From positions 248,001 to 312,000 of the forward strand of contig JANSYK010000002.1 in the NCBI GenBank assembly GCA_024742485.1: a stretch of DNA of 64,000 bases. The letters are read 5' to 3'. Below, piece by piece: positions 1 through 64,000 of this stretch (positions within the stretch are counted from its first letter, which is position 1; each line of letters opens with the position of its first letter). Below the pieces are notes generated by a model, which was not told the DNA's origin, made no database searches, and saw only the letters and a list, made by a program, of their open reading frames with translations. The DNA comes from Alphaproteobacteria bacterium. Its GTDB lineage: Bacteria > Pseudomonadota > Alphaproteobacteria > Rhizobiales > Rhizobiaceae. The position numbers and the translations under genes are program-made.

Positions 1-698
1 CCGCTCTGGATTGTCGTCGGGTTTGGGACAGCCAGAACGTTTTCTTCTGGCGTCGGCAGACCTGCCTCCTTCATAGCGTGCAGGAAGCCCGCATGGCGGT
101 CGCTGGCCTGATCATTGTTCTCGAACGCACCACCAACCATCGCGATTTCGCGATATCCCCTGCCGATCAGATAACGGGTCATGTCGACAGCGGCGTCGAA
201 ATTGCTGTAGCCGATCGAGAGGTCGATTGCCTCGTCGCGAAGGTTCCAGGTCTCGATGACTGGACCACTGAATTTCCGCAGCAACGCCCGGCAAGCGTCC
301 GCGTGCGTGAAGCCCGTCACGATGATCGCATCCGCCTGTCGGGCGATGAACGTCCTGACGGCTTCGTGTTCATGCTCGACGGATCGACCGCTGACGCCAA
401 GCAGCATTTGCAGATCGTTGGCACGAAGCACACTCGCAATGCCCTCCGAGAAATCGGCAAACAGTGAACTGGTCAGAACCGGGACAACAACGCCGACCAT
501 GTCCGATCTCTGTGACGTCAACGACCGGGCGGCGAGGTTTGGAACATATCCCAATTCGTCAATTGTACGATGGATGAGGGCCCGTGTATCGGGATGCACC
601 GTCTCCGGTCGCCGAAGCGCGCGGGACACGGTGATGAGAGATACGCCAGACGCTTTCGAGACATCTTTGAGTGTGACCCTTGTCCTGGCTGGCGGCAT
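1..698 (-). CDS. LacI-family transcriptional repressor (C-terminus cut by window edge)
   Basis: About 232 codons are visible, starting MPPARTRVTLKDVSKASGVS. The N-terminal LacI helix-turn-helix is clear (VTLKDVSKASGVSLITVSRAL, then hinge-like PNLAARSLTSQRSDMVGVVV), followed by the periplasmic-binding-protein-like effector domain, which runs off base 1. The start at 698 has an AAGGAACG ribosome site just upstream. The gene is divergent from the sugar-transport/catabolic operon beginning at 885, and two palindromes with a central CpG, typical of LacI-family operators, lie between them. I infer that it represses that operon and is relieved by the imported sugar or an intermediate. The effector is not identifiable. 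The family assignment is secure; the exact ligand is not. Confidence 0.92.
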   Translation of the reverse strand, partial: MPPARTRVTLKDVSKASGVSLITVSRALRRPETVHPDTRALIHRTIDELGYVPNLAARSLTSQRSDMVGVVVPVLTSSLFADFSEGIASVLRANDLQMLLGVSGRSVEHEHEAVRTFIARQADAIIVTGFTHADACRALLRKFSGPVIETWNLRDEAIDLSIGYSNFDAAVDMTRYLIGRGYREIAMVGGAFENNDQASDRHAGFLHAMKEAGLPTPEENVLAVPNPTTIQS

Positions 699-775
699 AT
701 TTCGTTCCTTGATCGGTCTTTGTGGTGTGTCTCTGAAGGCGGACGTTCTTCAGGTTCTGGCATTTCTTGTTTGCT

Positions 776-795
776 ATTGACATACGAGTATCATT
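776..795. promoter_or_regulatory. LacI-type operator 1 overlapping a promoter -35 box
   Basis: ATTGACATACGAGTATCATT is a near-palindrome centred on CpG, as LacI-family operators are. It contains a perfect -35 hexamer TTGACA (777-782), with a plausible -10 (GATAAC, 799-804) 16 bases downstream, reading into the ABC operon. Repressor bound here would cover the -35 box. It resembles the site at 819-838. Confidence 0.65.
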
Positions 796-818
796 CCAGA
801 TAACGTCCGGCAAGTGCA

Positions 819-838
819 AATGACATACGAGTGTCATT
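819..838. promoter_or_regulatory. LacI-type operator 2
   Basis: AATGACATACGAGTGTCATT has perfect 7-base arms (AATGACA/TGTCATT) and a central CpG. It lies 43 bases (about four helical turns) from operator 1 and upstream of the start codon at 885, so two repressor dimers could bind the same DNA face. Confidence 0.65.
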
Positions 839-884
839 GCGATTTCGGCAATCAGCCGATTCACACCGCAGGGAGGATTGAGAG

Positions 885-2201
885 ATGCCTAACGTGTTCA
901 ATAGACGAGAGTTCCTGTCCGCAACGACGGCCCTGGGAGCAGCCGCAATGATTCCGGCAGGCCCGGCGCAGGCTGCGTCAGGGGAGCTGTCGGTTTGGAA
1001 ATTTGGTGGTACGACGGCCGAGGTCGAGACGTGGGCTGCCCGCAACGACGGCTTTACGGCCGCAAATCCGGATGTTGGCTTGAATTACTCCTATTTCAAC
1101 GGCCAAATCCGCCGCCAGAAGCTGCTCGCAGGTTTTCAAACCAACCGTTTGGCTGATGTCGTGATCGCCTTTGGGCAGGATATTCCGGAGTTTGCGGGTT
1201 TTGGCATGATTCAACCGCTGGATGACATCGCCGGTGACCGAATGGCGGGCTGGAAAGAGCGCCTTGTGCCGGAAGTCATGGCCTCGGGCATGCATGACGG
1301 TAAGCTCTATGGCCTGCCGACCTATGTGGACATGGCCAGCTTCCTTGCGATCAACACGGATGCGATGGCTGAAGCCGGCTTCGACAGGCCGCCGGAGACC
1401 TGGTCGGAAGTCCGCGAATATGCCAAGGCCATGACCAAGCCCGATCGACCGGGCATCGCGTTCCCGGCGACGACGGCACCTGTCGACATCAACATCTTCG
1501 AGGGTATTGCCTATGCCAATGGCGGTAGGGTTTTCGACGAATCGACCGGCAAGGTGACACTCAACGGTCCCGGCATGACTGATGCCTTGCAGCTTTATGT
1601 CGACCTCATCGCAGATGGATCGACGCCGCCGCCCACTTCGCTGACCGAGACCTTCTTCCGCGACACCGCGCAGCTCTTTGCGCAGGGCCGCAGCGCGATG
1701 TGGATCGGGCTTTCCTGGCTCAATACACCATGGGGCACGCCGGAAGGCTTGAACTGGACAGGGGTTCCTTTCCCGCGGCCCGACACGGTCACCGGCAAAT
1801 TTCCTCCGGTGAGTGCGATCATGGACCCGACGGCGATCCTCATGGTGTCGTCGCGTGCCAAGAATCCGGAAGCGGCAGTGGAATATATCGACTTCTGGTC
1901 GCAGAACGACCAGTTGAAAATCTGGGGCGGCAATCCGGAGATCGCGCGCATTCCCGCCGGAAAGGTGGCCTGGGGCGAGGCTGGCCTGGCAGAGGCTTGG
2001 CCAAACTGGGTGTCGTCTTACGAGGCGGGAACCCTTTTCCAGGGGGCCGAGCCCATGCCGCGCTTCATAGGCGTGTCAGCAGTCGAGAACGCGCTTGGAA
2101 CCGCACTTCAGGAAGCTGTTCTTGGTCAGAAAACGGCGCAGCAGGCGTTGGATGACGCAACGGCCGCGGCGCAAGCGCAAATCGACCTTCTGCGCGGCTG
2201 A
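885..2201 (+). CDS. ABC transporter substrate-binding protein (family 1, carbohydrate)
   Basis: This 438-residue protein is the periplasmic binding component of a CUT1-type sugar importer. The N-terminus carries a twin-arginine signal (NRREFLSATTALGAA, ending near AQA), so it is probably exported folded through Tat. The rest has the typical type-1 extracellular solute-binding fold: an early WKFGG segment, LYGLPTYVDMASFLAINTD near residue 145, and IMDPTAILMVSSRAKNPEAA near 310. It is the first gene of the operon, followed 29 bases later by two permeases. The GGGAGGATTGAG ribosome site lies just before the start at 885. The substrate is presumably a deoxy-sugar or sugar acid, judged from the catabolic genes downstream. 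Confidence 0.93.
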   Translation: MPNVFNRREFLSATTALGAAAMIPAGPAQAASGELSVWKFGGTTAEVETWAARNDGFTAANPDVGLNYSYFNGQIRRQKLLAGFQTNRLADVVIAFGQDIPEFAGFGMIQPLDDIAGDRMAGWKERLVPEVMASGMHDGKLYGLPTYVDMASFLAINTDAMAEAGFDRPPETWSEVREYAKAMTKPDRPGIAFPATTAPVDINIFEGIAYANGGRVFDESTGKVTLNGPGMTDALQLYVDLIADGSTPPPTSLTETFFRDTAQLFAQGRSAMWIGLSWLNTPWGTPEGLNWTGVPFPRPDTVTGKFPPVSAIMDPTAILMVSSRAKNPEAAVEYIDFWSQNDQLKIWGGNPEIARIPAGKVAWGEAGLAEAWPNWVSSYEAGTLFQGAEPMPRFIGVSAVENALGTALQEAVLGQKTAQQALDDATAAAQAQIDLLRG

Positions 2202-2230
2202 TCACACCCGGGTCCTGAAAGGCAAAACCG

Positions 2231-3118
2231 ATGAACAACCGCAGCGACCGCTGGCTCGCTTACTTCATGATATTGCCGGTGGTTGCTGCGGTTCTGGCCT
2301 TTGTGATCGGGCCAACCTGGGATGTGGGCAAGCTCAGTCTGACCCAGGTCGTCATGGGCATGGAGCGAGGCTTCGGAACGCTTGACAATTTCCGGGCGCT
2401 TGCAGCCGACCCCCTCTTTGCGCTTGTCGTCAAGAACACGGCGATCTGGATCATCGGGGGAACGATACTCTGTGTTCTCGTGGGTCTAGCCGTGGGTGCC
2501 TATCTTGCCATCGATTCGTGGCAGACGACTATTCTAAGGGCGCTGATTCTGCTTCCGTGGGTCATACCAGACGTGGTCACGGCGATGGCCTGGAAATGGA
2601 TGCTTCACGGACAAGTCGGGATCATCGGAAGCACGATCCAGGCTGCTGGCCTTACGGATGAACAAGTGTCGTTTCTCGGAGACCCCAGCCTCGTGATGTG
2701 GACTCTTGTTGTCGTCCTCATTTGGCGCAAGATGCCGCTCGTTGCGCTTATTCTCTGCGCGGCGATCCGCTCGGTTCCAAGTGAACAGATCGAGGCTGCG
2801 CGGATGGACGGTGCGAACGCATTCGAGCGTTTTCGATTCGTCGTTATTCCGAACATTGCGTTCTCACTGACTGCCGTGACCGTGATTTCAATGATCTGGA
2901 TCACGGCCGAGTTTGCACTGCCCTGGATCATGACCGGTGGCGGACCGGCCAACGCCAGCCAGATCATGTCGACCTACATTTACCAGCAGAGCTTCGAGTT
3001 CTTTAACTGGGGTGTCGCCTCGGCGATGTCGGTGGTGAATCTCGTAATGCTGATGTTGATCATCGCGCTCTATCTCTACGTGAATCGCCGCTCATGGGCA
3101 TCGGGAGCGGACAAATGA
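2231..3118 (+). CDS. ABC transporter permease, MalF type
   Basis: This 295-residue inner-membrane protein has about six hydrophobic segments, the first at residues 13-33. The cytoplasmic EAA loop that contacts the ATPase is visible near residue 190 (EAARMDGANAFERFRFVVIPNI). The family is the MalF/UgpA-like sugar importer permease. Its stop codon overlaps the start of the next permease as ATGA (3115-3118), which implies translational coupling. The partner ATPase is encoded at 5136. Confidence 0.93.
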   Translation: MNNRSDRWLAYFMILPVVAAVLAFVIGPTWDVGKLSLTQVVMGMERGFGTLDNFRALAADPLFALVVKNTAIWIIGGTILCVLVGLAVGAYLAIDSWQTTILRALILLPWVIPDVVTAMAWKWMLHGQVGIIGSTIQAAGLTDEQVSFLGDPSLVMWTLVVVLIWRKMPLVALILCAAIRSVPSEQIEAARMDGANAFERFRFVVIPNIAFSLTAVTVISMIWITAEFALPWIMTGGGPANASQIMSTYIYQQSFEFFNWGVASAMSVVNLVMLMLIIALYLYVNRRSWASGADK

Positions 3119-3972
3119 ACGAAACGCCACGCCCCTTCTATTGGACCTTCATCACGCTCTGCGGACTGGTCATTGCGACCTATATATTGTTTCCGGTTTT
3201 CTGGCTTTTTCTGGCCTCGTTCAAGACCAGGGATGAGCTGGCGCAATTGCCGATCGCGTTCTGGCCAAAGGATCCGACGATCCAGGCGTATCGCGATCTG
3301 TTCGACAGCGGGTCGCAATCCAGCCAGCTTTTGAACTGGCCGACGCTGATCTCCAACAGTTTTACCGTTGCGGTCACGTCGACCATCATTGTGGTCGTGC
3401 TCGGAACATTTGCGGGCTATGCCTTTGCGCGGTTGAAATTCCCGGGCCGGGACCTGATCCTCGGCGGGCTTTTGGTATCCCGGATGTTCCAGGGGGCGGC
3501 ATTGCTGCTGCCGACCTATCGGCTGATGAACATGCTCAACCTGCAAGACAGTTTGATCGGCCTCATTCTGCTCTACTCGGCATTCGGCCTTCCCTTCGCC
3601 ACGTGGATCATCGCGTCGTCCCTGCGGGAAATCCCGTTTGAACTGGAAGAGTCCGCAATGATGGATGGTGCGAGCCGCCTGCAAAGCATGGTCATGGTCG
3701 TTCTGCCCTTGGCGACTCCGGCGCTGATCACGGCTGCGATGTGGCATTTCGTTGGGGCATGGTCGGAGTTTGCCTTCGCCTCCATCTTGCTCGAGTCAAA
3801 CGAAAACAAGACCGTGACCATCGGCCTTGCCAGTTTCGTCGAGCTGTTCACACTGGAATTCCAGCGTGTCGGCGCGGCGGCAACCCTGGTCGCCCTCCCG
3901 ATCATGCTCGTCTTTTTCTTTGGGCAGCGTTACTTCACACGCGGCCTGTTGGCCGGGGCGGTGAAGGGGTGA
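3115..3972 (+). CDS. ABC transporter permease, MalG type
   Basis: This 285-residue protein has about six membrane spans and an EAA loop near residue 185 (EESAMMDGASRLQSMVMVVLP). An in-frame ATG exists 21 bases upstream (3094). The ATG at 3115 is preferred because it forms the ATGA overlap with the upstream permease and is preceded by GGGAGCGG. It pairs with the MalF-type permease to form the channel of the importer. Its stop codon in turn overlaps the GTG start of the next gene. Confidence 0.92.
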   Translation: MNETPRPFYWTFITLCGLVIATYILFPVFWLFLASFKTRDELAQLPIAFWPKDPTIQAYRDLFDSGSQSSQLLNWPTLISNSFTVAVTSTIIVVVLGTFAGYAFARLKFPGRDLILGGLLVSRMFQGAALLLPTYRLMNMLNLQDSLIGLILLYSAFGLPFATWIIASSLREIPFELEESAMMDGASRLQSMVMVVLPLATPALITAAMWHFVGAWSEFAFASILLESNENKTVTIGLASFVELFTLEFQRVGAAATLVALPIMLVFFFGQRYFTRGLLAGAVKG

Positions 3973-5129
3973 GGATCGTTTCCATCCAGGCCAGAGCCAT
4001 CGATTGCGGGTTTCAGAACCAGGTTCTGCAAACATCGCGTGTTGCCTCGCCCATGTCACGGTTCCCGAAATTCGGTGAAAAGCGTGCAAGCTGGATGTGG
4101 CCGACAAAAAAGGTCTTCGTACGCATCGAGTCCGGTACGGGTGAAGTGGGCTGGAGTTGCACGAATGGCGGCGAAATCGTCGCCTTGATCATCAATGAAC
4201 ATCTCTCTCGCCTGTTGACGGGTGAGAACGCGAATGACCTGTCCGATATCTGGGACCAAATGTTCTTCTCGCTGTTGCCCTGTGACCGCTCGGGTTTTTC
4301 GATGATGGCAATTGCCGGTGTGGACATCGCGCTGTGGGACCTGACCGCCAAGGCCAAAGGGTGCCCACTGGTCGATCTGCTTGGTGGCGCGCGGCGGGAC
4401 AGGCTTCGGGCCTACGTGACGACACCGCAACCCGAGATACAGGCCGGGCGCGGCTGGTCCGGCCTGAAAGCTGCGGCACCCTTCGGTCCGGAAACCGGTG
4501 AGCAGGGCATTCAGGCGAATGTCGAATATATGCGCCGGTTTCGCGACCTTGCGGGCCCGGATGTGCCGATCATGATTGACGCCTTCATGGCGTGGGACGC
4601 TGACTACACGCTGCGCTTTGCCGAAGCCGCAGACGAACTGAACCTTGACTGGATTGAGGACCCGCTACCGCCCTATGACCTGGACGGTATGCGACGGGTA
4701 AAGAGAGAACTGGGCAATCGCGTCCGGCTCGCTCTTGGAAATTTCGCATTCAATCGCTGGGACTGCACCGAACTTTTGGAAGAGGGACTTGTCGACGTTC
4801 TGCAACCGGATGTCGCCTGGGCTGGTGGCATTACCGAGACAATGCGAATCCTTGATATCACCGAAGAGGCTGGGGTTCCCGTGATCCTTCACAATACCTG
4901 TGAGCAACCCTGGGCGCTTGCGCTTGCTGCAGCGCGTCAGGCCGATGGCCTGGTGGAATTCGTCGACCGTGGCGATGTTTCACAGCTCTACAGTCTGATG
5001 GGTCCACGTGTCGAGATCGAAGATGGCTGGTTGCCAGTGACAAGTGACCTGACAGGCAACCTTCCGCCGGACGATATCATCGAACATTTTGGCCGGGTCG
5101 CTGAGCGTTCGATAGAGCAGGGGAGGTAA
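3969..5129 (+). CDS. Enolase-superfamily protein, L-rhamnonate dehydratase-like, altered metal site
   Basis: This 386-residue protein starts at GTG (3969, overlapping the permease stop as GTGA, with AAGGGG upstream). A longer in-frame ATG reading into the permease gene is rejected. Line-up with L-rhamnonate dehydratase from memory is good: VASPMSRF near the N-terminus, FGPETGEQGIQANVEYMRRF, first metal ligand Asp in MIDAFMAWD, second Glu in WIEDPLPPYD, the QPDVAWAGGITE Asp and the ILHN catalytic His. The third metal ligand, normally Glu in a GEHE motif, is Asn here (LALGNFAFNRW). The following active-site His is Phe, and an N-terminal active-site His is Arg. It may be a divergent dehydratase or epimerase, or a non-catalytic paralogue. 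Confidence 0.85.
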   Translation: MRIVSIQARAIDCGFQNQVLQTSRVASPMSRFPKFGEKRASWMWPTKKVFVRIESGTGEVGWSCTNGGEIVALIINEHLSRLLTGENANDLSDIWDQMFFSLLPCDRSGFSMMAIAGVDIALWDLTAKAKGCPLVDLLGGARRDRLRAYVTTPQPEIQAGRGWSGLKAAAPFGPETGEQGIQANVEYMRRFRDLAGPDVPIMIDAFMAWDADYTLRFAEAADELNLDWIEDPLPPYDLDGMRRVKRELGNRVRLALGNFAFNRWDCTELLEEGLVDVLQPDVAWAGGITETMRILDITEEAGVPVILHNTCEQPWALALAAARQADGLVEFVDRGDVSQLYSLMGPRVEIEDGWLPVTSDLTGNLPPDDIIEHFGRVAERSIEQGR

Positions 5130-5135
5130 CACGCC

Positions 5136-6200
5136 ATGGGTTCGGTGAACCTGAGAGGAATTCGCAAGGCATATGGCGCGGTGGAGGTGCTGCACGGCAT
5201 TGACCTGGACGTCGAGGAAGGCGAATTCGCGGTTCTTGTCGGGCCGTCCGGATGCGGGAAATCCACTCTCTTGCGCTCAATCGCCGGGCTCGAGACGATC
5301 AGCGGTGGTGAGATCAGCCTTGCCGGCAAGGTTATCAATCACCTGCCGCCCAAGCGCCGCGACATTGCCATGGTGTTCCAGAACTACGCCCTTTATCCCC
5401 ACATGACGGTTGCCAAAAACATGGGGTTCTCGCTGCGGCTGTCGAAGGAGAGCAAGTCCGAAATCGACCGGAAGGTCACCGATGCTGCCGAGATCCTCGG
5501 TCTGACCGAGCTTCTGGACCGCTACCCAAAACAGCTTTCGGGCGGCCAGCGGCAAAGGGTTGCGATGGGCAGGGCCATTGTCCGCGATCCGGAACTGTTT
5601 CTGTTCGACGAGCCGCTTTCCAATCTCGATGCGAAACTGCGGGTGCAGATGCGCTCCGAGATCAAGGAACTGCATCAGCGGCTGAAAACCACCACGATCT
5701 ATGTGACGCATGACCAGATCGAGGCGATGACAATGGCCGACAAGATCGTCGTCATGCGCGGTGGGCATGTCGAACAGATCGGTTCGCCGCTCGACCTCTA
5801 TGATCGTCCAGTCAACATGTTCGTGGCCGGGTTCATCGGCTCGCCGGCAATGAATTTCGTGCCGGCTTCGGTTCGCGATGCAAGCGTAATGACGACATCG
5901 GGCGCAGAAATTGGTACCCAGGAAGGTGTGGAATCGGTTGGTGAGGCCATCGCTGGCATTCGCCCTGAAGACTTGAGGCTCTCGGACACTGGGCAGGAAG
6001 CGACGGTGTCGCTGATCGAGCCGACAGGCAGCGAGACGCAGGTCACGCTTCGGACCATGGACGGAAACCTGATCCTGACGACTCGTGACCGGCTGGACCT
6101 TGATGTCGGTCAGGCCGTTCATGTCATGGCGGCACCCGGGAAAACACATCTTTTTGATGCGAAGAGCGAAACGGCCTTGAAGCTGCGAGAGTCGGCATGA
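5136..6200 (+). CDS. ABC transporter ATP-binding protein, UgpC/MalK type
   Basis: This 354-residue ATPase energises the sugar importer. Walker A is GPSGCGKST (near residue 37), the Q-loop is FQNYALYPHMTV, the ABC signature is LSGGQRQRVAMGRAIVRDP, Walker B is LFLFDEPLSNLD, and the switch His is in YVTHDQIEAM. The C-terminal third (IRPEDLRL, then the TOBE-like part) is typical of the MalK/UgpC group, so subunit interaction and possibly regulation through it are expected. It begins 6 bases after the dehydratase-like gene and overlaps the next gene by 4 bases. Confidence 0.95.
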   Translation: MGSVNLRGIRKAYGAVEVLHGIDLDVEEGEFAVLVGPSGCGKSTLLRSIAGLETISGGEISLAGKVINHLPPKRRDIAMVFQNYALYPHMTVAKNMGFSLRLSKESKSEIDRKVTDAAEILGLTELLDRYPKQLSGGQRQRVAMGRAIVRDPELFLFDEPLSNLDAKLRVQMRSEIKELHQRLKTTTIYVTHDQIEAMTMADKIVVMRGGHVEQIGSPLDLYDRPVNMFVAGFIGSPAMNFVPASVRDASVMTTSGAEIGTQEGVESVGEAIAGIRPEDLRLSDTGQEATVSLIEPTGSETQVTLRTMDGNLILTTRDRLDLDVGQAVHVMAAPGKTHLFDAKSETALKLRESA

Positions 6201-7360
6201 AAATCACCGATGTCCGGGTCCTCCGATTTCGCACGCGAGCCGACCGCTGGGACATCGGGCACGCAAGGCTGCGGAAGGATGCCGAGGTTCACCAGACACT
6301 CACTTGCATCGATACGGATGAAGGCGTCAGCGGCTATTTCCTTGGAGGTGGCAAACATGGCGATCAGGATGGCATGACGCCTGATGAACAAGGGTTGATC
6401 GAGGGTCGCATACGCGATCTGTTGCTGGGAGAGGACCCCTTCGATCGGGAAATGATCTGGAAATACATCTGGGTCGCCAACCTGCCTGAAGTGACGCAGA
6501 GTGTTGTCGATTGTGCCCTATGGGATCTTGCCGGGCGCGCTGCCGGATTGCCCGTCTACAAGCTGATGGGTGCGTCCCGGGACAAGGTACCGGCGTATGC
6601 ATCGACCTATCCCAATATAGGCAAGCCGGCGGTTTATGCCGAGCATGCACTGGCGTGTCGCGACGAGGGCTATCGTGCCTACAAGATACATCCGCATTAC
6701 TTCTGGAACCCCGACACGGGACAACCGACCAAAGGGCGGCCTTCCAACATCGCCGCCGACATCGAGACCATCAATCTTGTGCGCGAAGCGGTCGGACCCG
6801 ACATGGTTTTGATGTATGATGTCTGGGGCACCTATCACACAATGGAAGAGACCATAAAGGTCGGCCGCGAACTGGAAAGACTGGACTTTTACTGGTTTGA
6901 GCATCCGATGCCGGAGTATCGGGTGGAAAGCTATGTCCGTGTCTGTCGGGAGCTCTCGATTCCCATTCTTGCGCCCGAAATCGCCGCGGGTGGCGTATTC
7001 ACCCGTGCTGAGTGGATATTGCGCGGCGCTTCGGACATGAGCCGGATGGACATCCGACGCGGCGGAATCACCGGGTGCCGCAAGACGGCGATCGTGAGTG
7101 AAGCCTACGGGATACGCTGCGAGATCCACATGGCCGGTTGGGGCAACCTTCATGTGCTGGGTGCGACTTCGGAAGACACCAGTGAATGGTACGAAAAAGG
7201 ACTGCTCGCTCCAGGCGTCGAGTACGATGCGCCCCATCCCTATTTGCGCGGAAACTGCGATCCGATGGATGCGGATGGAATGGTCGCGGTGCCGCAGTCG
7301 CCCGGTCTCGGCTACGACATCGTCTGGGACTATATCCAGGACAATCGGATAGAACCATGA
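6197..7360 (+). CDS. Enolase-superfamily acid-sugar dehydratase (mandelate racemase subgroup)
   Basis: This 387-residue protein has an N-terminal capping domain and a C-terminal barrel. It keeps the three expected metal ligands: Asp in LMYDVWG, Glu in WFEHPMPE and Glu in LAPEIAAGG. A basic-strand motif (AYKIHPHY) and a downstream His (CEIHMAGWGN) are candidates for acid/base catalysis. By family it probably removes water from a sugar acid to give a 2-keto-3-deoxy acid, or racemises it. Unlike its neighbour at 3969 it looks catalytically intact, so it may be the working dehydratase of the pathway. ATG at 6197 overlaps the ATPase stop. Confidence 0.88.
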   Translation: MKITDVRVLRFRTRADRWDIGHARLRKDAEVHQTLTCIDTDEGVSGYFLGGGKHGDQDGMTPDEQGLIEGRIRDLLLGEDPFDREMIWKYIWVANLPEVTQSVVDCALWDLAGRAAGLPVYKLMGASRDKVPAYASTYPNIGKPAVYAEHALACRDEGYRAYKIHPHYFWNPDTGQPTKGRPSNIAADIETINLVREAVGPDMVLMYDVWGTYHTMEETIKVGRELERLDFYWFEHPMPEYRVESYVRVCRELSIPILAPEIAAGGVFTRAEWILRGASDMSRMDIRRGGITGCRKTAIVSEAYGIRCEIHMAGWGNLHVLGATSEDTSEWYEKGLLAPGVEYDAPHPYLRGNCDPMDADGMVAVPQSPGLGYDIVWDYIQDNRIEP

Positions 7361-7689
7361 ATGCCCATTGCAGAGCCTGGAGGATGAGGCTTCGCCCGGG
7401 TGCAGAGGCACAGTATGACGAGGCGCATGCGCGCGTCTGGCCGGACCTCCTTGCGGAGATGCGGAATGCCGGTGTCGCCCGATTCATCATCTATCGCGAC
7501 AAGCTTGATGTCTTTGCCTGGCAGGAGCGGGCCGCACCCTTCCCTGAGCCGGGCACCCAGCCTTCGGAGGTATTGAAAATGTGGTGGCATGCCATGAAGC
7601 CGTTGATGTTGACCGAACCCGATGGTCGCCCAAAACAAACACCCATGACGGAGGTCTTCGTTCTGACCGCTGATGAGGCGGGAACATGA
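7357..7689 (+). CDS. L-rhamnose mutarotase family protein
   Basis: This 110-residue protein starts at ATG 7357, which overlaps the preceding stop (ATGA). It fits the RhaM/YiiL family: a small dimeric ferredoxin-like fold that interconverts alpha and beta anomers of L-rhamnose and related sugars. Family-like features are AEAQYDEAHARVWPDLLAEM near the N-terminus, RFIIYRDKLDVFAW, and WHAMKPLM near the C-terminus. Its presence suggests that the operon handles a 6-deoxy-sugar, probably L-rhamnose or a relative. The exact sugar is inferred. Confidence 0.85.
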   Translation: MNAHCRAWRMRLRPGAEAQYDEAHARVWPDLLAEMRNAGVARFIIYRDKLDVFAWQERAAPFPEPGTQPSEVLKMWWHAMKPLMLTEPDGRPKQTPMTEVFVLTADEAGT

Positions 7690-8573
7690 CCGGGCTTCAT
7701 GGCATTGTCCCGATCCTGCTGACGCCCTTCGACGAAGACGGGAATATCGATTTTGACGATCTCTCGCGCGAAATTGAAGCGACGCTCGATACGGGCGTTC
7801 ATGGAATCGGCGTCGCCATAGGGAGCGAGATTTTCAAGTTCGGCCAACACGATCGCAAACAGCTCCTTGCAGCTGTGGTCAGCAATGTTGCGGGCCGTGT
7901 CCCGGTTGTAATGAACACATCTGCTCCGGGCACCGCGCTTGCCGTCAGTCTCGCCCGTGATGCTGCAGAGGTGGGTGCCGACCGCCTGATGATCTGGCCG
8001 CCTGATTTTTTCCCGACCAACGCGGAAGCCGTAACGCAGCATCTCTCGGCGATCGCTGCGGCAAGTAGCTTGCCGATTGTTCTTCAGGATGTCCCGCAGG
8101 CGCCAATCCAGCCCAGCCTCGCACTTGCCATTGCCGACCGGGTACAACTGGTCGACACCATAAAGGTCGAAACCCAGCCGACGGTGGACAAAGTCGGACA
8201 GATGCAGGTTGCGGCGGGGAAACGCCTTTCGGTCCTTGGTGGAGCAGGTGGCGGTACCTTGGTCGAGGAGCATCGACGCGGCGCGCGCGGGACCATGCCC
8301 TTTGCCAGCCAGGCCAGCGAATTCATGGCGGCCTGGTCTTGTCTCGAAGCCGGAGACGAGGCCGGCGCCGAAGCAATTGTCGAGCGGCGCATCCTTCCTG
8401 TCAGCCGCCTGGGCTTCCAGGCCGGCGACCTGTTTTACCACATACACAAAGAGTTGCTGCGCCGACGCGGTTTGTTCAAGACGGCGTATGTCGCACCCCC
8501 GACCTATGAGCCTGACGCGATCACGCGAGGCGAGATCGATCGGCTGCTGACCCGGCTGGAGGGCGCGCAATGA
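7686..8573 (+). CDS. Dihydrodipicolinate synthase/N-acetylneuraminate lyase family aldolase
   Basis: This 295-residue class I aldolase fold begins with the family opening GIVPILLTPFDEDGNIDFDDL. The Schiff-base lysine is most likely the Lys in VDTIKVETQPTVDK (near residue 161). In this operon the natural role is cleavage, or in some family members dehydration, of the 2-keto-3-deoxy acid released by the enolase-superfamily enzyme. The product would be pyruvate plus an aldehyde. ATG at 7686 overlaps the mutarotase stop. True DapA is unlikely given the context. Confidence 0.87.
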   Translation: MTGLHGIVPILLTPFDEDGNIDFDDLSREIEATLDTGVHGIGVAIGSEIFKFGQHDRKQLLAAVVSNVAGRVPVVMNTSAPGTALAVSLARDAAEVGADRLMIWPPDFFPTNAEAVTQHLSAIAAASSLPIVLQDVPQAPIQPSLALAIADRVQLVDTIKVETQPTVDKVGQMQVAAGKRLSVLGGAGGGTLVEEHRRGARGTMPFASQASEFMAAWSCLEAGDEAGAEAIVERRILPVSRLGFQAGDLFYHIHKELLRRRGLFKTAYVAPPTYEPDAITRGEIDRLLTRLEGAQ

Positions 8574-8588
8574 AAATGAGAAAGGAAG

Positions 8589-9740
8589 ATGAGCGTGTCG
8601 AAGACCGTTAATCTTCGTGGACTGACATGGGATCACCCGAGGGCATCCGATGGTCTCCTGGCCGAAACAAGACGGTTCAATTCCATGGACATCAATGTTT
8701 CCGTCGAATGGGATGTTCATTCGCTTCGCGGCTTCGAAGCGACCCCGATCGCCGAAACCGCTGCCGAATACGACCTGATCATCCTCGATCATCCTTTCAT
8801 GGGCGACGCGGCAAAGGACAGGATCCTTGTCGATCTGCATTCCCATTTGGAGCCTGATAGTCTTGACGGTCTTCGGACATCCTATGTCGGTCTCAGCTTC
8901 GAGAGCTATGAATATGATGGTGGGTTGTGGGCCTTGCCGGTCGATGCGGCGTCCCAGGCCGCAGTCTATCGGTCCGACCTGATGGACGGCCCCGTGCCGA
9001 AGAATTTTGCCGAGGTCACCGAACTGGGCCGGCGTGGTGGTCTTGGCATGTCGCTTGCCAATCCGCATGCATTCATGGCCTATCTCGGGATCGCGGCCAG
9101 CTTGGGTGCGGACATTTCAGGAACTTCAGAGCGGCTCATTCCCGAGGATGTCGCATTGCAAACCCTGTCGATCCTTCGCGAATGGGTTCGTTACGTTCCC
9201 GAAGCCGCTTTTGACTGGTCCTCGATCGGGCTTCTGGAGGCCATGGCCACTTCCGGCACGGTGTCCTATTGCCCAATGGTCTTTTCGTTCAACAGCTATG
9301 CGCAGACGCCGAAACCTGGACGAATGCGGCTTACCTATTGCAACATTCCGGCGCAGTCGGAGAAAATGGGGTGCCAGCGTCCCGTCCTGGGTGGAACCGG
9401 TCTCGCAGTATCGGCGTCTTCGCGCAACATAGCCGCGGCCGTCAATGTTGCCCTGCACTTCGTTGGGCAAGATGCTCAAACGCGCATGGCGTCGGACGGT
9501 GGACAGCCGGCGCACCGATCCGTCTGGTCTCCGTCGGCACCGCCCACACTGAATGGCACGTTCTTCGTGGATTGCGCACCTGCCCAAAAAGCGGCTGTAC
9601 TGCGACCCAGATGGCCAAATTACATCGAGCTGCAAAACAAGGCCGGCCAACTGCTGAACGACGATCTATCCGTTCAGAGCAGACCCCTGCGTCAAACGAT
9701 AGAAGACATTGAAGCCATTCTTCAATCAGTGAGAATTTAG
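8589..9740 (+). CDS. Solute-binding-protein-like protein without a signal peptide
   Basis: This 383-residue protein resembles family 1 extracellular sugar-binding proteins. Recognisable parts are LRGLTWDHPRASDGLLA at the N-terminus, AAEYDLIILDHPFMGDAA, SYEYDGGLWALPVDAASQAAVYRSDL, and GGTGLAVSASSRNIAAAVNVALHFV. The N-terminus is hydrophilic (MSVSKTVNLRGLTW) with no Sec, Tat or lipoprotein signal, and no good upstream in-frame start is visible. It is the last gene of the operon, 15 bases after the aldolase, with an AAAGGAAG ribosome site. It may act in the cytoplasm as a sugar sensor or scavenger, or leave by another route. The function is inferred. Confidence 0.78.
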   Translation: MSVSKTVNLRGLTWDHPRASDGLLAETRRFNSMDINVSVEWDVHSLRGFEATPIAETAAEYDLIILDHPFMGDAAKDRILVDLHSHLEPDSLDGLRTSYVGLSFESYEYDGGLWALPVDAASQAAVYRSDLMDGPVPKNFAEVTELGRRGGLGMSLANPHAFMAYLGIAASLGADISGTSERLIPEDVALQTLSILREWVRYVPEAAFDWSSIGLLEAMATSGTVSYCPMVFSFNSYAQTPKPGRMRLTYCNIPAQSEKMGCQRPVLGGTGLAVSASSRNIAAAVNVALHFVGQDAQTRMASDGGQPAHRSVWSPSAPPTLNGTFFVDCAPAQKAAVLRPRWPNYIELQNKAGQLLNDDLSVQSRPLRQTIEDIEAILQSVRI

Positions 9741-9921
9741 CGGTTTTGTGGACGCTCATCGCTGCGGGTTCGGAGCAATCCGGGCGTTGCGGCAGAAGCG
9801 ATTGACCGGCTTTGTTGCCGATCAGACGGCACCGGGATTTCGATGTGTTCGATGTCGCCTCGGACCCGAAAAGGCAGTGTGCTTCGGCCGTGTGGTTTCA
9901 TCAAGCGGATCAGCTGGTTTC

Positions 9922-11199
9922 TCAAGAAGCCTTTTTGCGTGACGCCTGCCGCGAATTTGCAGCCTTGCGTCTGTGGCCATGCCTGTGCATGAACTTGAGA
10001 ATACGGGGCGCAATCTGGGTTCTGAACCGGGAACCGTTGAACACGCCATAATGGCCGACCGCTGGTTGCATATAGTGCTCGCGCATATCCTCCGGCAGAT
10101 TGACGCACAAATCCTGGGCGGCCTTGGTTTGTCCAAGGCCTGAAATGTCGTCATTTTCGCCTTCGATCGTCAGCAGGGCGACCGACTGGATGGCAGCAGG
10201 GTCGACTCGCTCGCCACGGTGCATGAATTCACCCTTCGGCAGCGCGTGGTTGATAAATACGGCTTCCACGGTCTGCAGATAGAATTCGGCCGTCAGATCC
10301 ATCACCGCCAGATACTCATCATAGAAATCGCGGTGTTTTTCGGCCGAATCACCGTCATTCACGACCAGATGCTGGAAGAAGTCCTTCTGCGCAATCATAT
10401 GCTTGTCAAGGTTCATCGACATGAATCCCGACAACTGCAGAAAACCTGGATAGACATCCCGCAGGAAGCCGGGCTGCGGCCACGGCACCTTCATGATCAC
10501 ATTGTCGCTGAACCATTCGATTGGCTTGGTTTCGGCCATCGCATTGACGGATGTCGGATTGATCCGCGTATCGATCGGACCACCCATCAGTGTCATCGAG
10601 CGTGGCACGGCCGTATCGCCATTTTTCTCCATCACCGCTATCGCCGCCAGGACCGGCACAGACGGCTGGCAAACAGCCATGACATGGATTTCCGGTCCAA
10701 GTGTCCGGATCATGTCGATCACATAGTCGATATAATCATCGAGATCGAATGAGCCGTCGCTGAGCGGCACCATGCGGGCGTCGATCCAGTCGGTGATATA
10801 GACGTCTGCATTGGGCAGCAACGTCTCGACAGTGCCACGCAGCAAGGTCGCATAATGACCGGACATCGGCGCAACTATCAGAATTTTCGGATCAGCCTTG
10901 TGGCCGGGCGGCAACATCCGTTCAAAGTGGATGAGATCGCAGAACGGCTTGTTCCAGACCACCTTTTCATGAACCGAGACCGGCTGTGAATCGATAATTG
11001 TCTCGTCGATGCCGAATTCCGGTTTCGCATAGCGTCGAGTCGACCGTTCGAACACTTCCAGACCGGCCGCCATGGCCCGTCCGGCAGGTGTTTTCGATAT
11101 AGGGTTCAGCGGGTTTGAATAAGCCAGGCGCATGGCATCGGCAGCCGCCCGCCACGGTGACATGGCGGCATGGCTCAATTCATATATCTGATAGAACAT
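9922..11199 (-). CDS. phaZ: Intracellular polyhydroxyalkanoate depolymerase
   Basis: This 425-residue alpha/beta hydrolase degrades stored PHB granules to hydroxybutyrate. The N-terminus (MFYQIYELSHAAMSPWRAAADA) is characteristic of the intracellular PhaZ family of rhizobia and Cupriavidus. The nucleophile is the Cys in VCQPSVPV rather than a lipase-box Ser. The acid and His of the triad are probably in EGENDDISGLGQT and VGHYGVFNG. The C-terminal tail is Lys/Arg rich. The gene stands alone, downstream of gyrB on the same strand, with its own upstream region (11200-11401). Confidence 0.93.
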   Translation of the reverse strand: MFYQIYELSHAAMSPWRAAADAMRLAYSNPLNPISKTPAGRAMAAGLEVFERSTRRYAKPEFGIDETIIDSQPVSVHEKVVWNKPFCDLIHFERMLPPGHKADPKILIVAPMSGHYATLLRGTVETLLPNADVYITDWIDARMVPLSDGSFDLDDYIDYVIDMIRTLGPEIHVMAVCQPSVPVLAAIAVMEKNGDTAVPRSMTLMGGPIDTRINPTSVNAMAETKPIEWFSDNVIMKVPWPQPGFLRDVYPGFLQLSGFMSMNLDKHMIAQKDFFQHLVVNDGDSAEKHRDFYDEYLAVMDLTAEFYLQTVEAVFINHALPKGEFMHRGERVDPAAIQSVALLTIEGENDDISGLGQTKAAQDLCVNLPEDMREHYMQPAVGHYGVFNGSRFRTQIAPRILKFMHRHGHRRKAANSRQASRKKAS

Positions 11200-11328
11200 A
11201 AATTCCCGCGCCCTTGTTCAAAGCTTCGAATCAATCACTGACATTGAAACTGTTCCCGGAGAACCCGGAATCATGCACTTCCCCATTGTGCGATGCAGTA
11301 ACCCTCTGACACAGCCTAGCATTTTTTA

Positions 11329-11341
11329 GTTGCAACGCAAC
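11329..11341. promoter_or_regulatory. Short palindrome upstream of phaZ
   Basis: GTTGCAACGCAAC is a perfect 5+5 inverted repeat in the phaZ upstream region, 130 bases before the start codon. A TGC-rich palindrome of this sort could be a regulator site, for example for a PhaR/AniA-type PHA regulator. This is only a suggestion. Confidence 0.25.
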
Positions 11342-11401
11342 AGGCTCCGGCAGGAACCTTGCGATGGCGCCATTTGAGGACGGTCGGGACGCCGACCATG
11401 A

Positions 11402-13900
<2,499 letters not shown>

Positions 13901-13928
13901 TCACACACGTTTGCCATTGAAATATAAT

Positions 13929-13947
13929 GGTTTTGGCTGTCAAAACC
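13929..13947. repeat. Inverted repeat between gyrB and the P450 gene
   Basis: GGTTTTG and CAAAACC form a perfect 7-base inverted repeat with a 5-base centre in the divergent gyrB/P450 intergenic region (13850-14111). It may be an operator or a hairpin in either leader. No regulator can be assigned. Confidence 0.3.
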
Positions 13948-14111
13948 AAATCTTGGGACCATCTTTCTCGCGGTCTGCGCACCGCACCAATCCAAGCGTA
14001 CCGCGCCGGATTTTGATTGGCCGGCGCTCCGCAGCGCCTATATGGTGTTCTGCAGGTAGTTGAGGCCGGCGTGCACCCGGCCCCACATGGCCCCAAGAAG
14101 GCAATTTCACC

Positions 14112-15482
14112 GTGGACGCAGCAGTCGAGCCCTTTATGCCACCCGCGCCGAAGCCGCGCGCAACCCCGCCGGGACGGCTGGACGTTATTCGTACGATCTA
14201 TCGCAATCCGATCGAGCTATGGGGAGAGCCGGCCTACACGCAACCATCCATATCAGCCGCCTTTTTCAACGAGCGCATGGTGCTTGCCAATGCGCCGGAC
14301 CTCATTCGGCACATTCTGGTCGACAATGCCGCCAACTACCGCATGGCGCGTGTTCGTCAGCTTCTTTTACGGCCGATCCTGCGGGACGGGTTGCTGACCG
14401 CCGAAGGTGATGCCTGGAAACGGTCGCGAAAGGCGGTCGCTCCGGTGTTTACACCACGCCATGCCCAGGGCTTTGCCAGCCAGATGCTGCGATCGGCCGA
14501 GGCGTTCACCGAACGCTACAGCGGTGACGGCCGCGTTCATGAAATTGCCCATGACATGACGGAACTCACCTATGAGATATTGGCGGCGACGCTCTTTTCC
14601 GGTCGGATTGTGACACCCGATGGTGATTTCGGCAGCAAGGTTGAGCGGTTGCTCGAAACCATGGGCCGGGTCGATCCGCTGGACCTGCTCAAGGCACCCG
14701 CCTGGCTTCCCCGTCTGACGCGGCTTCGGGGGCGGCGGATTTTGGCATTTTTTCGCAAGATCGTGTCCGACACGATGGATGAGCGCATCAAGGAGCTTCG
14801 GGAGCATCCACAGAGCGTTCCGGAGGACTTTCTGACTTTGTTGTTGCGGCAGCAAAAGCCGGGCGGACTGACCCGCGATGAAGTCGAAGACAATATCATA
14901 ACGTTCATCGGTGCGGGACATGAGACAACGGCGCGGGCTCTCGGCTGGACCCTGTATTGCCTCGCCAACGCACCGGCGGAACGAGACCGGGTCGAGGCCG
15001 AAATTGACGACGTGCTGCCGCGGGAGCCGGATCCGGTGAACTGGCTTGACCGGATGCCGCAAACGCGGGCAGCCTTCGAAGAGGCCATGCGGCTTTATCC
15101 ACCGGCCCCGTCAATCAATCGCGCCGCCATAGAGGACGACCGGTTCGGCAAGACAGTCATTCCCGCCGGGACCACCGTTCTTGTCATGCCGTGGATCCTG
15201 CATCGCCATCGGGCTCTTTGGGACAGGCCGGATGCCTACATTCCCGCCCGCTTTCTTCCCGGCAACCGGGAGAAAATCGGCCGCTTTCAGTATCTCCCGT
15301 TCGGAGCCGGACCGCGCATCTGCATCGGTGCGACCTTTGCCCTGCAGGAAGCCGTCATTGCGCTCGGCGTTTTGATGCGCCGTTTTCGCTTTGATTGTAC
15401 GGATGAAACAAATCCCTGGCCGGTGCAGAAACTGACCGTCCAGCCCGAAGGCGGCTTGCCCATGCGGGTGACCGCCCGTTAG
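14112..15482 (+). CDS. Cytochrome P450
   Basis: This 456-residue soluble bacterial P450 has the I-helix oxygen-binding motif AGHETTAR (near residue 273), the K-helix ExxR in EEAMRLYPP, and the heme-thiolate loop FGAGPRICIGATFALQEA containing the Cys ligand. GTG at 14112 is the longest start; ATG at 14136 (MPPAPKPRATPP) is an alternative. No ferredoxin or reductase gene is adjacent, so the redox partner lies elsewhere, and the substrate is unknown. The TAG stop codon coincides with the first base pairs of a MITE-like element (15480-15581). Confidence 0.93.
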   Translation: MDAAVEPFMPPAPKPRATPPGRLDVIRTIYRNPIELWGEPAYTQPSISAAFFNERMVLANAPDLIRHILVDNAANYRMARVRQLLLRPILRDGLLTAEGDAWKRSRKAVAPVFTPRHAQGFASQMLRSAEAFTERYSGDGRVHEIAHDMTELTYEILAATLFSGRIVTPDGDFGSKVERLLETMGRVDPLDLLKAPAWLPRLTRLRGRRILAFFRKIVSDTMDERIKELREHPQSVPEDFLTLLLRQQKPGGLTRDEVEDNIITFIGAGHETTARALGWTLYCLANAPAERDRVEAEIDDVLPREPDPVNWLDRMPQTRAAFEEAMRLYPPAPSINRAAIEDDRFGKTVIPAGTTVLVMPWILHRHRALWDRPDAYIPARFLPGNREKIGRFQYLPFGAGPRICIGATFALQEAVIALGVLMRRFRFDCTDETNPWPVQKLTVQPEGGLPMRVTAR

Positions 15483-15581
15483 ACGGCCTCACCTCTTGTC
15501 AGAAACGTGACAACGGCACCGATCCTTGATGGGTTGATGCATGCAGGTTTCACCGTTCCCGGTAAAACCTGGCCAGCTTTA
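15480..15581 (+). repeat. MITE-like intergenic element, copy 1
   Basis: This 102 bp element runs from the TA in the P450 stop codon to the TA in the stop codon of the small convergent gene. It is the most diverged copy but keeps TAGAC, TTGTCAGAAACG, GACAACGG, TTGATGCATGCAGGTTT and the final hairpin (CAGGTTT ... AAACCTG). It is in the same orientation as copies 2, 3 and 6. It probably acts as a bidirectional terminator between the convergent genes. Confidence 0.75.
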
Positions 15582-15752
15582 GCGCGCTGCAGCTTGCTCG
15601 GTAACACATCCATCGATGCCGTAGGCTGAATTACAGCCACCGTCACCGGTCAGTGCAGCCGGTGGTGCAAAAAAAGCACCGGCCAAAATTACCGCGCCTG
15701 CCAGCAGGAAGGAAGAGAAGATGGCCCTACCCATCGTCTTTTGTCCCGTCAT
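15579..15752 (-). CDS. Small secreted protein, 57 residues
   Basis: The start at 15752 has an excellent ribosome site, GAGGGGAACT before ATG. The product begins MTGQKTMGRAIFSSFLLAGA and has a basic N-region, then a hydrophobic segment (residues 11-30) typical of a Sec signal or single membrane anchor. It ends with a short tail containing two cysteines (DGGCNSAYGIDGC), which could form a disulfide after export. No family is recognised. The TAA stop lies in the edge of the MITE-like element. It is convergent with the P450 gene. Confidence 0.6.
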   Translation of the reverse strand: MTGQKTMGRAIFSSFLLAGAVILAGAFFAPPAALTGDGGCNSAYGIDGCVTEQAAAR

Positions 15753-15927
15753 AGTTCCCCTCGAACCATTGTTTTACGCACTTTGTGGGCGGTTTGGCCC
15801 ACGATTGAGCGTCGTTGGTCCCCACCAATTTAACGCTTGTGTAGCAGCAAAATACTAACGATTTGTTTGGATGTAATTGCTCTCGGCGGCCGGTTCAAGC
15901 GCGTTATGGTTGAATCTTTGACAACGC

Positions 15928-16701
15928 CTAGGTTGAATCCGGAAAAAATGTGCCGATGCCCCGGAAAAACATCTCGACCGCCAGCACCGTCAGGACAATC
16001 TTGAAGATGAGCCGGAAACGCTCCTCCGGCAATCGCAAAAGAATGCGCGCGCCGACCAGTGTTCCGGCAAATCCGAACACGATCATCATCGCCACCAGCG
16101 GCAGCCAGGGCGCAAAGACAAATCCGGCAAGGGCAAAACCGATGATCTTGAAACCGTGCTGGGCGCTGGTAATTGCTGCCAGCGAACCGACAAGCGTCTG
16201 ACGCTCACTGAAACTGTTGGATAGGAGGGCGGCATTGAGGGGTGCCGTTGCGCCGAAAAACATACTGAGAAATGTCGTTGTGGCGCCGATCAGCGCCATG
16301 CCTCCCTGTCGGATGGATACCAGTTTCGGTATCTTTATCCAGGTTGAAAGCAGAACGAATAGCCCGAGTCCGGTCAGAACCACACCACTGGAAAGACGAA
16401 CGGCGATGGCCGCGCCGGCACTGGCGCCGATAATCGCACCGAGGCTGAACGCGGCAAGCCTGGCCCACTCCACGTGGCGGCGCATGACCAGAACCCGACC
16501 GGCGTTGGAGCCGAGCTGAACGCAGCCATGGACCGGTATCAGTGCTGAAACCGGCAGGATATAGGACATCAGGGCGATCATGATCGTCCCACCGCCAATG
16601 CCGACGGACGCGGTTATCAAGGATGTCAGAAAACTCGCGGCCACCAGAAAAAGGACATGGAACACCGAAAGCGATGCCGGCAGTACGGCATCGACAAGCA
16701 T
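15928..16701 (-). CDS. TauE/SafE family (TSUP) permease
   Basis: This 257-residue integral membrane protein has about eight hydrophobic segments and the repeated TSUP motif near the N-terminus (LITASVGIGGGTIMIALMSYILP), echoed in the second half (GAKT-like FFGATAPLNAALLS). The family exports sulfite, sulfoacetate and other organic anions; the substrate here is unknown. It starts 11 bases after the NDUFA9-like gene, so the two are probably co-transcribed. Confidence 0.9.
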   Translation of the reverse strand: MLVDAVLPASLSVFHVLFLVAASFLTSLITASVGIGGGTIMIALMSYILPVSALIPVHGCVQLGSNAGRVLVMRRHVEWARLAAFSLGAIIGASAGAAIAVRLSSGVVLTGLGLFVLLSTWIKIPKLVSIRQGGMALIGATTTFLSMFFGATAPLNAALLSNSFSERQTLVGSLAAITSAQHGFKIIGFALAGFVFAPWLPLVAMMIVFGFAGTLVGARILLRLPEERFRLIFKIVLTVLAVEMFFRGIGTFFPDST

Positions 16702-16712
16702 GGCGATGACAG

Positions 16713-17690
16713 TCAGGCCATCATGCCCCGGGTGAACTGGCCGGCAGGCCGGAAGCGCACCAGATAGGAGGGCAAGATCGCCTCAAGGGTCGTTGCTTCG
16801 ATACCCATTCCGGCAAGTGTTCGATGTTCGGTCTGTGCGTCCTCGGAGACGACATTGTCGTCCTGCAGGAGAATGACCTGATCGCGGGTCAGGGCCGGTT
16901 CAATCAATGGTATCGCGGAGAGCAGGCTGCCCAACCATTTGGCGGCAAACCACGGAATTGTCACCAGAGTCCGTTTGCGGGCGATGACCGACAGCATGAG
17001 CTCGAGACATTCCCTGAAGGTCAGGACTTCAGGACCACCAAGTTCCCAGCTCTTTCCCGATTCGATCGATCCGTCCACGCTGCGCGCGACGGCTTCGGCA
17101 ACGTCGTTGACATAGACCGGCTGGAATTGCGTTTGACCGCCTCCGATCAGCGGCAGAAACATCGAAAACCGTGACATCTCCGCGAATTTGTTGAAAAACC
17201 CGTCCTCCGGTCCGAAGATGATCGAGGGCCGGATAATCGTTGCGTCCGGAACCGTATATCGAACCGCTTCCTCAGCCAGGCCCTTTGTCCGCGCATAGTC
17301 GGAATCACCCTGGCTGTCCGCGCCGATGGCGGACATGTGGGTCAATTTGATATCGGCATCACGACAGGCTTCCGCCACTGTCCGGGCGCCGAGATCCTGT
17401 ACGGTGTCGAAACGGTTGGGTCCGGTTTCAAAGAGAATGCCAACCAGGTTGATGACATGATCCGAGCCGCGAACGGCCCGCACCACCGAGGCACGGTTGC
17501 GCAAATTGGCCTGCACGGCGACTATCTGTCCGACATTGCCAAGCGGCTGCAGGAAGCCCGCAAGATCCGGTCGCCTTACTGCGACACGCACATTGTAGCC
17601 GCGCTGCGCCAACGCGCGCACCACATGGCGCCCGACAAAACCGGATCCGCCGAACACTGTTATCAGTTTGGGGACATTGCTATGCGTCAT
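16713..17690 (-). CDS. NDUFA9-like NAD(P)-binding protein (complex I-associated)
   Basis: This 325-residue extended short-chain dehydrogenase fold has the dinucleotide-binding motif TVFGGSGFVGRHVVRALAQRG. It also has DHVINLVGILFETG and a Tyr/Lys-like region (DYARTKGLAEEAVR). It matches the alphaproteobacterial 'complex I NDUFA9 subunit family' proteins, which bind NADPH but whose role in bacteria is not settled. I chose the ATG at 17690 (MTHSNVPKLITVFGG) over 17741 because the fold starts directly after it and AAGGAA lies upstream. It is probably in an operon with the TSUP permease. Confidence 0.88.
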   Translation of the reverse strand: MTHSNVPKLITVFGGSGFVGRHVVRALAQRGYNVRVAVRRPDLAGFLQPLGNVGQIVAVQANLRNRASVVRAVRGSDHVINLVGILFETGPNRFDTVQDLGARTVAEACRDADIKLTHMSAIGADSQGDSDYARTKGLAEEAVRYTVPDATIIRPSIIFGPEDGFFNKFAEMSRFSMFLPLIGGGQTQFQPVYVNDVAEAVARSVDGSIESGKSWELGGPEVLTFRECLELMLSVIARKRTLVTIPWFAAKWLGSLLSAIPLIEPALTRDQVILLQDDNVVSEDAQTEHRTLAGMGIEATTLEAILPSYLVRFRPAGQFTRGMMA

Positions 17691-17786
17691 GAAGGCCTGT
17701 TTCCTTGAGACGATCCGTGATCTTTTGTTTCTCTTAGTCAAATTGCGCGGCGGCGTGAAGAGCTAACCACATCGGGCTCCAAAATA

Positions 17787-18335
17787 TCACAGATCACGCA
17801 CCATCAACAGCCGTTGCTCAGGATCGATTCCAGCGGGAATGTCCGCGGCGAATTGATGCCGCAGGAGCGCCGAGGCGGTTTCCAGCGGCAGTTCGGAAAA
17901 ACCCTGGCGCTCATAATAGGGTCGATTGAACATCACATCGCGGAACGTCGAAAGGATGCACCGGTCGGCGCCCTGCCGACGTCCCCGATCAAGGGCCAGA
18001 GACAGCAATGATGTTCCGATGCCACGGCGCCCATGATCAGGGTCGACGGCCAGAAGCCGCACATAGATGTCGTTTCCCAGGCGCTGGACGGCGATGAAGC
18101 CGGCCGGAACATCATCCGATGGACAGGCGACCGTGACCGTACAAGCGGTAAGCATGGCGCTGAATGCGTCCAGCGGGGTCAATGGACCGGTTGCGATGGC
18201 CATGATGTTGGATATGCCGGTTTCCAGAAACAGCTGGTCGGCCCGCCGGTCGATTTCGGCCAGTTTTTCAAGGTCATCGACGCGCATTTCGCGCGACACA
18301 TATCCGTCGCTCAGCCGGTGCCGGTGGTCAGTCAT
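17787..18335 (-). CDS. GNAT-family N-acetyltransferase
   Basis: This 182-residue protein begins MTDHRHRLSDGYVSREMRVD. The acetyl-CoA pyrophosphate-binding motif A is clear (VRLLAVDPDHGRRGIGTSLLSLAL, residues ~105-128), followed by FNRPYYERQGFSEL. The start at 18335 overlaps the upstream DUF1330 gene by 8 bases, which indicates translational coupling. The substrate is unknown. Confidence 0.88.
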   Translation of the reverse strand: MTDHRHRLSDGYVSREMRVDDLEKLAEIDRRADQLFLETGISNIMAIATGPLTPLDAFSAMLTACTVTVACPSDDVPAGFIAVQRLGNDIYVRLLAVDPDHGRRGIGTSLLSLALDRGRRQGADRCILSTFRDVMFNRPYYERQGFSELPLETASALLRHQFAADIPAGIDPEQRLLMVRDL

Positions 18336-18621
18336 CCATTCCTTCGACAACGAGCATCTCGGCTTCGGCAACAGTCGTCCGGATTGCTTTGGCGGCCTGG
18401 TATTCATCGCTGTTGTAGCAATTGACCGCCATCTCCATGGACGGAAACTCGATGACCACATTGCGCTTGCGCGCCGGCCCCTCAAGCACCTCGAACGGTC
18501 CACCGCGCGCCAGAAATCTTGCGCCATATCGCTCGAAGGCTGGCTTTGCCGTCGAAACATAGTCCTTGTAGCGCTCGGTGTCGTTCACATCGACACGGGC
18601 AATCCAGTATGCCTTGGCCAT
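18328..18621 (-). CDS. DUF1330 family protein
   Basis: This 97-residue protein has a dimeric alpha/beta ferredoxin-like fold. Family features are YWIARVDVNDTERYKDYVST, RFLARGGPFEVLEG, RNVVIEFPSMEMAVNCYNSDEYQ. It lies 17 bases after pyrF in the chaperone/pyrF gene row, an arrangement I recall from other Rhizobiales. The molecular function is unknown; an EthD/YciI-like enzymatic role is possible. Confidence 0.88.
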   Translation of the reverse strand: MAKAYWIARVDVNDTERYKDYVSTAKPAFERYGARFLARGGPFEVLEGPARKRNVVIEFPSMEMAVNCYNSDEYQAAKAIRTTVAEAEMLVVEGMDD

Positions 18622-18638
18622 GGTATCCTCCTCTGGTG

Positions 18639-19352
18639 TTATGATCCGCCGTGCCCGGCCAATGCGCCGGACATTTCTGCCAGGATCGCCGTGGCCGCCT
18701 CGAGCGGGTCGTCGGCTGCGACGATTGGCCGTGCGACCACGAGATGGCTGGATCCATTATGCAATGCATCGGCCGGCGTTACGACACGCTTCTGGTCGCC
18801 ATGGTCCGCGCCACGCGGGCGAATGCCCGGCGTCACGACAGCCATGTCGGGACCGGCAATGGTTCGCACGGCCTTGGCCTCCGCAGCCGAACAGACAATG
18901 CCCCCCATGCCGGCATCGACCGTTTGCCGCGCGCGGCGAGCGACCAGATCGGCCGGATTGCTCGCATAGCCCGCCTCGGCCAGATCGCCTTCATCCATTG
19001 ATGTCAGGACCGTCACGCCCAGCAGGCACAGCGACGATCCACGCGCGGCCTCGACCGCGGCGCGCATCGCCTTGGGATAGGCATGCAGGGTCAGCATCGA
19101 AACATTCATTTTCGCAATATTTTCAACGCCCTTGGCAACCGTATTGTCGATATCGAGCAGTTTCATGTCGAGAAACACGCGTTTGCCGTCAGCAATGATG
19201 TCGCGAGCGAATTCAAGGCCACCAGCGAAGACAAGCTGGTAGCCGATCTTGTAGAAATCGACCGTATTGCCGAGCGTTGCGACCATTGATGCCGCCGCAT
19301 CAACCGTTGGAACATCGAGACCGACGATCAGGTGATCCTTGGTGTTCTGCAT
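18639..19352 (-). CDS. pyrF: Orotidine 5'-phosphate decarboxylase
   Basis: This 237-residue barrel enzyme catalyses the last step of UMP synthesis. The catalytic Lys-Asp motif is in [14 protein letters not shown], and the phosphate-binding C-terminal loop is [22 protein letters not shown]. Two in-frame ATGs lie at 19358 and 19352. The second is preferred because GAGGA ends immediately before the first, leaving the proper spacing for the second. The typical His in the catalytic motif (KxHDI) is Leu here, a tolerated position. It lies 15 bases after the FMN reductase gene. Confidence 0.93.
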
Positions 19353-19367
19353 AATCATTCCTCGTTT

Positions 19368-19952
19368 TCAGTGCCCCATGCCGTGACGCCTGCAATGATC
19401 GACCAGCGATTTGCAGCAGCGTTCAAGAATTCCGGCGGTCCGCTCATCGATCACCGATCCGTCGGTCTCGAAGGCCTGTCTGGCATTGCTGACAGAAACC
19501 TGTTGCGACAGGACCTGTGCGCCGACCGCCACGAGAACAGACCGCAGATGAGAAAGGCTTCGAATGCCACCAAGCCTGCCGGGTGAGGCGGCGCCGAGTG
19601 CAATGTAGCGGTCCTGCCAGGGCTTGAGCAGCGCGTCGCCATCCGATGAAATCAGGCTGACCCAATCAATCGCGTTCTTCAAAAGGGGCGGGATCGACGC
19701 GTTGTATTCCGGACTGGCGACAAACACGCCCTCATGCCGGGCGATCATCCGCCCGAGCTTCATCGCATTGGCGGGAATGCCTTTCTCGGATTTCAGATCC
19801 TCATTGACGAGTGGCAGAGGATAGTCGAGCAGCGATACGCGCGTAACGTCGGCCCCCATTTGTGCCAGCTTCAATTGCGCGGCATCGGCCAGTTTCACAT
19901 TGACCGAATTTGATTTTACGGAGCCGGGCAGGACCAGAATTTTCGGAATCAT
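19368..19952 (-). CDS. NADPH-dependent FMN reductase family protein
   Basis: This 194-residue flavodoxin-like protein begins MIPKILVLPGSVKSNSVNVK, with the flavin phosphate-binding loop GSVKSNSVN and the family motif ASPEYNASIPPLLKNAIDWVS. It is expected to reduce FMN or quinones/chromate-like acceptors with NAD(P)H. The start at 19952 is chosen because the flavodoxin fold begins there; the longer frame reads back into pmtA. It lies between the phospholipid methyltransferase and pyrF. Confidence 0.9.
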   Translation of the reverse strand: MIPKILVLPGSVKSNSVNVKLADAAQLKLAQMGADVTRVSLLDYPLPLVNEDLKSEKGIPANAMKLGRMIARHEGVFVASPEYNASIPPLLKNAIDWVSLISSDGDALLKPWQDRYIALGAASPGRLGGIRSLSHLRSVLVAVGAQVLSQQVSVSNARQAFETDGSVIDERTAGILERCCKSLVDHCRRHGMGH

Positions 19953-19971
19953 TGAGCCTGTCGTTCCTGTC

Positions 19972-20631
19972 TCAATCAGCACGACGATAAAGCCACATCT
20001 GCGCTGGCGGGATATTGCGTATTTCCCATCCGAACCGTTCGACGGAATAATGCCCCCGTCCGAGCGGGATCGGTGCCGTGGGACCGTAGGAGAACTGCAG
20101 GAACGGCCGTCCCTTCGGGATGCGTCCCAGCGCATCCTCGAGCAGCGATATTCTCTTTTCGACCGAAAAATTGAGAAGCGGAAGACCGGAAATCACACAA
20201 TCAAAATGCGTTGTGCTGAGATCGCCGAGGGTCTTGCCGAGTTCAAAGGCATCGCCTTCAACCAATTGTACATCGGGAAATTCCCGTTTCAAATGCTTGC
20301 AGAACTGCCTCGAATATTCCACCGAAACGAGCTTTTCGGGTGCAATGCCCCGCCGCATGAGAGCTTTGGTGACCACGCCCGTGCCCGGTCCGAGCTCCAG
20401 CACCGGAAGCGAGGACGCCGGATTGGCGACGCTGGCCATTCGACGGGCCATGAAAATCGAGGTGGGGACCAGTGCGCCGACTGTCTTGGGCTGTGTGACG
20501 AGACCCTTGAAAAACCGCAGGTTACGATTGAGATGCCTTGCGACATTTTGCGGCAAATGGTGCGGCATCCAATCTTCCCTCTGTAACCGCGCCAGCTGTC
20601 GATGCCGCCGCATCGTTTCTTTTGCGGTCAT
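19972..20631 (-). CDS. pmtA: Phospholipid N-methyltransferase-like SAM methyltransferase
   Basis: This 219-residue class I methyltransferase has the SAM-binding motif [14 protein letters not shown] (near residue 79) and [10 protein letters not shown]. With its basic N-terminus ([14 protein letters not shown]) it resembles the Sinorhizobium-type PmtA. That enzyme methylates phosphatidylethanolamine stepwise to phosphatidylcholine at the membrane. The location directly after dnaJ, with a 4-base overlap (ATGA at 20628-20631), agrees with the rhizobial gene order. An rRNA methyltransferase of the KsgA group is a less likely alternative. Confidence 0.82.
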
Positions 20632-21758
20632 TCACTCAGCGTATCAAAAAAATGTCTCATCTTTGAAAAGAAGCCTGACGATTCCGGATTGTTTTCCGTT
20701 GACGACAGGGACTCGAACTCCTCGAGAAGCTCTCTTTGTCGTTTGGTCAGCTTCTGCGGCGTTTCGATCGAAATCTGAATATAGAGATCGCCCATCTGGG
20801 AGGATCGCAGCACCGGCATGCCCTTGGACTTCAGCCGGAACTGTCGGCCCGCCTGGGTTCCCTCGGGAACCTTGACCCGGGTTTTGGCACCGTCCAGCGT
20901 GACGACATCAAACTGGCCGCCGAGCGCTGCCGTCGTCATGGACAGCGGAACGTTGCAATAGAGGTCGGCGCCATCACGCTGAAAAAACTCGTGCGGCTTG
21001 ACCGAAAGGAAGATGTAGAGATCACCAGTCGGGCCACCGCGCATTCCGGCTTCGCCCTCCCCGGACAGTCGAATGCGGGTGCCGTCTTCAATGCCGGCTG
21101 GAATATTGACGGAAAGGGAGCGCTCTTCGGTCACACGGCCCTGGCCGGAGCACTTGTTGCACGGATCGGTGATCATCTCGCCACGGCCATGACATGACGG
21201 GCATGTTCTTTCGACGGAAAAGAATCCCTGTGATGCCCGCACACGCCCCGAACCGTGACAGGTACCACACGTCGAGGGGGAGGTGCCGGGTTTGGCGCCG
21301 CTGCCGGTACATTCATCGCATTGCACCGAGGAGGGCACGCGAATTTGCGCCGTCTTGCCTTCAAATGCTTCCTCGATGGTGATTTCCATATTGTAGCGCA
21401 GGTCGGCGCCGCGCTCGCGTCCACCGGAGGAGCGGCGCGCCCGTCCTCCGCCCATCATCTCGCCGAAAATATCTTCGAATATGTCGGAAAATCCGCCGGC
21501 GCCCCCGCCGCCAAATCCACCCGGTCCACCCTGTTCGAAGGCGGCGTGGCCGAATTGATCATAAGCGGCCCGTTTTTGCGGGTCCTTCAGCGTCTCATAG
21601 GCTTCGTTGATTTCCTTGAAACGGCGTTCGGCGTCATGGTCATCCGGGTTCTTGTCCGGATGAAACTTCATGGCAAGTTTGCGAAAGGCACTCTTGAGTT
21701 CCCGCTCGTCGGCTCCCTTGCCAACGCCCAGGGTTTCGTAGAAATCAGGCTTGGCCAT
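20628..21758 (-). CDS. dnaJ: Chaperone protein DnaJ
   Basis: This 376-residue Hsp40 has a J domain with the HPD motif (FHPDKNPDD, residues ~30-40) and a Gly/Phe-rich linker ([18 protein letters not shown]). Four zinc-finger repeats follow ([32 protein letters not shown]), then the C-terminal substrate-binding domains. It stimulates DnaK ATP hydrolysis. The start at 21758 has GGAGCAAATTG upstream. It follows dnaK, with a strong terminator between them. Confidence 0.97.
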
Positions 21759-21900
21759 CAATTTGCTCCGCGGACCCCATTACGCATGGTTTGACCCAAT
21801 ATCTGATTTTCACTGCGGTTCCCCTGCGCCGTGCCGCGCGCGGGCCCGGTATCGCGGGTGTTTAATAACCGTACTTTGTTGAAAACGCCACAATGGACGA

Positions 21901-21940
21901 AAAAAAGCCGGCGCCGGCCCGCGACGGGGCCGGCGCCGGC
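21901..21940 (-). terminator. Strong rho-independent terminator after dnaK
   Basis: On the minus strand a perfect 14-bp GC-only stem (21907-21920 with 21927-21940) with a 6-base loop is followed by a run of seven U. It lies just after the dnaK stop (21949) and before dnaJ. It should limit dnaJ read-through and set a high DnaK:DnaJ ratio. Confidence 0.9.
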
Positions 21941-21948
21941 GATCCGGT

Positions 21949-23871
<1,923 letters not shown>

Positions 23872-24201
23872 TTCATATTCTCCTTGAAGCGAACTGTCGG
23901 GACCCTTCTCGGCATTCCATGTGACAGTCCCTAGCGGTATTATCCCCCAGCACCATCAAAGGGTGCCGTGTTGAGCCGTATATAAGAAAGCCGTTTTGGG
24001 ACTGCAAGGCAGGATTCGGATTCCACTCGCGCTCGTCGCGTGACCGCCGATAGCATTGCTGGCGGCGTGTGGAAAGGCCCTGATTTGAACGGGCGATGTT
24101 TTTTCGGATTGGCTTGGTCTTTGGATGGTTTCCGGCAGGTCGGTTTCGGCCCCTGATTCCTACCCGCAAAAGCCGTTTCCAGTGTGGTCCGCGGGCAGGA
24201 G
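23872..24201. other. Intergenic region between PBP1A and dnaK
   Basis: This 330-base region holds the dnaK leader and its heat-shock promoter (23977-24008). In the remaining part toward the PBP1A stop codon I see no gene, repeat or convincing hairpin. Confidence 0.6.
23977..24008 (-). promoter_or_regulatory. RpoH (sigma-32) type promoter of dnaK
   Basis: On the minus strand CTTG (24005-24008) is followed after 18 bases by CTTATATACG (23977-23986). This fits the alphaproteobacterial heat-shock consensus CTTG-N17/18-CYTATNTNNG. Transcription would start about 100 bases before the dnaK ATG. Confidence 0.7.
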
Positions 24202-26427
24202 TCAGTTGCCCAGAATTATATCCAGCAGCGTGGTTGATCTCGTGTTCTGGTTGCCCTGGCCGATATCGGCCGGCGGCACCTGTTTTCGGGTTGAGCCGGT
24301 ACTGTGTTGCGAGATACCGGATTGCGGCACCGGTTGCGCCTGCGGCGCATTGGCAACCGGACGCGCCGGCACCCGCGCCGGCGGAGTCTGCGGCCGGGTT
24401 ACCGGCACCGCTACACGGCTTGGATCTTCCGGAACCGCAAATTGACCCGGCAGCTTGTTTCCGGCCGATCCCTCCCGGGCATTTTCCATGAAGGCACGCC
24501 AGGCAGAGGCCGGCATGCCACCGCCGGTCACTTTCTTGGTCGGTTTGCCATCATCATTGCCAAACCAGACACCGGTTGCCAGGTCGGCCGTATATCCGAC
24601 AAACAGCGCGTCGCGAAACGCTTGGCTGGTACCGGTTTTTCCGGCCACCTGACGGCGGTTGAGGCGCGCGCGGCGACCGGTGCCCTCATTGACCGCTTCA
24701 AGCAACATGCCGTTCATCATGGCAATAATGTCGGGTCGCAGGACTCTTGGCGGATTGTCATAGGTGTTCTCATAGAGAACCGTGCCGTCGGCGGTGGTGA
24801 CACGTCGGATCACATGGGGTGTCGCCTTGAAGCCGCCATTCATGAAAGGTGCGTAGGCGGCGGTCAGCTCCGTCAGGGTCACCTCGGATGTGCCCAGAGC
24901 GATCGACGCGTTGGCTTGCAGTTTTGATTCAATGCCGAGCCGCCTGGCGGTCTTGGCGACGTTTTTTGGCCCGGCCTCCATCACCAGTTGGGCGGCGACC
25001 GTATTGAGCGACTTCGACAGTGCTTCCGAAAGCGTCACCGGTCCGCGATATTTTTCATCATAGTTGGACGGCGTCCATTTGCCGATCCGGATGGGCGCGT
25101 CGTTGCGGACCGAATGCGGCGTACGGCCCATTTCGAGGGCCGTTGCATAGACAAACGGCTTGAAGGCTGATCCCGGTTGTCGTTTCGCCTTGGTGGCCCG
25201 GTCGAATTGGCTGACCGTGTAATCATAGCCGCCGACCAGCGCACGAATCGCTCCGGTTCCGTCGATCGAAACCAGCGCGCCCTGAGAGACATTCAGCTTT
25301 TCGCCATCCTTGTCGATGGCGCCGCGGATGGCCGCCTCGGCGCTTTGCTGGATCGGCAGGCTGATCGTCGTGTGAACGACGAGATCGCGCGAAATCTCGC
25401 CGCCGATCAGCGAACCAAGCTGATCCATGACCAGGTCGGCCGCATAGTGTTCCGCACCGCTCCAGTAACTCTTTGCCTTTGTGGGCGGCCGCGTCATTGC
25501 TGTGGTGATTTCCCGATCGGTCACAAACCCTTCTTCACGCATGGCTTCAAGCACCAGCTGCGCGCGTGTTTCGGCGGCCTCGGGGTTGCGCGCCGGCGAC
25601 AACCGGGACGGCGCCTTGAGCAATCCCGCCAGCAGCGCCGCCTGAGCCAGATTGACGTCACGCGCCGGCTTTTTGAAATATCGCCGCGAAGCGGCTTCGA
25701 CACCATAGGAACCGGAACCGAAATAAACCCGGTTCAGATACATTTCCAGAATTTGGTCCTTGCTGAACTTGTGTTCGAGCCAGAAGGCAAGAAGCACCTC
25801 CTGGACCTTGCGTTCGACCGTGCGTTCGGGAGACAGGAAGAGGTTCTTGGCCAGTTGCTGGGTCAGGGTCGAGCCGCCCTGCACCATCCGGCCCTCCAGG
25901 ATGTTCGTCGTCATCGCCCGGGCCAGTCCGATCGGATCTATGCCGAAATGTGAATAGAAGCGCCGGTCTTCGATGGCGATCACCGCCTGCGGTATATAGG
26001 GCGACATGCGGCCAAGGGTCAGCGCTTCGCCACCGGTGACGCCGCGATTGGCCATGGTGGTCCCTTCGGCGGACAGAATTTTGACGTTGGGCGGCCGTTC
26101 CGGAACCGACCAGCTGGTGGCGCTCGGCATTTTGGCGCCATAGAATGCGACAATTCCGGCAATGCCGATGCCGCCCCACAGGCCGATCACGAAACACCAG
26201 TAGAGGCCGCGCCTCAGAAAGCCGGCGAATCCCCGCCGGGCCGAACCCGACCGAGACTTGGCGCGTTTTTTGGACTTGCCGCCCCGGCTTCGGGATTTTC
26301 GCTTCGTCGTCTTGCCGCCGCTGACCCGGTCCTTCGGATCCGCACGCAATTCGGCCTTCTTCTTTTTCTTGCCGTCTTCAAAAGACGGCTCGATGCGTTT
26401 CTTCTGTTTTTTGCGGGGTCCGGCCAT
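24202..26427 (-). CDS. Penicillin-binding protein 1A (bifunctional transglycosylase/transpeptidase)
   Basis: This protein of about 741 residues polymerises and cross-links peptidoglycan. A very basic cytoplasmic N-terminus (KKKKAELRADPKDR, KRKSRSRGGKSKKRAKS) precedes one membrane span (FVIGLWGGIGIAGIVAFYG). The GT51 domain follows (IAIEDRRFYSHFGID, GGSTLTQQLAKNL). The transpeptidase domain has all three motifs: SAFK (PGSAFKPFVY), SLN (KSLNTVAAQL) and KTGT (GKTGTSQAF). The C-terminal tail is Pro/Gln rich. ATG 26436 is an alternative start three codons upstream. It runs toward dnaK with its own terminus. Confidence 0.93.
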   Translation of the reverse strand: MAGPRKKQKKRIEPSFEDGKKKKKAELRADPKDRVSGGKTTKRKSRSRGGKSKKRAKSRSGSARRGFAGFLRRGLYWCFVIGLWGGIGIAGIVAFYGAKMPSATSWSVPERPPNVKILSAEGTTMANRGVTGGEALTLGRMSPYIPQAVIAIEDRRFYSHFGIDPIGLARAMTTNILEGRMVQGGSTLTQQLAKNLFLSPERTVERKVQEVLLAFWLEHKFSKDQILEMYLNRVYFGSGSYGVEAASRRYFKKPARDVNLAQAALLAGLLKAPSRLSPARNPEAAETRAQLVLEAMREEGFVTDREITTAMTRPPTKAKSYWSGAEHYAADLVMDQLGSLIGGEISRDLVVHTTISLPIQQSAEAAIRGAIDKDGEKLNVSQGALVSIDGTGAIRALVGGYDYTVSQFDRATKAKRQPGSAFKPFVYATALEMGRTPHSVRNDAPIRIGKWTPSNYDEKYRGPVTLSEALSKSLNTVAAQLVMEAGPKNVAKTARRLGIESKLQANASIALGTSEVTLTELTAAYAPFMNGGFKATPHVIRRVTTADGTVLYENTYDNPPRVLRPDIIAMMNGMLLEAVNEGTGRRARLNRRQVAGKTGTSQAFRDALFVGYTADLATGVWFGNDDGKPTKKVTGGGMPASAWRAFMENAREGSAGNKLPGQFAVPEDPSRVAVPVTRPQTPPARVPARPVANAPQAQPVPQSGISQHSTGSTRKQVPPADIGQGNQNTRSTTLLDIILGN

Positions 26428-26590
26428 GCAATCCATCGGAAATGGGAAACCAAATGTTCCTGAAACCTAATGGCGTCAATTTAAGGGCGCGTTAATGGTG
26501 TTGTTAATGCTTCGCCGTCGCCGTGCCCCAATTAACGGTTGGATTGGAACTGAAGCGGTAGATTGTCGTTCAATCGAACGGAATTCTGCC

Positions 26591-27718
26591 ATGAACCATA
26601 TTGCAAAACGGCCCTTTTCCAACGCGGCAACGCCTGCGCACGGCGATTACATTCAGCTTGAATCGGGGCGTGTCGACTGGGTTGATTGCCTCAAGGGGTT
26701 CTGCATTCTTCTTGTGGTCATGCTGCATGCGGTTTTCGGTGTCGAAAAGGCCGCCGGAGCCGAGGGCTGGATGCACGCATTTGTCACGACGGTGCAGCCG
26801 ATTCGCATGCCGGCTTTCTTTCTGGCCTCAGGCCTTTTTCTGATGCGCGGCATTGACGCGCCCTTGGTGCGTTTTGCCGATCGCAAGATCCTTCATTTTG
26901 CCTATTTCTATGTTCTTTGGCTGACGATCCAGTTTGCCTTCAAGGCGCCGGGCATGGTCCAGGAAGCCGGTATCACGAGTGCCATTGGTGCCTATGCGCT
27001 CGCCTTCGTACAGCCCTTCGGCACATTGTGGTTCATCTATATCCTGCCGATCTTCTATCTGGCGACGCGGCTGAGCCGACCGGTTGCCGTTCCCGTTGTC
27101 CTGGCCTGCGCGGTCCTGTTGCAGGTTCTGCCAATCCATACCGGGGCCATGATCATTGATGAATTCGCCAGCTATTTCCTGTGGTTCTATCTGGGCTATG
27201 CGTTTTCAGACCGTGCTTTCGCCCTGGCGGCCTGGGCAGCGAAAAATCCGGTCCCGGCCGTGTCCGGCGCGGTTGTCGTCGTCGCGTGCACCGGGCTTTT
27301 GACACAGGTTGATGTGCCGATGTCGGCATTGCCGGCACCAATGGAAGCGGCTGCCAAGGTGGCGACCCTGCCGCTGTCCATGATGCCGGTTGTTTCGCTG
27401 CTTCTGGGCTTGCTCGGTACAGCCGCCCTGATCGCCATCAGTGCAGTGCTCGCCGGCCGCAGCTGGGTCGAACCCATTCGATGGTGCGGCGCCCATTCGA
27501 TCGTCATCTATCTGGCGTTCTTCTTGCCGATGGCGGTGACCCGTTCCGTTCTGCTCAAACTCGGGATCATTTCTGACATTGGCACGGTTTCGCTGCTGGT
27601 CTGGATTGCGGCGGTGGCCGGTCCGGTCATCCTGTTTTGGTGCGTCGAGCGCACCGGCCTCGGACGCTTCCTGTTCGAGCGCCCGCATTGGGCGAAACTG
27701 GAAAAGCGGCAAACCTGA
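26591..27718 (+). CDS. Acyltransferase 3 family membrane protein
   Basis: This 375-residue protein has about ten hydrophobic segments. The family start motif is VDWVDCLKGFCILLVVMLHAVFG, containing the conserved His; later parts are FGTLWFIYILPIFYL and GAHSIVIYLAFFLP. Such proteins O-acetylate or O-succinylate surface or periplasmic glycans. The start at 26591 (MNHIAKRPF) is preferred to 26495, which lacks a ribosome site and would add a non-homologous extension. The gene is divergent from PBP1A, so a cell-wall or envelope target is plausible. Confidence 0.85.
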   Translation: MNHIAKRPFSNAATPAHGDYIQLESGRVDWVDCLKGFCILLVVMLHAVFGVEKAAGAEGWMHAFVTTVQPIRMPAFFLASGLFLMRGIDAPLVRFADRKILHFAYFYVLWLTIQFAFKAPGMVQEAGITSAIGAYALAFVQPFGTLWFIYILPIFYLATRLSRPVAVPVVLACAVLLQVLPIHTGAMIIDEFASYFLWFYLGYAFSDRAFALAAWAAKNPVPAVSGAVVVVACTGLLTQVDVPMSALPAPMEAAAKVATLPLSMMPVVSLLLGLLGTAALIAISAVLAGRSWVEPIRWCGAHSIVIYLAFFLPMAVTRSVLLKLGIISDIGTVSLLVWIAAVAGPVILFWCVERTGLGRFLFERPHWAKLEKRQT

Positions 27719-27773
27719 TTCACGCTGCGACGTTTGAGTCGCGAGCGTGTCTTCGCTTCACAGCAAACATGGA

Positions 27774-27905
27774 CAAAAAAGTGCCACCGTGGCTGGAGGG
27801 GACTAGTCACGGTGGCGTTGGGGATGTGAGCGGCGACCCGGAGAGGGGGGGGATGAGGTCGCCGCTCGTGTCTGACGTGGCGGGGGACATGCCTCTCGCC
27901 AGACA
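27774..27905 (-). ncRNA. Putative small RNA with three hairpins and C-rich loops (alpha-r14-like)
   Basis: Read on the minus strand there are three successive stems. A bulged stem spans 27904-27870 (GTCTGGCG ... CGCCACGTCAGAC). A perfect 11-bp stem pairs 27867-27857 with 27838-27828 and has a loop rich in C (eight C in a row, then TCTCC). A perfect 9-bp stem pairs 27816-27808 with 27791-27783, has a loop containing CCCCTCC, and is followed by AC and six U (terminator). C-rich, CCUCC-type loops can pair with Shine-Dalgarno sequences, as in the alpha-r14/CcsR class of alphaproteobacterial sRNAs. The structures are seen directly; the family link and transcription are inferred. Confidence 0.7.
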
Positions 27906-28216
27906 TCGGCATTTTTTTGCCGGTACACCCGATTTGGTCCGATGAATGTGGCAATTCAAGGACATGATTGAAGGAAAAATCTCACGACTGTGTGACGGTC
28001 GCGTCGAGGGTGCGTTGCCGCAATCCGTTCATTGATGCGCGTTGCGCTTCGAGACAGTTTCGCAAGGCCTGTAACAATTAACCATAAGCCGTTCAAACAC
28101 CGTGATAATTGACCGTCAGCCGCTTCGGCGATCAAGCCGGCGGTGTGCGGAAAAACACCGGGCGGTCAGGGGCCGGACCTGTCCCGCGGACCCATTGAAG
28201 AAAATTTCAAATGTTC

Positions 28217-28232
28217 AATGATTCGAATCATT
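28217..28232. repeat. 16-bp perfect palindrome
   Basis: AATGATTCGAATCATT is perfectly self-complementary. It lies about 60 bases beyond the arginase stop, in the gap shared with the small RNA candidate. It could be a binding site for a dimeric regulator; none can be named. Confidence 0.35.
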
Positions 28233-28292
28233 TGTGTGAAATATTTTTGACAAATCGGGATTTGTGATCCGAATCCCAGCGGCTCGGACGGC

Positions 28293-29222
28293 TCAGTAAG
28301 AGCGTGTCGGCCGGTCCATGACCCGCCGGCCGAAAAGGCTGGCGACAAGGTCGACCATGAGCCGTGCCGTCTTTCCCCGCTCGTCCAGAAACGGATTCAG
28401 TTCGACAACGTCGAGCGACGTGATCAGACCGCTGTCGCACAGCATCTCCATCACCAGATGCGCTTCGCGAAAGGTTGCACCGCCCGGGACGGTGGTGCCG
28501 ACCGCCGGCGCAATGTCCGGGTCCAGAAAATCGACATCCAGGCTGACATGCAGGGCACCCTTTGCGGCGTCGACCCGATCGAGAAATGCCGACAGGAGCC
28601 GCGCGAAACCGTGTTCGTCAATGTCCCGCATGTCGTGCACCGTAACGCCGGTATCGCGCAAGCCCTCATGTTCGCTGATATCGACCGAGCGAATGCCGAG
28701 CATGCAGACATTGCGCGGATCGATCGACGCCGAAACCGGTGGGAATGCCGGGTCGAAACCGCCCTGGCCGGTGATATAGGCAACCGGCGTTCCGTGCAGA
28801 TTGCCGCTTTTCGTGCTGTCGAGCGTATGAAAATCCGGATGCGCGTCGAGCCAAAGAAGGAATTGCGGACGACCGATTTCGGCCGATTGCAGTGCGATGG
28901 CGGGAACGCTGCCAAGAGAAATACTGTGGTCACCGCCAAGAAACAGCGGCAGATGCCCCTGCCTCACCGCCCTGTCGCCCATTTCATGGATGGCCTTGGC
29001 CCAGCCGGCGGTCTCTGAAAGGTGACGAATCGCGCGGTTGGGGTGGGTGATCGGTGCAGGATCAGACAACACCGCATTGCCGAGATCGGTGACGGGATGC
29101 CCGAGCTCTTCGAGCACCGGGCCGATGCCGGCGGTTCGAAGCGCATCGGGTCCCATGAGGCATCCGGGCTGACTGGCGCCGGCTTCAACCGGTGCGCCGA
29201 TAAGGCAAATCGATTGTGGCAT
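28293..29222 (-). CDS. Arginase
   Basis: This 309-residue ureohydrolase hydrolyses arginine to ornithine and urea. Manganese-ligand motifs are GGDHSISLGS, LWLDAHPDFHT and SLDVDFLDPDIAPAVG. The ending (LVASLFGRRVMD) and the length agree with RocF/ArcB-neighbour type arginases of rhizobia. I chose ATG 29222 (MPQSICLIGAPVEAGASQPGC) because the fold starts there; earlier in-frame starts exist at 29276 and 29435. The gene is divergent from polA. Agmatinase is less likely given the arginase-type N-terminus. Confidence 0.9.
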   Translation of the reverse strand: MPQSICLIGAPVEAGASQPGCLMGPDALRTAGIGPVLEELGHPVTDLGNAVLSDPAPITHPNRAIRHLSETAGWAKAIHEMGDRAVRQGHLPLFLGGDHSISLGSVPAIALQSAEIGRPQFLLWLDAHPDFHTLDSTKSGNLHGTPVAYITGQGGFDPAFPPVSASIDPRNVCMLGIRSVDISEHEGLRDTGVTVHDMRDIDEHGFARLLSAFLDRVDAAKGALHVSLDVDFLDPDIAPAVGTTVPGGATFREAHLVMEMLCDSGLITSLDVVELNPFLDERGKTARLMVDLVASLFGRRVMDRPTRSY

Positions 29223-29433
29223 TGCGCTGTACCCAAAGCGGTTTCCATCCGTCCGTCCGGCAAAGAACCGGGACATGATGCGTTCGAGCCTAGATTGTGT
29301 GGCCGTCGCGATCAATGATGCAATTTCACGATCGCGAATTGCCGTCGGTACAACCGGCCTGATCGAGGCAATTGTCAGGTGGCGACACCAACTGGCATGG
29401 ACCTTCATTTGCCGCTGCGCTATCCCTGTTCGC

Positions 29434-32382
29434 ATGAAAAAAGATGACCACCTCTTCCTCGTCGATGGCTCCGGTTATATTTTCCGGGCCTATCACGCGC
29501 TACCGCCATTGACCCGCAAATCCGATGGCCTGCCGGTCGGCGCGGTCTCCGGTTTCTGCAACATGCTCTGGAAGCTGCTGGCGGAGGCCCGCGACACGTC
29601 GGTCGGTGTGACGCCGACCCACTTGGCGGTGATATTCGACCACTCGTCGCAGACGTTCCGCAAGGACCTCTATGCCGAATACAAGGCCAATCGCTCGGCG
29701 CCGCCGGAAGATCTGGTGCCGCAATTCGGCCTGATCCGCGAAGCCACACGGGCCTTCAACCTGCCCTGTGTTGAACTGGCCGGTTTCGAGGCAGATGACC
29801 TGATCGCTACCTATGCACGGCAAGCCGAAGCAGCTGGGGCGCACACCACAATCATTTCGTCCGACAAGGACCTGATGCAATTGGTGACCGACAAGGTTGC
29901 CATGTACGACACCATGAAAGACCGGCAGATCGGCACTGAAGAGGTGGTCGAAAAATGGGGTGTGCCGCCCGAAATGATGATCGACCTTCAGTCGCTGGCC
30001 GGCGATTCGACCGACAACATTCCCGGCGTTCCGGGCATCGGACCGAAGACCGCTGCCCAATTGCTGGAAACCTTCGGCGATCTGGACACGCTGCTCGAGC
30101 GTGCCGGCGAGATCAAGCAGAACAAGCGACGCGAGAACATCATCGAATTCGCTGACCAGGCACGGCTTTCCCGCGAACTTGTGACGTTGAAGACCGATAC
30201 GCCGGTTGTCGAGGATCTTGGCAGTTTTCAACTGGAACCGCAAAACGGTCCGAAGCTCGTCGCATTCCTCAAGGCCATGGAATTCACCACACTGACCCGC
30301 CGCGTGGCGGAAGCGACAGAGACCGATGCCTCGGCCATTGATCCCGCAACCATCGAGGTTGAATGGGGTGCCGAGGCCCGCGGCCCCGATCTCGACCGAG
30401 GCGATGCACCGGCGCGTTCCGGTGACGGGCAGGCGGATACCTCCGATGGCTGGACGCCGCAGGCGCTGGCGGAGGCCCGGATCGCCAATGCCGCCGATTC
30501 GAAAATCGACACCTCCAGCTATCTGTGCCTGCGTGATCTGGCTTCGCTTGACGCGTTTATCGCCGAGGCCCGGGAAACAGGTGTTGTCGCCTTCGACACG
30601 GAAACCAACTCGCTGGATGCGATGCAGGCCGAACTGGTTGGTTTTTCATTGGCCTATCAGCCGCAGGATGCAACATCGCTGGCGGCAGGACCGGTTCGCG
30701 CCGCCTATATTCCGGTTGGACACAAGGCCGGCCAGGATGATCTTCTTGGCGGTGGCCACGCCGAAGGCCAGATTCCCATGGACGATGCGCTGGCAAGCCT
30801 CAAATCGCTGCTGGAAGATCCGTCTGTTCTGAAAATCGCGCAGAACCTCAAATATGACTGGCAGGTGGTCAACCGGTACGGCATCGAAGTGCGCGGCTAT
30901 GACGACACGATGTTGATCTCCTATGCACTCGATGCCGGTCGCGGTGGGCAGGGCATGGATGCGCTGTCCGAGCGCTGGCTCGGTCACAAGCCGATTTCCT
31001 ACAAGGAGGTTGCCGGAAGCGGCAAGGCGGCCGTGACGTTCGACTTTGTCGAGATCGACAAGGCAACGGCCTATGCTGCCGAGGATGCGGACGTGACACT
31101 GCGCCTGTGGCAGGTGCTCAAGCCCCGTCTGGCGGCCGATGGCCTGGCCTCGGTCTATGAGCGGCTGGAGCGGCCGATGGTTCCGGTGCTCGCCCGCATG
31201 GAGGCGCGGGGCATTTCGGTCGACCGGCAGATCCTGTCGCGCCTTTCGGGCGATTTTGCGCAAGGAGCCGCGGCGCTGGAATCGGAAATCCAGGAAATGG
31301 CCGGCGAAAAATTCAATATCGGTTCGCCCAAGCAACTCGGAGAGATCCTGTTCGGCAAGATGGGCCTGCCCGGTGGCTCCAAGACCAAGACCGGTCAATG
31401 GTCGACCTCGGCGCAGGTGCTTGAGGATCTGGCGGCGGAAGGTCACGAATTCCCGCGCAAGATTGTCGATTGGCGGCAGCTGACCAAACTCAAATCCACC
31501 TACACGGATGCGTTGCCCGGCTTCATCAATCCCGAAACCAAGCGCGTTCACACATCCTATGCGCTGGCCGCCACGACAACCGGGCGGCTGTCATCATCCG
31601 ATCCCAATCTGCAGAATATTCCGATCCGCACCGCCGAAGGCCGCAAGATCCGAACCGCTTTCGTCAGCGAAAAGGGCACCAAGCTCGTCTCGGCCGACTA
31701 TTCGCAGATCGAACTGCGCGTGCTGGCCCATGTCGCCGACATCGATGCGCTCAAGAAGGCCTTTGCCGAAGGCATGGACATTCACGCCATGACCGCGTCG
31801 GAAATGTTCGGCGTGCCGGTCAAGGACATGCCGGCGGATGTGCGCCGGCGCGCAAAGGCCATCAATTTCGGCATCATATACGGTATCTCGGCCTTCGGGC
31901 TCGCCAATCAGCTCGGCATTCCACGGTCCGAGGCGAGCGACTACATCAAGACCTATTTCGAGCGGTTTCCGGGAATAAAGGACTATATGGACTCCACGAA
32001 GGCGTTTGCCCGCGAAAACGGCTATGTGGAAACGATTTTCGGGCGTCGTGCCCACTATCCGGACATTGTGTCATCCAATCCGCACATGCGGTCTTTCAAT
32101 GAACGCGCCGCGATCAACGCGCCGATCCAGGGATCGGCCGCCGACATCATCCGCCGGGCGATGATCAAGATGGAGCCGGAACTGGACAAGGCGGGCCTTG
32201 CCGCCCGGATGTTGCTGCAAGTGCATGACGAACTGATCTTCGAGGTGCCGGACGATGAGGTCGACAAGACGATCGAACTCGTCTCCGGCGTCATGCAGAA
32301 CGCCGCCATGCCGGCGGTCTCCATGAAGGTGCCGTTGCAGGTCGATGCTCGTGCCGCTACCAATTGGGATGAAGCCCATTGA
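29434..32382 (+). CDS. polA: DNA polymerase I
   Basis: This 982-residue protein has all three domains. The N-terminal 5'-3' exonuclease/flap domain is visible as HLFLVDGSGYIFRAYHALPPL, FEADDLIATYA and PGVPGIGPKTAAQLL. The 3'-5' proofreading domain has acidic residues in VAFDTETNSLD, LKYDWQVV and YAAEDADVTLRLW. The polymerase domain has VSADYSQIELRVLAHVA, RRAKAINFGIIYGIS and VHDELIFEVPDDE. ATG 29434 (MKKDDHLFLVDG) is the start; the longer frame reads into the arginase upstream region. It acts in repair and Okazaki fragment processing. Confidence 0.97.
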   Translation: MKKDDHLFLVDGSGYIFRAYHALPPLTRKSDGLPVGAVSGFCNMLWKLLAEARDTSVGVTPTHLAVIFDHSSQTFRKDLYAEYKANRSAPPEDLVPQFGLIREATRAFNLPCVELAGFEADDLIATYARQAEAAGAHTTIISSDKDLMQLVTDKVAMYDTMKDRQIGTEEVVEKWGVPPEMMIDLQSLAGDSTDNIPGVPGIGPKTAAQLLETFGDLDTLLERAGEIKQNKRRENIIEFADQARLSRELVTLKTDTPVVEDLGSFQLEPQNGPKLVAFLKAMEFTTLTRRVAEATETDASAIDPATIEVEWGAEARGPDLDRGDAPARSGDGQADTSDGWTPQALAEARIANAADSKIDTSSYLCLRDLASLDAFIAEARETGVVAFDTETNSLDAMQAELVGFSLAYQPQDATSLAAGPVRAAYIPVGHKAGQDDLLGGGHAEGQIPMDDALASLKSLLEDPSVLKIAQNLKYDWQVVNRYGIEVRGYDDTMLISYALDAGRGGQGMDALSERWLGHKPISYKEVAGSGKAAVTFDFVEIDKATAYAAEDADVTLRLWQVLKPRLAADGLASVYERLERPMVPVLARMEARGISVDRQILSRLSGDFAQGAAALESEIQEMAGEKFNIGSPKQLGEILFGKMGLPGGSKTKTGQWSTSAQVLEDLAAEGHEFPRKIVDWRQLTKLKSTYTDALPGFINPETKRVHTSYALAATTTGRLSSSDPNLQNIPIRTAEGRKIRTAFVSEKGTKLVSADYSQIELRVLAHVADIDALKKAFAEGMDIHAMTASEMFGVPVKDMPADVRRRAKAINFGIIYGISAFGLANQLGIPRSEASDYIKTYFERFPGIKDYMDSTKAFARENGYVETIFGRRAHYPDIVSSNPHMRSFNERAAINAPIQGSAADIIRRAMIKMEPELDKAGLAARMLLQVHDELIFEVPDDEVDKTIELVSGVMQNAAMPAVSMKVPLQVDARAATNWDEAH

Positions 32383-32438
32383 TACCGCTTTGAAATAGGG
32401 TTGCTCCGTCGTCGGCGCACAAATCCTGCAACCAATCC

Positions 32439-32469
32439 TTGACCTTCCAGTAGCTGGAACCCCTATATC
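32439..32469 (+). promoter_or_regulatory. CueR-activated copper promoter (19-bp spacer)
   Basis: TTGACC (32439-32444) and TATATC (32464-32469) are separated by exactly 19 bases, the stretched spacer characteristic of MerR-family promoters. The spacer carries the dyad TTCCAG-TAG-CTGGAA, very close to known CueR boxes (ACCTTCCAG...CTGGAA). It lies upstream of the copper ATPase gene at 32602, and cueR is at 35075. Confidence 0.85.
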
Positions 32470-32477
32470 GTTCATAT

Positions 32478-32579
32478 CACACCGTTTCACGTTTTGTCAG
32501 AAACGCGACAATGGTGTCGGTCGTTGTTTTTTTGATGCATTCAGGTTTTGCCGGCTCCGTCAAAACTGAATGGCTCTGA
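32478..32579 (+). repeat. MITE-like intergenic element, copy 2
   Basis: This copy has ACCGTTTCACGTTTTGTCAG at its left, GGTGTCGG and TTGATGCATTCAGGTTTTG in the middle, and CCGTCAAAACTGAA near the right end. The flanking TA is lost on both sides. It lies between the CueR promoter and the ATPase start codon, beginning almost at the predicted transcription start. Confidence 0.85.
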
Positions 32580-32601
32580 CGGATGCAAACAGGTGAAACT
32601 G

Positions 32602-34977
32602 ATGGAACAGCAGGTCCCGACTAAGGATTGCGGCGGAACGTGCTCGGGCCACGATCAGGACCACTCGGCCAAGGCAAATCTGTCCAAGGCCATTGATCCC
32701 GTCTGCGGCATGACGGTGCAGCCCGGACCACAGACGCAGGCGTTCACCTATCGGGAAAAAGACTATCATTTCTGCAGCGCGCGCTGTCATGACCGGTTCG
32801 AAGCCGATCCCTATTTCTTCCTTTCCGGCAATGCAAAAAAATCCATGGACGCTGCACCGGCGGATTCCCGGTTCACCTGCCCCATGCATCCCGAAATCGT
32901 CCAGGAAGGACCTGGCGCCTGTCCGATCTGCGGCATGGCCCTCGAGCCGATGGACGGAATATCGGATGAGCCCAATCATGAGCTGATCGATTTTTCCCGC
33001 CGGCTTTGGGTCAGCGCCGGCGCGGCGGTTCCCTTGCTGCTGTTGACCATGGGGCCGATGATCGGCCTGCCGTTGCGCCAATGGATCGGCGAGACGCCGT
33101 CGGTCTGGCTGGAGTTCGTGCTGGCAACCCCGGTTGTCCTGTGGGCAGCGTTGCCCTTTTTCCAGCGCGGCCTGGCATCGATCCGGACCTGGAACCTGAA
33201 TATGTGGACGCTGATCATGATCGGCGTCGGAGCCGCCTATCTCTACAGTGTGATCGCAACTTTTTTGCCGGGGCTGTTTCCAGATGATTTCAGGATGCAG
33301 AGCGGGCACGTTCCGGTCTATTACGAGGCGGCTGTGGTGATCATCGCCCTTGTCTTTGTCGGCCAGGTGCTCGAATTGCGGGCGCGTGAGCGTACCGGCG
33401 ATGCGATTCGCGCGCTTCTGGATCTTGCGCCCAAAACGGCGCGCCGCATCACCCCTGACGGCGATGAATATGATGCGCCACTGGAAAACATCATTGCGGG
33501 CGACCGCATGCGGGTACGTCCCGGCGAAGCTGTCCCGGTGGATGCCATTGTCCTGGAAGGCAACACATCGGTTGATGAAAGCATGCTGACGGGTGAAGCC
33601 GTTCCGGTTGAAAAGACGGTTGGTGATGCCGTCACAGGCGGCACGCTCAACAAGAATGGCGCATTGATCATCGAGGCAAGCCGGGTCGGCAATGAAACCA
33701 TGCTGTCGCGCATCGTCGCCATGGTTTCGTCCGCCCAGCGCTCCCGTGCGCCAATCCAGGGACAGGCCGACCGTGTGGCGGCCTATTTCGTGCCGGCGGT
33801 CGTCGCCGCGGCGGCGATCGCATTTGTCGTCTGGCTGATATTCGGACCGGATCCGGCGCTGGCCTTTGCCATCGTGTCGGCCGTATCGGTCCTGATCATT
33901 GCCTGCCCCTGCGCGCTCGGCCTTGCAACGCCCATGTCGATCATGACGGCGACCGGCCGCGGTGCCCAGGCCGGCGTCCTCGTCAAGGATGCCGAAGCGC
34001 TCGAACGCATGGCCGGGGTCGATGTGCTAGTGGTCGACAAGACCGGAACCCTGACCCAGGGCAAGCCCGTCCTGACCGACATCGAAACCTTCGGATCAAT
34101 TGAGCGCGATGACGTTCTGGCCTTGGCTGCGGCACTCGAAAAGGGGTCCGAACATCCGCTGGCCGAGGCGATCGTTGCGGGTGCCGAGAGCCGGAACATG
34201 CAGCTTGATACGGTTACGGATTTTACGGCGGTGACCGGCATGGGGGTGCGCGGGTGCGTCGGCTCCAGAGTCGTTCTTCTGGGAAATGCCGCCATGATGG
34301 CCAGTGAAACTATCGGGGTCACAGCCGGGAACGGTGCGGTCGACCGGCTTGGCGAACAGGGCAAAACGGCCATGTTCGTGGCGGTCGACAACACCCTTGC
34401 GGGCATCGTCGCTGTTGCTGATCCGATCAAGCCGACAACCGCCGCGGCTATCGACGCCCTGCATGATGCGGGGTTGAAGATCATCATGGCGACAGGTGAC
34501 AATGAGCGCACGGCAAGAGCCGTGGCCGCCGATCTTGGCATTGATGATGTGCGTGCCGGCGTCCTGCCGGAGGACAAGAAGGCGCTGGTCGATGAATTGC
34601 ACGCCAGCGGCCACAAGGTTGCGATGGCCGGTGACGGGGTCAATGATGCGCCGGCGCTGGCTGCTGCGGATGTCGGGATTGCCATGGGAACCGGCGCTGA
34701 TGTGGCGGTGGAAAGTGCCGGGATTACGCTGCTCAAGGGCGATCTGACAGGCATTGTGCGGGCTCGACGCCTGGCGGTCGCGACATTGCGCAATATCCGG
34801 CAGAACCTGTTTTTTGCCTTTGTCTACAACGCCGCCGGCGTGCCCGTTGCCGCTGGCATCCTTTATCCGCTGACCGGCACGCTGCTGTCGCCGATGATCG
34901 CGGCGGCTGCCATGAGCCTTTCTTCGGTTTCGGTGATTTCCAACGCGCTCCGGCTGCGCCGGGTGCGGCTGGATTGA
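32602..34977 (+). CDS. Copper-translocating P1B-type ATPase with YHS and HMBD domains
   Basis: This 791-residue inner-membrane Cu(I) exporter begins with a Cys/His-rich segment ([13 protein letters not shown]). A YHS-like domain follows ([11 protein letters not shown] ... [13 protein letters not shown]), then a heavy-metal-binding domain ([24 protein letters not shown]). About eight membrane spans include the CPC motif [13 protein letters not shown]. The catalytic parts are the actuator [10 protein letters not shown], the phosphorylated [19 protein letters not shown] and [23 protein letters not shown] 32602 has CAGGTGAA upstream; an upstream in-frame start at 32548 lies inside the repeat and is rejected. 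Confidence 0.93.
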
Positions 34978-35074
34978 CGGCCTCCGATGCCGCGCGGCTT
35001 GACCGCTGCCGCAGAAAGGCTCTCAATGTGAGGAACCCGCTCAATGGTGTCCGTGCCCTGATTGGAGACACAAG

Positions 35075-35470
35075 ATGAATATCGGCGAGGCGGCGGACCG
35101 CACGAAACTGCCGCCAAAAACCATTCGCTATTATGAGGAAATCGATCTCGTGACGCCGGAGCGCGGCAGCAATGGCTACCGGCGCTATTCCGACAAGGAC
35201 GTTCATCGGCTGCGTTTCCTGCAGCGGGCGCGAAGCCTCGGATTTTCGATTGAGGAATGCCGGCTTCTGCTGTCGCTGTACAAGGACGAGCATCGGGCAA
35301 GCGCTGATGTCAAGGCACTGGCGCTCGACAAGGTTGCACAAGTCGACCGCAAGATTGCCGATCTGCAATCCCTCCGGTCGACACTCGCAACGCTTGCGGA
35401 AAAATGCCACGGCGATGACAAGCCCGATTGCCCCATTATCGCTGACCTGGCCGGAGAAACCGGTCACTGA
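35075..35470 (+). CDS. cueR: Copper-responsive MerR-family regulator CueR
   Basis: This 131-residue protein has the MerR DNA-binding domain (MNIGEAADRTKLPPKTIRYYEEIDLV, RYSDKDVHRLRFLQRARSLGFS), a dimerisation helix, and the CueR metal-binding loop with two Cys (CHGDDKPDCPII). It binds Cu(I) and unwinds the 19-bp-spacer promoter of the P-type ATPase at 32439. It lies 97 bases after the ATPase gene in the same orientation. Confidence 0.93.
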   Translation: MNIGEAADRTKLPPKTIRYYEEIDLVTPERGSNGYRRYSDKDVHRLRFLQRARSLGFSIEECRLLLSLYKDEHRASADVKALALDKVAQVDRKIADLQSLRSTLATLAEKCHGDDKPDCPIIADLAGETGH

Positions 35471-35570
35471 GCAGCGCCTGCCGTACAGGAAACGCAATGG
35501 AAACCGGCGGTCACGAGGGCGTGATGTCGGGCCGGTGGAAAAGCATCTTTTCTTCGGCTATTTCTGGGCC

Positions 35571-35903
35571 ATGAGAAGATGGTTCTGCACATTCATGCTG
35601 TTGGTTTTTTCCCTGACGATGGGATTGTCGGGCGGAGGCCTGCCGGCGTCGCTCAAGGCCCGTACGGCAACGGCAGACCAGGTCGTGAGTGCCCACGATA
35701 CCGCCAGCGCCCATTCACGTTGTTGCATGAACGAACAAATCAATGGCAGGTCGGGCACGAGCCGCTGCCTGTCCGACTGCTCCTTTTCCATTGCCAATGT
35801 GCCACCACTGGTGATTCCCGTCGCGCGCATTCGCGCCGTGATGTCCGCAGGCGACATACGGTCCCGCTATGCCGGCGCCGTGTTTCGCCCTCCGATCGCC
35901 TGA
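35571..35903 (+). CDS. Cys-rich secreted protein of the copper cluster
   Basis: This 110-residue protein begins MRRWFCTFMLLVFSLTMGLS and has a Sec signal peptide of about 28 residues. The mature part carries His/Cys metal-binding-like motifs (SAHDTASAHSRCCMNEQ, SRCLSDCSF). It ends in a region (RYAGAVFRPPIA) resembling the ends of small hypothetical proteins found beside copper genes; I recognise no named family. Position directly after cueR (100 bases) suggests periplasmic copper binding or sensing. The overlapping frame beginning at 35579 is rejected as a start for this stretch. Confidence 0.6.
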   Translation: MRRWFCTFMLLVFSLTMGLSGGGLPASLKARTATADQVVSAHDTASAHSRCCMNEQINGRSGTSRCLSDCSFSIANVPPLVIPVARIRAVMSAGDIRSRYAGAVFRPPIA

Positions 35904-36103
35904 CCGGCCTGGCCTGCCGCGGCGCTGGTGTGCCGCGTATTCACAAAACAGACGAACAGGCGATCCCTGATCTTGAAACAGACCCAGATGGCGGCGATAC
36001 GCAATTCGTATCTGCAAGGCAAGCAATGGTGTCAATTGTCCGGATGGACACTGGCGTTCCTATCGCAAGCGCGTCATACGACACAGTCGGAGAACAGATC
36101 CCG

Positions 36104-36781
36104 ATGCACACCAATTTGAAACTGAACCGGCGTTCCTTCCTGACCGGATCGGCCAGTCTGTCCGGGCTTGCCATTGCCGGATGTACCACCGCGCCGGACC
36201 TGCCGGAACGTCCGCGGGAACCGCGGCTCAGCCGTTCCTATGCACTGATGTATGGGCCGATGCCTCAGGAGAAATTTCCTGTTCCGGCAGTGGACCTGAA
36301 GCGCGTCCCATCAAAGTTCTATCGCCGGGAAGTGGATTATTTCGGAGCGGAGCCCGTCGGCACCGTGATCGTCGACACGCGGAGCTTCTATCTGCACCTG
36401 GTACAGGAAAACAACCGGGCGATGCGCTACGGCGTCGGGCTCGGACGCGCCGGCTTCGAATGGTCGGGACGGGCGCGAATCGCCTGGAAACAGGCCTGGC
36501 CCAAATGGACCCCGCCGGCCAGCATGATCGCGCGTCAGCCGGAGCTCGAACGCTGGAGCGCTGCCAATGGCGGCATGCCGCCGGGTTTGGACAATCCGCT
36601 CGGCGCGCGGGCACTTTATATATTCCAGGGCAATGTCGACACGCTCTATCGCATACACGGATCACCGGAATACTGGACCATCGGCAAGGCTGTTTCCAGC
36701 GGATGCGTGCGCATGATGAACCAGGACGCGATTGATCTCTACAACCGCGTACCGACCGGATCACGCATCATCGTGACCTAG
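36104..36781 (+). CDS. L,D-transpeptidase (ErfK/YbiS/YcfS/YnhG family)
   Basis: This 225-residue periplasmic enzyme begins MHTNLKLNRRSFLTGSASLS. A twin-arginine motif and the lipobox LAIAGC suggest a Tat-exported lipoprotein. The YkuD catalytic domain ends with the signature HGSPEYWTIGKAVSSGCVRM, holding the active His, Ser and Cys. It forms 3-3 cross-links or attaches proteins to peptidoglycan. The longer in-frame extension from 35579 overlaps the Cys-rich gene and is rejected. Its TAG stop is the left edge of a MITE-like element. Confidence 0.92.
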   Translation: MHTNLKLNRRSFLTGSASLSGLAIAGCTTAPDLPERPREPRLSRSYALMYGPMPQEKFPVPAVDLKRVPSKFYRREVDYFGAEPVGTVIVDTRSFYLHLVQENNRAMRYGVGLGRAGFEWSGRARIAWKQAWPKWTPPASMIARQPELERWSAANGGMPPGLDNPLGARALYIFQGNVDTLYRIHGSPEYWTIGKAVSSGCVRMMNQDAIDLYNRVPTGSRIIVT

Positions 36782-36872
36782 GCTGTTGTGACGATTTAAC
36801 CTATGTGCCGGCCTTTTATTTTGTTGATGCATTCAGGTTTTGCCGATTCCGTCAAAATCTGAATTGCTCCTA
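36779..36872 (+). repeat. MITE-like intergenic element, copy 3
   Basis: A 94 bp copy bounded by CTAG on both sides (36778-36781 and 36870-36873). The left half is diverged (GCTGTTGTGACGATTT). The right half is well kept (TTGTTGATGCATTCAGGTTT, CCGATTCCGTCAAAATCTG, GAATTGCTCCTAG). It sits between convergent genes and can fold into a hairpin. Confidence 0.8.
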
Positions 36873-36884
36873 GGCACTCCTGTC

Positions 36885-37724
36885 CTATAGACCGGCGCGC
36901 ACCGCATAGGCGGATCTGACCTGGCTGCTCCAATTGGTCAAAAGCGTGCCATCGACGCTGATTTCAGCCTGCAGGGGATACCGCCGAGAGGCGGCGCGAA
37001 AGGCAATCGGGCGCCGTTCGATTGCTGTTTCCCGCATGGCCGGCTGGTGCTGTTCGGCATAGGACGCAATCACTGCGCCGTCATTCAGACGCACCCGGGT
37101 TTCATCGCCGCCCCGCAGCGACACAGGCGCAAGGTTTTCGGCCAGCGTGTCGGTCCGCACCACCGCAACGATCCCTCTGCCGGCATCCAGCGCCCGAAAG
37201 ATGCCGAGAGCCGGGCTTTTGTCCTGAGCGAGTGCAACAAGCCGGACCTGCCCATCATGGGAATGGAGGCCCGCGGCAAGGTCAAGACGCTGGCGATCCG
37301 ACGCTGGCGTGACCGGATTCGTCGAGCACAAAGTCTGGCCATGATTGTCCACAATACGAAAATCATGAACAGCGCCGAGGTGCTGTGCTTCGGTCTGGAA
37401 CAGGACAAGCGTGCTGTCGTCGCACGCGATCGAGGCTCGCCGGGCAAGGGCCGCAAGCGATACGGACACGTCATCGACGATTTGCTCGGAGCGCTGCAAA
37501 GCGGTTTCGGCCAGATTGCGGAAGAAGACCCTGTTCTGGGCTTCGCTCACGGTCCGCGCAATAACCGACGCCGTAAGCGTCAACATGGCAAGACACGTCA
37601 CCGCCAATATGGAGAATGCATGATTTCTGGCGTGTTTGCCCAAAACCGATTCCCGGCCGAACGGCCACACGCCTATTCTCCGGTGCCAACGTTGCGTGTT
37701 GGCGCCGCCCCTCTCGATCGTCAT
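36885..37724 (-). CDS. CSS-motif periplasmic sensor protein lacking an EAL domain
   Basis: This 279-residue protein has one N-terminal membrane span (FSILAVTCLAMLTLTASVIA) and a periplasmic domain of the CSS type. That domain includes a helical stretch, ARRASIACDDSTLVLF, and HDFRIVDNHGQTLCSTNPV with the Cys residues that form a disulfide in CSS proteins. In known CSS proteins a second membrane span and a cytoplasmic EAL c-di-GMP phosphodiesterase follow. Here translation stops at TNWSSQVRSAYAVRAGL, just before them. The stop is 12 bases from a MITE-like element. It is either a truncated pseudogene or a free sensory/decoy module. Confidence 0.7.
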   Translation of the reverse strand: MTIERGGANTQRWHRRIGVWPFGRESVLGKHARNHAFSILAVTCLAMLTLTASVIARTVSEAQNRVFFRNLAETALQRSEQIVDDVSVSLAALARRASIACDDSTLVLFQTEAQHLGAVHDFRIVDNHGQTLCSTNPVTPASDRQRLDLAAGLHSHDGQVRLVALAQDKSPALGIFRALDAGRGIVAVVRTDTLAENLAPVSLRGGDETRVRLNDGAVIASYAEQHQPAMRETAIERRPIAFRAASRRYPLQAEISVDGTLLTNWSSQVRSAYAVRAGL

Positions 37725-38154
37725 TTGTCGTCCCCGCTCCGCATTTTTTTCTTGAGAACGGTTTTATCACGGCACGATTGCCAGTTGCTGAATCCGACAT
37801 CACAGCGCCCTCGGCCTGGTGCGAAATGGAGACGCCAGGGTACCGTGCCCTATCGTCTTGTGCCGAGAAAAAGCAAATAAAAACAGCGTCTTGAGAAACA
37901 CCTTACCATTGATTAAGTCTGTTGTTCTTTTGTCGCAAAAGGGCGTTGGCGGCCTTCATTCAACGGCTGCTCACACGCCCATAACGCGTAAGTGACGTCC
38001 CGTCACGCGCGCTTGATTTCCTATTGATGGACCGCTCTGGAACGTTTCGGCGGCCGGCACGCATGCGCGGACCGGCGCCAGGCCTTTGAGTTGGCAAAAT
38101 GGGTGAGCGGATCGGAGAACGGTTTCGATCCCGGTGCGACAACGTGAACAAGCG
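37725..38154. other. Divergent intergenic region
   Basis: This 430-base region separates the CSS-motif gene and the glutamate-synthase-like gene and must hold both promoters. The only clear element is a 15-base inverted repeat GTGACG-TCC-CGTCAC (37992-38006). I see no RNA gene and no credible open frame. Confidence 0.5.
37992..38006. promoter_or_regulatory. Candidate operator palindrome
   Basis: GTGACGTCCCGTCAC has perfect 6-base arms around a 3-base centre and sits about 150 bases upstream of the glutamate-synthase-like gene. It has the shape of a dimer binding site; no regulator can be assigned. Confidence 0.3.
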
Positions 38155-39675
38155 ATGGGACATTCAATGGAACAATTATCCGCCTTTGCCATGAACACGA
38201 TTGAAGGTCTTTCCTTCCTGTTCATCTTCGTGGTCGGCTCCGTCCTTGCCTGGATTGTCATCCTCTATGTGATCGACCGGTTCCAGACAAAGAGCACATT
38301 GCGACGCAACTACCCGGTTCTGGCCCGGTTTCGCTACATATTCGAACATATGGGCGAGTTCTTTCGCCAGTATTTCTTTGCCCATGACCGCGAGGAAATG
38401 CCATTCAACCGCGCAGAGCGGTCCTGGGCCTACCGCGCGGCAAAGAATGTCGACAGCACAATTGCCTTTGGCTCGTCCCGCGATGTGCGGCTGCCGGGCA
38501 CGGTCTATTTCGTCAACTGCCCTTTCCCGACCCTGTCCAGCGAGGCGGCTGAACCGATCGAGGTGACGGTCGGCCCCTATTGCCCGAAGCCTTACAAAAC
38601 AGCGTCCCTCTTCAACATCTCCGGAATGAGCTACGGCGCCATTTCCATTCCCGCCGTGCGCGCGCTGTCGCACGGTGCAAAAATGGCCGGTGTTTGGATG
38701 AACACGGGTGAAGGCGGATTGTCGCCCTATCATCTCGAGGGTGGCGCGGACATCGTCTTTCAGATCGGCACGGCCAAATTCGGCGTGCGCAAGAAGGAAG
38801 GCGGTTTCGATGAGAAAAAGCTCAAGGAAGTCGCCGCCCATGACGCGGTCAAGATGTTCGAAATCAAGCTCAGCCAGGGGGCCAAGCCCGGAAAGGGCGG
38901 CATCTTGCCCGGCGCCAAGGTGAATGCGGAGATTGCTGCCATCAGGGGTCTGGAAATCGGCCAGGATGCCATCAGTCCGAACCGTCATCCGGAGGTCAAC
39001 ACCATCACCGATCTGTTGGACATGATCGCCCATGTCAGGGAAGTGACGGGCAAACCGGTTGGCATCAAGGCGGTGATCGGCGCCTATGGCTGGATCGAAA
39101 CCCTGTGCGAGGAAATCAACCGGCGCGGCATCGAATCGGCCCCGGATTTCTTCACCGTCGACAGTGCCGATGGCGGCACCGGCGCGGCGCCGATGAGCCT
39201 CATCGACAATGTCGGCATCCCGATCAAGGAAAGCCTACCGCTGGTGGTCGATCTCCTGAAGAAGCATCGATTGCGCGACCGCATCAGGATCTGCGCCAGT
39301 GGCAAGTTGATCAATCCGTCCGAGGCGGCCTGGGCCTTTTGCGCCGGGGCGGATTTCGTCAATTCGGCCCGCGGCTACATGTTTGCGCTGGGCTGCATCC
39401 AGGCGCTTCAGTGCAACAGGAACACCTGTCCCACCGGCATCACAACGCACAACAGGAAGCTGCAATACGGGCTCGATCCGAAGGACAAGGCGACACGGGT
39501 CATGCATTATGCGCAGAACATGCAAAAGGAACTGAGCATTATCGCCCACTCCTGCGGTGTCGCCGACCCGAGGCAGCTCCAGCGCAAACATGCGCGGATC
39601 GTCCTGGCGACGGGTCAGTCGGTCAGCATGGATGACCTTTATCCGGAACCGGAGGTTCTGGCCCAGGTTGCGTGA
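38155..39675 (+). CDS. FMN-binding glutamate synthase family protein
   Basis: This 506-residue protein has an N-terminal membrane segment (LSFLFIFVVGSVLAWIVILY) and then the GltS-like FMN/Fe-S domain. Family motifs are NTGEGGLSPYHLEGGADIVFQIGTAKFGVR, VDSADGGTGAAPMSLIDNVG and QCNRNTCPTGITTHN. It lacks the glutaminase domain of GltB, so it is probably a membrane-associated glutamate-synthase-like oxidoreductase of unknown substrate. A GTG start at 38134 and an ATG at 38167 are alternatives. It lies alone upstream of tRNA-Leu. Confidence 0.9.
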   Translation: MGHSMEQLSAFAMNTIEGLSFLFIFVVGSVLAWIVILYVIDRFQTKSTLRRNYPVLARFRYIFEHMGEFFRQYFFAHDREEMPFNRAERSWAYRAAKNVDSTIAFGSSRDVRLPGTVYFVNCPFPTLSSEAAEPIEVTVGPYCPKPYKTASLFNISGMSYGAISIPAVRALSHGAKMAGVWMNTGEGGLSPYHLEGGADIVFQIGTAKFGVRKKEGGFDEKKLKEVAAHDAVKMFEIKLSQGAKPGKGGILPGAKVNAEIAAIRGLEIGQDAISPNRHPEVNTITDLLDMIAHVREVTGKPVGIKAVIGAYGWIETLCEEINRRGIESAPDFFTVDSADGGTGAAPMSLIDNVGIPIKESLPLVVDLLKKHRLRDRIRICASGKLINPSEAAWAFCAGADFVNSARGYMFALGCIQALQCNRNTCPTGITTHNRKLQYGLDPKDKATRVMHYAQNMQKELSIIAHSCGVADPRQLQRKHARIVLATGQSVSMDDLYPEPEVLAQVA

Positions 39676-39800
39676 GGAGAAAGCTGCCGGTGTCGCCGGA
39701 GGCGATATGGTACAGGTGAGAGGGCAAACCTCGAACCGAAACCCACAGATTGGGTTGGCCGGCGGCATTCTGCAAACACGGAATCCAAAATCGAAGATTT

Positions 39801-39887
39801 TGGTGCCCAGAAGAGGACTCGAACCTCCACGACCTTGCGGTCACCAGCACCTGAAGCTGGCGCGTCTACCAATTCCGCCATCTGGGC
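39801..39887 (-). tRNA. tRNA-Leu (anticodon CAG)
   Basis: The 87-base tRNA reads from 39887 down to 39801. The acceptor stem is GCCCAGA paired with TCTGGGC, the anticodon stem is CCAGC/GCTGG, and the loop is TTCAGGT with anticodon CAG. A long variable arm (class II) and the T arm GGTTCGAGTCC follow, and CCA is encoded. It reads CUG codons. Confidence 0.97.
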
Positions 39888-39964
39888 AATTCACCGTGCC
39901 GGCGTGATGTAAGACCGTGGCCGGGACCTGTCAACGCCTTATTTGAGCATTTGCATCCGGCACG

Positions 39965-40066
39965 GGTGCAATTCCGGTTTTGACGGAATCGGCAAATCCG
40001 GAATGCGTCAACACAATCAAGGGCCGACACCGTTGTTTCATTTCTGACAACAGGTGAAACGGTCTA
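39965..40066 (-). repeat. MITE-like intergenic element, copy 4
   Basis: This copy runs in reverse orientation: GCAATTCCGGTTTTGACGG at its left, AATGCGTCAACACAATCAA in the middle, CCGACACCGTTGT, and GTGAAACGGTCTA at its right. The right TA supplies the ogt stop codon. It lies between tRNA-Leu and ogt and is downstream of ogt. Confidence 0.85.
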
Positions 40067-40579
40067 CAGCAAAAACGGATATCCGCCTTCGTGCTTCAGC
40101 AGGCGGATTTTCATTTCCACCCCGCCCTCGCCGGAAAATCCGCCAAGACCGTTGGCCGACAGCACACGGTGACAGGGTACGATGATCGGGATCGCATTGT
40201 TGCCGCAGGCCTGGCCCACCGGCTGGCCATAGGTGTCGAGTTCCTTGGCGATGTCGCCATAGGTTCGGGTCTCGCCATGCGGAATGGCCAGCATTGCCTC
40301 CTGCACCCGCCGTTCAAAGGCACTTCTGGACAAGGTCAGCGGCAGGTCGAATTTGGTCAGTCTGCCATCGAAATAGGCCGCGAGCTGACTGGTGGCTTCC
40401 TTGAGGAGGGGTGTTTCACGAATTTCACTGAAACCGGGCGAATCGCGATGCCACAGAAGCCGTGTTACCGCGCCATCCCGTTCGATCACGGCCAGCCGGC
40501 CGACGCTGGTGTCGACATGCCAGACATGGGATTCGGCATTCGCTGGGTCTGCATGCGTGTCGGCAGAAACCTGTTCCAT
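40064..40579 (-). CDS. ogt: Methylated-DNA-protein-cysteine methyltransferase
   Basis: This 171-residue suicide DNA-repair protein removes methyl groups from O6-methylguanine. The acceptor Cys is in IPIIVPCHRVLSANGLGGFSG, and the DNA-binding helix-turn-helix lies before it (VQEAMLAIPHGETRTYGDIAKEL). An N-terminal Ada-like domain is missing. The start is uncertain: ATG 40579 (MEQVSADT) is given, GTG 40618 is possible, and neither has a strong ribosome site. Its TAG stop lies inside the edge of the MITE-like element. Confidence 0.93.
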   Translation of the reverse strand: MEQVSADTHADPANAESHVWHVDTSVGRLAVIERDGAVTRLLWHRDSPGFSEIRETPLLKEATSQLAAYFDGRLTKFDLPLTLSRSAFERRVQEAMLAIPHGETRTYGDIAKELDTYGQPVGQACGNNAIPIIVPCHRVLSANGLGGFSGEGGVEMKIRLLKHEGGYPFLL

Positions 40580-40905
40580 GAGGAGATGGTGCCTTCGGCT
40601 TGACGAGCTGTCAAACACAGGCGGTGGAAACCCTGGAAATGCAGGCGCTGGACACTTTGTCGGTGCCGGCTGTTACAACATCTTCGACAAGTATCAACAT
40701 TCGTTAATAAAGCAAATATTTCAACAAGTTATATTAATCACGGTTACCCTTAGTTTTGCCCGGAAATGATCTCTACAAGGTCATTTTTTCTTCGTTTTGC
40801 CACCACAAAGCGCCGTCAGGTTTCTCCCTGTTCGGCGCAGGGCCGGACGGGTGCTCGCCACGAAACAAATTCGGGCGACGCCTCACAAATCAAAGGAGAG
40901 TACCT
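40580..40905. other. Divergent intergenic region between ogt and the EF-hand gene
   Basis: This 326-base region holds the two promoters, including AT-rich DNA near 40690-40760 that probably serves the EF-hand gene. No structured RNA or other gene is clear. Confidence 0.5.
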
Positions 40906-41130
40906 ATGAAAAAGCTTCTTTTGGCGATCGGATTTTCTGCCTTCTCCATGGCTGCCTATGCCCAGGCTGTTGAATTTGTCGTGGCTGACGCCAATGGCGA
41001 CGGTGCGGTGACCATGGAAGAAGCAATGGCCGCTCTGCCGAGCGTGTCATCGGATGCGCTTGCCGCCGCTGACACCGATGGTGATGGCGTTCTCTCACAA
41101 CCCGAATATGAAGCGTTGGCCAGTCAGTAA
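40906..41130 (+). CDS. Small secreted EF-hand calcium-binding protein
   Basis: This 74-residue protein begins MKKLLLAIGFSAFSMAAYAQ, a Sec signal with cleavage near YAQA. The mature part is a pair of EF-hand loops: DANGDGAVTMEE and DTDGDGVLSQPE, each with the acidic ligands at the expected positions. It has a strong ribosome site (AAAGGAGAG). A periplasmic Ca2+-binding role is expected; the target is unknown. It is followed by two hairpins. Confidence 0.9.
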   Translation: MKKLLLAIGFSAFSMAAYAQAVEFVVADANGDGAVTMEEAMAALPSVSSDALAAADTDGDGVLSQPEYEALASQ

Positions 41131-41144
41131 CAGGCGCTACCCCT

Positions 41145-41182
41145 CACGCATGTTCTTTCGGGCGAAACGGGGGACATGCGTG
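41145..41182 (+). terminator. Hairpin after the EF-hand gene
   Basis: CACGCATGT (41145-41153) pairs perfectly with ACATGCGTG (41174-41182) around a 20-base loop. There is no U-run. It may protect the 3' end of the mRNA. Confidence 0.4.
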
Positions 41183-41211
41183 GCGACTGACTGACCGGCG
41201 CTTTTGCCGGG

Positions 41212-41244
41212 AGCCCCTGCTGCGCAAACGCAGCGGGGGCTTTC
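41212..41244 (+). terminator. Rho-independent terminator
   Basis: AGCCCCTGCTGCG pairs with CGCAGCGGGGGCT around CAAA, followed by TTTCT. It is placed after the EF-hand gene and before the AraC-type regulator. Confidence 0.75.
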
Positions 41245-41412
41245 TGATTCAGGATGATCTTCGGCATGTTTTGCGGGCCACCGGAACCGGTAAACGCCGT
41301 CGCACTGCAAACCATCCGCAATCTCGAAATTTCCGGAAGGTCTTGAAAACCAGCAAACCAATAATCACGTGTCATTGGGGCTTGTGCATGTGTGGGAGAT
41401 TGGGGCTCTTCA

Positions 41413-42402
41413 ATGAACATCTGGTTTCCACCGGACGAAATATGCAATTCACAGACGTTTATTTTCAATTCCACCCATCATGATCTCCAGGAACAGGCGG
41501 CAATATATGAAGGCATTGATCTGCGCTATACGCAACTCAGTGCAGGCGCGTTTCGAGGCCGTATGCTTCACGCAGCGCTTGGCGATGTGGCGATCAATAT
41601 CGAGTATTGCAATCAGTCCCTGGAAAAGGACATCCACCTTTCACCGAACGATTACTCATTCTGCCTGACCCTCGATGATCCGGTGCCCTTTTCCGTCTAT
41701 GGGGTGGACAAGTCCCGGGACTGGATTCACGTCATTCCACCGGACGGTGAGTCGTTCGTGATCACGCCGAAAGACGGCACGATCATGGTCCTGACGATCA
41801 GGCATGATGCCCTTCTTGAGTGCGCCGGGCTCCTTCCCGAGGTGAATGACTGGTTCAGAAAGCTGAACAAACGCGGTGATTTTGTAAAATCGCCGCAGCT
41901 GACCAGTCAGTTGAAGGCCGTTGCACTGCTGGCTCTGGAAAGCGCAACCGCGGTCAAGCATGCAAAGCATCGCACCACGATAGATCGGGGAATTCTGTTG
42001 AACTTCGCGACGGCTTTCACGCTCGAATGGTTGAAACAGAATGATCTGTCGACCTTTCGCAGTACGCCGGCCTTTGAACGGTTCCATCAAGTGCGGCGGG
42101 CGTTGATCGACGATATCCATTCGATCAGCAAGGACGGTCTGTCCACCCTCGAGAATATGGGTTCGCGGCGGTCGATCGAGCAGGCGTTTTCGGAGAACCT
42201 GCATATGGGGCCGCTGCGCTACACCCGTCTGGTTCGCTTGCACAGGGTCCGGGAGAAACTCCTGGACGAATCACGCCTGGATGCCAATATCGGTGACATC
42301 GCCGCTGAAGACGGTTTCTGGGACTGGAGCAGGTTTTCAATCCACTATCGCAAACAATTTGGCGAACTGCCGTCCGAGACGCGCTGCAGGGCTGCGAGCT
42401 AG
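41413..42402 (+). CDS. AraC-family transcriptional regulator
   Basis: This 329-residue protein has an N-terminal sensor domain and a C-terminal AraC double helix-turn-helix (SIEQAFSENLHMGPLRYTRLVRLHRVREKLLDES, NIGDIAAEDGFWDWSRFSIHYRKQFGELPSET). GTG 41392 would add seven residues; ATG 41413 (MNIWFPPDEICNSQ) is preferred. The TAG stop is the first CTAG of a MITE-like element. It lies upstream of the autotransporter gene and could regulate it, but this is a guess. Confidence 0.85.
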   Translation: MNIWFPPDEICNSQTFIFNSTHHDLQEQAAIYEGIDLRYTQLSAGAFRGRMLHAALGDVAINIEYCNQSLEKDIHLSPNDYSFCLTLDDPVPFSVYGVDKSRDWIHVIPPDGESFVITPKDGTIMVLTIRHDALLECAGLLPEVNDWFRKLNKRGDFVKSPQLTSQLKAVALLALESATAVKHAKHRTTIDRGILLNFATAFTLEWLKQNDLSTFRSTPAFERFHQVRRALIDDIHSISKDGLSTLENMGSRRSIEQAFSENLHMGPLRYTRLVRLHRVREKLLDESRLDANIGDIAAEDGFWDWSRFSIHYRKQFGELPSETRCRAAS

Positions 42403-42502
42403 GGCAATTCGGTTTTGACGGAATCGGCAAAACCTGAATGCATCAACAAAATCAACGGCCGACACCGTTGTCCCGTTTCTGGCAAAACGTGAAACTGTCT
42501 AG
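42399..42502 (-). repeat. MITE-like intergenic element, copy 5 (best preserved)
   Basis: Bounded by CTAG on both sides (42399-42402, 42499-42502), 102 bp from TA to TA. The left end is CTAGGGCAATTCGG and the right end is GTGAAACTGTCTAG. Both ends carry TTC-x(1,2)-GTTTTG-x-C-type inverted repeats. It contains an internal hairpin (GGTTTTGACGG with the matching CGGCAAAACC region) and CCGACACCGTTGT. The first CTAG provides the AraC stop codon. Confidence 0.9.
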
Positions 42503-42854
42503 TGAGGTCGGGTTCGGATGAACCCGACCTCTCCAAACTTTCCGTCGGTGACTGTTTGTTCCGCATCTTCGCGAGCGATAACCAAATGCGGCGAAATTCA
42601 ACCGCACCGAAACACCATTTGGACGCACAAACGCCGCTTCATCATCCGATGATTGGTTGCCAGCCTCCTGCACTCTTCGGAGGAGCCGGCTGGCTGACAG
42701 GACTTGCGCAAATTGCGCATGCGGTCTGAAACAGCCCCAAATTGCAGGAAAAAAATGTCCATTACCACTGTAGCGCGCATTCGTTCGCGACATAACGCTT
42801 GATGCCAAATTTCCCATAGAACAGGGCCTTGACCTCGAGGTAGTGGAGACTGGC
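42403..42854. other. Intergenic region upstream of the autotransporter
   Basis: This region holds MITE-like copy 5, then a perfect 12-bp stem hairpin (42504-42531), and then about 300 bases leading to the autotransporter start. One minus-strand stretch reading HYLEVKALFYGKFGIKRYV up to a stop near 42770 faintly resembles a Uma2-type endonuclease end, but I do not call it a gene. Confidence 0.4.
42504..42531. repeat. Perfect 12-bp inverted repeat hairpin
   Basis: GAGGTCGGGTTC pairs perfectly with GAACCCGACCTC around GGAT, starting directly after the right CTAG of MITE copy 5. No T-run follows on either strand. It may be a terminator-like or regulatory structure, or part of a larger mobile unit. 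Confidence 0.5.
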
Positions 42855-45689
42855 ATGCGCGTGATGGATTTCTGCAAGAACGGTATCAGGGATGTGCAAT
42901 GCCAGAACCATCGCCGATCAGGGCGTTGGCCATTAGTTTCGCTCATTCCGCTCCTGCTCGCCGGCAGCATGACATCAGCCCTTGCGCAGACCTGGGATGG
43001 CAGCACATCTACGGATTGGTTCACCGGCGCTAACTGGGTTACGGGTGCTGTACCAACGGCCACCGGCACCGTCGTCATTGATGTGACGTCGCCCAGCTCA
43101 ACCGAGATCGACGGCGCTGATGCTGTTGCCATGACGCTTACGGTTGGCGAAGCCGGCACGGGCGAACTGCTGATCTCGAATGGCGGAACATTGACCGTCT
43201 TGAACACTGGCACGAACAGCACATACATTGGCCGCGATGTTGGCTCGACCGGAACAGTCACGGTTACAGGCAGCGGCTCAAGACTCGAAACCGACTATTG
43301 GATAAGTGTCGGATCGAGTGGAGGGGGAACGCTCAATGTTCTGGATGGAGCGACGGCCTATTTCGAAGGTTTTTTCACCATCGCCAATCGAAATACTTCT
43401 ATAGCAACAACCAATGTCAGTGGCGCTGGCTCCAAATTAGAAACCAATAGTCAGCTGACAGTCGGAAATTATGGAGAGGGCTATCTCAACGTGCTGGATG
43501 GCGCCTCCGTATACTCCTTAAACAGCAGCCGACGTATTTTTGTTGGGTACCTTAGAAATAGTACTGGAACGGTTTTGGTCAGCGGCACCGGATCTCTGTT
43601 TCAATCGGCGGAAGCTCTTATTGTTGGATGGAACGGCGAAGGCAATGTGACGGTTTCCGACGAAGGTTCGGTGGTCGTGACGGCAGCGCTTCAAATAGGT
43701 CGTCAGGCCGCCGGGTCTGGTAAAATCATTGTTACAGGTTCAGGTTCCGTTGTTGAAGTCGGATCGAATTTGACTGTCGCCGGCAATGGTACGGGCGTGC
43801 TCACCATCAGTGACGATGGTCTCGTAGATGTTACCGGACCCGTGCGGATGGGATACGACGGGTCGAGTACGGGAGTCGCGACGCTGAATATTGGATCGGC
43901 CCTTGGGGATACTGCCGTTGCACCTGGAATATTGAATGTGGGCGTCGGGGAAAGCATCGAATTCGGGGGAACCGCGTCAACCATTGTATTCAACCACACT
44001 GATGAGACAGGTTCCTATGAGTTTGCGGCGGATCTTGACGGTTCAGGGTCGGGAACACATTCCATCTTACACGAGGCTGGATCGACCCTCTATACCGGCG
44101 ACGGAAGTTCCTTTGGCGGCACGACGACAATCAATGGAGGCACTTTTGCAATCAACGGAAGTCTCGGCGGCGCGGTTAATATCGAGAATGGCGGTGCATT
44201 GGGCGGAACGGGCAGTTTGTCAGGCCTGATAACCATCAATTCTGGCGGTACGGTTGCGCCAGGCAATTCGATTGGCACTTTGAATGTTACCAACATCACG
44301 TTCAACAGCGGCTCCTTTTTCAGTGTCGAGATTGATGCAACAGGCGCAAGCGACCTGATCGCTGCCTCCGGCACCGCCACCCTCAATGGCGGTACAGTGG
44401 TCGTCACGGGCACGCCTGCCTATGGTACGACCTATACGATCCTGACCTCAACCAACGCGCTGGCGGGGAACGGGGTGTTTGATGATGTGGTCGATACGCT
44501 GCTTGTGGACTACACACTGGTCTATCCGGATATCTACACCGTCAATCTGACAGCGACGAGCACCGGGGCAACCCTGTGCGGGGTTGCCGAAACAACCAAT
44601 CAGCGGGCCGTGGCCTGTACCGGGCTGGAGAGCCTGCCGACCACCAATGATATCGTGCAGGCGGTTGAGGCATTGACGACGGAGGCGGAGGCCCGAGCCG
44701 CCTATGATGCGCTGTCCGGCCAGATCCACCCATCGCTGAAGACGGCCCTGATGGACAACGGCCAGAAGAAAGTCGATGCTATCAACAAACGCCTTTATGC
44801 GGCCTTTGGCGATTCGGGCACACAATTCTCGACGGCTGCGTTCGGCGGTTTGTCGGCGCGCGGTGATGGTAACAATGGCGTTTGGGTCACCGGTTACGGA
44901 TCATGGTCCGGCAGTGATGCAACGGCAAATACGGCGCAGACGGACAACACCCTTGGCGGCTTTGTCGCCGGTCTCGACCGGGAGGCCGTGGAAAATTGGC
45001 GCTTTGGATTGCTTGGCGGATATAGCTGGGCAGATGTGAAGCAGGATGCGCTGTTGTCGTCCTCCACCATCAGCAGCTGGTCAGTGGGAGTTTATGGCGG
45101 CGCTGAAGCCGGCGCCTCGCGTCTCAGCTTTGGCGCGATCTACAACTGGCATCAGATCGACACGGCCCGCACGGTCAGTTTCACCGGATTTTCGCAGAGC
45201 CTGAGCGCCAGTTACGATGCCCAGAGCTGGCAGGCATTCACCGAGGCCGGACACAAATTGAAGATGAATGACCGGTTGATGCTGGAACCGTTTGCCGGCA
45301 TTTCCGTAATACGTCTCGACACCGACGCCTTCAGCGAAACCGGCGGCAGTGCCGCCCTGACGGCATCATCCGATACGGATGTGACGACCTTCACCACGAT
45401 TGGCGTACGCTCATCATTGGACCTGACCGGCAATATTCGAACACGCGGAATGCTCGGATGGCGCCACGCCTTCGGTGATACCGATCCCACTTCCGTCTTC
45501 ACACTGGCGGGAAGCAGCCCGTTTTCCATCATCGGTGCGCCGGTCGCACAGGATGTTCTGGTCACCGAATTTGGGTTCGAAGCCAATCTGCCCGGACGCG
45601 ATGCTCATTTGTCCGTCACCTATGACGGCCAGTATGGTGATGGCACGTCAACCCACGGCGTGAACGCAGGCTTCGTGAAAAAATTCTGA
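42855..45689 (+). CDS. Autotransporter (type V secretion) with beta-helical passenger
   Basis: This 944-residue protein has a signal peptide (RWPLVSLIPLLLAGSMTSALAQ). The passenger is built of ~45-residue repeats sharing VGxxGxGxLxVxDGxxV-type cores (GTLNVLDGATAYF, GYLNVLDGASVYS, GNVTVSDEGSVVV). An autotransporter-associated segment (GTFAINGSLGGAVNIENGGALGG, TVAPGNSIGTLNV) precedes a C-terminal ~270-residue outer-membrane barrel ending in F (NAGFVKKF). GGAG lies 8 bases before ATG 42855; GTG 42843 is an alternative. The Ser-rich N-terminal part (TWDGSTSTDWFTGANW) is typical of such passengers. Adhesion is the likely function. Confidence 0.9.
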   Translation: MRVMDFCKNGIRDVQCQNHRRSGRWPLVSLIPLLLAGSMTSALAQTWDGSTSTDWFTGANWVTGAVPTATGTVVIDVTSPSSTEIDGADAVAMTLTVGEAGTGELLISNGGTLTVLNTGTNSTYIGRDVGSTGTVTVTGSGSRLETDYWISVGSSGGGTLNVLDGATAYFEGFFTIANRNTSIATTNVSGAGSKLETNSQLTVGNYGEGYLNVLDGASVYSLNSSRRIFVGYLRNSTGTVLVSGTGSLFQSAEALIVGWNGEGNVTVSDEGSVVVTAALQIGRQAAGSGKIIVTGSGSVVEVGSNLTVAGNGTGVLTISDDGLVDVTGPVRMGYDGSSTGVATLNIGSALGDTAVAPGILNVGVGESIEFGGTASTIVFNHTDETGSYEFAADLDGSGSGTHSILHEAGSTLYTGDGSSFGGTTTINGGTFAINGSLGGAVNIENGGALGGTGSLSGLITINSGGTVAPGNSIGTLNVTNITFNSGSFFSVEIDATGASDLIAASGTATLNGGTVVVTGTPAYGTTYTILTSTNALAGNGVFDDVVDTLLVDYTLVYPDIYTVNLTATSTGATLCGVAETTNQRAVACTGLESLPTTNDIVQAVEALTTEAEARAAYDALSGQIHPSLKTALMDNGQKKVDAINKRLYAAFGDSGTQFSTAAFGGLSARGDGNNGVWVTGYGSWSGSDATANTAQTDNTLGGFVAGLDREAVENWRFGLLGGYSWADVKQDALLSSSTISSWSVGVYGGAEAGASRLSFGAIYNWHQIDTARTVSFTGFSQSLSASYDAQSWQAFTEAGHKLKMNDRLMLEPFAGISVIRLDTDAFSETGGSAALTASSDTDVTTFTTIGVRSSLDLTGNIRTRGMLGWRHAFGDTDPTSVFTLAGSSPFSIIGAPVAQDVLVTEFGFEANLPGRDAHLSVTYDGQYGDGTSTHGVNAGFVKKF

Positions 45690-46288
45690 TGCGGATGGCT
45701 GTGCGTCAATTGTTCAGGCCCAAGCGGCGATTGCGGCACCCCTGGCGCCTGGCATTGACTGGCAGCATGCTGGCTTTGGCCTGTTTCAGTCCGCCGGCGC
45801 TGGGCCAGGACGGCCGAAAGTCTGTCGCGGAGACTTACGGTGACTGGACAGTCAATTGTCAACATCGTGACGGGGCACAGAACGGCGGTGAACAACCGCC
45901 CGTATCGATGTGCCAGATGAGCCAGCAGTTGCGAAGCAGTGAAACGGGGCAGCTCGCCCTCGCTTTCGTCGTTACGGCACCGCAGACGTCACAAAACTCT
46001 GATGCTGTCATCATCACACCGTTCGGTCTGAAGCTGTCTGCCGGCATCCTGGTAGAAGTTGATGGCATTGGATTGTTGAAAGCACCCTTTCGTACGTGCC
46101 TGCCTTCTGGCTGTACGGTCTCCCTGTCGTTGAACGAGCCCCAATTCATGAGCCTGAGCAACGGACAAAAGGCAACGATCGTGATGTCTGCACTGAACAG
46201 TGACAAGCCATTGCGCATGGATGTTTCCCTCAACGGTTTTCAAGCTGCACACAAACGTCTCGACGAGCTCGCGCGGGAATTCAATTGA
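45689..46288 (+). CDS. Invasion-associated locus B (IalB) family protein
   Basis: This 199-residue secreted protein begins MRMAVRQLFRPKRRLRH, with a hydrophobic signal segment (LALTGSMLALACFSPPALGQ). The IalB domain has YGDWTVNCQHRDG, MCQMSQQLRS and FRTCLPSGCTVSL with paired Cys. It supports periplasmic envelope function; in Bartonella IalB is linked to host cell invasion. Its ATG shares the last A of the autotransporter stop (TGATG), so the two are translationally coupled. A 7-bp stem hairpin (46292-46310) follows. Confidence 0.87.
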   Translation: MRMAVRQLFRPKRRLRHPWRLALTGSMLALACFSPPALGQDGRKSVAETYGDWTVNCQHRDGAQNGGEQPPVSMCQMSQQLRSSETGQLALAFVVTAPQTSQNSDAVIITPFGLKLSAGILVEVDGIGLLKAPFRTCLPSGCTVSLSLNEPQFMSLSNGQKATIVMSALNSDKPLRMDVSLNGFQAAHKRLDELAREFN

Positions 46289-46867
46289 AGCCGTCGCTTT
46301 CGGAGCGACGCGGCAAACCCGTCATGCCACAGCTTGAGGCGGCGCGGTCAAACAAGCTCCAATGACCGAATCGGGTCGGTGTATGCTCCAGGGCTCAATT
46401 GAATATAAACCGCGTCTCCACGGTACAGGCTTGCCTGTTCCGCAAAATCGTACTGGACGGAGTCGAACAAATATCGTGAAGCCCTGTGAACTTCCCGGAC
46501 GGAAACCAGACATTATCCACCAAAGCACCACCGACGTGACAAAAAGCCTCGTTCCGCCATCATCGGGTGTATGACCTTCAAAAGGTTAGTCGTGGTTTGG
46601 GAAATTGTGCTCGGCGGCCTCTCGTTGGCTCCGGCTTGGTGATGTTACGATCGCGACACCAGAATTCGACAAACGCATTGATATCATCTGTGGTCGTCCT
46701 CCATCCATTTTGGCGGATTGATGTTTCCCCTGAGTTTGATTCGCCGGGTGTGAGTTTTCAACCGGACTTCGCTATTGCCGTATTCCATTGTTGGCGCAAG
46801 ACGATACGTCGGGGCTGGCGCGAAAACACAGGTCAAAGCCGCTGTCGGCACTTGGCAGTGGAAGGCC
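46289..46867. other. Intergenic region with no clear gene
   Basis: This 579-base region lies between the IalB gene and the convergent lepA. A hairpin (CGTCGCT/AGCGACG, 46292-46310) ends the ialB transcript. On the minus strand an open stretch (46578-46757) encodes an ETSIRQNGWRTTTDDINAF sequence resembling the end of a class V aminotransferase, but it has no start or upstream part. It may be a gene remnant. Confidence 0.4.
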
Positions 46868-48688
46868 CTAATTGTCCTTCATTTTCAGCGCGGCAATGAA
46901 GGCTTCCTGCGGAATGTCGACCTTGCCGAATTGGCGCATCTTCTTCTTGCCCGCCTTCTGCTTGTCCAGCAGCTTGCGCTTGCGGGAGGCATCGCCGCCA
47001 TAACATTTGGCGGTCACATCCTTGCGCAGGGCCGAAATCGTCTCACGGGCAATGACCGTGCCGCCAATCGCGGCCTGAACCGGGATCTTGAACATGTGAC
47101 GCGGAATGAGGTCCTTCAGTTTTTCGCACATGTCGCGGCCACGCTTTTCGGCCGCCCCACGATGCACCATCATCGAAAGCGCATCGACCGGTTCGCCATT
47201 CACCAGGATCGACATCTTGACCAGATTGCCAGGCCGGTGTCCGGTGATCTGGTAGTCGAAGGACGCATAACCCTTGGATATCGATTTCAGGCGATCATAG
47301 AAGTCGAACACCACTTCATTGAGCGGCAGGTCATAGGACAGCATCGCCCGCGCACCCACATAGGTCAGTTCGATCTGGATGCCGCGCCGGTCCTGGCACA
47401 ATTTCAGTATGGCCCCGAGATAATCGTCCGGTGTGAGGATTGTCGCGCGGATCCAGGGTTCGTGGATTTCGGCGATCTTGACGACGTCGGGCATATCCGC
47501 CGGATTGTGCAATTCCCGCTGGCTGCCATCGGTCATGACCAACTCGTAGACGACGGATGGGGCCGTAGCGATGAGGTCAAGACCGAATTCCCGCTCCAGC
47601 CGCTCCTGGATGATTTCCAGATGCAGCAGGCCGAGAAATCCGCAGCGAAAACCGAAGCCGAGCGCCGCGGATGATTCCATCTCGAAGGAGAAGCTCGCAT
47701 CATTGAGGCGCAGCTTGCCCATGGCGCTGCGCAGGTCCTCGAAATCGGCGGCATCGACGGGAAAAAGCCCGCAGAACACCACCGGTTGCGCCGGTTTGAA
47801 GCCCGGCAGCATGGTTTCCGTTGGCCGCTTGTCCTCGGTGATGGTGTCGCCGACCCTGGTATCGGCGACTTCCTTGATCGACGCCGTGATAAAGCCGATT
47901 TCTCCTGGGCCAAGCCCGTCGACCGTCGCCATTTTCGGGGTGATGACCCCGACCCGGTCAACCGGATATTTGGCATCGGTGCCCATCATGCGGATGACCT
48001 GGCCCTTCTTCAGGACGCCGTCGATCACACGCACCAGAACAATCACGCCGAGATAGCTGTCATACCAGCTATCGACCAGCAGCGCCTTCAGCGGCGCATC
48101 CTCGTCGCCTTCCGGTGGTGCCGGCAGCCGGTGCACGATGGCTTCCAGCACATCGTCAATGCCCTTGCCTGTCTTGGCGGAAATCTCCACGGCGTCTGAG
48201 GCGTCAAGGCCAATCACCTCCTCGATCTGTTCCTTGACGCGCTCTGGCTCGGCGGCCGGCAGGTCGATCTTGTTGAGAACCGTGACGATTTCATGATCAT
48301 TGTCGATTGCCTGATAGACATTGGCGAGGGTCTGCGCCTCGACGCCCTGGCTGGCGTCAACCACCAGCAGCGAGCCCTCGCAAGCCGATAGGCTGCGGGA
48401 CACCTCATAGGCAAAGTCCACATGGCCGGGCGTGTCGATCAGATTGAGCACATAGGTCTCGCCATTCCTGGCCTTGTAGTGCAGCCTGACGGTTTGCGCC
48501 TTGATGGTAATGCCGCGTTCGCGCTCGATATCCATATTGTCCAGCAACTGTTCCGACATTTCCCGGTCGGCCAGCCCGCCGGTCATCTGGATCAGCCGGT
48601 CGGCAAGGGTCGATTTGCCGTGATCGATATGCGCGACAATCGAGAAATTGCGGATGTGGCTCAACGGTGTTCTGCTGGATGCGTTCAT
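46868..48688 (-). CDS. lepA: Elongation factor 4 (back-translocating GTPase)
   Basis: This 606-residue translational GTPase has the P-loop AHIDHGKST, the G2-G3 motifs ([26 protein letters not shown]) and the G4 NKIDLP. The LepA-specific C-terminal domain includes [29 protein letters not shown] 48688 ([22 protein letters not shown]) is chosen; the upstream extension to 48781 has no support. It remobilises stalled ribosomes at low pH or high Mg2+ in other bacteria. Confidence 0.97.
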
Positions 48689-48755
48689 GGCACGCCGTAT
48701 AGTGCGAGTTGGCGTCAAAGGGAAGCGGTTCTCGCGCAATTGTCCTGTCGGTTCG

Positions 48756-49628
48756 TCAGCCCTGCCCGGTGTCCGAAACATCCCGGGTCAATGCAGGCTT
48801 CGATTCGGCGTCGCGCTGCGCTTTCAGCGCCTTGTCGGTTTCGGGATGCCACTCGATCGCCTTGTAGTCGAAACCATATTCAAGTGTCGGTTTGACGATA
48901 CGGAAATAGGGAGACAGATCGAAATCCCGTGGCGTGAACAGCGAGTGATGCCTGATATGCAGGATTTCCCGGCGTGAATAGGACGATTGTGCGGTCATTT
49001 GGCCCGGCCGCGACTTGATTTCGGGCAGAATCGGATAGCGGACGGATTGGTAGGCCTGGGCGATCAGTGACGAGCAGATGGCCCGGGTCGGGTCACCTGA
49101 TCCAAAGGACAGCATGCGGCGCCGCCAGCGCACGGGAACCGGCGGTGTCGGCAGAAAATAGCGCAGCATGTCGAAGATGTTTTTCAGGTCATATTTGGTG
49201 CCGATCCGCGACGTCATGAAGTCGACAACCGCCTTTCGGTCCCTCTTGGTCAGCCCGGCCGGGCGGCAGATCCTGGTGTTGTAGGTGGCGTATTTCGACA
49301 AGGGCACCGCGATGCAACCCTCTCCCAGGATCACCTCGATCAGTTGCGCCGGTTCGTGGCCTGGTTTCGGATCGCCGCAGGCATCGCCCACATAAAGCGC
49401 GGCGTGCGACCACGTGGACTGTGTCAGATATTTGATAGCCGCCGACAGCTTCTGGTTGCCTTCGACCAGCAGGATGTCTCCGGGCTGAAGCGCGCGTTCG
49501 AGAGTTACCGGATCGGACGGCGTATAGGGTTCATATCCCGAAGTTTCGGACCGAAGCCTTGATGCAATCAACTGGCCCAGCCGGTCAAGCCATGTGTCGG
49601 GAGACGATTCGGCGCGCCGCTTTGTCAT
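48756..49628 (-). CDS. YiiX-like permuted papain-family peptidase
   Basis: This 290-residue protein resembles the YiiX/YebB group of permuted NlpC/P60 (C92) enzymes. The conserved His lies in [14 protein letters not shown] and the catalytic Cys in [15 protein letters not shown] sequence [24 protein letters not shown] precedes the His. No clear signal peptide is present. GTG 49655 is a longer possible start. The family cleaves amide or thioester-type bonds in envelope substrates, but the substrate here is unknown. lepA follows 67 bases downstream. Confidence 0.85.
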
Positions 49629-49672
49629 GCTTCTACTATTTGGGTCCTTTGCCACAAGTTCAAGGCCTTGGT

Positions 49673-49854
49673 GTCAGGACCCATTCATTTCATCCGTTCT
49701 GCGCGGTCGCGATGTTCAGTGAATAGGCAGGCAGGAGGACCTGCCTGCAGGCAATCGATGCTCGATAAGGCAAAATGGCCCTGCCTTGCGCCTGCGTTCC
49801 AGCATTCAAACCCTCCTGGCCAAAGAACATTGCATGACATGATGGGGTCCTGAC
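49673..49854. mobile_element. MITE-like element with 21-bp imperfect terminal inverted repeats
   Basis: GTCAGGACCCATTCATTTCAT at the left and the complement of ATGACATGATGGGGTCCTGAC at the right agree at most of the first 21 positions, with the outer 10 perfect. The interior includes a perfect 9-bp hairpin (GCAGGCAGG-AGGA-CCTGCCTGC). No open reading frame is convincing. It may be a short remnant of a REP-associated or IS element. Confidence 0.5.
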
Positions 49855-49923
49855 CCTGGCTATTCATCAATGGATCACAAGCACGACAATCGTCACTTGA
49901 CCGCAGCCGCTACGTCTTTATTT

Positions 49924-49938
49924 TTAGAATTATTCTAA
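49924..49938. promoter_or_regulatory. ICE-type iron-control palindrome upstream of mbfA
   Basis: TTAGAA-TTA-TTCTAA is a perfect inverted repeat matching the iron control element bound by Irr in Rhizobiales (TTTAGAA-N3-TTCTAAA type). It lies 19 bases before the mbfA start codon, overlapping the expected transcription start, so Irr would repress the gene at low iron. Confidence 0.78.
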
Positions 49939-49956
49939 TATAGGGATGTTGTCATC

Positions 49957-50943
49957 ATGCTCTTGCGTCGACTTGCCGGTGTTGGCCGCCGTCCGTTTTC
50001 CTCGCTCAGCGAGCAGGAAATTCTCGCCCTGGCCATTTCGTCGGAGGAGGATGACGGCCGAATTTATCTGGCCTATGCGGACACGCTGAAAGATGACTAT
50101 CCAGCCACCGCAGCGATCTTCGAGGACATGGCAAAGGAGGAGAACGAACACCGCAGGCGGCTGATCGATCTCTATCAGAAACGCTTTGGCGACCGGGTGA
50201 TCCTTATCCGGCGCGAACATGTCAAAGGATTTTTCGAACGGCGCCCGCTCTGGCTGACCAAGGGACAATCCGTCGACAACATCCGCGATGAGGCCGAGCG
50301 TATGGAGCGTCAGGCCTGGCGGTTTTATCTGGAGGCCGCCAAGCGGGCGAAGGACGCATCGACCCGCAAACTGCTCGGTGATCTGGCCGAAGAGGAGCGC
50401 GATCACGGGTCGATGGCGCATCGCCTGACCGAGGATCATACGCCGGAGGACATTCGCAAGCAGGAAGCCCATGATGAGCGTCGTCAGCGGATTCTGACCT
50501 ATATCCAACCGGGTCTTGCCGGTCTGATGGACGGATCCGTTTCGACCCTTGCGCCGATCTTCGCCGCCGCTTTTGCCACCGGTGACACCTGGCAGACATT
50601 TCTGGTCGGCCTGGCGGCATCCATCGGCGCCGGCATCTCCATGGGCTTTACCGAAGTGGCGTCGGATGATGGCGTGATCTCAGGCCGCGGTGCGCCAATC
50701 AAGCGTGGCCTGACGACCGGCATCATGACCACCGTTGGCGGTCTCGGCCATGCCTTGCCCTATCTGATCCCGGACTTTGTCATCGCAACCACGCTTGCCA
50801 TTTTCCTGGTCTTCGTCGAGTTGTGGGTGATCAGCTGGATCCAGCACAAATTCATGGAAACACCCTGGTCCCGGGCCATTTTCCAGGTCGTTCTCGGCGG
50901 CGCCCTGGTTTTCGCAGCCGGCCTTTTGATCGGTACGGCGTAA
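49957..50943 (+). CDS. mbfA: Membrane-bound ferritin MbfA (erythrin-vacuolar iron transport fusion)
   Basis: This 328-residue protein has an N-terminal rubrerythrin-like diiron domain with two E...ExxH-type sites (SSEEDDGRIYLAYADTL, AKEENEHRRRLIDLY, EAERMERQAWRFYLEAA, AEEERDHGSMAHRL). A C-terminal VIT1/CCC1-like membrane part follows (GLAGLMDGSVSTLAPIFAAAFATGD, GAGISMGFTEVASDDGVISGRGAP), with four to five spans. It exports iron from the cytoplasm and protects against iron and peroxide stress in Rhizobiales. An ICE palindrome precedes it. Confidence 0.9.
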   Translation: MLLRRLAGVGRRPFSSLSEQEILALAISSEEDDGRIYLAYADTLKDDYPATAAIFEDMAKEENEHRRRLIDLYQKRFGDRVILIRREHVKGFFERRPLWLTKGQSVDNIRDEAERMERQAWRFYLEAAKRAKDASTRKLLGDLAEEERDHGSMAHRLTEDHTPEDIRKQEAHDERRQRILTYIQPGLAGLMDGSVSTLAPIFAAAFATGDTWQTFLVGLAASIGAGISMGFTEVASDDGVISGRGAPIKRGLTTGIMTTVGGLGHALPYLIPDFVIATTLAIFLVFVELWVISWIQHKFMETPWSRAIFQVVLGGALVFAAGLLIGTA

Positions 50944-50947
50944 CAGT

Positions 50948-51031
50948 GAGATCCGAAAAGTGCGCAGCGGTTTTCGGGCCAATCGAACGTCAGGCAAAGC
51001 GAGATCCGAAAAGTGCGCAGCGGTTTTCGGG
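50948..51031. repeat. Tandem pair of 31-bp palindromic repeats
   Basis: Two identical 31-base units (50948-50978 and 51001-51031, period 53) carry the inverted arms CCGAAAA and TTTTCGG around GTGCGCAGCGG. They begin four bases after the mbfA stop, ahead of the convergent DUF3995 stop at 51049. Similar palindromic units are, from memory, common in rhizobial intergenic regions. They may also end or protect transcripts. Confidence 0.75.
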
Positions 51032-51048
51032 TGATCGAATGCTAGGAT

Positions 51049-51483
51049 CTAGCCCAGGCTCTGCCAAAGCAGCCAGCCGAAGCCCGTGCCGATGATCAGG
51101 CACAAGGGTGCATAGTAACGGCGATCAAGCGTGGCAAAGGGTTCGTCGGGCCGCGACCATATTCGCATGATCGTGTAGCTGCTGACTCCGCGGGCAAGAA
51201 ACACGGCCGCGAGAACCGCCAGGCCGCTGATCAACAGCCAGCGTGGCTGTGCGAGGCTGATTGATCCACCTGCCAGGAGCGCGAACAAACCCGCGGCGGC
51301 GATGGCCAGTGCGGCCGCGAAGGTCAGTCCGGCAGATGGAAAGGCCTTCAGGTTGGGGTTGCCGACCACCGTGCGCAGCAGCGTCTGCCGATCGGCACAG
51401 GGCCAGGCATATCCGGCGGCCCAGATCAGGTGAATGGCGGAAACAGCAAACAGAACGCAGGCAAGGAAGATCGAGGTGATCAT
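51049..51483 (-). CDS. DUF3995 family membrane protein
   Basis: This 144-residue protein has four hydrophobic segments. The start at 51483 (MITSIFLACVLFAVSAIHLIW) has an excellent ribosome site (GGAGATAAAC). The domain features are AAGYAWPCADRQTLLRTVVGNP and the C-terminal YYAPLCLIIGTGFGWLLWQ. It is divergent from the TetR gene, with two palindromic operators between, so the TetR product is expected to control it. The function is unknown. Confidence 0.85.
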   Translation of the reverse strand: MITSIFLACVLFAVSAIHLIWAAGYAWPCADRQTLLRTVVGNPNLKAFPSAGLTFAAALAIAAAGLFALLAGGSISLAQPRWLLISGLAVLAAVFLARGVSSYTIMRIWSRPDEPFATLDRRYYAPLCLIIGTGFGWLLWQSLG

Positions 51484-51516
51484 GTTTATCTCCGTGTGGT
51501 TATCAATATCATCGAC

Positions 51517-51532
51517 CATACGGTGCCGTATG
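51517..51532. promoter_or_regulatory. TetR operator 1 (palindrome)
   Basis: CATACGGTGCCGTATG is a perfect inverted repeat with a 2-base centre, in the divergent promoter of the DUF3995 and TetR genes. It resembles the second palindrome at 51557-51572. Confidence 0.7.
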
Positions 51533-51556
51533 TTATTGCGTGTGATTGTATTCGTC

Positions 51557-51572
51557 AATACGCTGGCGTATG
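51557..51572. promoter_or_regulatory. TetR operator 2 (palindrome)
   Basis: AATACGCTGGCGTATG has arms ATACGC/GCGTAT around TG, lies 40 bases (about four helical turns) from operator 1, and is 28 bases before the tetR start. The two sites share the form ATACGsTGsCGTAT. Confidence 0.7.
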
Positions 51573-51599
51573 GTGATAGGCCATGACCGGAGAAACTGC

Positions 51600-52184
51600 A
51601 TGACCCGAAGGTCGAAATCCCCGCTGGCGGCAGCCGACTGGATCAAGGCCGCGTTTCGGGCATTGTCGTCCGGAGGTGTTCAGGCGATCCGGGTAGAAGC
51701 CATTGCCCGTGACATCAAAACGACCAAGGGGTCCTTCTATTGGCATTTTCGCGATGTCCCGGCACTGAAGAGCGCCATGCTCGATCACTGGCGGCACCAT
51801 GCGACCGAAGAAATCATTGCCGCCAATGCCGGGGAAGTCACCGATCCGGCGCAAAGGCTTCAACACCTGATTGCCCAGGTGACCGATGAGCGCGGTGCGG
51901 CCTATGGCGGTGTCCGCACCGAGGCTGCGATGCGCGAATGGGCCCGGGTCGACCGCGATGTGGCCGATGCGGTGCGTGGCGTGGATCGGCGGCGTCTTGC
52001 CTATCTGCAATCGATCGCTGTCGATCTCGGTTACGATGAAGGCGGGGCGGCAAAGGCCGCGCAATTGCTCTATGCGGGGCTCATCGGCCTTGAATATCTC
52101 GAAGGGCAGGGCCTTGCCAACGCGGCCGAGGCGCTGCAATCGCTGGGTGTGATGATGATACGCGGGCCGCAACCAACCGTTTGA
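51600..52184 (+). CDS. TetR-family transcriptional regulator
   Basis: This 194-residue repressor begins MTRRSKSPLAAADWIKAAFRA. The N-terminal helix-turn-helix is VQAIRVEAIARDIKTTKGSFYWHFRDVPAL, and the rest is the ligand-binding domain of TetR type. The ATG at 51600 with CCGGAGAAACTGC upstream is preferred over the frame start at 51546. It is divergent from the DUF3995 gene with two shared palindromes between, so it probably controls both. The ligand is unknown. Confidence 0.92.
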   Translation: MTRRSKSPLAAADWIKAAFRALSSGGVQAIRVEAIARDIKTTKGSFYWHFRDVPALKSAMLDHWRHHATEEIIAANAGEVTDPAQRLQHLIAQVTDERGAAYGGVRTEAAMREWARVDRDVADAVRGVDRRRLAYLQSIAVDLGYDEGGAAKAAQLLYAGLIGLEYLEGQGLANAAEALQSLGVMMIRGPQPTV

Positions 52185-52252
52185 CAGGGGTCAATGAATG
52201 GACAAATGTCCAATGTTACAAGTGATGTGTGAATCAAACGAGGTAACGGTCA

Positions 52253-52462
52253 ATGGCTTTTGACGATCTGATAACCAGAATAAACATGCTCTTTGTCGAA
52301 ATGGAAAACCAGCCGCAGGATGCCACGCAATTGCTTGAGCAGATTCGCCTGGAGCTCAATCAGATGAAAGCCACCGGTCAGCCCCTGCCCGATGATTTGG
52401 TCAAGCTCGAAGAGCGGTTGGAAGCGGAGTTTTCGGCGGCCGCAAAGGCCGGCAAAACCTGA
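52253..52462 (+). CDS. Small conserved hypothetical protein (69 residues)
   Basis: The protein begins MAFDDLITRINMLFVEMENQPQ and continues with helical, charged sequence (QLLEQIRLELNQMKATGQPLPDDLVKLEERLEAEFSAAAKAGK). No cysteines, no signal and no transmembrane segment are present. A ribosome site (ACGAGGTAACGG) precedes the ATG. It follows the TetR gene by 68 bases. It looks like a short coiled-coil protein; the function is unknown. Confidence 0.7.
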   Translation: MAFDDLITRINMLFVEMENQPQDATQLLEQIRLELNQMKATGQPLPDDLVKLEERLEAEFSAAAKAGKT

Positions 52463-52475
52463 CCCCAGTCAGACC

Positions 52476-53090
52476 TTAATCCGGAATGGAGCCGACCATC
52501 AGGTCGTCGCCATTTTCGATATCCACCCAGCGGCCGGCGTGAAACGACGCCTGGCGTTTCAGGTATGTGTAGGGGGTTTCGGTCCAGACCCTGACGCTGT
52601 CGCTCAGATTGTCGAGGACAAAGTCACCGTCGGCCGTGCGCAGGGTTAGCACGGCGTGGCCTTCGCCATTCGGCTTGCGAACGACGGTGATCAACAGATC
52701 GGATACTGAAAATCCGCGCTCGACCAGCATGGCGCGCTTGAGCAGCACATAGTCCTCGCAGTCACCGACCACATCGGGATAGGACCAGAATTCCTCCCGC
52801 CCGTGGATCTCGTAATCCGTCATGGGAAGGACCGAGAGGTTCACCGTCTCATTGACCTCCTTGACCACCGACCAGCCGAATTCGGTGACCCGTGGCGCCG
52901 CGGTCGTCTTTCCGGTACCGCGGCACTCATGCCGGTTGCGCTTGCAGAACTCATAGTGGCCAATCGGTTGCGATGTCACACCGCCCACCTGCATGGCCGA
53001 TCCCGCCTGCTGGGCTGCCATGACAATTGGAGTCGGTGATGCGGCAACCACAATGGCCGCTAGCATACCGTTTAGAAATACGCGCCTCAT
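52476..53090 (-). CDS. Bacterial transglutaminase-like cysteine peptidase (BTLCP)
   Basis: This 204-residue periplasmic protein begins MRRVFLNGMLAAIVVAASPT, with a signal ending near VMAAQQ. The cysteine-protease triad is visible: Cys in YPDVVGDCEDYVLLKRAML, His in GEGHAVLTLRT, Asp in DFVLDNLSDS. In other bacteria such proteins process surface adhesins together with a c-di-GMP receptor (LapG type), although many rhizobial BTLCPs have no known partner. It is convergent with the small protein at 52253. Confidence 0.88.
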   Translation of the reverse strand: MRRVFLNGMLAAIVVAASPTPIVMAAQQAGSAMQVGGVTSQPIGHYEFCKRNRHECRGTGKTTAAPRVTEFGWSVVKEVNETVNLSVLPMTDYEIHGREEFWSYPDVVGDCEDYVLLKRAMLVERGFSVSDLLITVVRKPNGEGHAVLTLRTADGDFVLDNLSDSVRVWTETPYTYLKRQASFHAGRWVDIENGDDLMVGSIPD

Positions 53091-53211
53091 CGAACGCCCG
53101 TCCCCGTTCACCCTTTATTATCCTTAACAAACAGTTAAGAGGCGCAAGGGGGTCTGAGTCAATCGCGATGCCGGTAAAGTTCGATTTATGGTTACCGGAA
53201 CTGTGGGAAGC

Positions 53212-54012
53212 TTACGAAACGGCCGGCGTCTGCGTCATTTGCGCAACAGCATTGATGATGAGGTCGATATCCTGCGGGCGGGACAGGCGATGATCCCCAT
53301 CACGAACGAGCGTCAGGACAACGTCGTCGGCCGGCAGATGCTCGACCAGGCGCAGCGCGTGTGAATAGGGGACATCCGGATCGTCCATGCCCTGCACGAT
53401 ATGCACCGGACAGCCGGTTTCGATTATGCCCTTCAGCACGCTGTTCTTTCGTCCGTCCTCGAACAGCGCCCGGGTAAAGATATTGGGTTCGGGTCCATAG
53501 GGCGTTGGTTCTTCCAGATAGCCCTTTTCGGCCAGTTGCGCCTTCTGTTCATCGCTCAGCAGTGGTTCGTGCAACGCGCTGGTGAAATCCGGCGCCGGCG
53601 CCAGAAGCAAAAGCCCGGATACGGCATCGCCGGCGCCTGTCTGGCGCAATTCCTCGATCATGCGAAGGGCGATCCACGCGCCCATCGAGGAGCCGACCAA
53701 TACTTGTGGTCCGTCGGCAAATTCCGCGAAAACAGCGAGGCTCTCCTCCAGCCATCGGGAAATGGTGCCGTCCATGAAATCGCCACCCGATTGTCCGTGT
53801 CCCGAATAATCGAACCGCGTGCAGGCAAGCCCGTTTTCTTCGGCATAGCGGTCGAGTTCCACTGCCTTGGTACCCGTCATGTCGGAACGATAGCCGCCCA
53901 ACCAGATCAGGCCCGGCCGGGTTTGATCATCCGTTGCATTGCGATGGCATATGGCAAGCGTGCGGGCATCATCGCCCTGACCGATTTCGAACTCAGTGAC
54001 TACCTGTTCCAT
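53212..54012 (-). CDS. Alpha/beta hydrolase (ABHD10-like)
   Basis: This 266-residue protein has the nucleophile elbow VLVGSSMGAWIAL (Ser at about residue 108), preceded by FDYSGHGQSGGDFMDGT. A later Asp (VQGMDDPDVPYSHALRLVEHL) and the His in VRDGDHRLSRPQDID complete the triad. The pattern resembles mycophenolic acid acyl-glucuronide esterase/ABHD10 and related acyl-thioesterases. It lies alone, divergent from infC. Confidence 0.87.
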   Translation of the reverse strand: MEQVVTEFEIGQGDDARTLAICHRNATDDQTRPGLIWLGGYRSDMTGTKAVELDRYAEENGLACTRFDYSGHGQSGGDFMDGTISRWLEESLAVFAEFADGPQVLVGSSMGAWIALRMIEELRQTGAGDAVSGLLLLAPAPDFTSALHEPLLSDEQKAQLAEKGYLEEPTPYGPEPNIFTRALFEDGRKNSVLKGIIETGCPVHIVQGMDDPDVPYSHALRLVEHLPADDVVLTLVRDGDHRLSRPQDIDLIINAVAQMTQTPAVS

Positions 54013-54255
54013 CCTGTCCGCTCATCCTGGTGGTTGTCCGTCCTGCGCCTCCGCAAGTCTGACCGATTCGCCAACGGTCCGACAGCTGAATTTTGAACGG
54101 TCCGGCCAGTGGCCTTGCCGGGTGATTTTTTCTGGCAGTCATGCTATTGACTTGATCGCGGCGATGATGACATTGCCGCATCGGCTGCCATTAGTTGCTA
54201 TTGGACTATGGCAGTGCGGATCACATGAGACGAAACAGCCAAGGAGACTACGGCC

Positions 54256-54792
54256 ATTCGCAGACCATTCAGAGCGCCGCCGCCCACCCATACAGGACCG
54301 CGCGCCAACAGCGATATCCGGGCAGACCGGGTTCAGCTTATTGACGACCAGGGAGACAATCACGGAGAAGTGCCGATCGAGCAGGCACTGGAAGCAGCCC
54401 AGGAGGCCGGGCTGGATCTTGTCGAGATTTCACCCAATGCCAAGCCGCCGGTTTGCAAGATACTCGACCTTGGCAAGCTGAAATATCAGACACAGAAAAA
54501 GGCTGCCGAAGCCCGCAAGAAACAGAAGACCGTCGAGGTCAAGGAAATCAAGATGCGGCCGAACATCGATACACATGATTACGATGTGAAGATGCGGGCC
54601 ATGAACCGTTTTTTTGACGACGGTGACAAGGTCAAGGTCACGCTGCGGTTTCGCGGTCGTGAGATGGCGCACCAGCAATTGGGCATGCAATTGCTGCAGA
54701 AGGTGAAAGAAGACACCGTCGAGATTGCCAAGGTGGAAGCCGAGCCCAAACTCGAGGGCCGCCAGATGATGATGGTGCTGGCTCCGAAATAA
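54256..54792 (+). CDS. infC: Translation initiation factor IF-3 (ATT start)
   Basis: The reading frame starts at the non-standard codon ATT (54256-54258), giving a first residue followed by [20 protein letters not shown] and [15 protein letters not shown] strong ribosome site AAGGAGA lies at 54241-54247. The 178-residue product matches IF-3: N-terminal domain, [23 protein letters not shown], linker [13 protein letters not shown], and C-terminal domain [19 protein letters not shown]. Starting at the next in-frame standard codon (GTG 54370) would delete part of the N-domain. An AUU start lets IF-3 repress its own translation, as known in Escherichia coli. Confidence 0.9.
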
Positions 54793-55085
54793 CGGTTTTG
54801 CCGGTTGGCGCCCGATATTGCGTGATGCGGCGATTTGCCCTCAAAGCGCCTTGCGCTGACGAACGACTCTCGTTATAACGCCGCGTCCGAACCGTCCGGC
54901 AGGGCATGCCGTGTCGGTTTTGAATGCAACAAAACGTCCCTGAACCCAAGCGTTTTCGATCCGGTCCCTAACGGGCCATCCCTGGTTGGAAATGCGTTGC
55001 GGAGCGATTGGTCCGCGCGGTATGGGGCAACAACAAAGAGCAAGTGCCGTGGTGTCATCGCGGTGCCTGACAATGGAGAAGCAAA

Positions 55086-55286
55086 ATGCCCAAGATGAAG
55101 ACGAAATCGTCTTGCAAGAAGCGATTCAAGTTGACCGCTTCGGGTAAGGTCAAATCTGCCGCTGCCGGAAAACGGCATGGCATGATCAAACGATCCAACA
55201 AATTCATTCGTGATGCGCGTGGCACGATGGTTCTGTCCGAACCGGATGCTCGTATCGTCAAGAAATTTATGCCGAACAGTCTCTGA
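55086..55286 (+). CDS. rpmI: Ribosomal protein L35
   Basis: The 66-residue protein [20 protein letters not shown] is the basic L35 of the large subunit, with [21 protein letters not shown] and the typical C-terminus. It has a GGAGAAGCAAA ribosome site. It follows infC after 293 bases and precedes rplT. Confidence 0.97.
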
Positions 55287-55319
55287 TCGGCCGATCCCGA
55301 ATTGAAGGAAGTTTGAATC

Positions 55320-55721
55320 ATGGCACGTGTAAAACGCGGCACCACCTCCCACGCAAAACACAAAAAGGTTCTTGCCCAGTCGAAAGGCTATTATGGCCGT
55401 CGCAAGAACACGATCCGTGCGGCGAAAGCTGCCGTTGATCGGACCAAGCAATATGCCTATCGTGATCGCAAGGTCCGCAAGCGCAATTTCCGAGCCCTGT
55501 GGATTCAGCGTATCAACGCTGCCGTACGCGAACATGGGCTGACCTATGGCCGTTTCATCGACGGCCTGACAAAGGCCGGTATCGAAGTCGACCGGAAGGT
55601 TCTTTCCGACATGGCAATCCACCAGCCGGAGGCGTTTGGCGCCCTGGTGGAGCGCGCCAAGACCGCGCTTGCCTATCTGAAAGACACCACACCCAATGCT
55701 TTTGAAGGCGCTGTTCGGTAA
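55320..55721 (+). CDS. rplT: Ribosomal protein L20
   Basis: The 133-residue protein begins [20 protein letters not shown], the basic rRNA-binding N-terminus of L20, and continues with [24 protein letters not shown] and [18 protein letters not shown]20 assembles early in the large subunit and represses its own operon in other bacteria. It lies 33 bases after rpmI, with GAAGGAAG upstream. Confidence 0.98.
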
Positions 55722-55729
55722 GCCAGCGT

Positions 55730-55762
55730 TTTCCCAAGGCATGACAACTAGGATTTGGGAAA
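55730..55762 (+). promoter_or_regulatory. Leader hairpin between rplT and pheS
   Basis: TTTCCCAA (55730-55737) pairs perfectly with TTGGGAAA (55755-55762). The hairpin shares two bases with the terminator that starts at 55761, so the two structures could compete as in an attenuator. No Phe-rich leader peptide is visible, so this is tentative. Confidence 0.4.
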
Positions 55763-55795
55763 CCCGTGCTGGCAGGGCTGGCGCGGGTTTTTCTT
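55761..55795 (+). terminator. Rho-independent terminator before pheS
   Basis: AACCCGTGC (55761-55769) pairs with GCGCGGGTT (55781-55789), one G-U pair, followed by TTTTTCTTT. It lies between rplT and pheS and ends the ribosomal-protein transcript, or attenuates pheST. Confidence 0.75.
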
Positions 55796-55840
55796 TGCCA
55801 GCCCGGGACCACCCTGGAATTCGGTACAAAGGACGTAAAG

Positions 55841-56923
55841 ATGAGTGAACTGGCACAGCTCGAAGAGAAGATTCTGGCCGACATCGCCGGCGCCGACAGC
55901 GAGCAGGCGATTGAGAGCGTGCGGGTTGCCGCACTGGGCAAGAAGGGCACGATCTCCGAGAAGCTCAAGACGCTGGGCGCAATGACTCCCGAGGAACGGC
56001 AGGTCATGGGCCCGGCAATCAACGGTTTGAAATCCAGAATTGGCGACGCCATCGGCAGCCGCAAACAGGCCTTGCATGAATTGGCCATCGACAAGCGACT
56101 GGCCAGCGAAACGGTCGATATAACCCTGCCGGTGAGACCGTCGCCGCTCGAAGCCGGCCGCATTCATCCCATTTCGCAGGTGGTTGATGAAATTACGGCG
56201 ATCTTTTCGGATATGGGTTTTTCCATCGCCGAAGGACCCGATATTGAATCCGACTACTACAATTTCACCGCACTGAATTTCCCGGAGGGCCACCCGGCCC
56301 GCGAAATGCACGACACGTTCTTTTTCGGGCCGGACGCCGCAGGCGAACGCAAACTGCTGCGCACCCATACCTCACCGGTGCAGATCCACACAATGGAGAA
56401 GCAAAGCCCGCCGATCCGTATCGTCATCCCCGGCAAGACATATCGGTGCGACAGCGATCCCACCCATACGCCCATGTTCCATCAGCTCGAGGGACTGGTG
56501 GTGGACAAGAGCGCAAACGTCGCCAATCTGAAGTGGGTTCTGCAGGAGTTCTGCAAGGCCTTTTTCGAGGTGCCGTCGCTCAATATGCGGTTTCGCCCGT
56601 CCTATTTCCCGTTCACCGAACCCAGCCTCGAGCTCGACATTCAGTGCGACCGGTCGGGATCCGAAGTGCGCTTCGGCCAGGGAGACAGCTGGATGGAGAT
56701 TCTCGGCTGCGGCATGGTCAATCCGAACATCCTGCGCAATGTCGGCCTGGACCCGGACATCTACCAGGGATTTGCCTGGGGCATCGGCATTGATCGCCTC
56801 GCCATGCTCAAATACGGAATGCCCGATTTGCGTGCCTTTTTCGATGCGGATGTCCGCTGGCTGCGCCATTACGGGTTCCGCCCGCTGGATATGCCGACCC
56901 TGTTTGCCGGACTGACCGCCTGA
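55841..56923 (+). CDS. pheS: Phenylalanyl-tRNA synthetase alpha subunit
   Basis: This 360-residue class II aminoacyl-tRNA synthetase subunit has an N-terminal coiled coil that contacts tRNA, then motifs typical of PheS. These are [22 protein letters not shown], the ATP-binding region [30 protein letters not shown], the [18 protein letters not shown] motif and [13 protein letters not shown] (motif 3). AAAGGACGTAAAG lies directly before ATG 55841; the longer frame start 55766 sits inside the terminator. Confidence 0.97.
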
Positions 56924-56971
56924 TTGGCCAATTGCACCCGGAACTGACCTTTCCATACAACGGAAAAACCG

Positions 56972-59389
56972 ATGAAATTCACACTCTCCTGGCTCAAAGA
57001 CCATCTTGATACGAATGCCTCGCTTGAGGAGATCATCAATGCCCTGAACATGATCGGGCTGGAGGTCGAGGAAGTTGACGACAAATCCGCTTTCGAACCA
57101 TTCGTCATTGCCCGCGTTCTGACCGCTGAACAGCACCCCGATGCCGACCGGCTGCGGGTGCTGTCCGTCGATACGGGAAGCGGTGATCCGGTGCAGGTGG
57201 TTTGCGGCGCCCCCAATGCGCGCGCCGGCCTGATCGGTGCCTTTGCGCCCGTGGGAACCTATGTTCCCGGCATTGATCTGACCCTGGCGGTTGGCAAGAT
57301 CCGCGGTGTCGAGAGCTTCGGCATGATGTGTTCGGAACGCGAACTTCAGATGTCCGATGAGCATGACGGGATCATCGATCTGGACGATCTCGACCTGCCT
57401 CTCGGCAGCAGTTTTGCCGCCCATGCAGGTCTGGATGATCCGGTCATCGAGATTGGTCTGACACCCAACAGACCCGATTGCACCGGTGTCCACGGCATCG
57501 CCCGTGATCTTGCCGCCTATGGGCTCGGCGCGCTGAAGGACAAGGCAACGGCGCCGGTTGGTGGTGAGGGACCGTGCCCCGTCGGCGTGTCGCTCGACTT
57601 CGGCGAAACACAGCCCCTGTGCCTGGGATTTGCCTTGCGCATGGTCCGCGGTGTCGACAACGGTCCGAGCCCGGTCTGGCTGCAGCAGCGACTGACGGCC
57701 ATCGGACTGCGGCCGATCAACCGGCTTGTCGACATCACCAACTACATCACCTTTGACCGCGGGCGGCCATTGCATGTTTTCGATGCCGGCAAGGTGGCAG
57801 GTGACCTGGTCGTGCGCCGCGGTCGGCAGGGTGAATCCGTTCTGGCGCTCGACGGTCGCGACTATGAGGTCAATGACGCGATCTGCGTGATCAGCGATGA
57901 CAAGGGCGTTGAGTCGATTGCCGGCATCATTGGCGGTGAGCATACCGGCTGTGATGCTGAAACCACCGATGTGCTGATCGAATCGGCCCTTTGGGATCCG
58001 ATGAACATCGCCCGCACCGGGCGTGACCTTGGCGTCATCACCGATGCCCGCTACCGCTTCGAGCGCGGTGTTGATCCGGCCTATATGGCCGAGGGCATGG
58101 AGCTGGCAACACAGATGGTGCTGGAATTGTGCGGGGGTACACCGACCCAGCCCATCATCGTCAACGACCAGCCGCCGCAGAAAAAGCAGGTAACGTTTCC
58201 GGTGTCGGAGGTCCAGCGCCTGACGGGGACAAATGTTCCCCATGATGAAGCCTTTGATATCTTGCGGCGTCTCGGATTCATACCGCAGGGCGATGGCGGA
58301 ACGGTTGACGTGACCGTTCCCACCTGGCGCCCAGACATTGATGGCAAGGCCGACCTTGTCGAGGAAATCATGCGCATTCACGGCGTCAACATGATCGAGC
58401 CCCAGCCATTGCCACGCGATGCGTTGATCAATGGACGAATCCTGACCACGCTGCAAATCCGGACCCGTTCGGTCAAACGCGCTCTGGCCGGCCGTGGCAT
58501 GATGGAAGCTGTCAACTGGTCGTTCATCTCAGGCGAGCAGGCGGAGCTCTTTGGTGGTGGTGATGAGACGTTGATGCTGGCAAATCCGATTGCTGCCGAC
58601 ATGTCCCACATGCGTCCGTCCCTGCTTCCCGGGCTCGTTGCCGCCGCACAACGCAATGCCGACCGGGGACACGGCGATCTGGCGCTGTTCGAAGTGTCCG
58701 ATATCTATCGTGACGACACCCGCGATGGACAGCATCGCGTGGCGGCCGGCATCAGGCGTGGTTCGGCGCAATTGCAGGGAACCGGGCGACACTGGAATGG
58801 ATCTGCCGACAGCGCAGGCGTGTTCGACGCCAAGGCGGATGCGCTCGCCGCGCTCGAAGCCTGCGGTGCGCCTGTCGGTCGCGTACAGATCGAAGCCGGT
58901 GCACCCGGCTGGTATCATCCCGGACGCTCCGGGGTTATCAAACTGGGTCCAAAGCTGGTGCTTGGTACCTTCGGAGAGTTTCACCCCAGGACACTGGACA
59001 GCATGTCGGTTTCCGGCCCAATTTGCGGCTTCGAGATCGATATCAATGCCGTACCCGAGCCCAAACGCAAGGCGACGCGCACCAAAACGCCGCTGGAGCT
59101 GTCGCGGTTCCAGGCCGTCGAACGTGATTTCGCCTTTGTCGTCGACAGGTCCGTTCCGGCGGTGGATATTGTCAGAGCCGTTCAGGCGGCCGAAAAGAAG
59201 CTGATCGTCCGCGTCAATGTGTTTGACCTGTTTGAAGGCCCGTCCCTCGGCGAAGACAAGAAGTCGGTTGCGGTGGAAGTGGAGATACAGCCGGTTGAGC
59301 GGACACTGACCGATGCGGATCTGGAAGCCATAGCCGGTCGGGTCGTCGACAATGTCGGTCAGAAGACAGGTGGCGTGTTGCGCGGCTGA
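56972..59389 (+). CDS. pheT: Phenylalanyl-tRNA synthetase beta subunit
   Basis: This 805-residue partner subunit starts [20 protein letters not shown]. Domains in order are an N-terminal EMAP-type tRNA-binding domain ([25 protein letters not shown]), B3/B4 (editing of mischarged Tyr), B5, the catalytic-like B6/B7 core and a C-terminal anticodon-binding FDX-ACB domain ([18 protein letters not shown]). It lies 48 bases after pheS. Its large antisense ORF (56372-58456) is a codon-bias shadow. Confidence 0.97.
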
Positions 59390-59436
59390 CCGGCAAACGG
59401 CGTGGTTTTCCGTAAGCGGGAACAGGTGGATTGAGC

Positions 59437-60819
59437 ATGAACATGATCCTCAATACGGACAGCTACAAATATTCCCACTATGCTCAATACCCGCCTGATA
59501 CGGCGGCGATCTCCGCCTATGTGGAGAGCCGCCCCGGCGGTCGCTATGATCATGTGCTGTTTTTTGGCCTGCAGATGTTCCTCAAGGAATATCTGAGTCG
59601 TCGCATCACCAGGGCCGACGTCGAGGAGGCCGACGAAATGGTGACGGCCCATGGGCTGCCATTCAACCGCAGCGGATGGGATACGCTGGTCTCTCGGCAC
59701 GAAGGCCGTTTTCCCCTGCTGATCGAAGCGCTGCCGGAAGGCATGATCGTTCCGGTCGGAACACCGCTGGTGCAGGTGCGCAACACCGATCCCGATTTCT
59801 TCTGGCTGCCGACCTTTGTCGAGACGGCTCTGCTGAGGGCGGTCTGGTATCCGTCGACCGTCGCAACGGTATCCTACAATGTTCGCCAGATCATCACGGC
59901 GGCGCTGGAACGATCCTGTGATGATTACACCGATGTCCTGCCCTTCCGCTTGCATGATTTCGGTGCCCGCGGTGCAACCTCGCTGGAGCAGGCCGGCATT
60001 GGCGGTGTGGCCCACCTGGTCAATTTTCTCGGAACGGACACGGTGGCAAGCCTGGTGGCGGCCAGAAAATACTATCACGAACCGATGGCCGGATTTTCGA
60101 TTCCCGCTGCCGAACATTCGACCATGACAAGCTGGGGCGAGGAGCGCGAAACCGAAGCCTATGACAACATGATCGAGGCGTTTGGCGGCGAAGGCAAGAT
60201 GGTGGCTGTCGTCTCCGACAGCTATGATCTGTATCATGCCGTATCGCAAATCTGGGGCAAGGAATTGCGGGCAAAGGTCGAATCCATGGGCGGCACACTG
60301 GTCGTCAGGCCCGATTCGGGTGATCCGACCGTGGTGCCCGTCGATACGGTCGATATGCTTGGCGGCATTTTCGGTCACTCGCGCAACAAAAAGGGCTTCA
60401 AGGTCCTCAATCCCGCAGTGCGCGTCATTCAGGGAGACGGTGTCACGCCGGATTCCATCGGCATCATTCTTGAACGATTGATGGAACGGGGCTGGTCGGC
60501 GGAAAACATCGCCTTCGGCATGGGCTCCGGTCTCTTGCAGAAGGTCAACCGGGATAATCTGCGTTTTGCCATGAAGGCCAATGCGCGATTGGACAGCGCC
60601 GGAAACTGGACCGGGGTGAACAAGGATCCCAAGACCGATCCCGGCAAGGCGTCCAAGCGCTTTCGTCAGGCGGTTGTCATGCAGGATGGCCGTCCCGTGG
60701 CCATGCCGCTCAAGGACATTGGTGAGCAAGATAATCTGATGCAGCCGGTCTGGGAAAATGGTGAATTGCTGAAAGACTGGACGTTGGCGGAAATACGCCA
60801 GCGCGCGGCGGGGGAATGA
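59437..60819 (+). CDS. nadV: Nicotinamide phosphoribosyltransferase (NAMPT/NadV)
   Basis: This 460-residue enzyme makes nicotinamide mononucleotide from nicotinamide and PRPP, a salvage route to NAD. It is clearly of the NAMPT type. Visible motifs are [58 protein letters not shown] (catalytic His), [15 protein letters not shown] (the Asp specific for nicotinamide), VRPDSGDP and [15 protein letters not shown]. Nicotinate phosphoribosyltransferase (PncB) is a different family. ATG 59437 with AGGTGGA upstream is preferred to TTG 59431 and ATG 59443. Its stop overlaps the next start. Confidence 0.93.
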
Positions 60820-61808
60820 ACATGTTTCGATGGGGTGTCCTTTCAACGGCGAAAATTGCCCGCCTGCAGTTGCTGCCGGCGATGCAGGACGCAACGAACG
60901 GCGTCGTGTCGGCCATCGCCAGCCGCGACCTGTCCCGTGCCCGCGAGCTTGCGGACCGGTTCGGGGCTCCACATGCATTTGGTTCCTACGAGGCGCTGCT
61001 CCAGTCGGACGATGTTGACGGTGTCTACATTCCGCTTCCCACCAGCCAGCATGTCGAATGGAGCCTGAAGGCGGCGAACGCCGGAAAACACGTATTGTGT
61101 GAAAAGCCGATCGCACTGGATGCCGGGCACATCGAAGAACTGGTGGCCGCCCGCGATTCATTGGGCGTTGTGATATCCGAAGCCTTCATGGTGCAGTATC
61201 ATCCGCAATGGGAAAAGGTCCGTTCGCTGATCGATGACGGTATGATCGGGCAATTGCGTCAGGTGAACGGCGTGTTTTGCTATCACAATGTCGATCCGGA
61301 AAACATGCGCAACCAGCTTTCCCTTGGCGGCGGTGCGCTTCCGGATATCGGCGTCTATCCCACGGTCACCACCAGAATTGCGACCGGCCGGGAGCCCATC
61401 CAAGTGCGGGCGCAGGTTGACCGCGACCCGCAGTTCGGGACGGATTCCTACGCCAACGTGCTGGCCGATTTTGGTGATTTCAACCTGAACTTCTACGTAT
61501 CGACCCAGATGGCCCTGCAACAGCAAATGGTGTTTCACGGCAGTGAAGGGTTGATTGAGGTGCATGCCCCATTCAACGCTGGGGACTACGATCACGCCTC
61601 CATTTCCCTGCATAACAAGAGCCATGATGGTGCGCAGATATTCCGGTTCCCCGGTGTACGGCAATACCGAATGCTGGTGGAAGCCTTTGCCGACAAGGTT
61701 CAGGGCGCCGATATCGACCTGTTTTCACTGGAGAACTCGAAGGCCAACCAGGCGATTATCGATGCGATCTACCGCGCCGGGGAACATGATCAGTGGGAAA
61801 AAATTTAG
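60816..61808 (+). CDS. Gfo/Idh/MocA family oxidoreductase
   Basis: This 330-residue NAD(P)-dependent dehydrogenase begins [20 protein letters not shown]. Features are the Rossmann GVLSTAKIA start, then [31 protein letters not shown] with the EKP motif typical of the family, [10 protein letters not shown], and a C-terminal domain with [13 protein letters not shown]. It resembles sugar dehydrogenases such as D-xylose 1-dehydrogenase or trans-dihydrodiol dehydrogenase. The ATG overlaps the nadV stop (ATGA). The substrate is unknown, but coupling with an NAD-salvage enzyme is notable. Confidence 0.9.
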
Positions 61809-61822
61809 CCGGGAAATGAATC

Positions 61823-62425
61823 GTGCATCACCTGCGATACGCCGGACTTACTTTTGAACGTCAACGGGACGTACTGATCGAAATCGTCCGTGGTCAACCA
61901 TTGATCATGGACGCATTGAAGGGGTCGCGTACTCTGGATTTGCCGCAGTGGCGCATCGTTTCGGGCGTTATCTACAACACCGTGTGGAATGTACTGACGC
62001 AGCGGCCCGCCGGCCATGGCGTCAGTGACATAGACCTTCTGTATTTCAATGCGCAGGATCTGTCCTGGGACGCGGAGAATGCGGTCATTCAGCAAAGCCG
62101 GCATGTCTTTGATAATTCGCCGCTACCGGTCGAGATCCGTAATCAGGCGCGCGTTCATCTCTGGTTTCCGGAAAAATTCGGCCAAGCCGTAGATCCGCTG
62201 ACCTCGACCGATGAGTCACTGCGCCGGTTTGCCGCCAAAACCCATGCGGTTGGCCTTCGGCTCGAACCCGATGACAGGCTTGATATGTGCGCGCCCTTTG
62301 GGCTCGACAGCATCTTTTCCTTTCATATTCTGCCCAATCGTGCGCTCGACAATGAAGCCGGCTACCGAAAAAAGGCCAAACGGGCACAGGAAATGTGGCC
62401 TGAGCTGACCGTCGAGCCCTGGTAG
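61823..62425 (+). CDS. Nucleotidyltransferase-like protein (DUF925 family)
   Basis: This 200-residue protein begins at GTG 61823 (MHHLRYAGLTFERQRDVL). A nucleotidyltransferase fold is suggested by GHGVSDIDLLYFN with the Asp-X-Asp metal-binding motif, preceded by IVSGVIYNTVWNVLTQRP. Further parts are WDAENAVIQQSRHVFDNSPLPVEIRNQARVHLWFPEKFG and HILPNRALDNEAGYRKKAKRA. Family members are predicted to transfer nucleotides to small molecules or tRNA, but this is not proven. It lies 14 bases after the oxidoreductase gene, so it is probably co-transcribed with nadV. Confidence 0.78.
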   Translation: MHHLRYAGLTFERQRDVLIEIVRGQPLIMDALKGSRTLDLPQWRIVSGVIYNTVWNVLTQRPAGHGVSDIDLLYFNAQDLSWDAENAVIQQSRHVFDNSPLPVEIRNQARVHLWFPEKFGQAVDPLTSTDESLRRFAAKTHAVGLRLEPDDRLDMCAPFGLDSIFSFHILPNRALDNEAGYRKKAKRAQEMWPELTVEPW

Positions 62426-62478
62426 GCTCTGGTTTGCCGTCTTCAGCTTTCGCCGGATCCGTAGAGCCCCGTGCTTCC

Positions 62479-62580
62479 AGTTCGTTTCCCGTTTTGTCAG
62501 AAACGGGACAACGGTGTCGGTCTTTGATTTTGTTGATGTATTCAGGTTTTGCCGATTCCGTCAAATCTTGAATTGCTTTA
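62479..62580 (+). repeat. MITE-like intergenic element, copy 6
   Basis: This copy has CGTTTCCCGTTTTGTCAG, GGTGTCGG, TTTGTTGATGTATTCAGGTTTTG and CCGATTCCGTCAAATCTTG. The right end GAATTGCTTTAG holds the TA that gives the GtrA gene its TAA stop (minus strand). It sits between convergent genes. Confidence 0.85.
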
Positions 62581-62955
62581 GCGGCCGAACACCAGCTTTG
62601 CATATCCCGTGTAGGAAAACACGGTTGCGGTGGCCGAGCCGATCGTTAGTGCGACGATGGGTGGCAGGGATGTGATGAAGACGAGCAATCCGGAATAAAC
62701 CAGATAGTTCAGGATTGCCGAAGCGATGCCTACGCCGCCATAGCGCATGCCCTCCACCGCCGCGTGGCGGGTGCTTTTGCCAAATGTGAAGTTGCGGTTC
62801 AGCAGCCAGGTGACCTGAAGCGCAACGGCAATGGCCAGCAGTCGGGCGGTAAAGGGGTCAACTTCGGTCCATCGCAGCAGTCCGAGCAAGACGCCGGCAT
62901 CGGCAAGAAACCCAATTCCGCCGACGATGACGAAACTCAACAGACGTTTTTTCAT
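62578..62955 (-). CDS. GtrA-family membrane protein
   Basis: This 125-residue protein has four hydrophobic segments and the GtrA start (FVIVGGIGFLADAGVLLGLL, RLLAIAVALQVTWLLNRNFTFG). It is proposed to flip or present undecaprenyl-linked sugar for lipopolysaccharide or teichoic-acid-like modification. The ATG overlaps the stop of the glycosyltransferase upstream (ATGA), so they form one unit. Its TAA stop comes from the edge of MITE-like copy 6. Confidence 0.9.
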   Translation of the reverse strand: MKKRLLSFVIVGGIGFLADAGVLLGLLRWTEVDPFTARLLAIAVALQVTWLLNRNFTFGKSTRHAAVEGMRYGGVGIASAILNYLVYSGLLVFITSLPPIVALTIGSATATVFSYTGYAKLVFGR

Positions 62956-63968
62956 GCAGCAATCGGTTTCCTTGCCTTGCCGCTGGAGCGGCCCTGGTCG
63001 TCACCGGAAACACGGGGTCCTGTGCGGTTACCACGTGTGGCCGGGAGTCCCATATACAGCATCCTTTTGTGTTCTGCACGGCTTCGCGCCAAAGAATCGA
63101 GAATTACGCCTGAAACAAAAAACAGCATCGAAATCATCAGCAATGCGACCGACAGAATCCATGTCGGCATTCGCAGCACAAGGCCGGTTTCGAAATATTC
63201 CGCCAGCACCGGCGCCATGAACACCAGGCTTACCATCAGGAACATCGCACTGATCCCGGAAAAAAAAGAAAACGGCCGTGTTTCCTTCATCAGCATCATC
63301 AGGGTCCAGAGGATTTTGACACCGTCCTTGTAGGTCGACAGCTTGCTGCTCGATCCCTCCGGCCGCCGGCCATAATCAAGCGTCAACTCACTGACAGGCA
63401 TCCGCAGCATGGACGCATGAACCGACATTTCGGTCTCGATCTCAAAGCCGCCGGAAAGCGCCGGGAAGCTTTTGATGAAGCGCCGGTTGAAGACCCGGTA
63501 TCCGGAAAAAATGTCCGTGAAATCATTGCCGAACATCGTTTTGTAGAGGCGGTTGAACAATTTGTTCCCAAATGCATGTCCGGTCCGGCCGGCATCATCC
63601 GTCACGCCGCGGCGTGTTCCCACGACCATGTCGCTTCGCTCGGTGACCAATGTGCGGATCAGATCGGGCGCGTCTTCGGGCGCATAGGTTCCGTCGCCAT
63701 CCGCCATCACGTAGATATCGGCTTCGATATCGGCGAACATGCGGCGCACGACATGTCCCTTGCCCTGTCGCGGTTCGCGAATGACGGTCGCCCCGGCCCG
63801 GGCCGCCAAAATGGCCGTTCGGTCGGTGGAATTATTGTCGTAAACGAAGATCCGCGCCTGTGGCAGTTCGCGCCGAAATCCGAGGACCACATCGGCGATC
63901 GTCTGTTCTTCATTATAGCATGGCAGCAGCACTGCGATCTCGAGCTCGTCGAACAATTGGTCTGGCAT
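62952..63968 (-). CDS. Glycosyltransferase family 2 (dolichyl-phosphate-mannose-synthase-like)
   Basis: This 338-residue membrane-anchored enzyme begins MPDQLFDELEIAVLLPCYNE. The GT-A fold has the nucleotide-sugar motif FVYDNNSTDRTA and the DxD-type metal motif MADGDGTYAPEDAP, followed by TDIFSGYRVFNRRFIKSFP. Two C-terminal membrane spans lie near residues 240-262 and 270-295. It probably loads a sugar onto undecaprenyl phosphate, with GtrA as its partner, for surface polysaccharide modification. The start at 63968 has no clear ribosome site within the 32 bases available to the window edge. Confidence 0.9.
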   Translation of the reverse strand: MPDQLFDELEIAVLLPCYNEEQTIADVVLGFRRELPQARIFVYDNNSTDRTAILAARAGATVIREPRQGKGHVVRRMFADIEADIYVMADGDGTYAPEDAPDLIRTLVTERSDMVVGTRRGVTDDAGRTGHAFGNKLFNRLYKTMFGNDFTDIFSGYRVFNRRFIKSFPALSGGFEIETEMSVHASMLRMPVSELTLDYGRRPEGSSSKLSTYKDGVKILWTLMMLMKETRPFSFFSGISAMFLMVSLVFMAPVLAEYFETGLVLRMPTWILSVALLMISMLFFVSGVILDSLARSRAEHKRMLYMGLPATRGNRTGPRVSGDDQGRSSGKARKPIAA

Positions 63969-64000
63969 GGCGCCCTCACGGTTTACGCAAAATTGGTCCC

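Follow-up and report, generated by a model that had tools for sequence, protein, structure and literature searches.

A 102-bp repeat family of a Rhizobiaceae genome, very probably a miniature element made from the two ends of an IS630-type insertion sequence

Introduction

Rhizobial intergenic elements named RIME1 and RIME2 were reportedly described by Osteras in 1995. They are about 100 bp long and have two palindromes. The family analysed here, compared with them by description and not by sequence, is likewise rhizobial and intergenic, falls in the same size class and has two palindromes.

The following accounts of other systems come from the accessible parts of the sources cited. Bru-RS1/2 of Brucella (103-105 bp), compared by description only, resemble the family in size and repeat class and are also alphaproteobacterial (PMC2267715). 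Caulobacter CcrM-associated intergenic repeats (CIR) occur in Caulobacter and Brucella (PMC2229807, PMC10969869); they are about 110 bp long, with TA termini and two inverted-repeat arms joined by a linker (PMC2229807), one arm carrying GANTC at its terminal loop. As published they are strictly intergenic and lack a terminal inverted repeat, their target duplication and mobility mechanism being given as unknown; a 2007 review held that CIR mobility needs more information and raised the question whether the methylation site had been acquired by capture or created through base changes (PMC2229807). MITEs with IS630 ends and repeats encoding stop codons are already known. The first are represented by RUP of Streptococcus pneumoniae, a MITE of 107 bp that shares its ends with an insertion sequence (IS) of the IS630 family, IS630-Spn1, and has TA as its target (PMC2229807); it belongs to a different lineage from the present family, and no DNA motif such as GANTC is reported for it in those texts. 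The second are represented by BOX of S. pneumoniae, which like the present family often supplies a neighbouring gene with its stop codon (36 of 58 overlapping CDSs; PMC3049150) but is a different element with different ends.

The layout of the present family is that of the published CIR, a likeness missed by the first-pass annotation of this DNA. Size class, TA termini, two arms and linker are all there, and GANTC lies in the loop of one arm in the consensus, in 11 of 13 cross-genus arms and in 23 of 51 sampled copies. Unlike CIR, the family has the ends, the TA target and the probable IS630 origin reported below, and 7 of 43 sampled copies lay inside a called frame, by crude ORF calls of which some are likely spurious. 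This comparison was with the description of CIR, not with CIR sequence. In the literature examined, with most subscription papers outside it, no paper names the family or ties CIR to IS630, and within those bounds the earlier remark that the family has no published name stands.

Copies of the family in the window

Six copies had been placed by the first-pass annotation in the window, which is the whole stretch of 64,000 nucleotides that was analysed, and their positions were borne out by the sequence and by a profile search (Table 1). This search gave six matches in the window, five of them full length and one with a rearranged left third. The same profile gave no match on reversed (not complemented) versions of forty 20-kb sample stretches, a control that did not include the window. 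A degenerate end pattern, allowing up to three mismatches, matched the window nine times against 0.24 expected by shuffling, and all nine matches fell in five of the six copies. No Rfam family was found at the elements at gathering scores.

The consensus reads TA, GACCGTTTCACGTTTTGTC, left arm, linker, right palindrome TTCAGGTTTTG-CCGATTCCGT-CAAAACCTGAA, TA. Family length was 102 bp, and the elements are short and present in many copies, as MITEs are. The shared GGTGTCGG core, the TTGATGCATTCAGG and the TTC-x-GTTTTG-x-C inverted repeats noted at first pass are real in the sequence, and the 102-bp distance from TA to TA given for copies 1 and 5 holds. Two other statements needed refinement. The edges had been described as TA/CTAG; the TA is present, and the CTAG is better read as a target YTAR, in which CTAG is common. 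The copies had also been called all intergenic, which fits the window, but five of the six start at the stop codon that closes an adjacent frame of at least 140 codons.

Table 1. Positions of the elements, their parts and neighbouring frames in the window.
Feature	Position	Strand	Remarks
Copy 1	15480..15581	+	102 bp from TA to TA; diverged; TAG stop of + open frame 14112-15482 (472 open codons) comes from the element
Copy 2	32478..32579	+	edge TAs decayed; not at a stop codon
Copy 3	36779..36872	+	94 bp; left third rearranged; gives TAG stop to + frame (418 open codons)
Copy 4	39965..40066	-	upstream of tRNA-Leu (39801-39887, - strand); TAG stop of - open frame (202 open codons, first start 40618) comes from the element
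Copy 5	42399..42502	-	CTAG to CTAG; TA to TA 42400-42501
Frame beside copy 5	41392..42402	+	345 open codons; TAG stop 42400-42402 is the element edge
Copy 6	62479..62580	+	gives TAA stop to - frame (140 open codons, first start 62955)
Copy 5, left end of element	42474..42502	-	resembles IS630 right end; apparent relic of ..SDKT-stop codons; family consensus 26/30 to L211
Copy 5, right end of element, read inward	42399..42427	+	resembles IS630 left end, including GAATC; family consensus 27/30 to Sinorhizobium alkalisoli IS
Copy 5, palindromic right arm	42407..42439		arms 42407-42417 and 42428-42439; from folding and covariation
Copy 5, GAATC, a GANTC (CcrM) site	42421..42425	+	in palindrome loop

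Copy number and distribution

Below, G000 is the genome of the window, G001 its sister species and G003 a congener without a family match; L numbers denote loci. G000 comprises 6.87 Mb in 161 contigs. Absence of copies outside the window had been named at first pass as grounds for giving up the family; further copies were present in both G000 and G001. BLAST with copy 5 gave at least 41 matches in G000 (best 40 of 219 candidates scored), and in G001 all 14 scored candidates (best 14 of 664) were 98-100% identical. Twenty 20-kb stretches of G000 held 11 full copies and the window added 5, which extrapolates to about 190 full copies from the stretches alone (11 per 400 kb) or about 240 with the window (16 per 464 kb); the lower figure is the fairer one because the window was chosen for the copies seen there. 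Twenty 20-kb stretches of G001 held 30 full copies, or about 510 per genome by extrapolation. All stretches, spread over four contigs of G000 and six of G001, lay at spaced positions chosen regardless of copies and were not random draws. Copies in the sampled set had decayed along the whole element. Sampled copies had a median identity to the consensus of 86.6% in G000, with the window counted in, and of 91.8% in G001, indicating that the family is younger in G001.

Element matches were found in 6 of 61 genomes when up to 14 best candidates per genome were considered: G000, G001 and four from other genera, the latter matching at the right end only. In one of these four (G023) the matches were IS630 ends. 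With the same number of candidates, no match was obtained in any of the six remaining congeners or in 49 of the 53 remaining genomes. A search for exact 42-base matches in the GTDB genome collection returned 25 stretches, all from a single isolate, 'uncultured Rhizobiaceae group bacterium YR2-508-J', the window's own records perhaps being left out. Copy 5 had no match at E<=1e-5 among 72,556 plasmid records.

Two side observations concern related sequences. A two-arm element related to the family (L062 1420-1540, in G015) occurred at 1189 places in 398 plasmid records, mostly of Rhizobium, Sinorhizobium, Shinella, Agrobacterium and Ensifer, and is possibly a RIME. At L022 (2114-2184), extra diverged pieces of the left arm adjoined a full copy.

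Relation to IS630 insertion sequences

ISs with the same ends, the first-pass annotation having suggested a search for a full-length one, were found in other rhizobia, and four of the records are annotated as IS630 family. The family consensus, searched against plasmids at E<=1, matched nine records, one with E 0.3 and eight with E 0.9. These matches are insignificant by E-value alone; on inspection, all nine sit at IS630 termini. An annotated IS630 transposase lay under the match in three records (H32-H34) and beside it in a fourth (H31), and in the other five (H35-H39) our reading of the sequence was that IS630 C-terminal transposase coding runs into the matched end. The one IS checked for domains, from Rhizobium sp. 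SRDI969, had DDE_3 and Tc3/IS630 helix-turn-helix domains, which were encoded across two frames.

The ends correspond crosswise. The left end of the MITE resembles the right end of the IS (26 of 30 bases at best), and its right end resembles the IS left end (27 of 30 at best, in S. alkalisoli). The right ends of the ISs read ..GGATACGCTTCCGTCAAAAC-TGA, corresponding to codons YASVKT-stop, and an R. leguminosarum IS copy (L216) ends in ..SDKT-stop, the same as the relic in the MITE left end. Left ends of the ISs were of the form CTAGAGC..TTC...TTTGACGGAATCG. The closest ISs come from other genera, and the match is limited to about 30 bp at each end. To judge from these alignments, the MITE appears to consist of the two termini of an IS630 IS of this kind, joined to each other and with the interior missing. 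A pattern combining the transposase C-terminus with the right terminus (up to two mismatches) was present in 30 of 297 same-family genomes and in none when the pattern was written backwards; the match in G000 itself was a variant of the MITE, leaving 29 others, from which 19 loci were partly inspected.

Transposase searches of G000 and G001, among them one with a 27-residue query from the transposase C-terminus, returned IS630 transposase fragments only and no intact parent IS. An unassembled IS is possible because the two assemblies are in 161 and 110 contigs. The partner IS may also have been lost after the burst, and its absence does not lower any claim of origin.

A peptide with likeness to IS630 (E 0.58), next to the G001 copy at L085, was discarded as a candidate since it lies in another stretch, outside the MITE. 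That stretch (G001:C2 about 269040-269148), to the left of the copy and abutting it, is a second repeat-like sequence of about 100 bp, TAAAGCG..CGCTTTAG; the IS630 C-terminus-like reading falls within it, and it may be another IS630-derived MITE family. At L068 in G023, an IS630 end directly adjoins another palindrome-like stretch after base 96.

Target sites and empty sites

In an alignment of 47 BLAST-best copies, the first TA was preceded by C in 31, T in 11 and G in 5, and the last TA was followed by G in 29, A in 15 and T in 3. Thus Y precedes the first TA and R follows the last; no preference was seen further out. Comparison of orthologous sites, also suggested at first pass, was run against G003 with ten joined flank pairs, and the element was present in none of the seven alignments that crossed the junction. 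A clear single TA was seen at L027, L031 and L032. At L019 there was a single TA with weak support, the right flank being only 20 bp. No TA stood at the insertion point at L014, L033 and L038 though the junction was crossed. Alignments stopped short of the junction at L011 and L013, and L021 gave no match. At L032, G003 reads ..GGGAT-TAG-AGC and G000 has the element in that TA; L027 is alike, the gene there being on the opposite strand. At the place upstream of tRNA-Leu where copy 4 lies, the element was absent from all five congeners seen (G003-G007), and G002 gave no listed match. G001 carries a copy upstream of the same tRNA-Leu in the opposite orientation (L122 546-645), which suggests that the two copies are independent insertions near one place.

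The family is very probably a non-autonomous MITE derived from the two ends of a rhizobial IS630/Tc1-mariner-type IS; the numerous copies, the IS630-like ends, the TA target columns and the empty sites support this reading. The first-pass proposal of an IS630/mariner-like non-autonomous element with TA duplication therefore gains support from its copies, shared ends, TA edges and empty sites. We infer that transposase acted in trans: an IS630 transposase would recognise the imperfect inverted ends of about 24-30 bp, excise the element and insert it at a YTAR target, with duplication of the TA.

Insertion at stop codons

Since both element ends start with TA followed by G, a TAG or TAA stop hit by an insertion would be restored as TAG. 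In the BLAST-best set, 27 of 43 copies made the stop of a neighbouring long frame (of 52 rows, 8 had been dropped by E-value and 1 by edge search). A frame of at least 100 codons ended exactly on the edge codon at 32 of 86 edges, against 8 and 4 for the other two frames. Among 76 distinct other copies, drawn from the sample stretches, the window and the G001 exact-match stretches, 26 copies made the neighbour's stop at 26 edges, against 7 and 5 in the other frames.

Classified by crude long-ORF calls, BLAST-best copies fell 20 at stops, 13 intergenic and 10 coding, compared with 13, 68 and 103 for YTAR sites without the MITE. Sampled copies in G000 were 7, 5 and 3 (1 skipped) against 51, 162 and 255 YTAR sites, and those in G001 were 9, 15 and 4 (2 skipped) against 54, 236 and 551. 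Outside called frames, stops accounted for 7 of 12 elements and 51 of 213 YTAR sites in G000 (p=0.014), and for 9 of 24 elements and 54 of 290 sites in G001 (p=0.035). The enrichment was thus large in the BLAST-best set and smaller in the sampled stretches. Related ISs showed the same tendency weakly, with 12 of 35 edges in frame 0 against 7 and 3, several being copies of one IS.

Insertions at stop codons would be nearly silent, and they are found in excess in the observed copies. Part of this excess may be due to selection against insertion into promoters. A TA-targeting element can in this way fill a gene-dense genome, by rebuilding stop codons where it lands.

GANTC sites and CcrM

Twelve related IS leaders were compared, nine being left ends among the 19 new pattern loci and three coming from plasmid records; the rest of the 19 were cut by contig ends or had no left end. 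In 11 leaders GAATC stood at left-end base 24; in L102, where the edge was set by eye, it stood at base 27. A second site, GATTC, was present in all 12 leaders, and 11 of them had a third. The leaders, which are related and not independent, had 3.17 GANTC sites per 80 bp against 0.27 in shuffles. None was seen by eye in the 11 IS right ends read. Because GANTC occupies that place in all twelve related leaders, the right-arm GANTC of the MITE was probably inherited from the IS left end.

A RAMA-domain match was found in G000, G001 and G003 and, among 14 control genomes, only in Caulobacter. The CcrM-type protein of G000 has 377 aa and the CcrM plan, N6_N4_Mtase plus RAMA. Methylation of the left-end GANTC might control transposase expression or end recognition, so that transposition of IS and MITE would fall right after replication, in the manner of Dam and IS10. 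Such control would add to the MITE reading, and we offer it tentatively, as a possibility with the odds somewhat against it. The recurrence of GANTC in the leaders and the CcrM-type gene speak for it, as does Dam methylation control of IS10, the precedent from which a regulatory effect is hypothesised (PMC9296519, in its accessible part); the relatedness of the leaders and the many MITE copies without the site speak against it.

Equally speculative, and in our judgement short of even chances, is a wider proposal with two parts held jointly: that the alphaproteobacterial two-arm repeats with GANTC (CIR, and perhaps also RIME and Bru-RS) are MITEs of IS630 origin that owe this site to the inner part of the IS left end, and that these ISs and MITEs tie transposition to the cell cycle through CcrM methylation. 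If true, this would be the alphaproteobacterial counterpart of Dam control of IS10. What makes the family of interest is that a GANTC repeat of CIR type probably descends from IS630. A CIR-like family with young copies, IS630 ends, empty sites and leader GANTC makes both the mobility of CIR and the origin of their methylation site testable.

Arm pairing and a possible host role

An alternative is that the repeat benefits the host and is kept by selection, as a CcrM-linked chromosome or regulatory site or as a transcription terminator at gene ends. The frequent position at gene ends is in its favour, as are the pairing of the arms and the GANTC in the loop. Three copies folded somewhat better than shuffles, two of them on both strands (z -1.9 to -3.5). 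Elements of two more genera (G011, G020) had the same layout, with arms changed and pairing kept. CGATT was in the loop of all 13 cross-genus arms and full GANTC in 11. In a right-arm pair count across three genera, both sides had changed in 12 cells against 4.8 in shuffles, and 95.5% of cells were paired against at most 52.7% when slid. This count covers eight hand-picked sequences with few independent events. From the 13 cross-genus arms it left out four G015 rows and Shinella (other fold register), G020c and copy 5, and it added L009 and L015, the compensated arm of L015 being known beforehand. Cells paired, changed cells and score were the sole measures above all 500 shuffles; the number of pairs changed on both sides (4) was reached by 55 shuffles and that of further pair types (6) by 476. 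Among 56 sampled copies pairing was slightly above shuffles, with 528 of 603 cells paired (as high in 5 of 500) and 6 compensatory cells (as many in 13 of 500). The stem of copy 5 followed by ATTTTGTTGA (42453-42470, - strand) had a terminator-like score, one such stem against 0.5 expected, but depends on a base absent from the family consensus.

Against a host role stand the decay of copies over their whole length and the five congeners without the element at the tRNA-Leu site. GANTC decays too in resident copies, which is evidence against a host role: beyond the low share of intact sites, it changed at 0.181 per site in sampled copies against 0.112 elsewhere, and 6 of 84 other four-base windows were as high. 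Selection on GANTC in resident copies was considered and rejected, as the conserved look appears only in BLAST-best copies, which were chosen for likeness. We therefore consider a host-beneficial repeat improbable, and the simplest reading is that GANTC matters to the IS or its mobility and not to the host where the copy sits. REP/BIME-type palindromes spread by a Y1 (RAYT) transposase are also small, palindromic, mostly intergenic and of high copy number, but the TA edges and empty sites, the IS630 ends and the two-ended inverted repeat make this origin scarcely credible.

Apart from these comparisons, the faster change of GANTC in the sampled G000 and G001 copies might reflect a mutable methylated site. 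Elsewhere in the window, positions 27778-27925 on the - strand gave an Rfam match to the alphaproteobacterial sRNA ar7.
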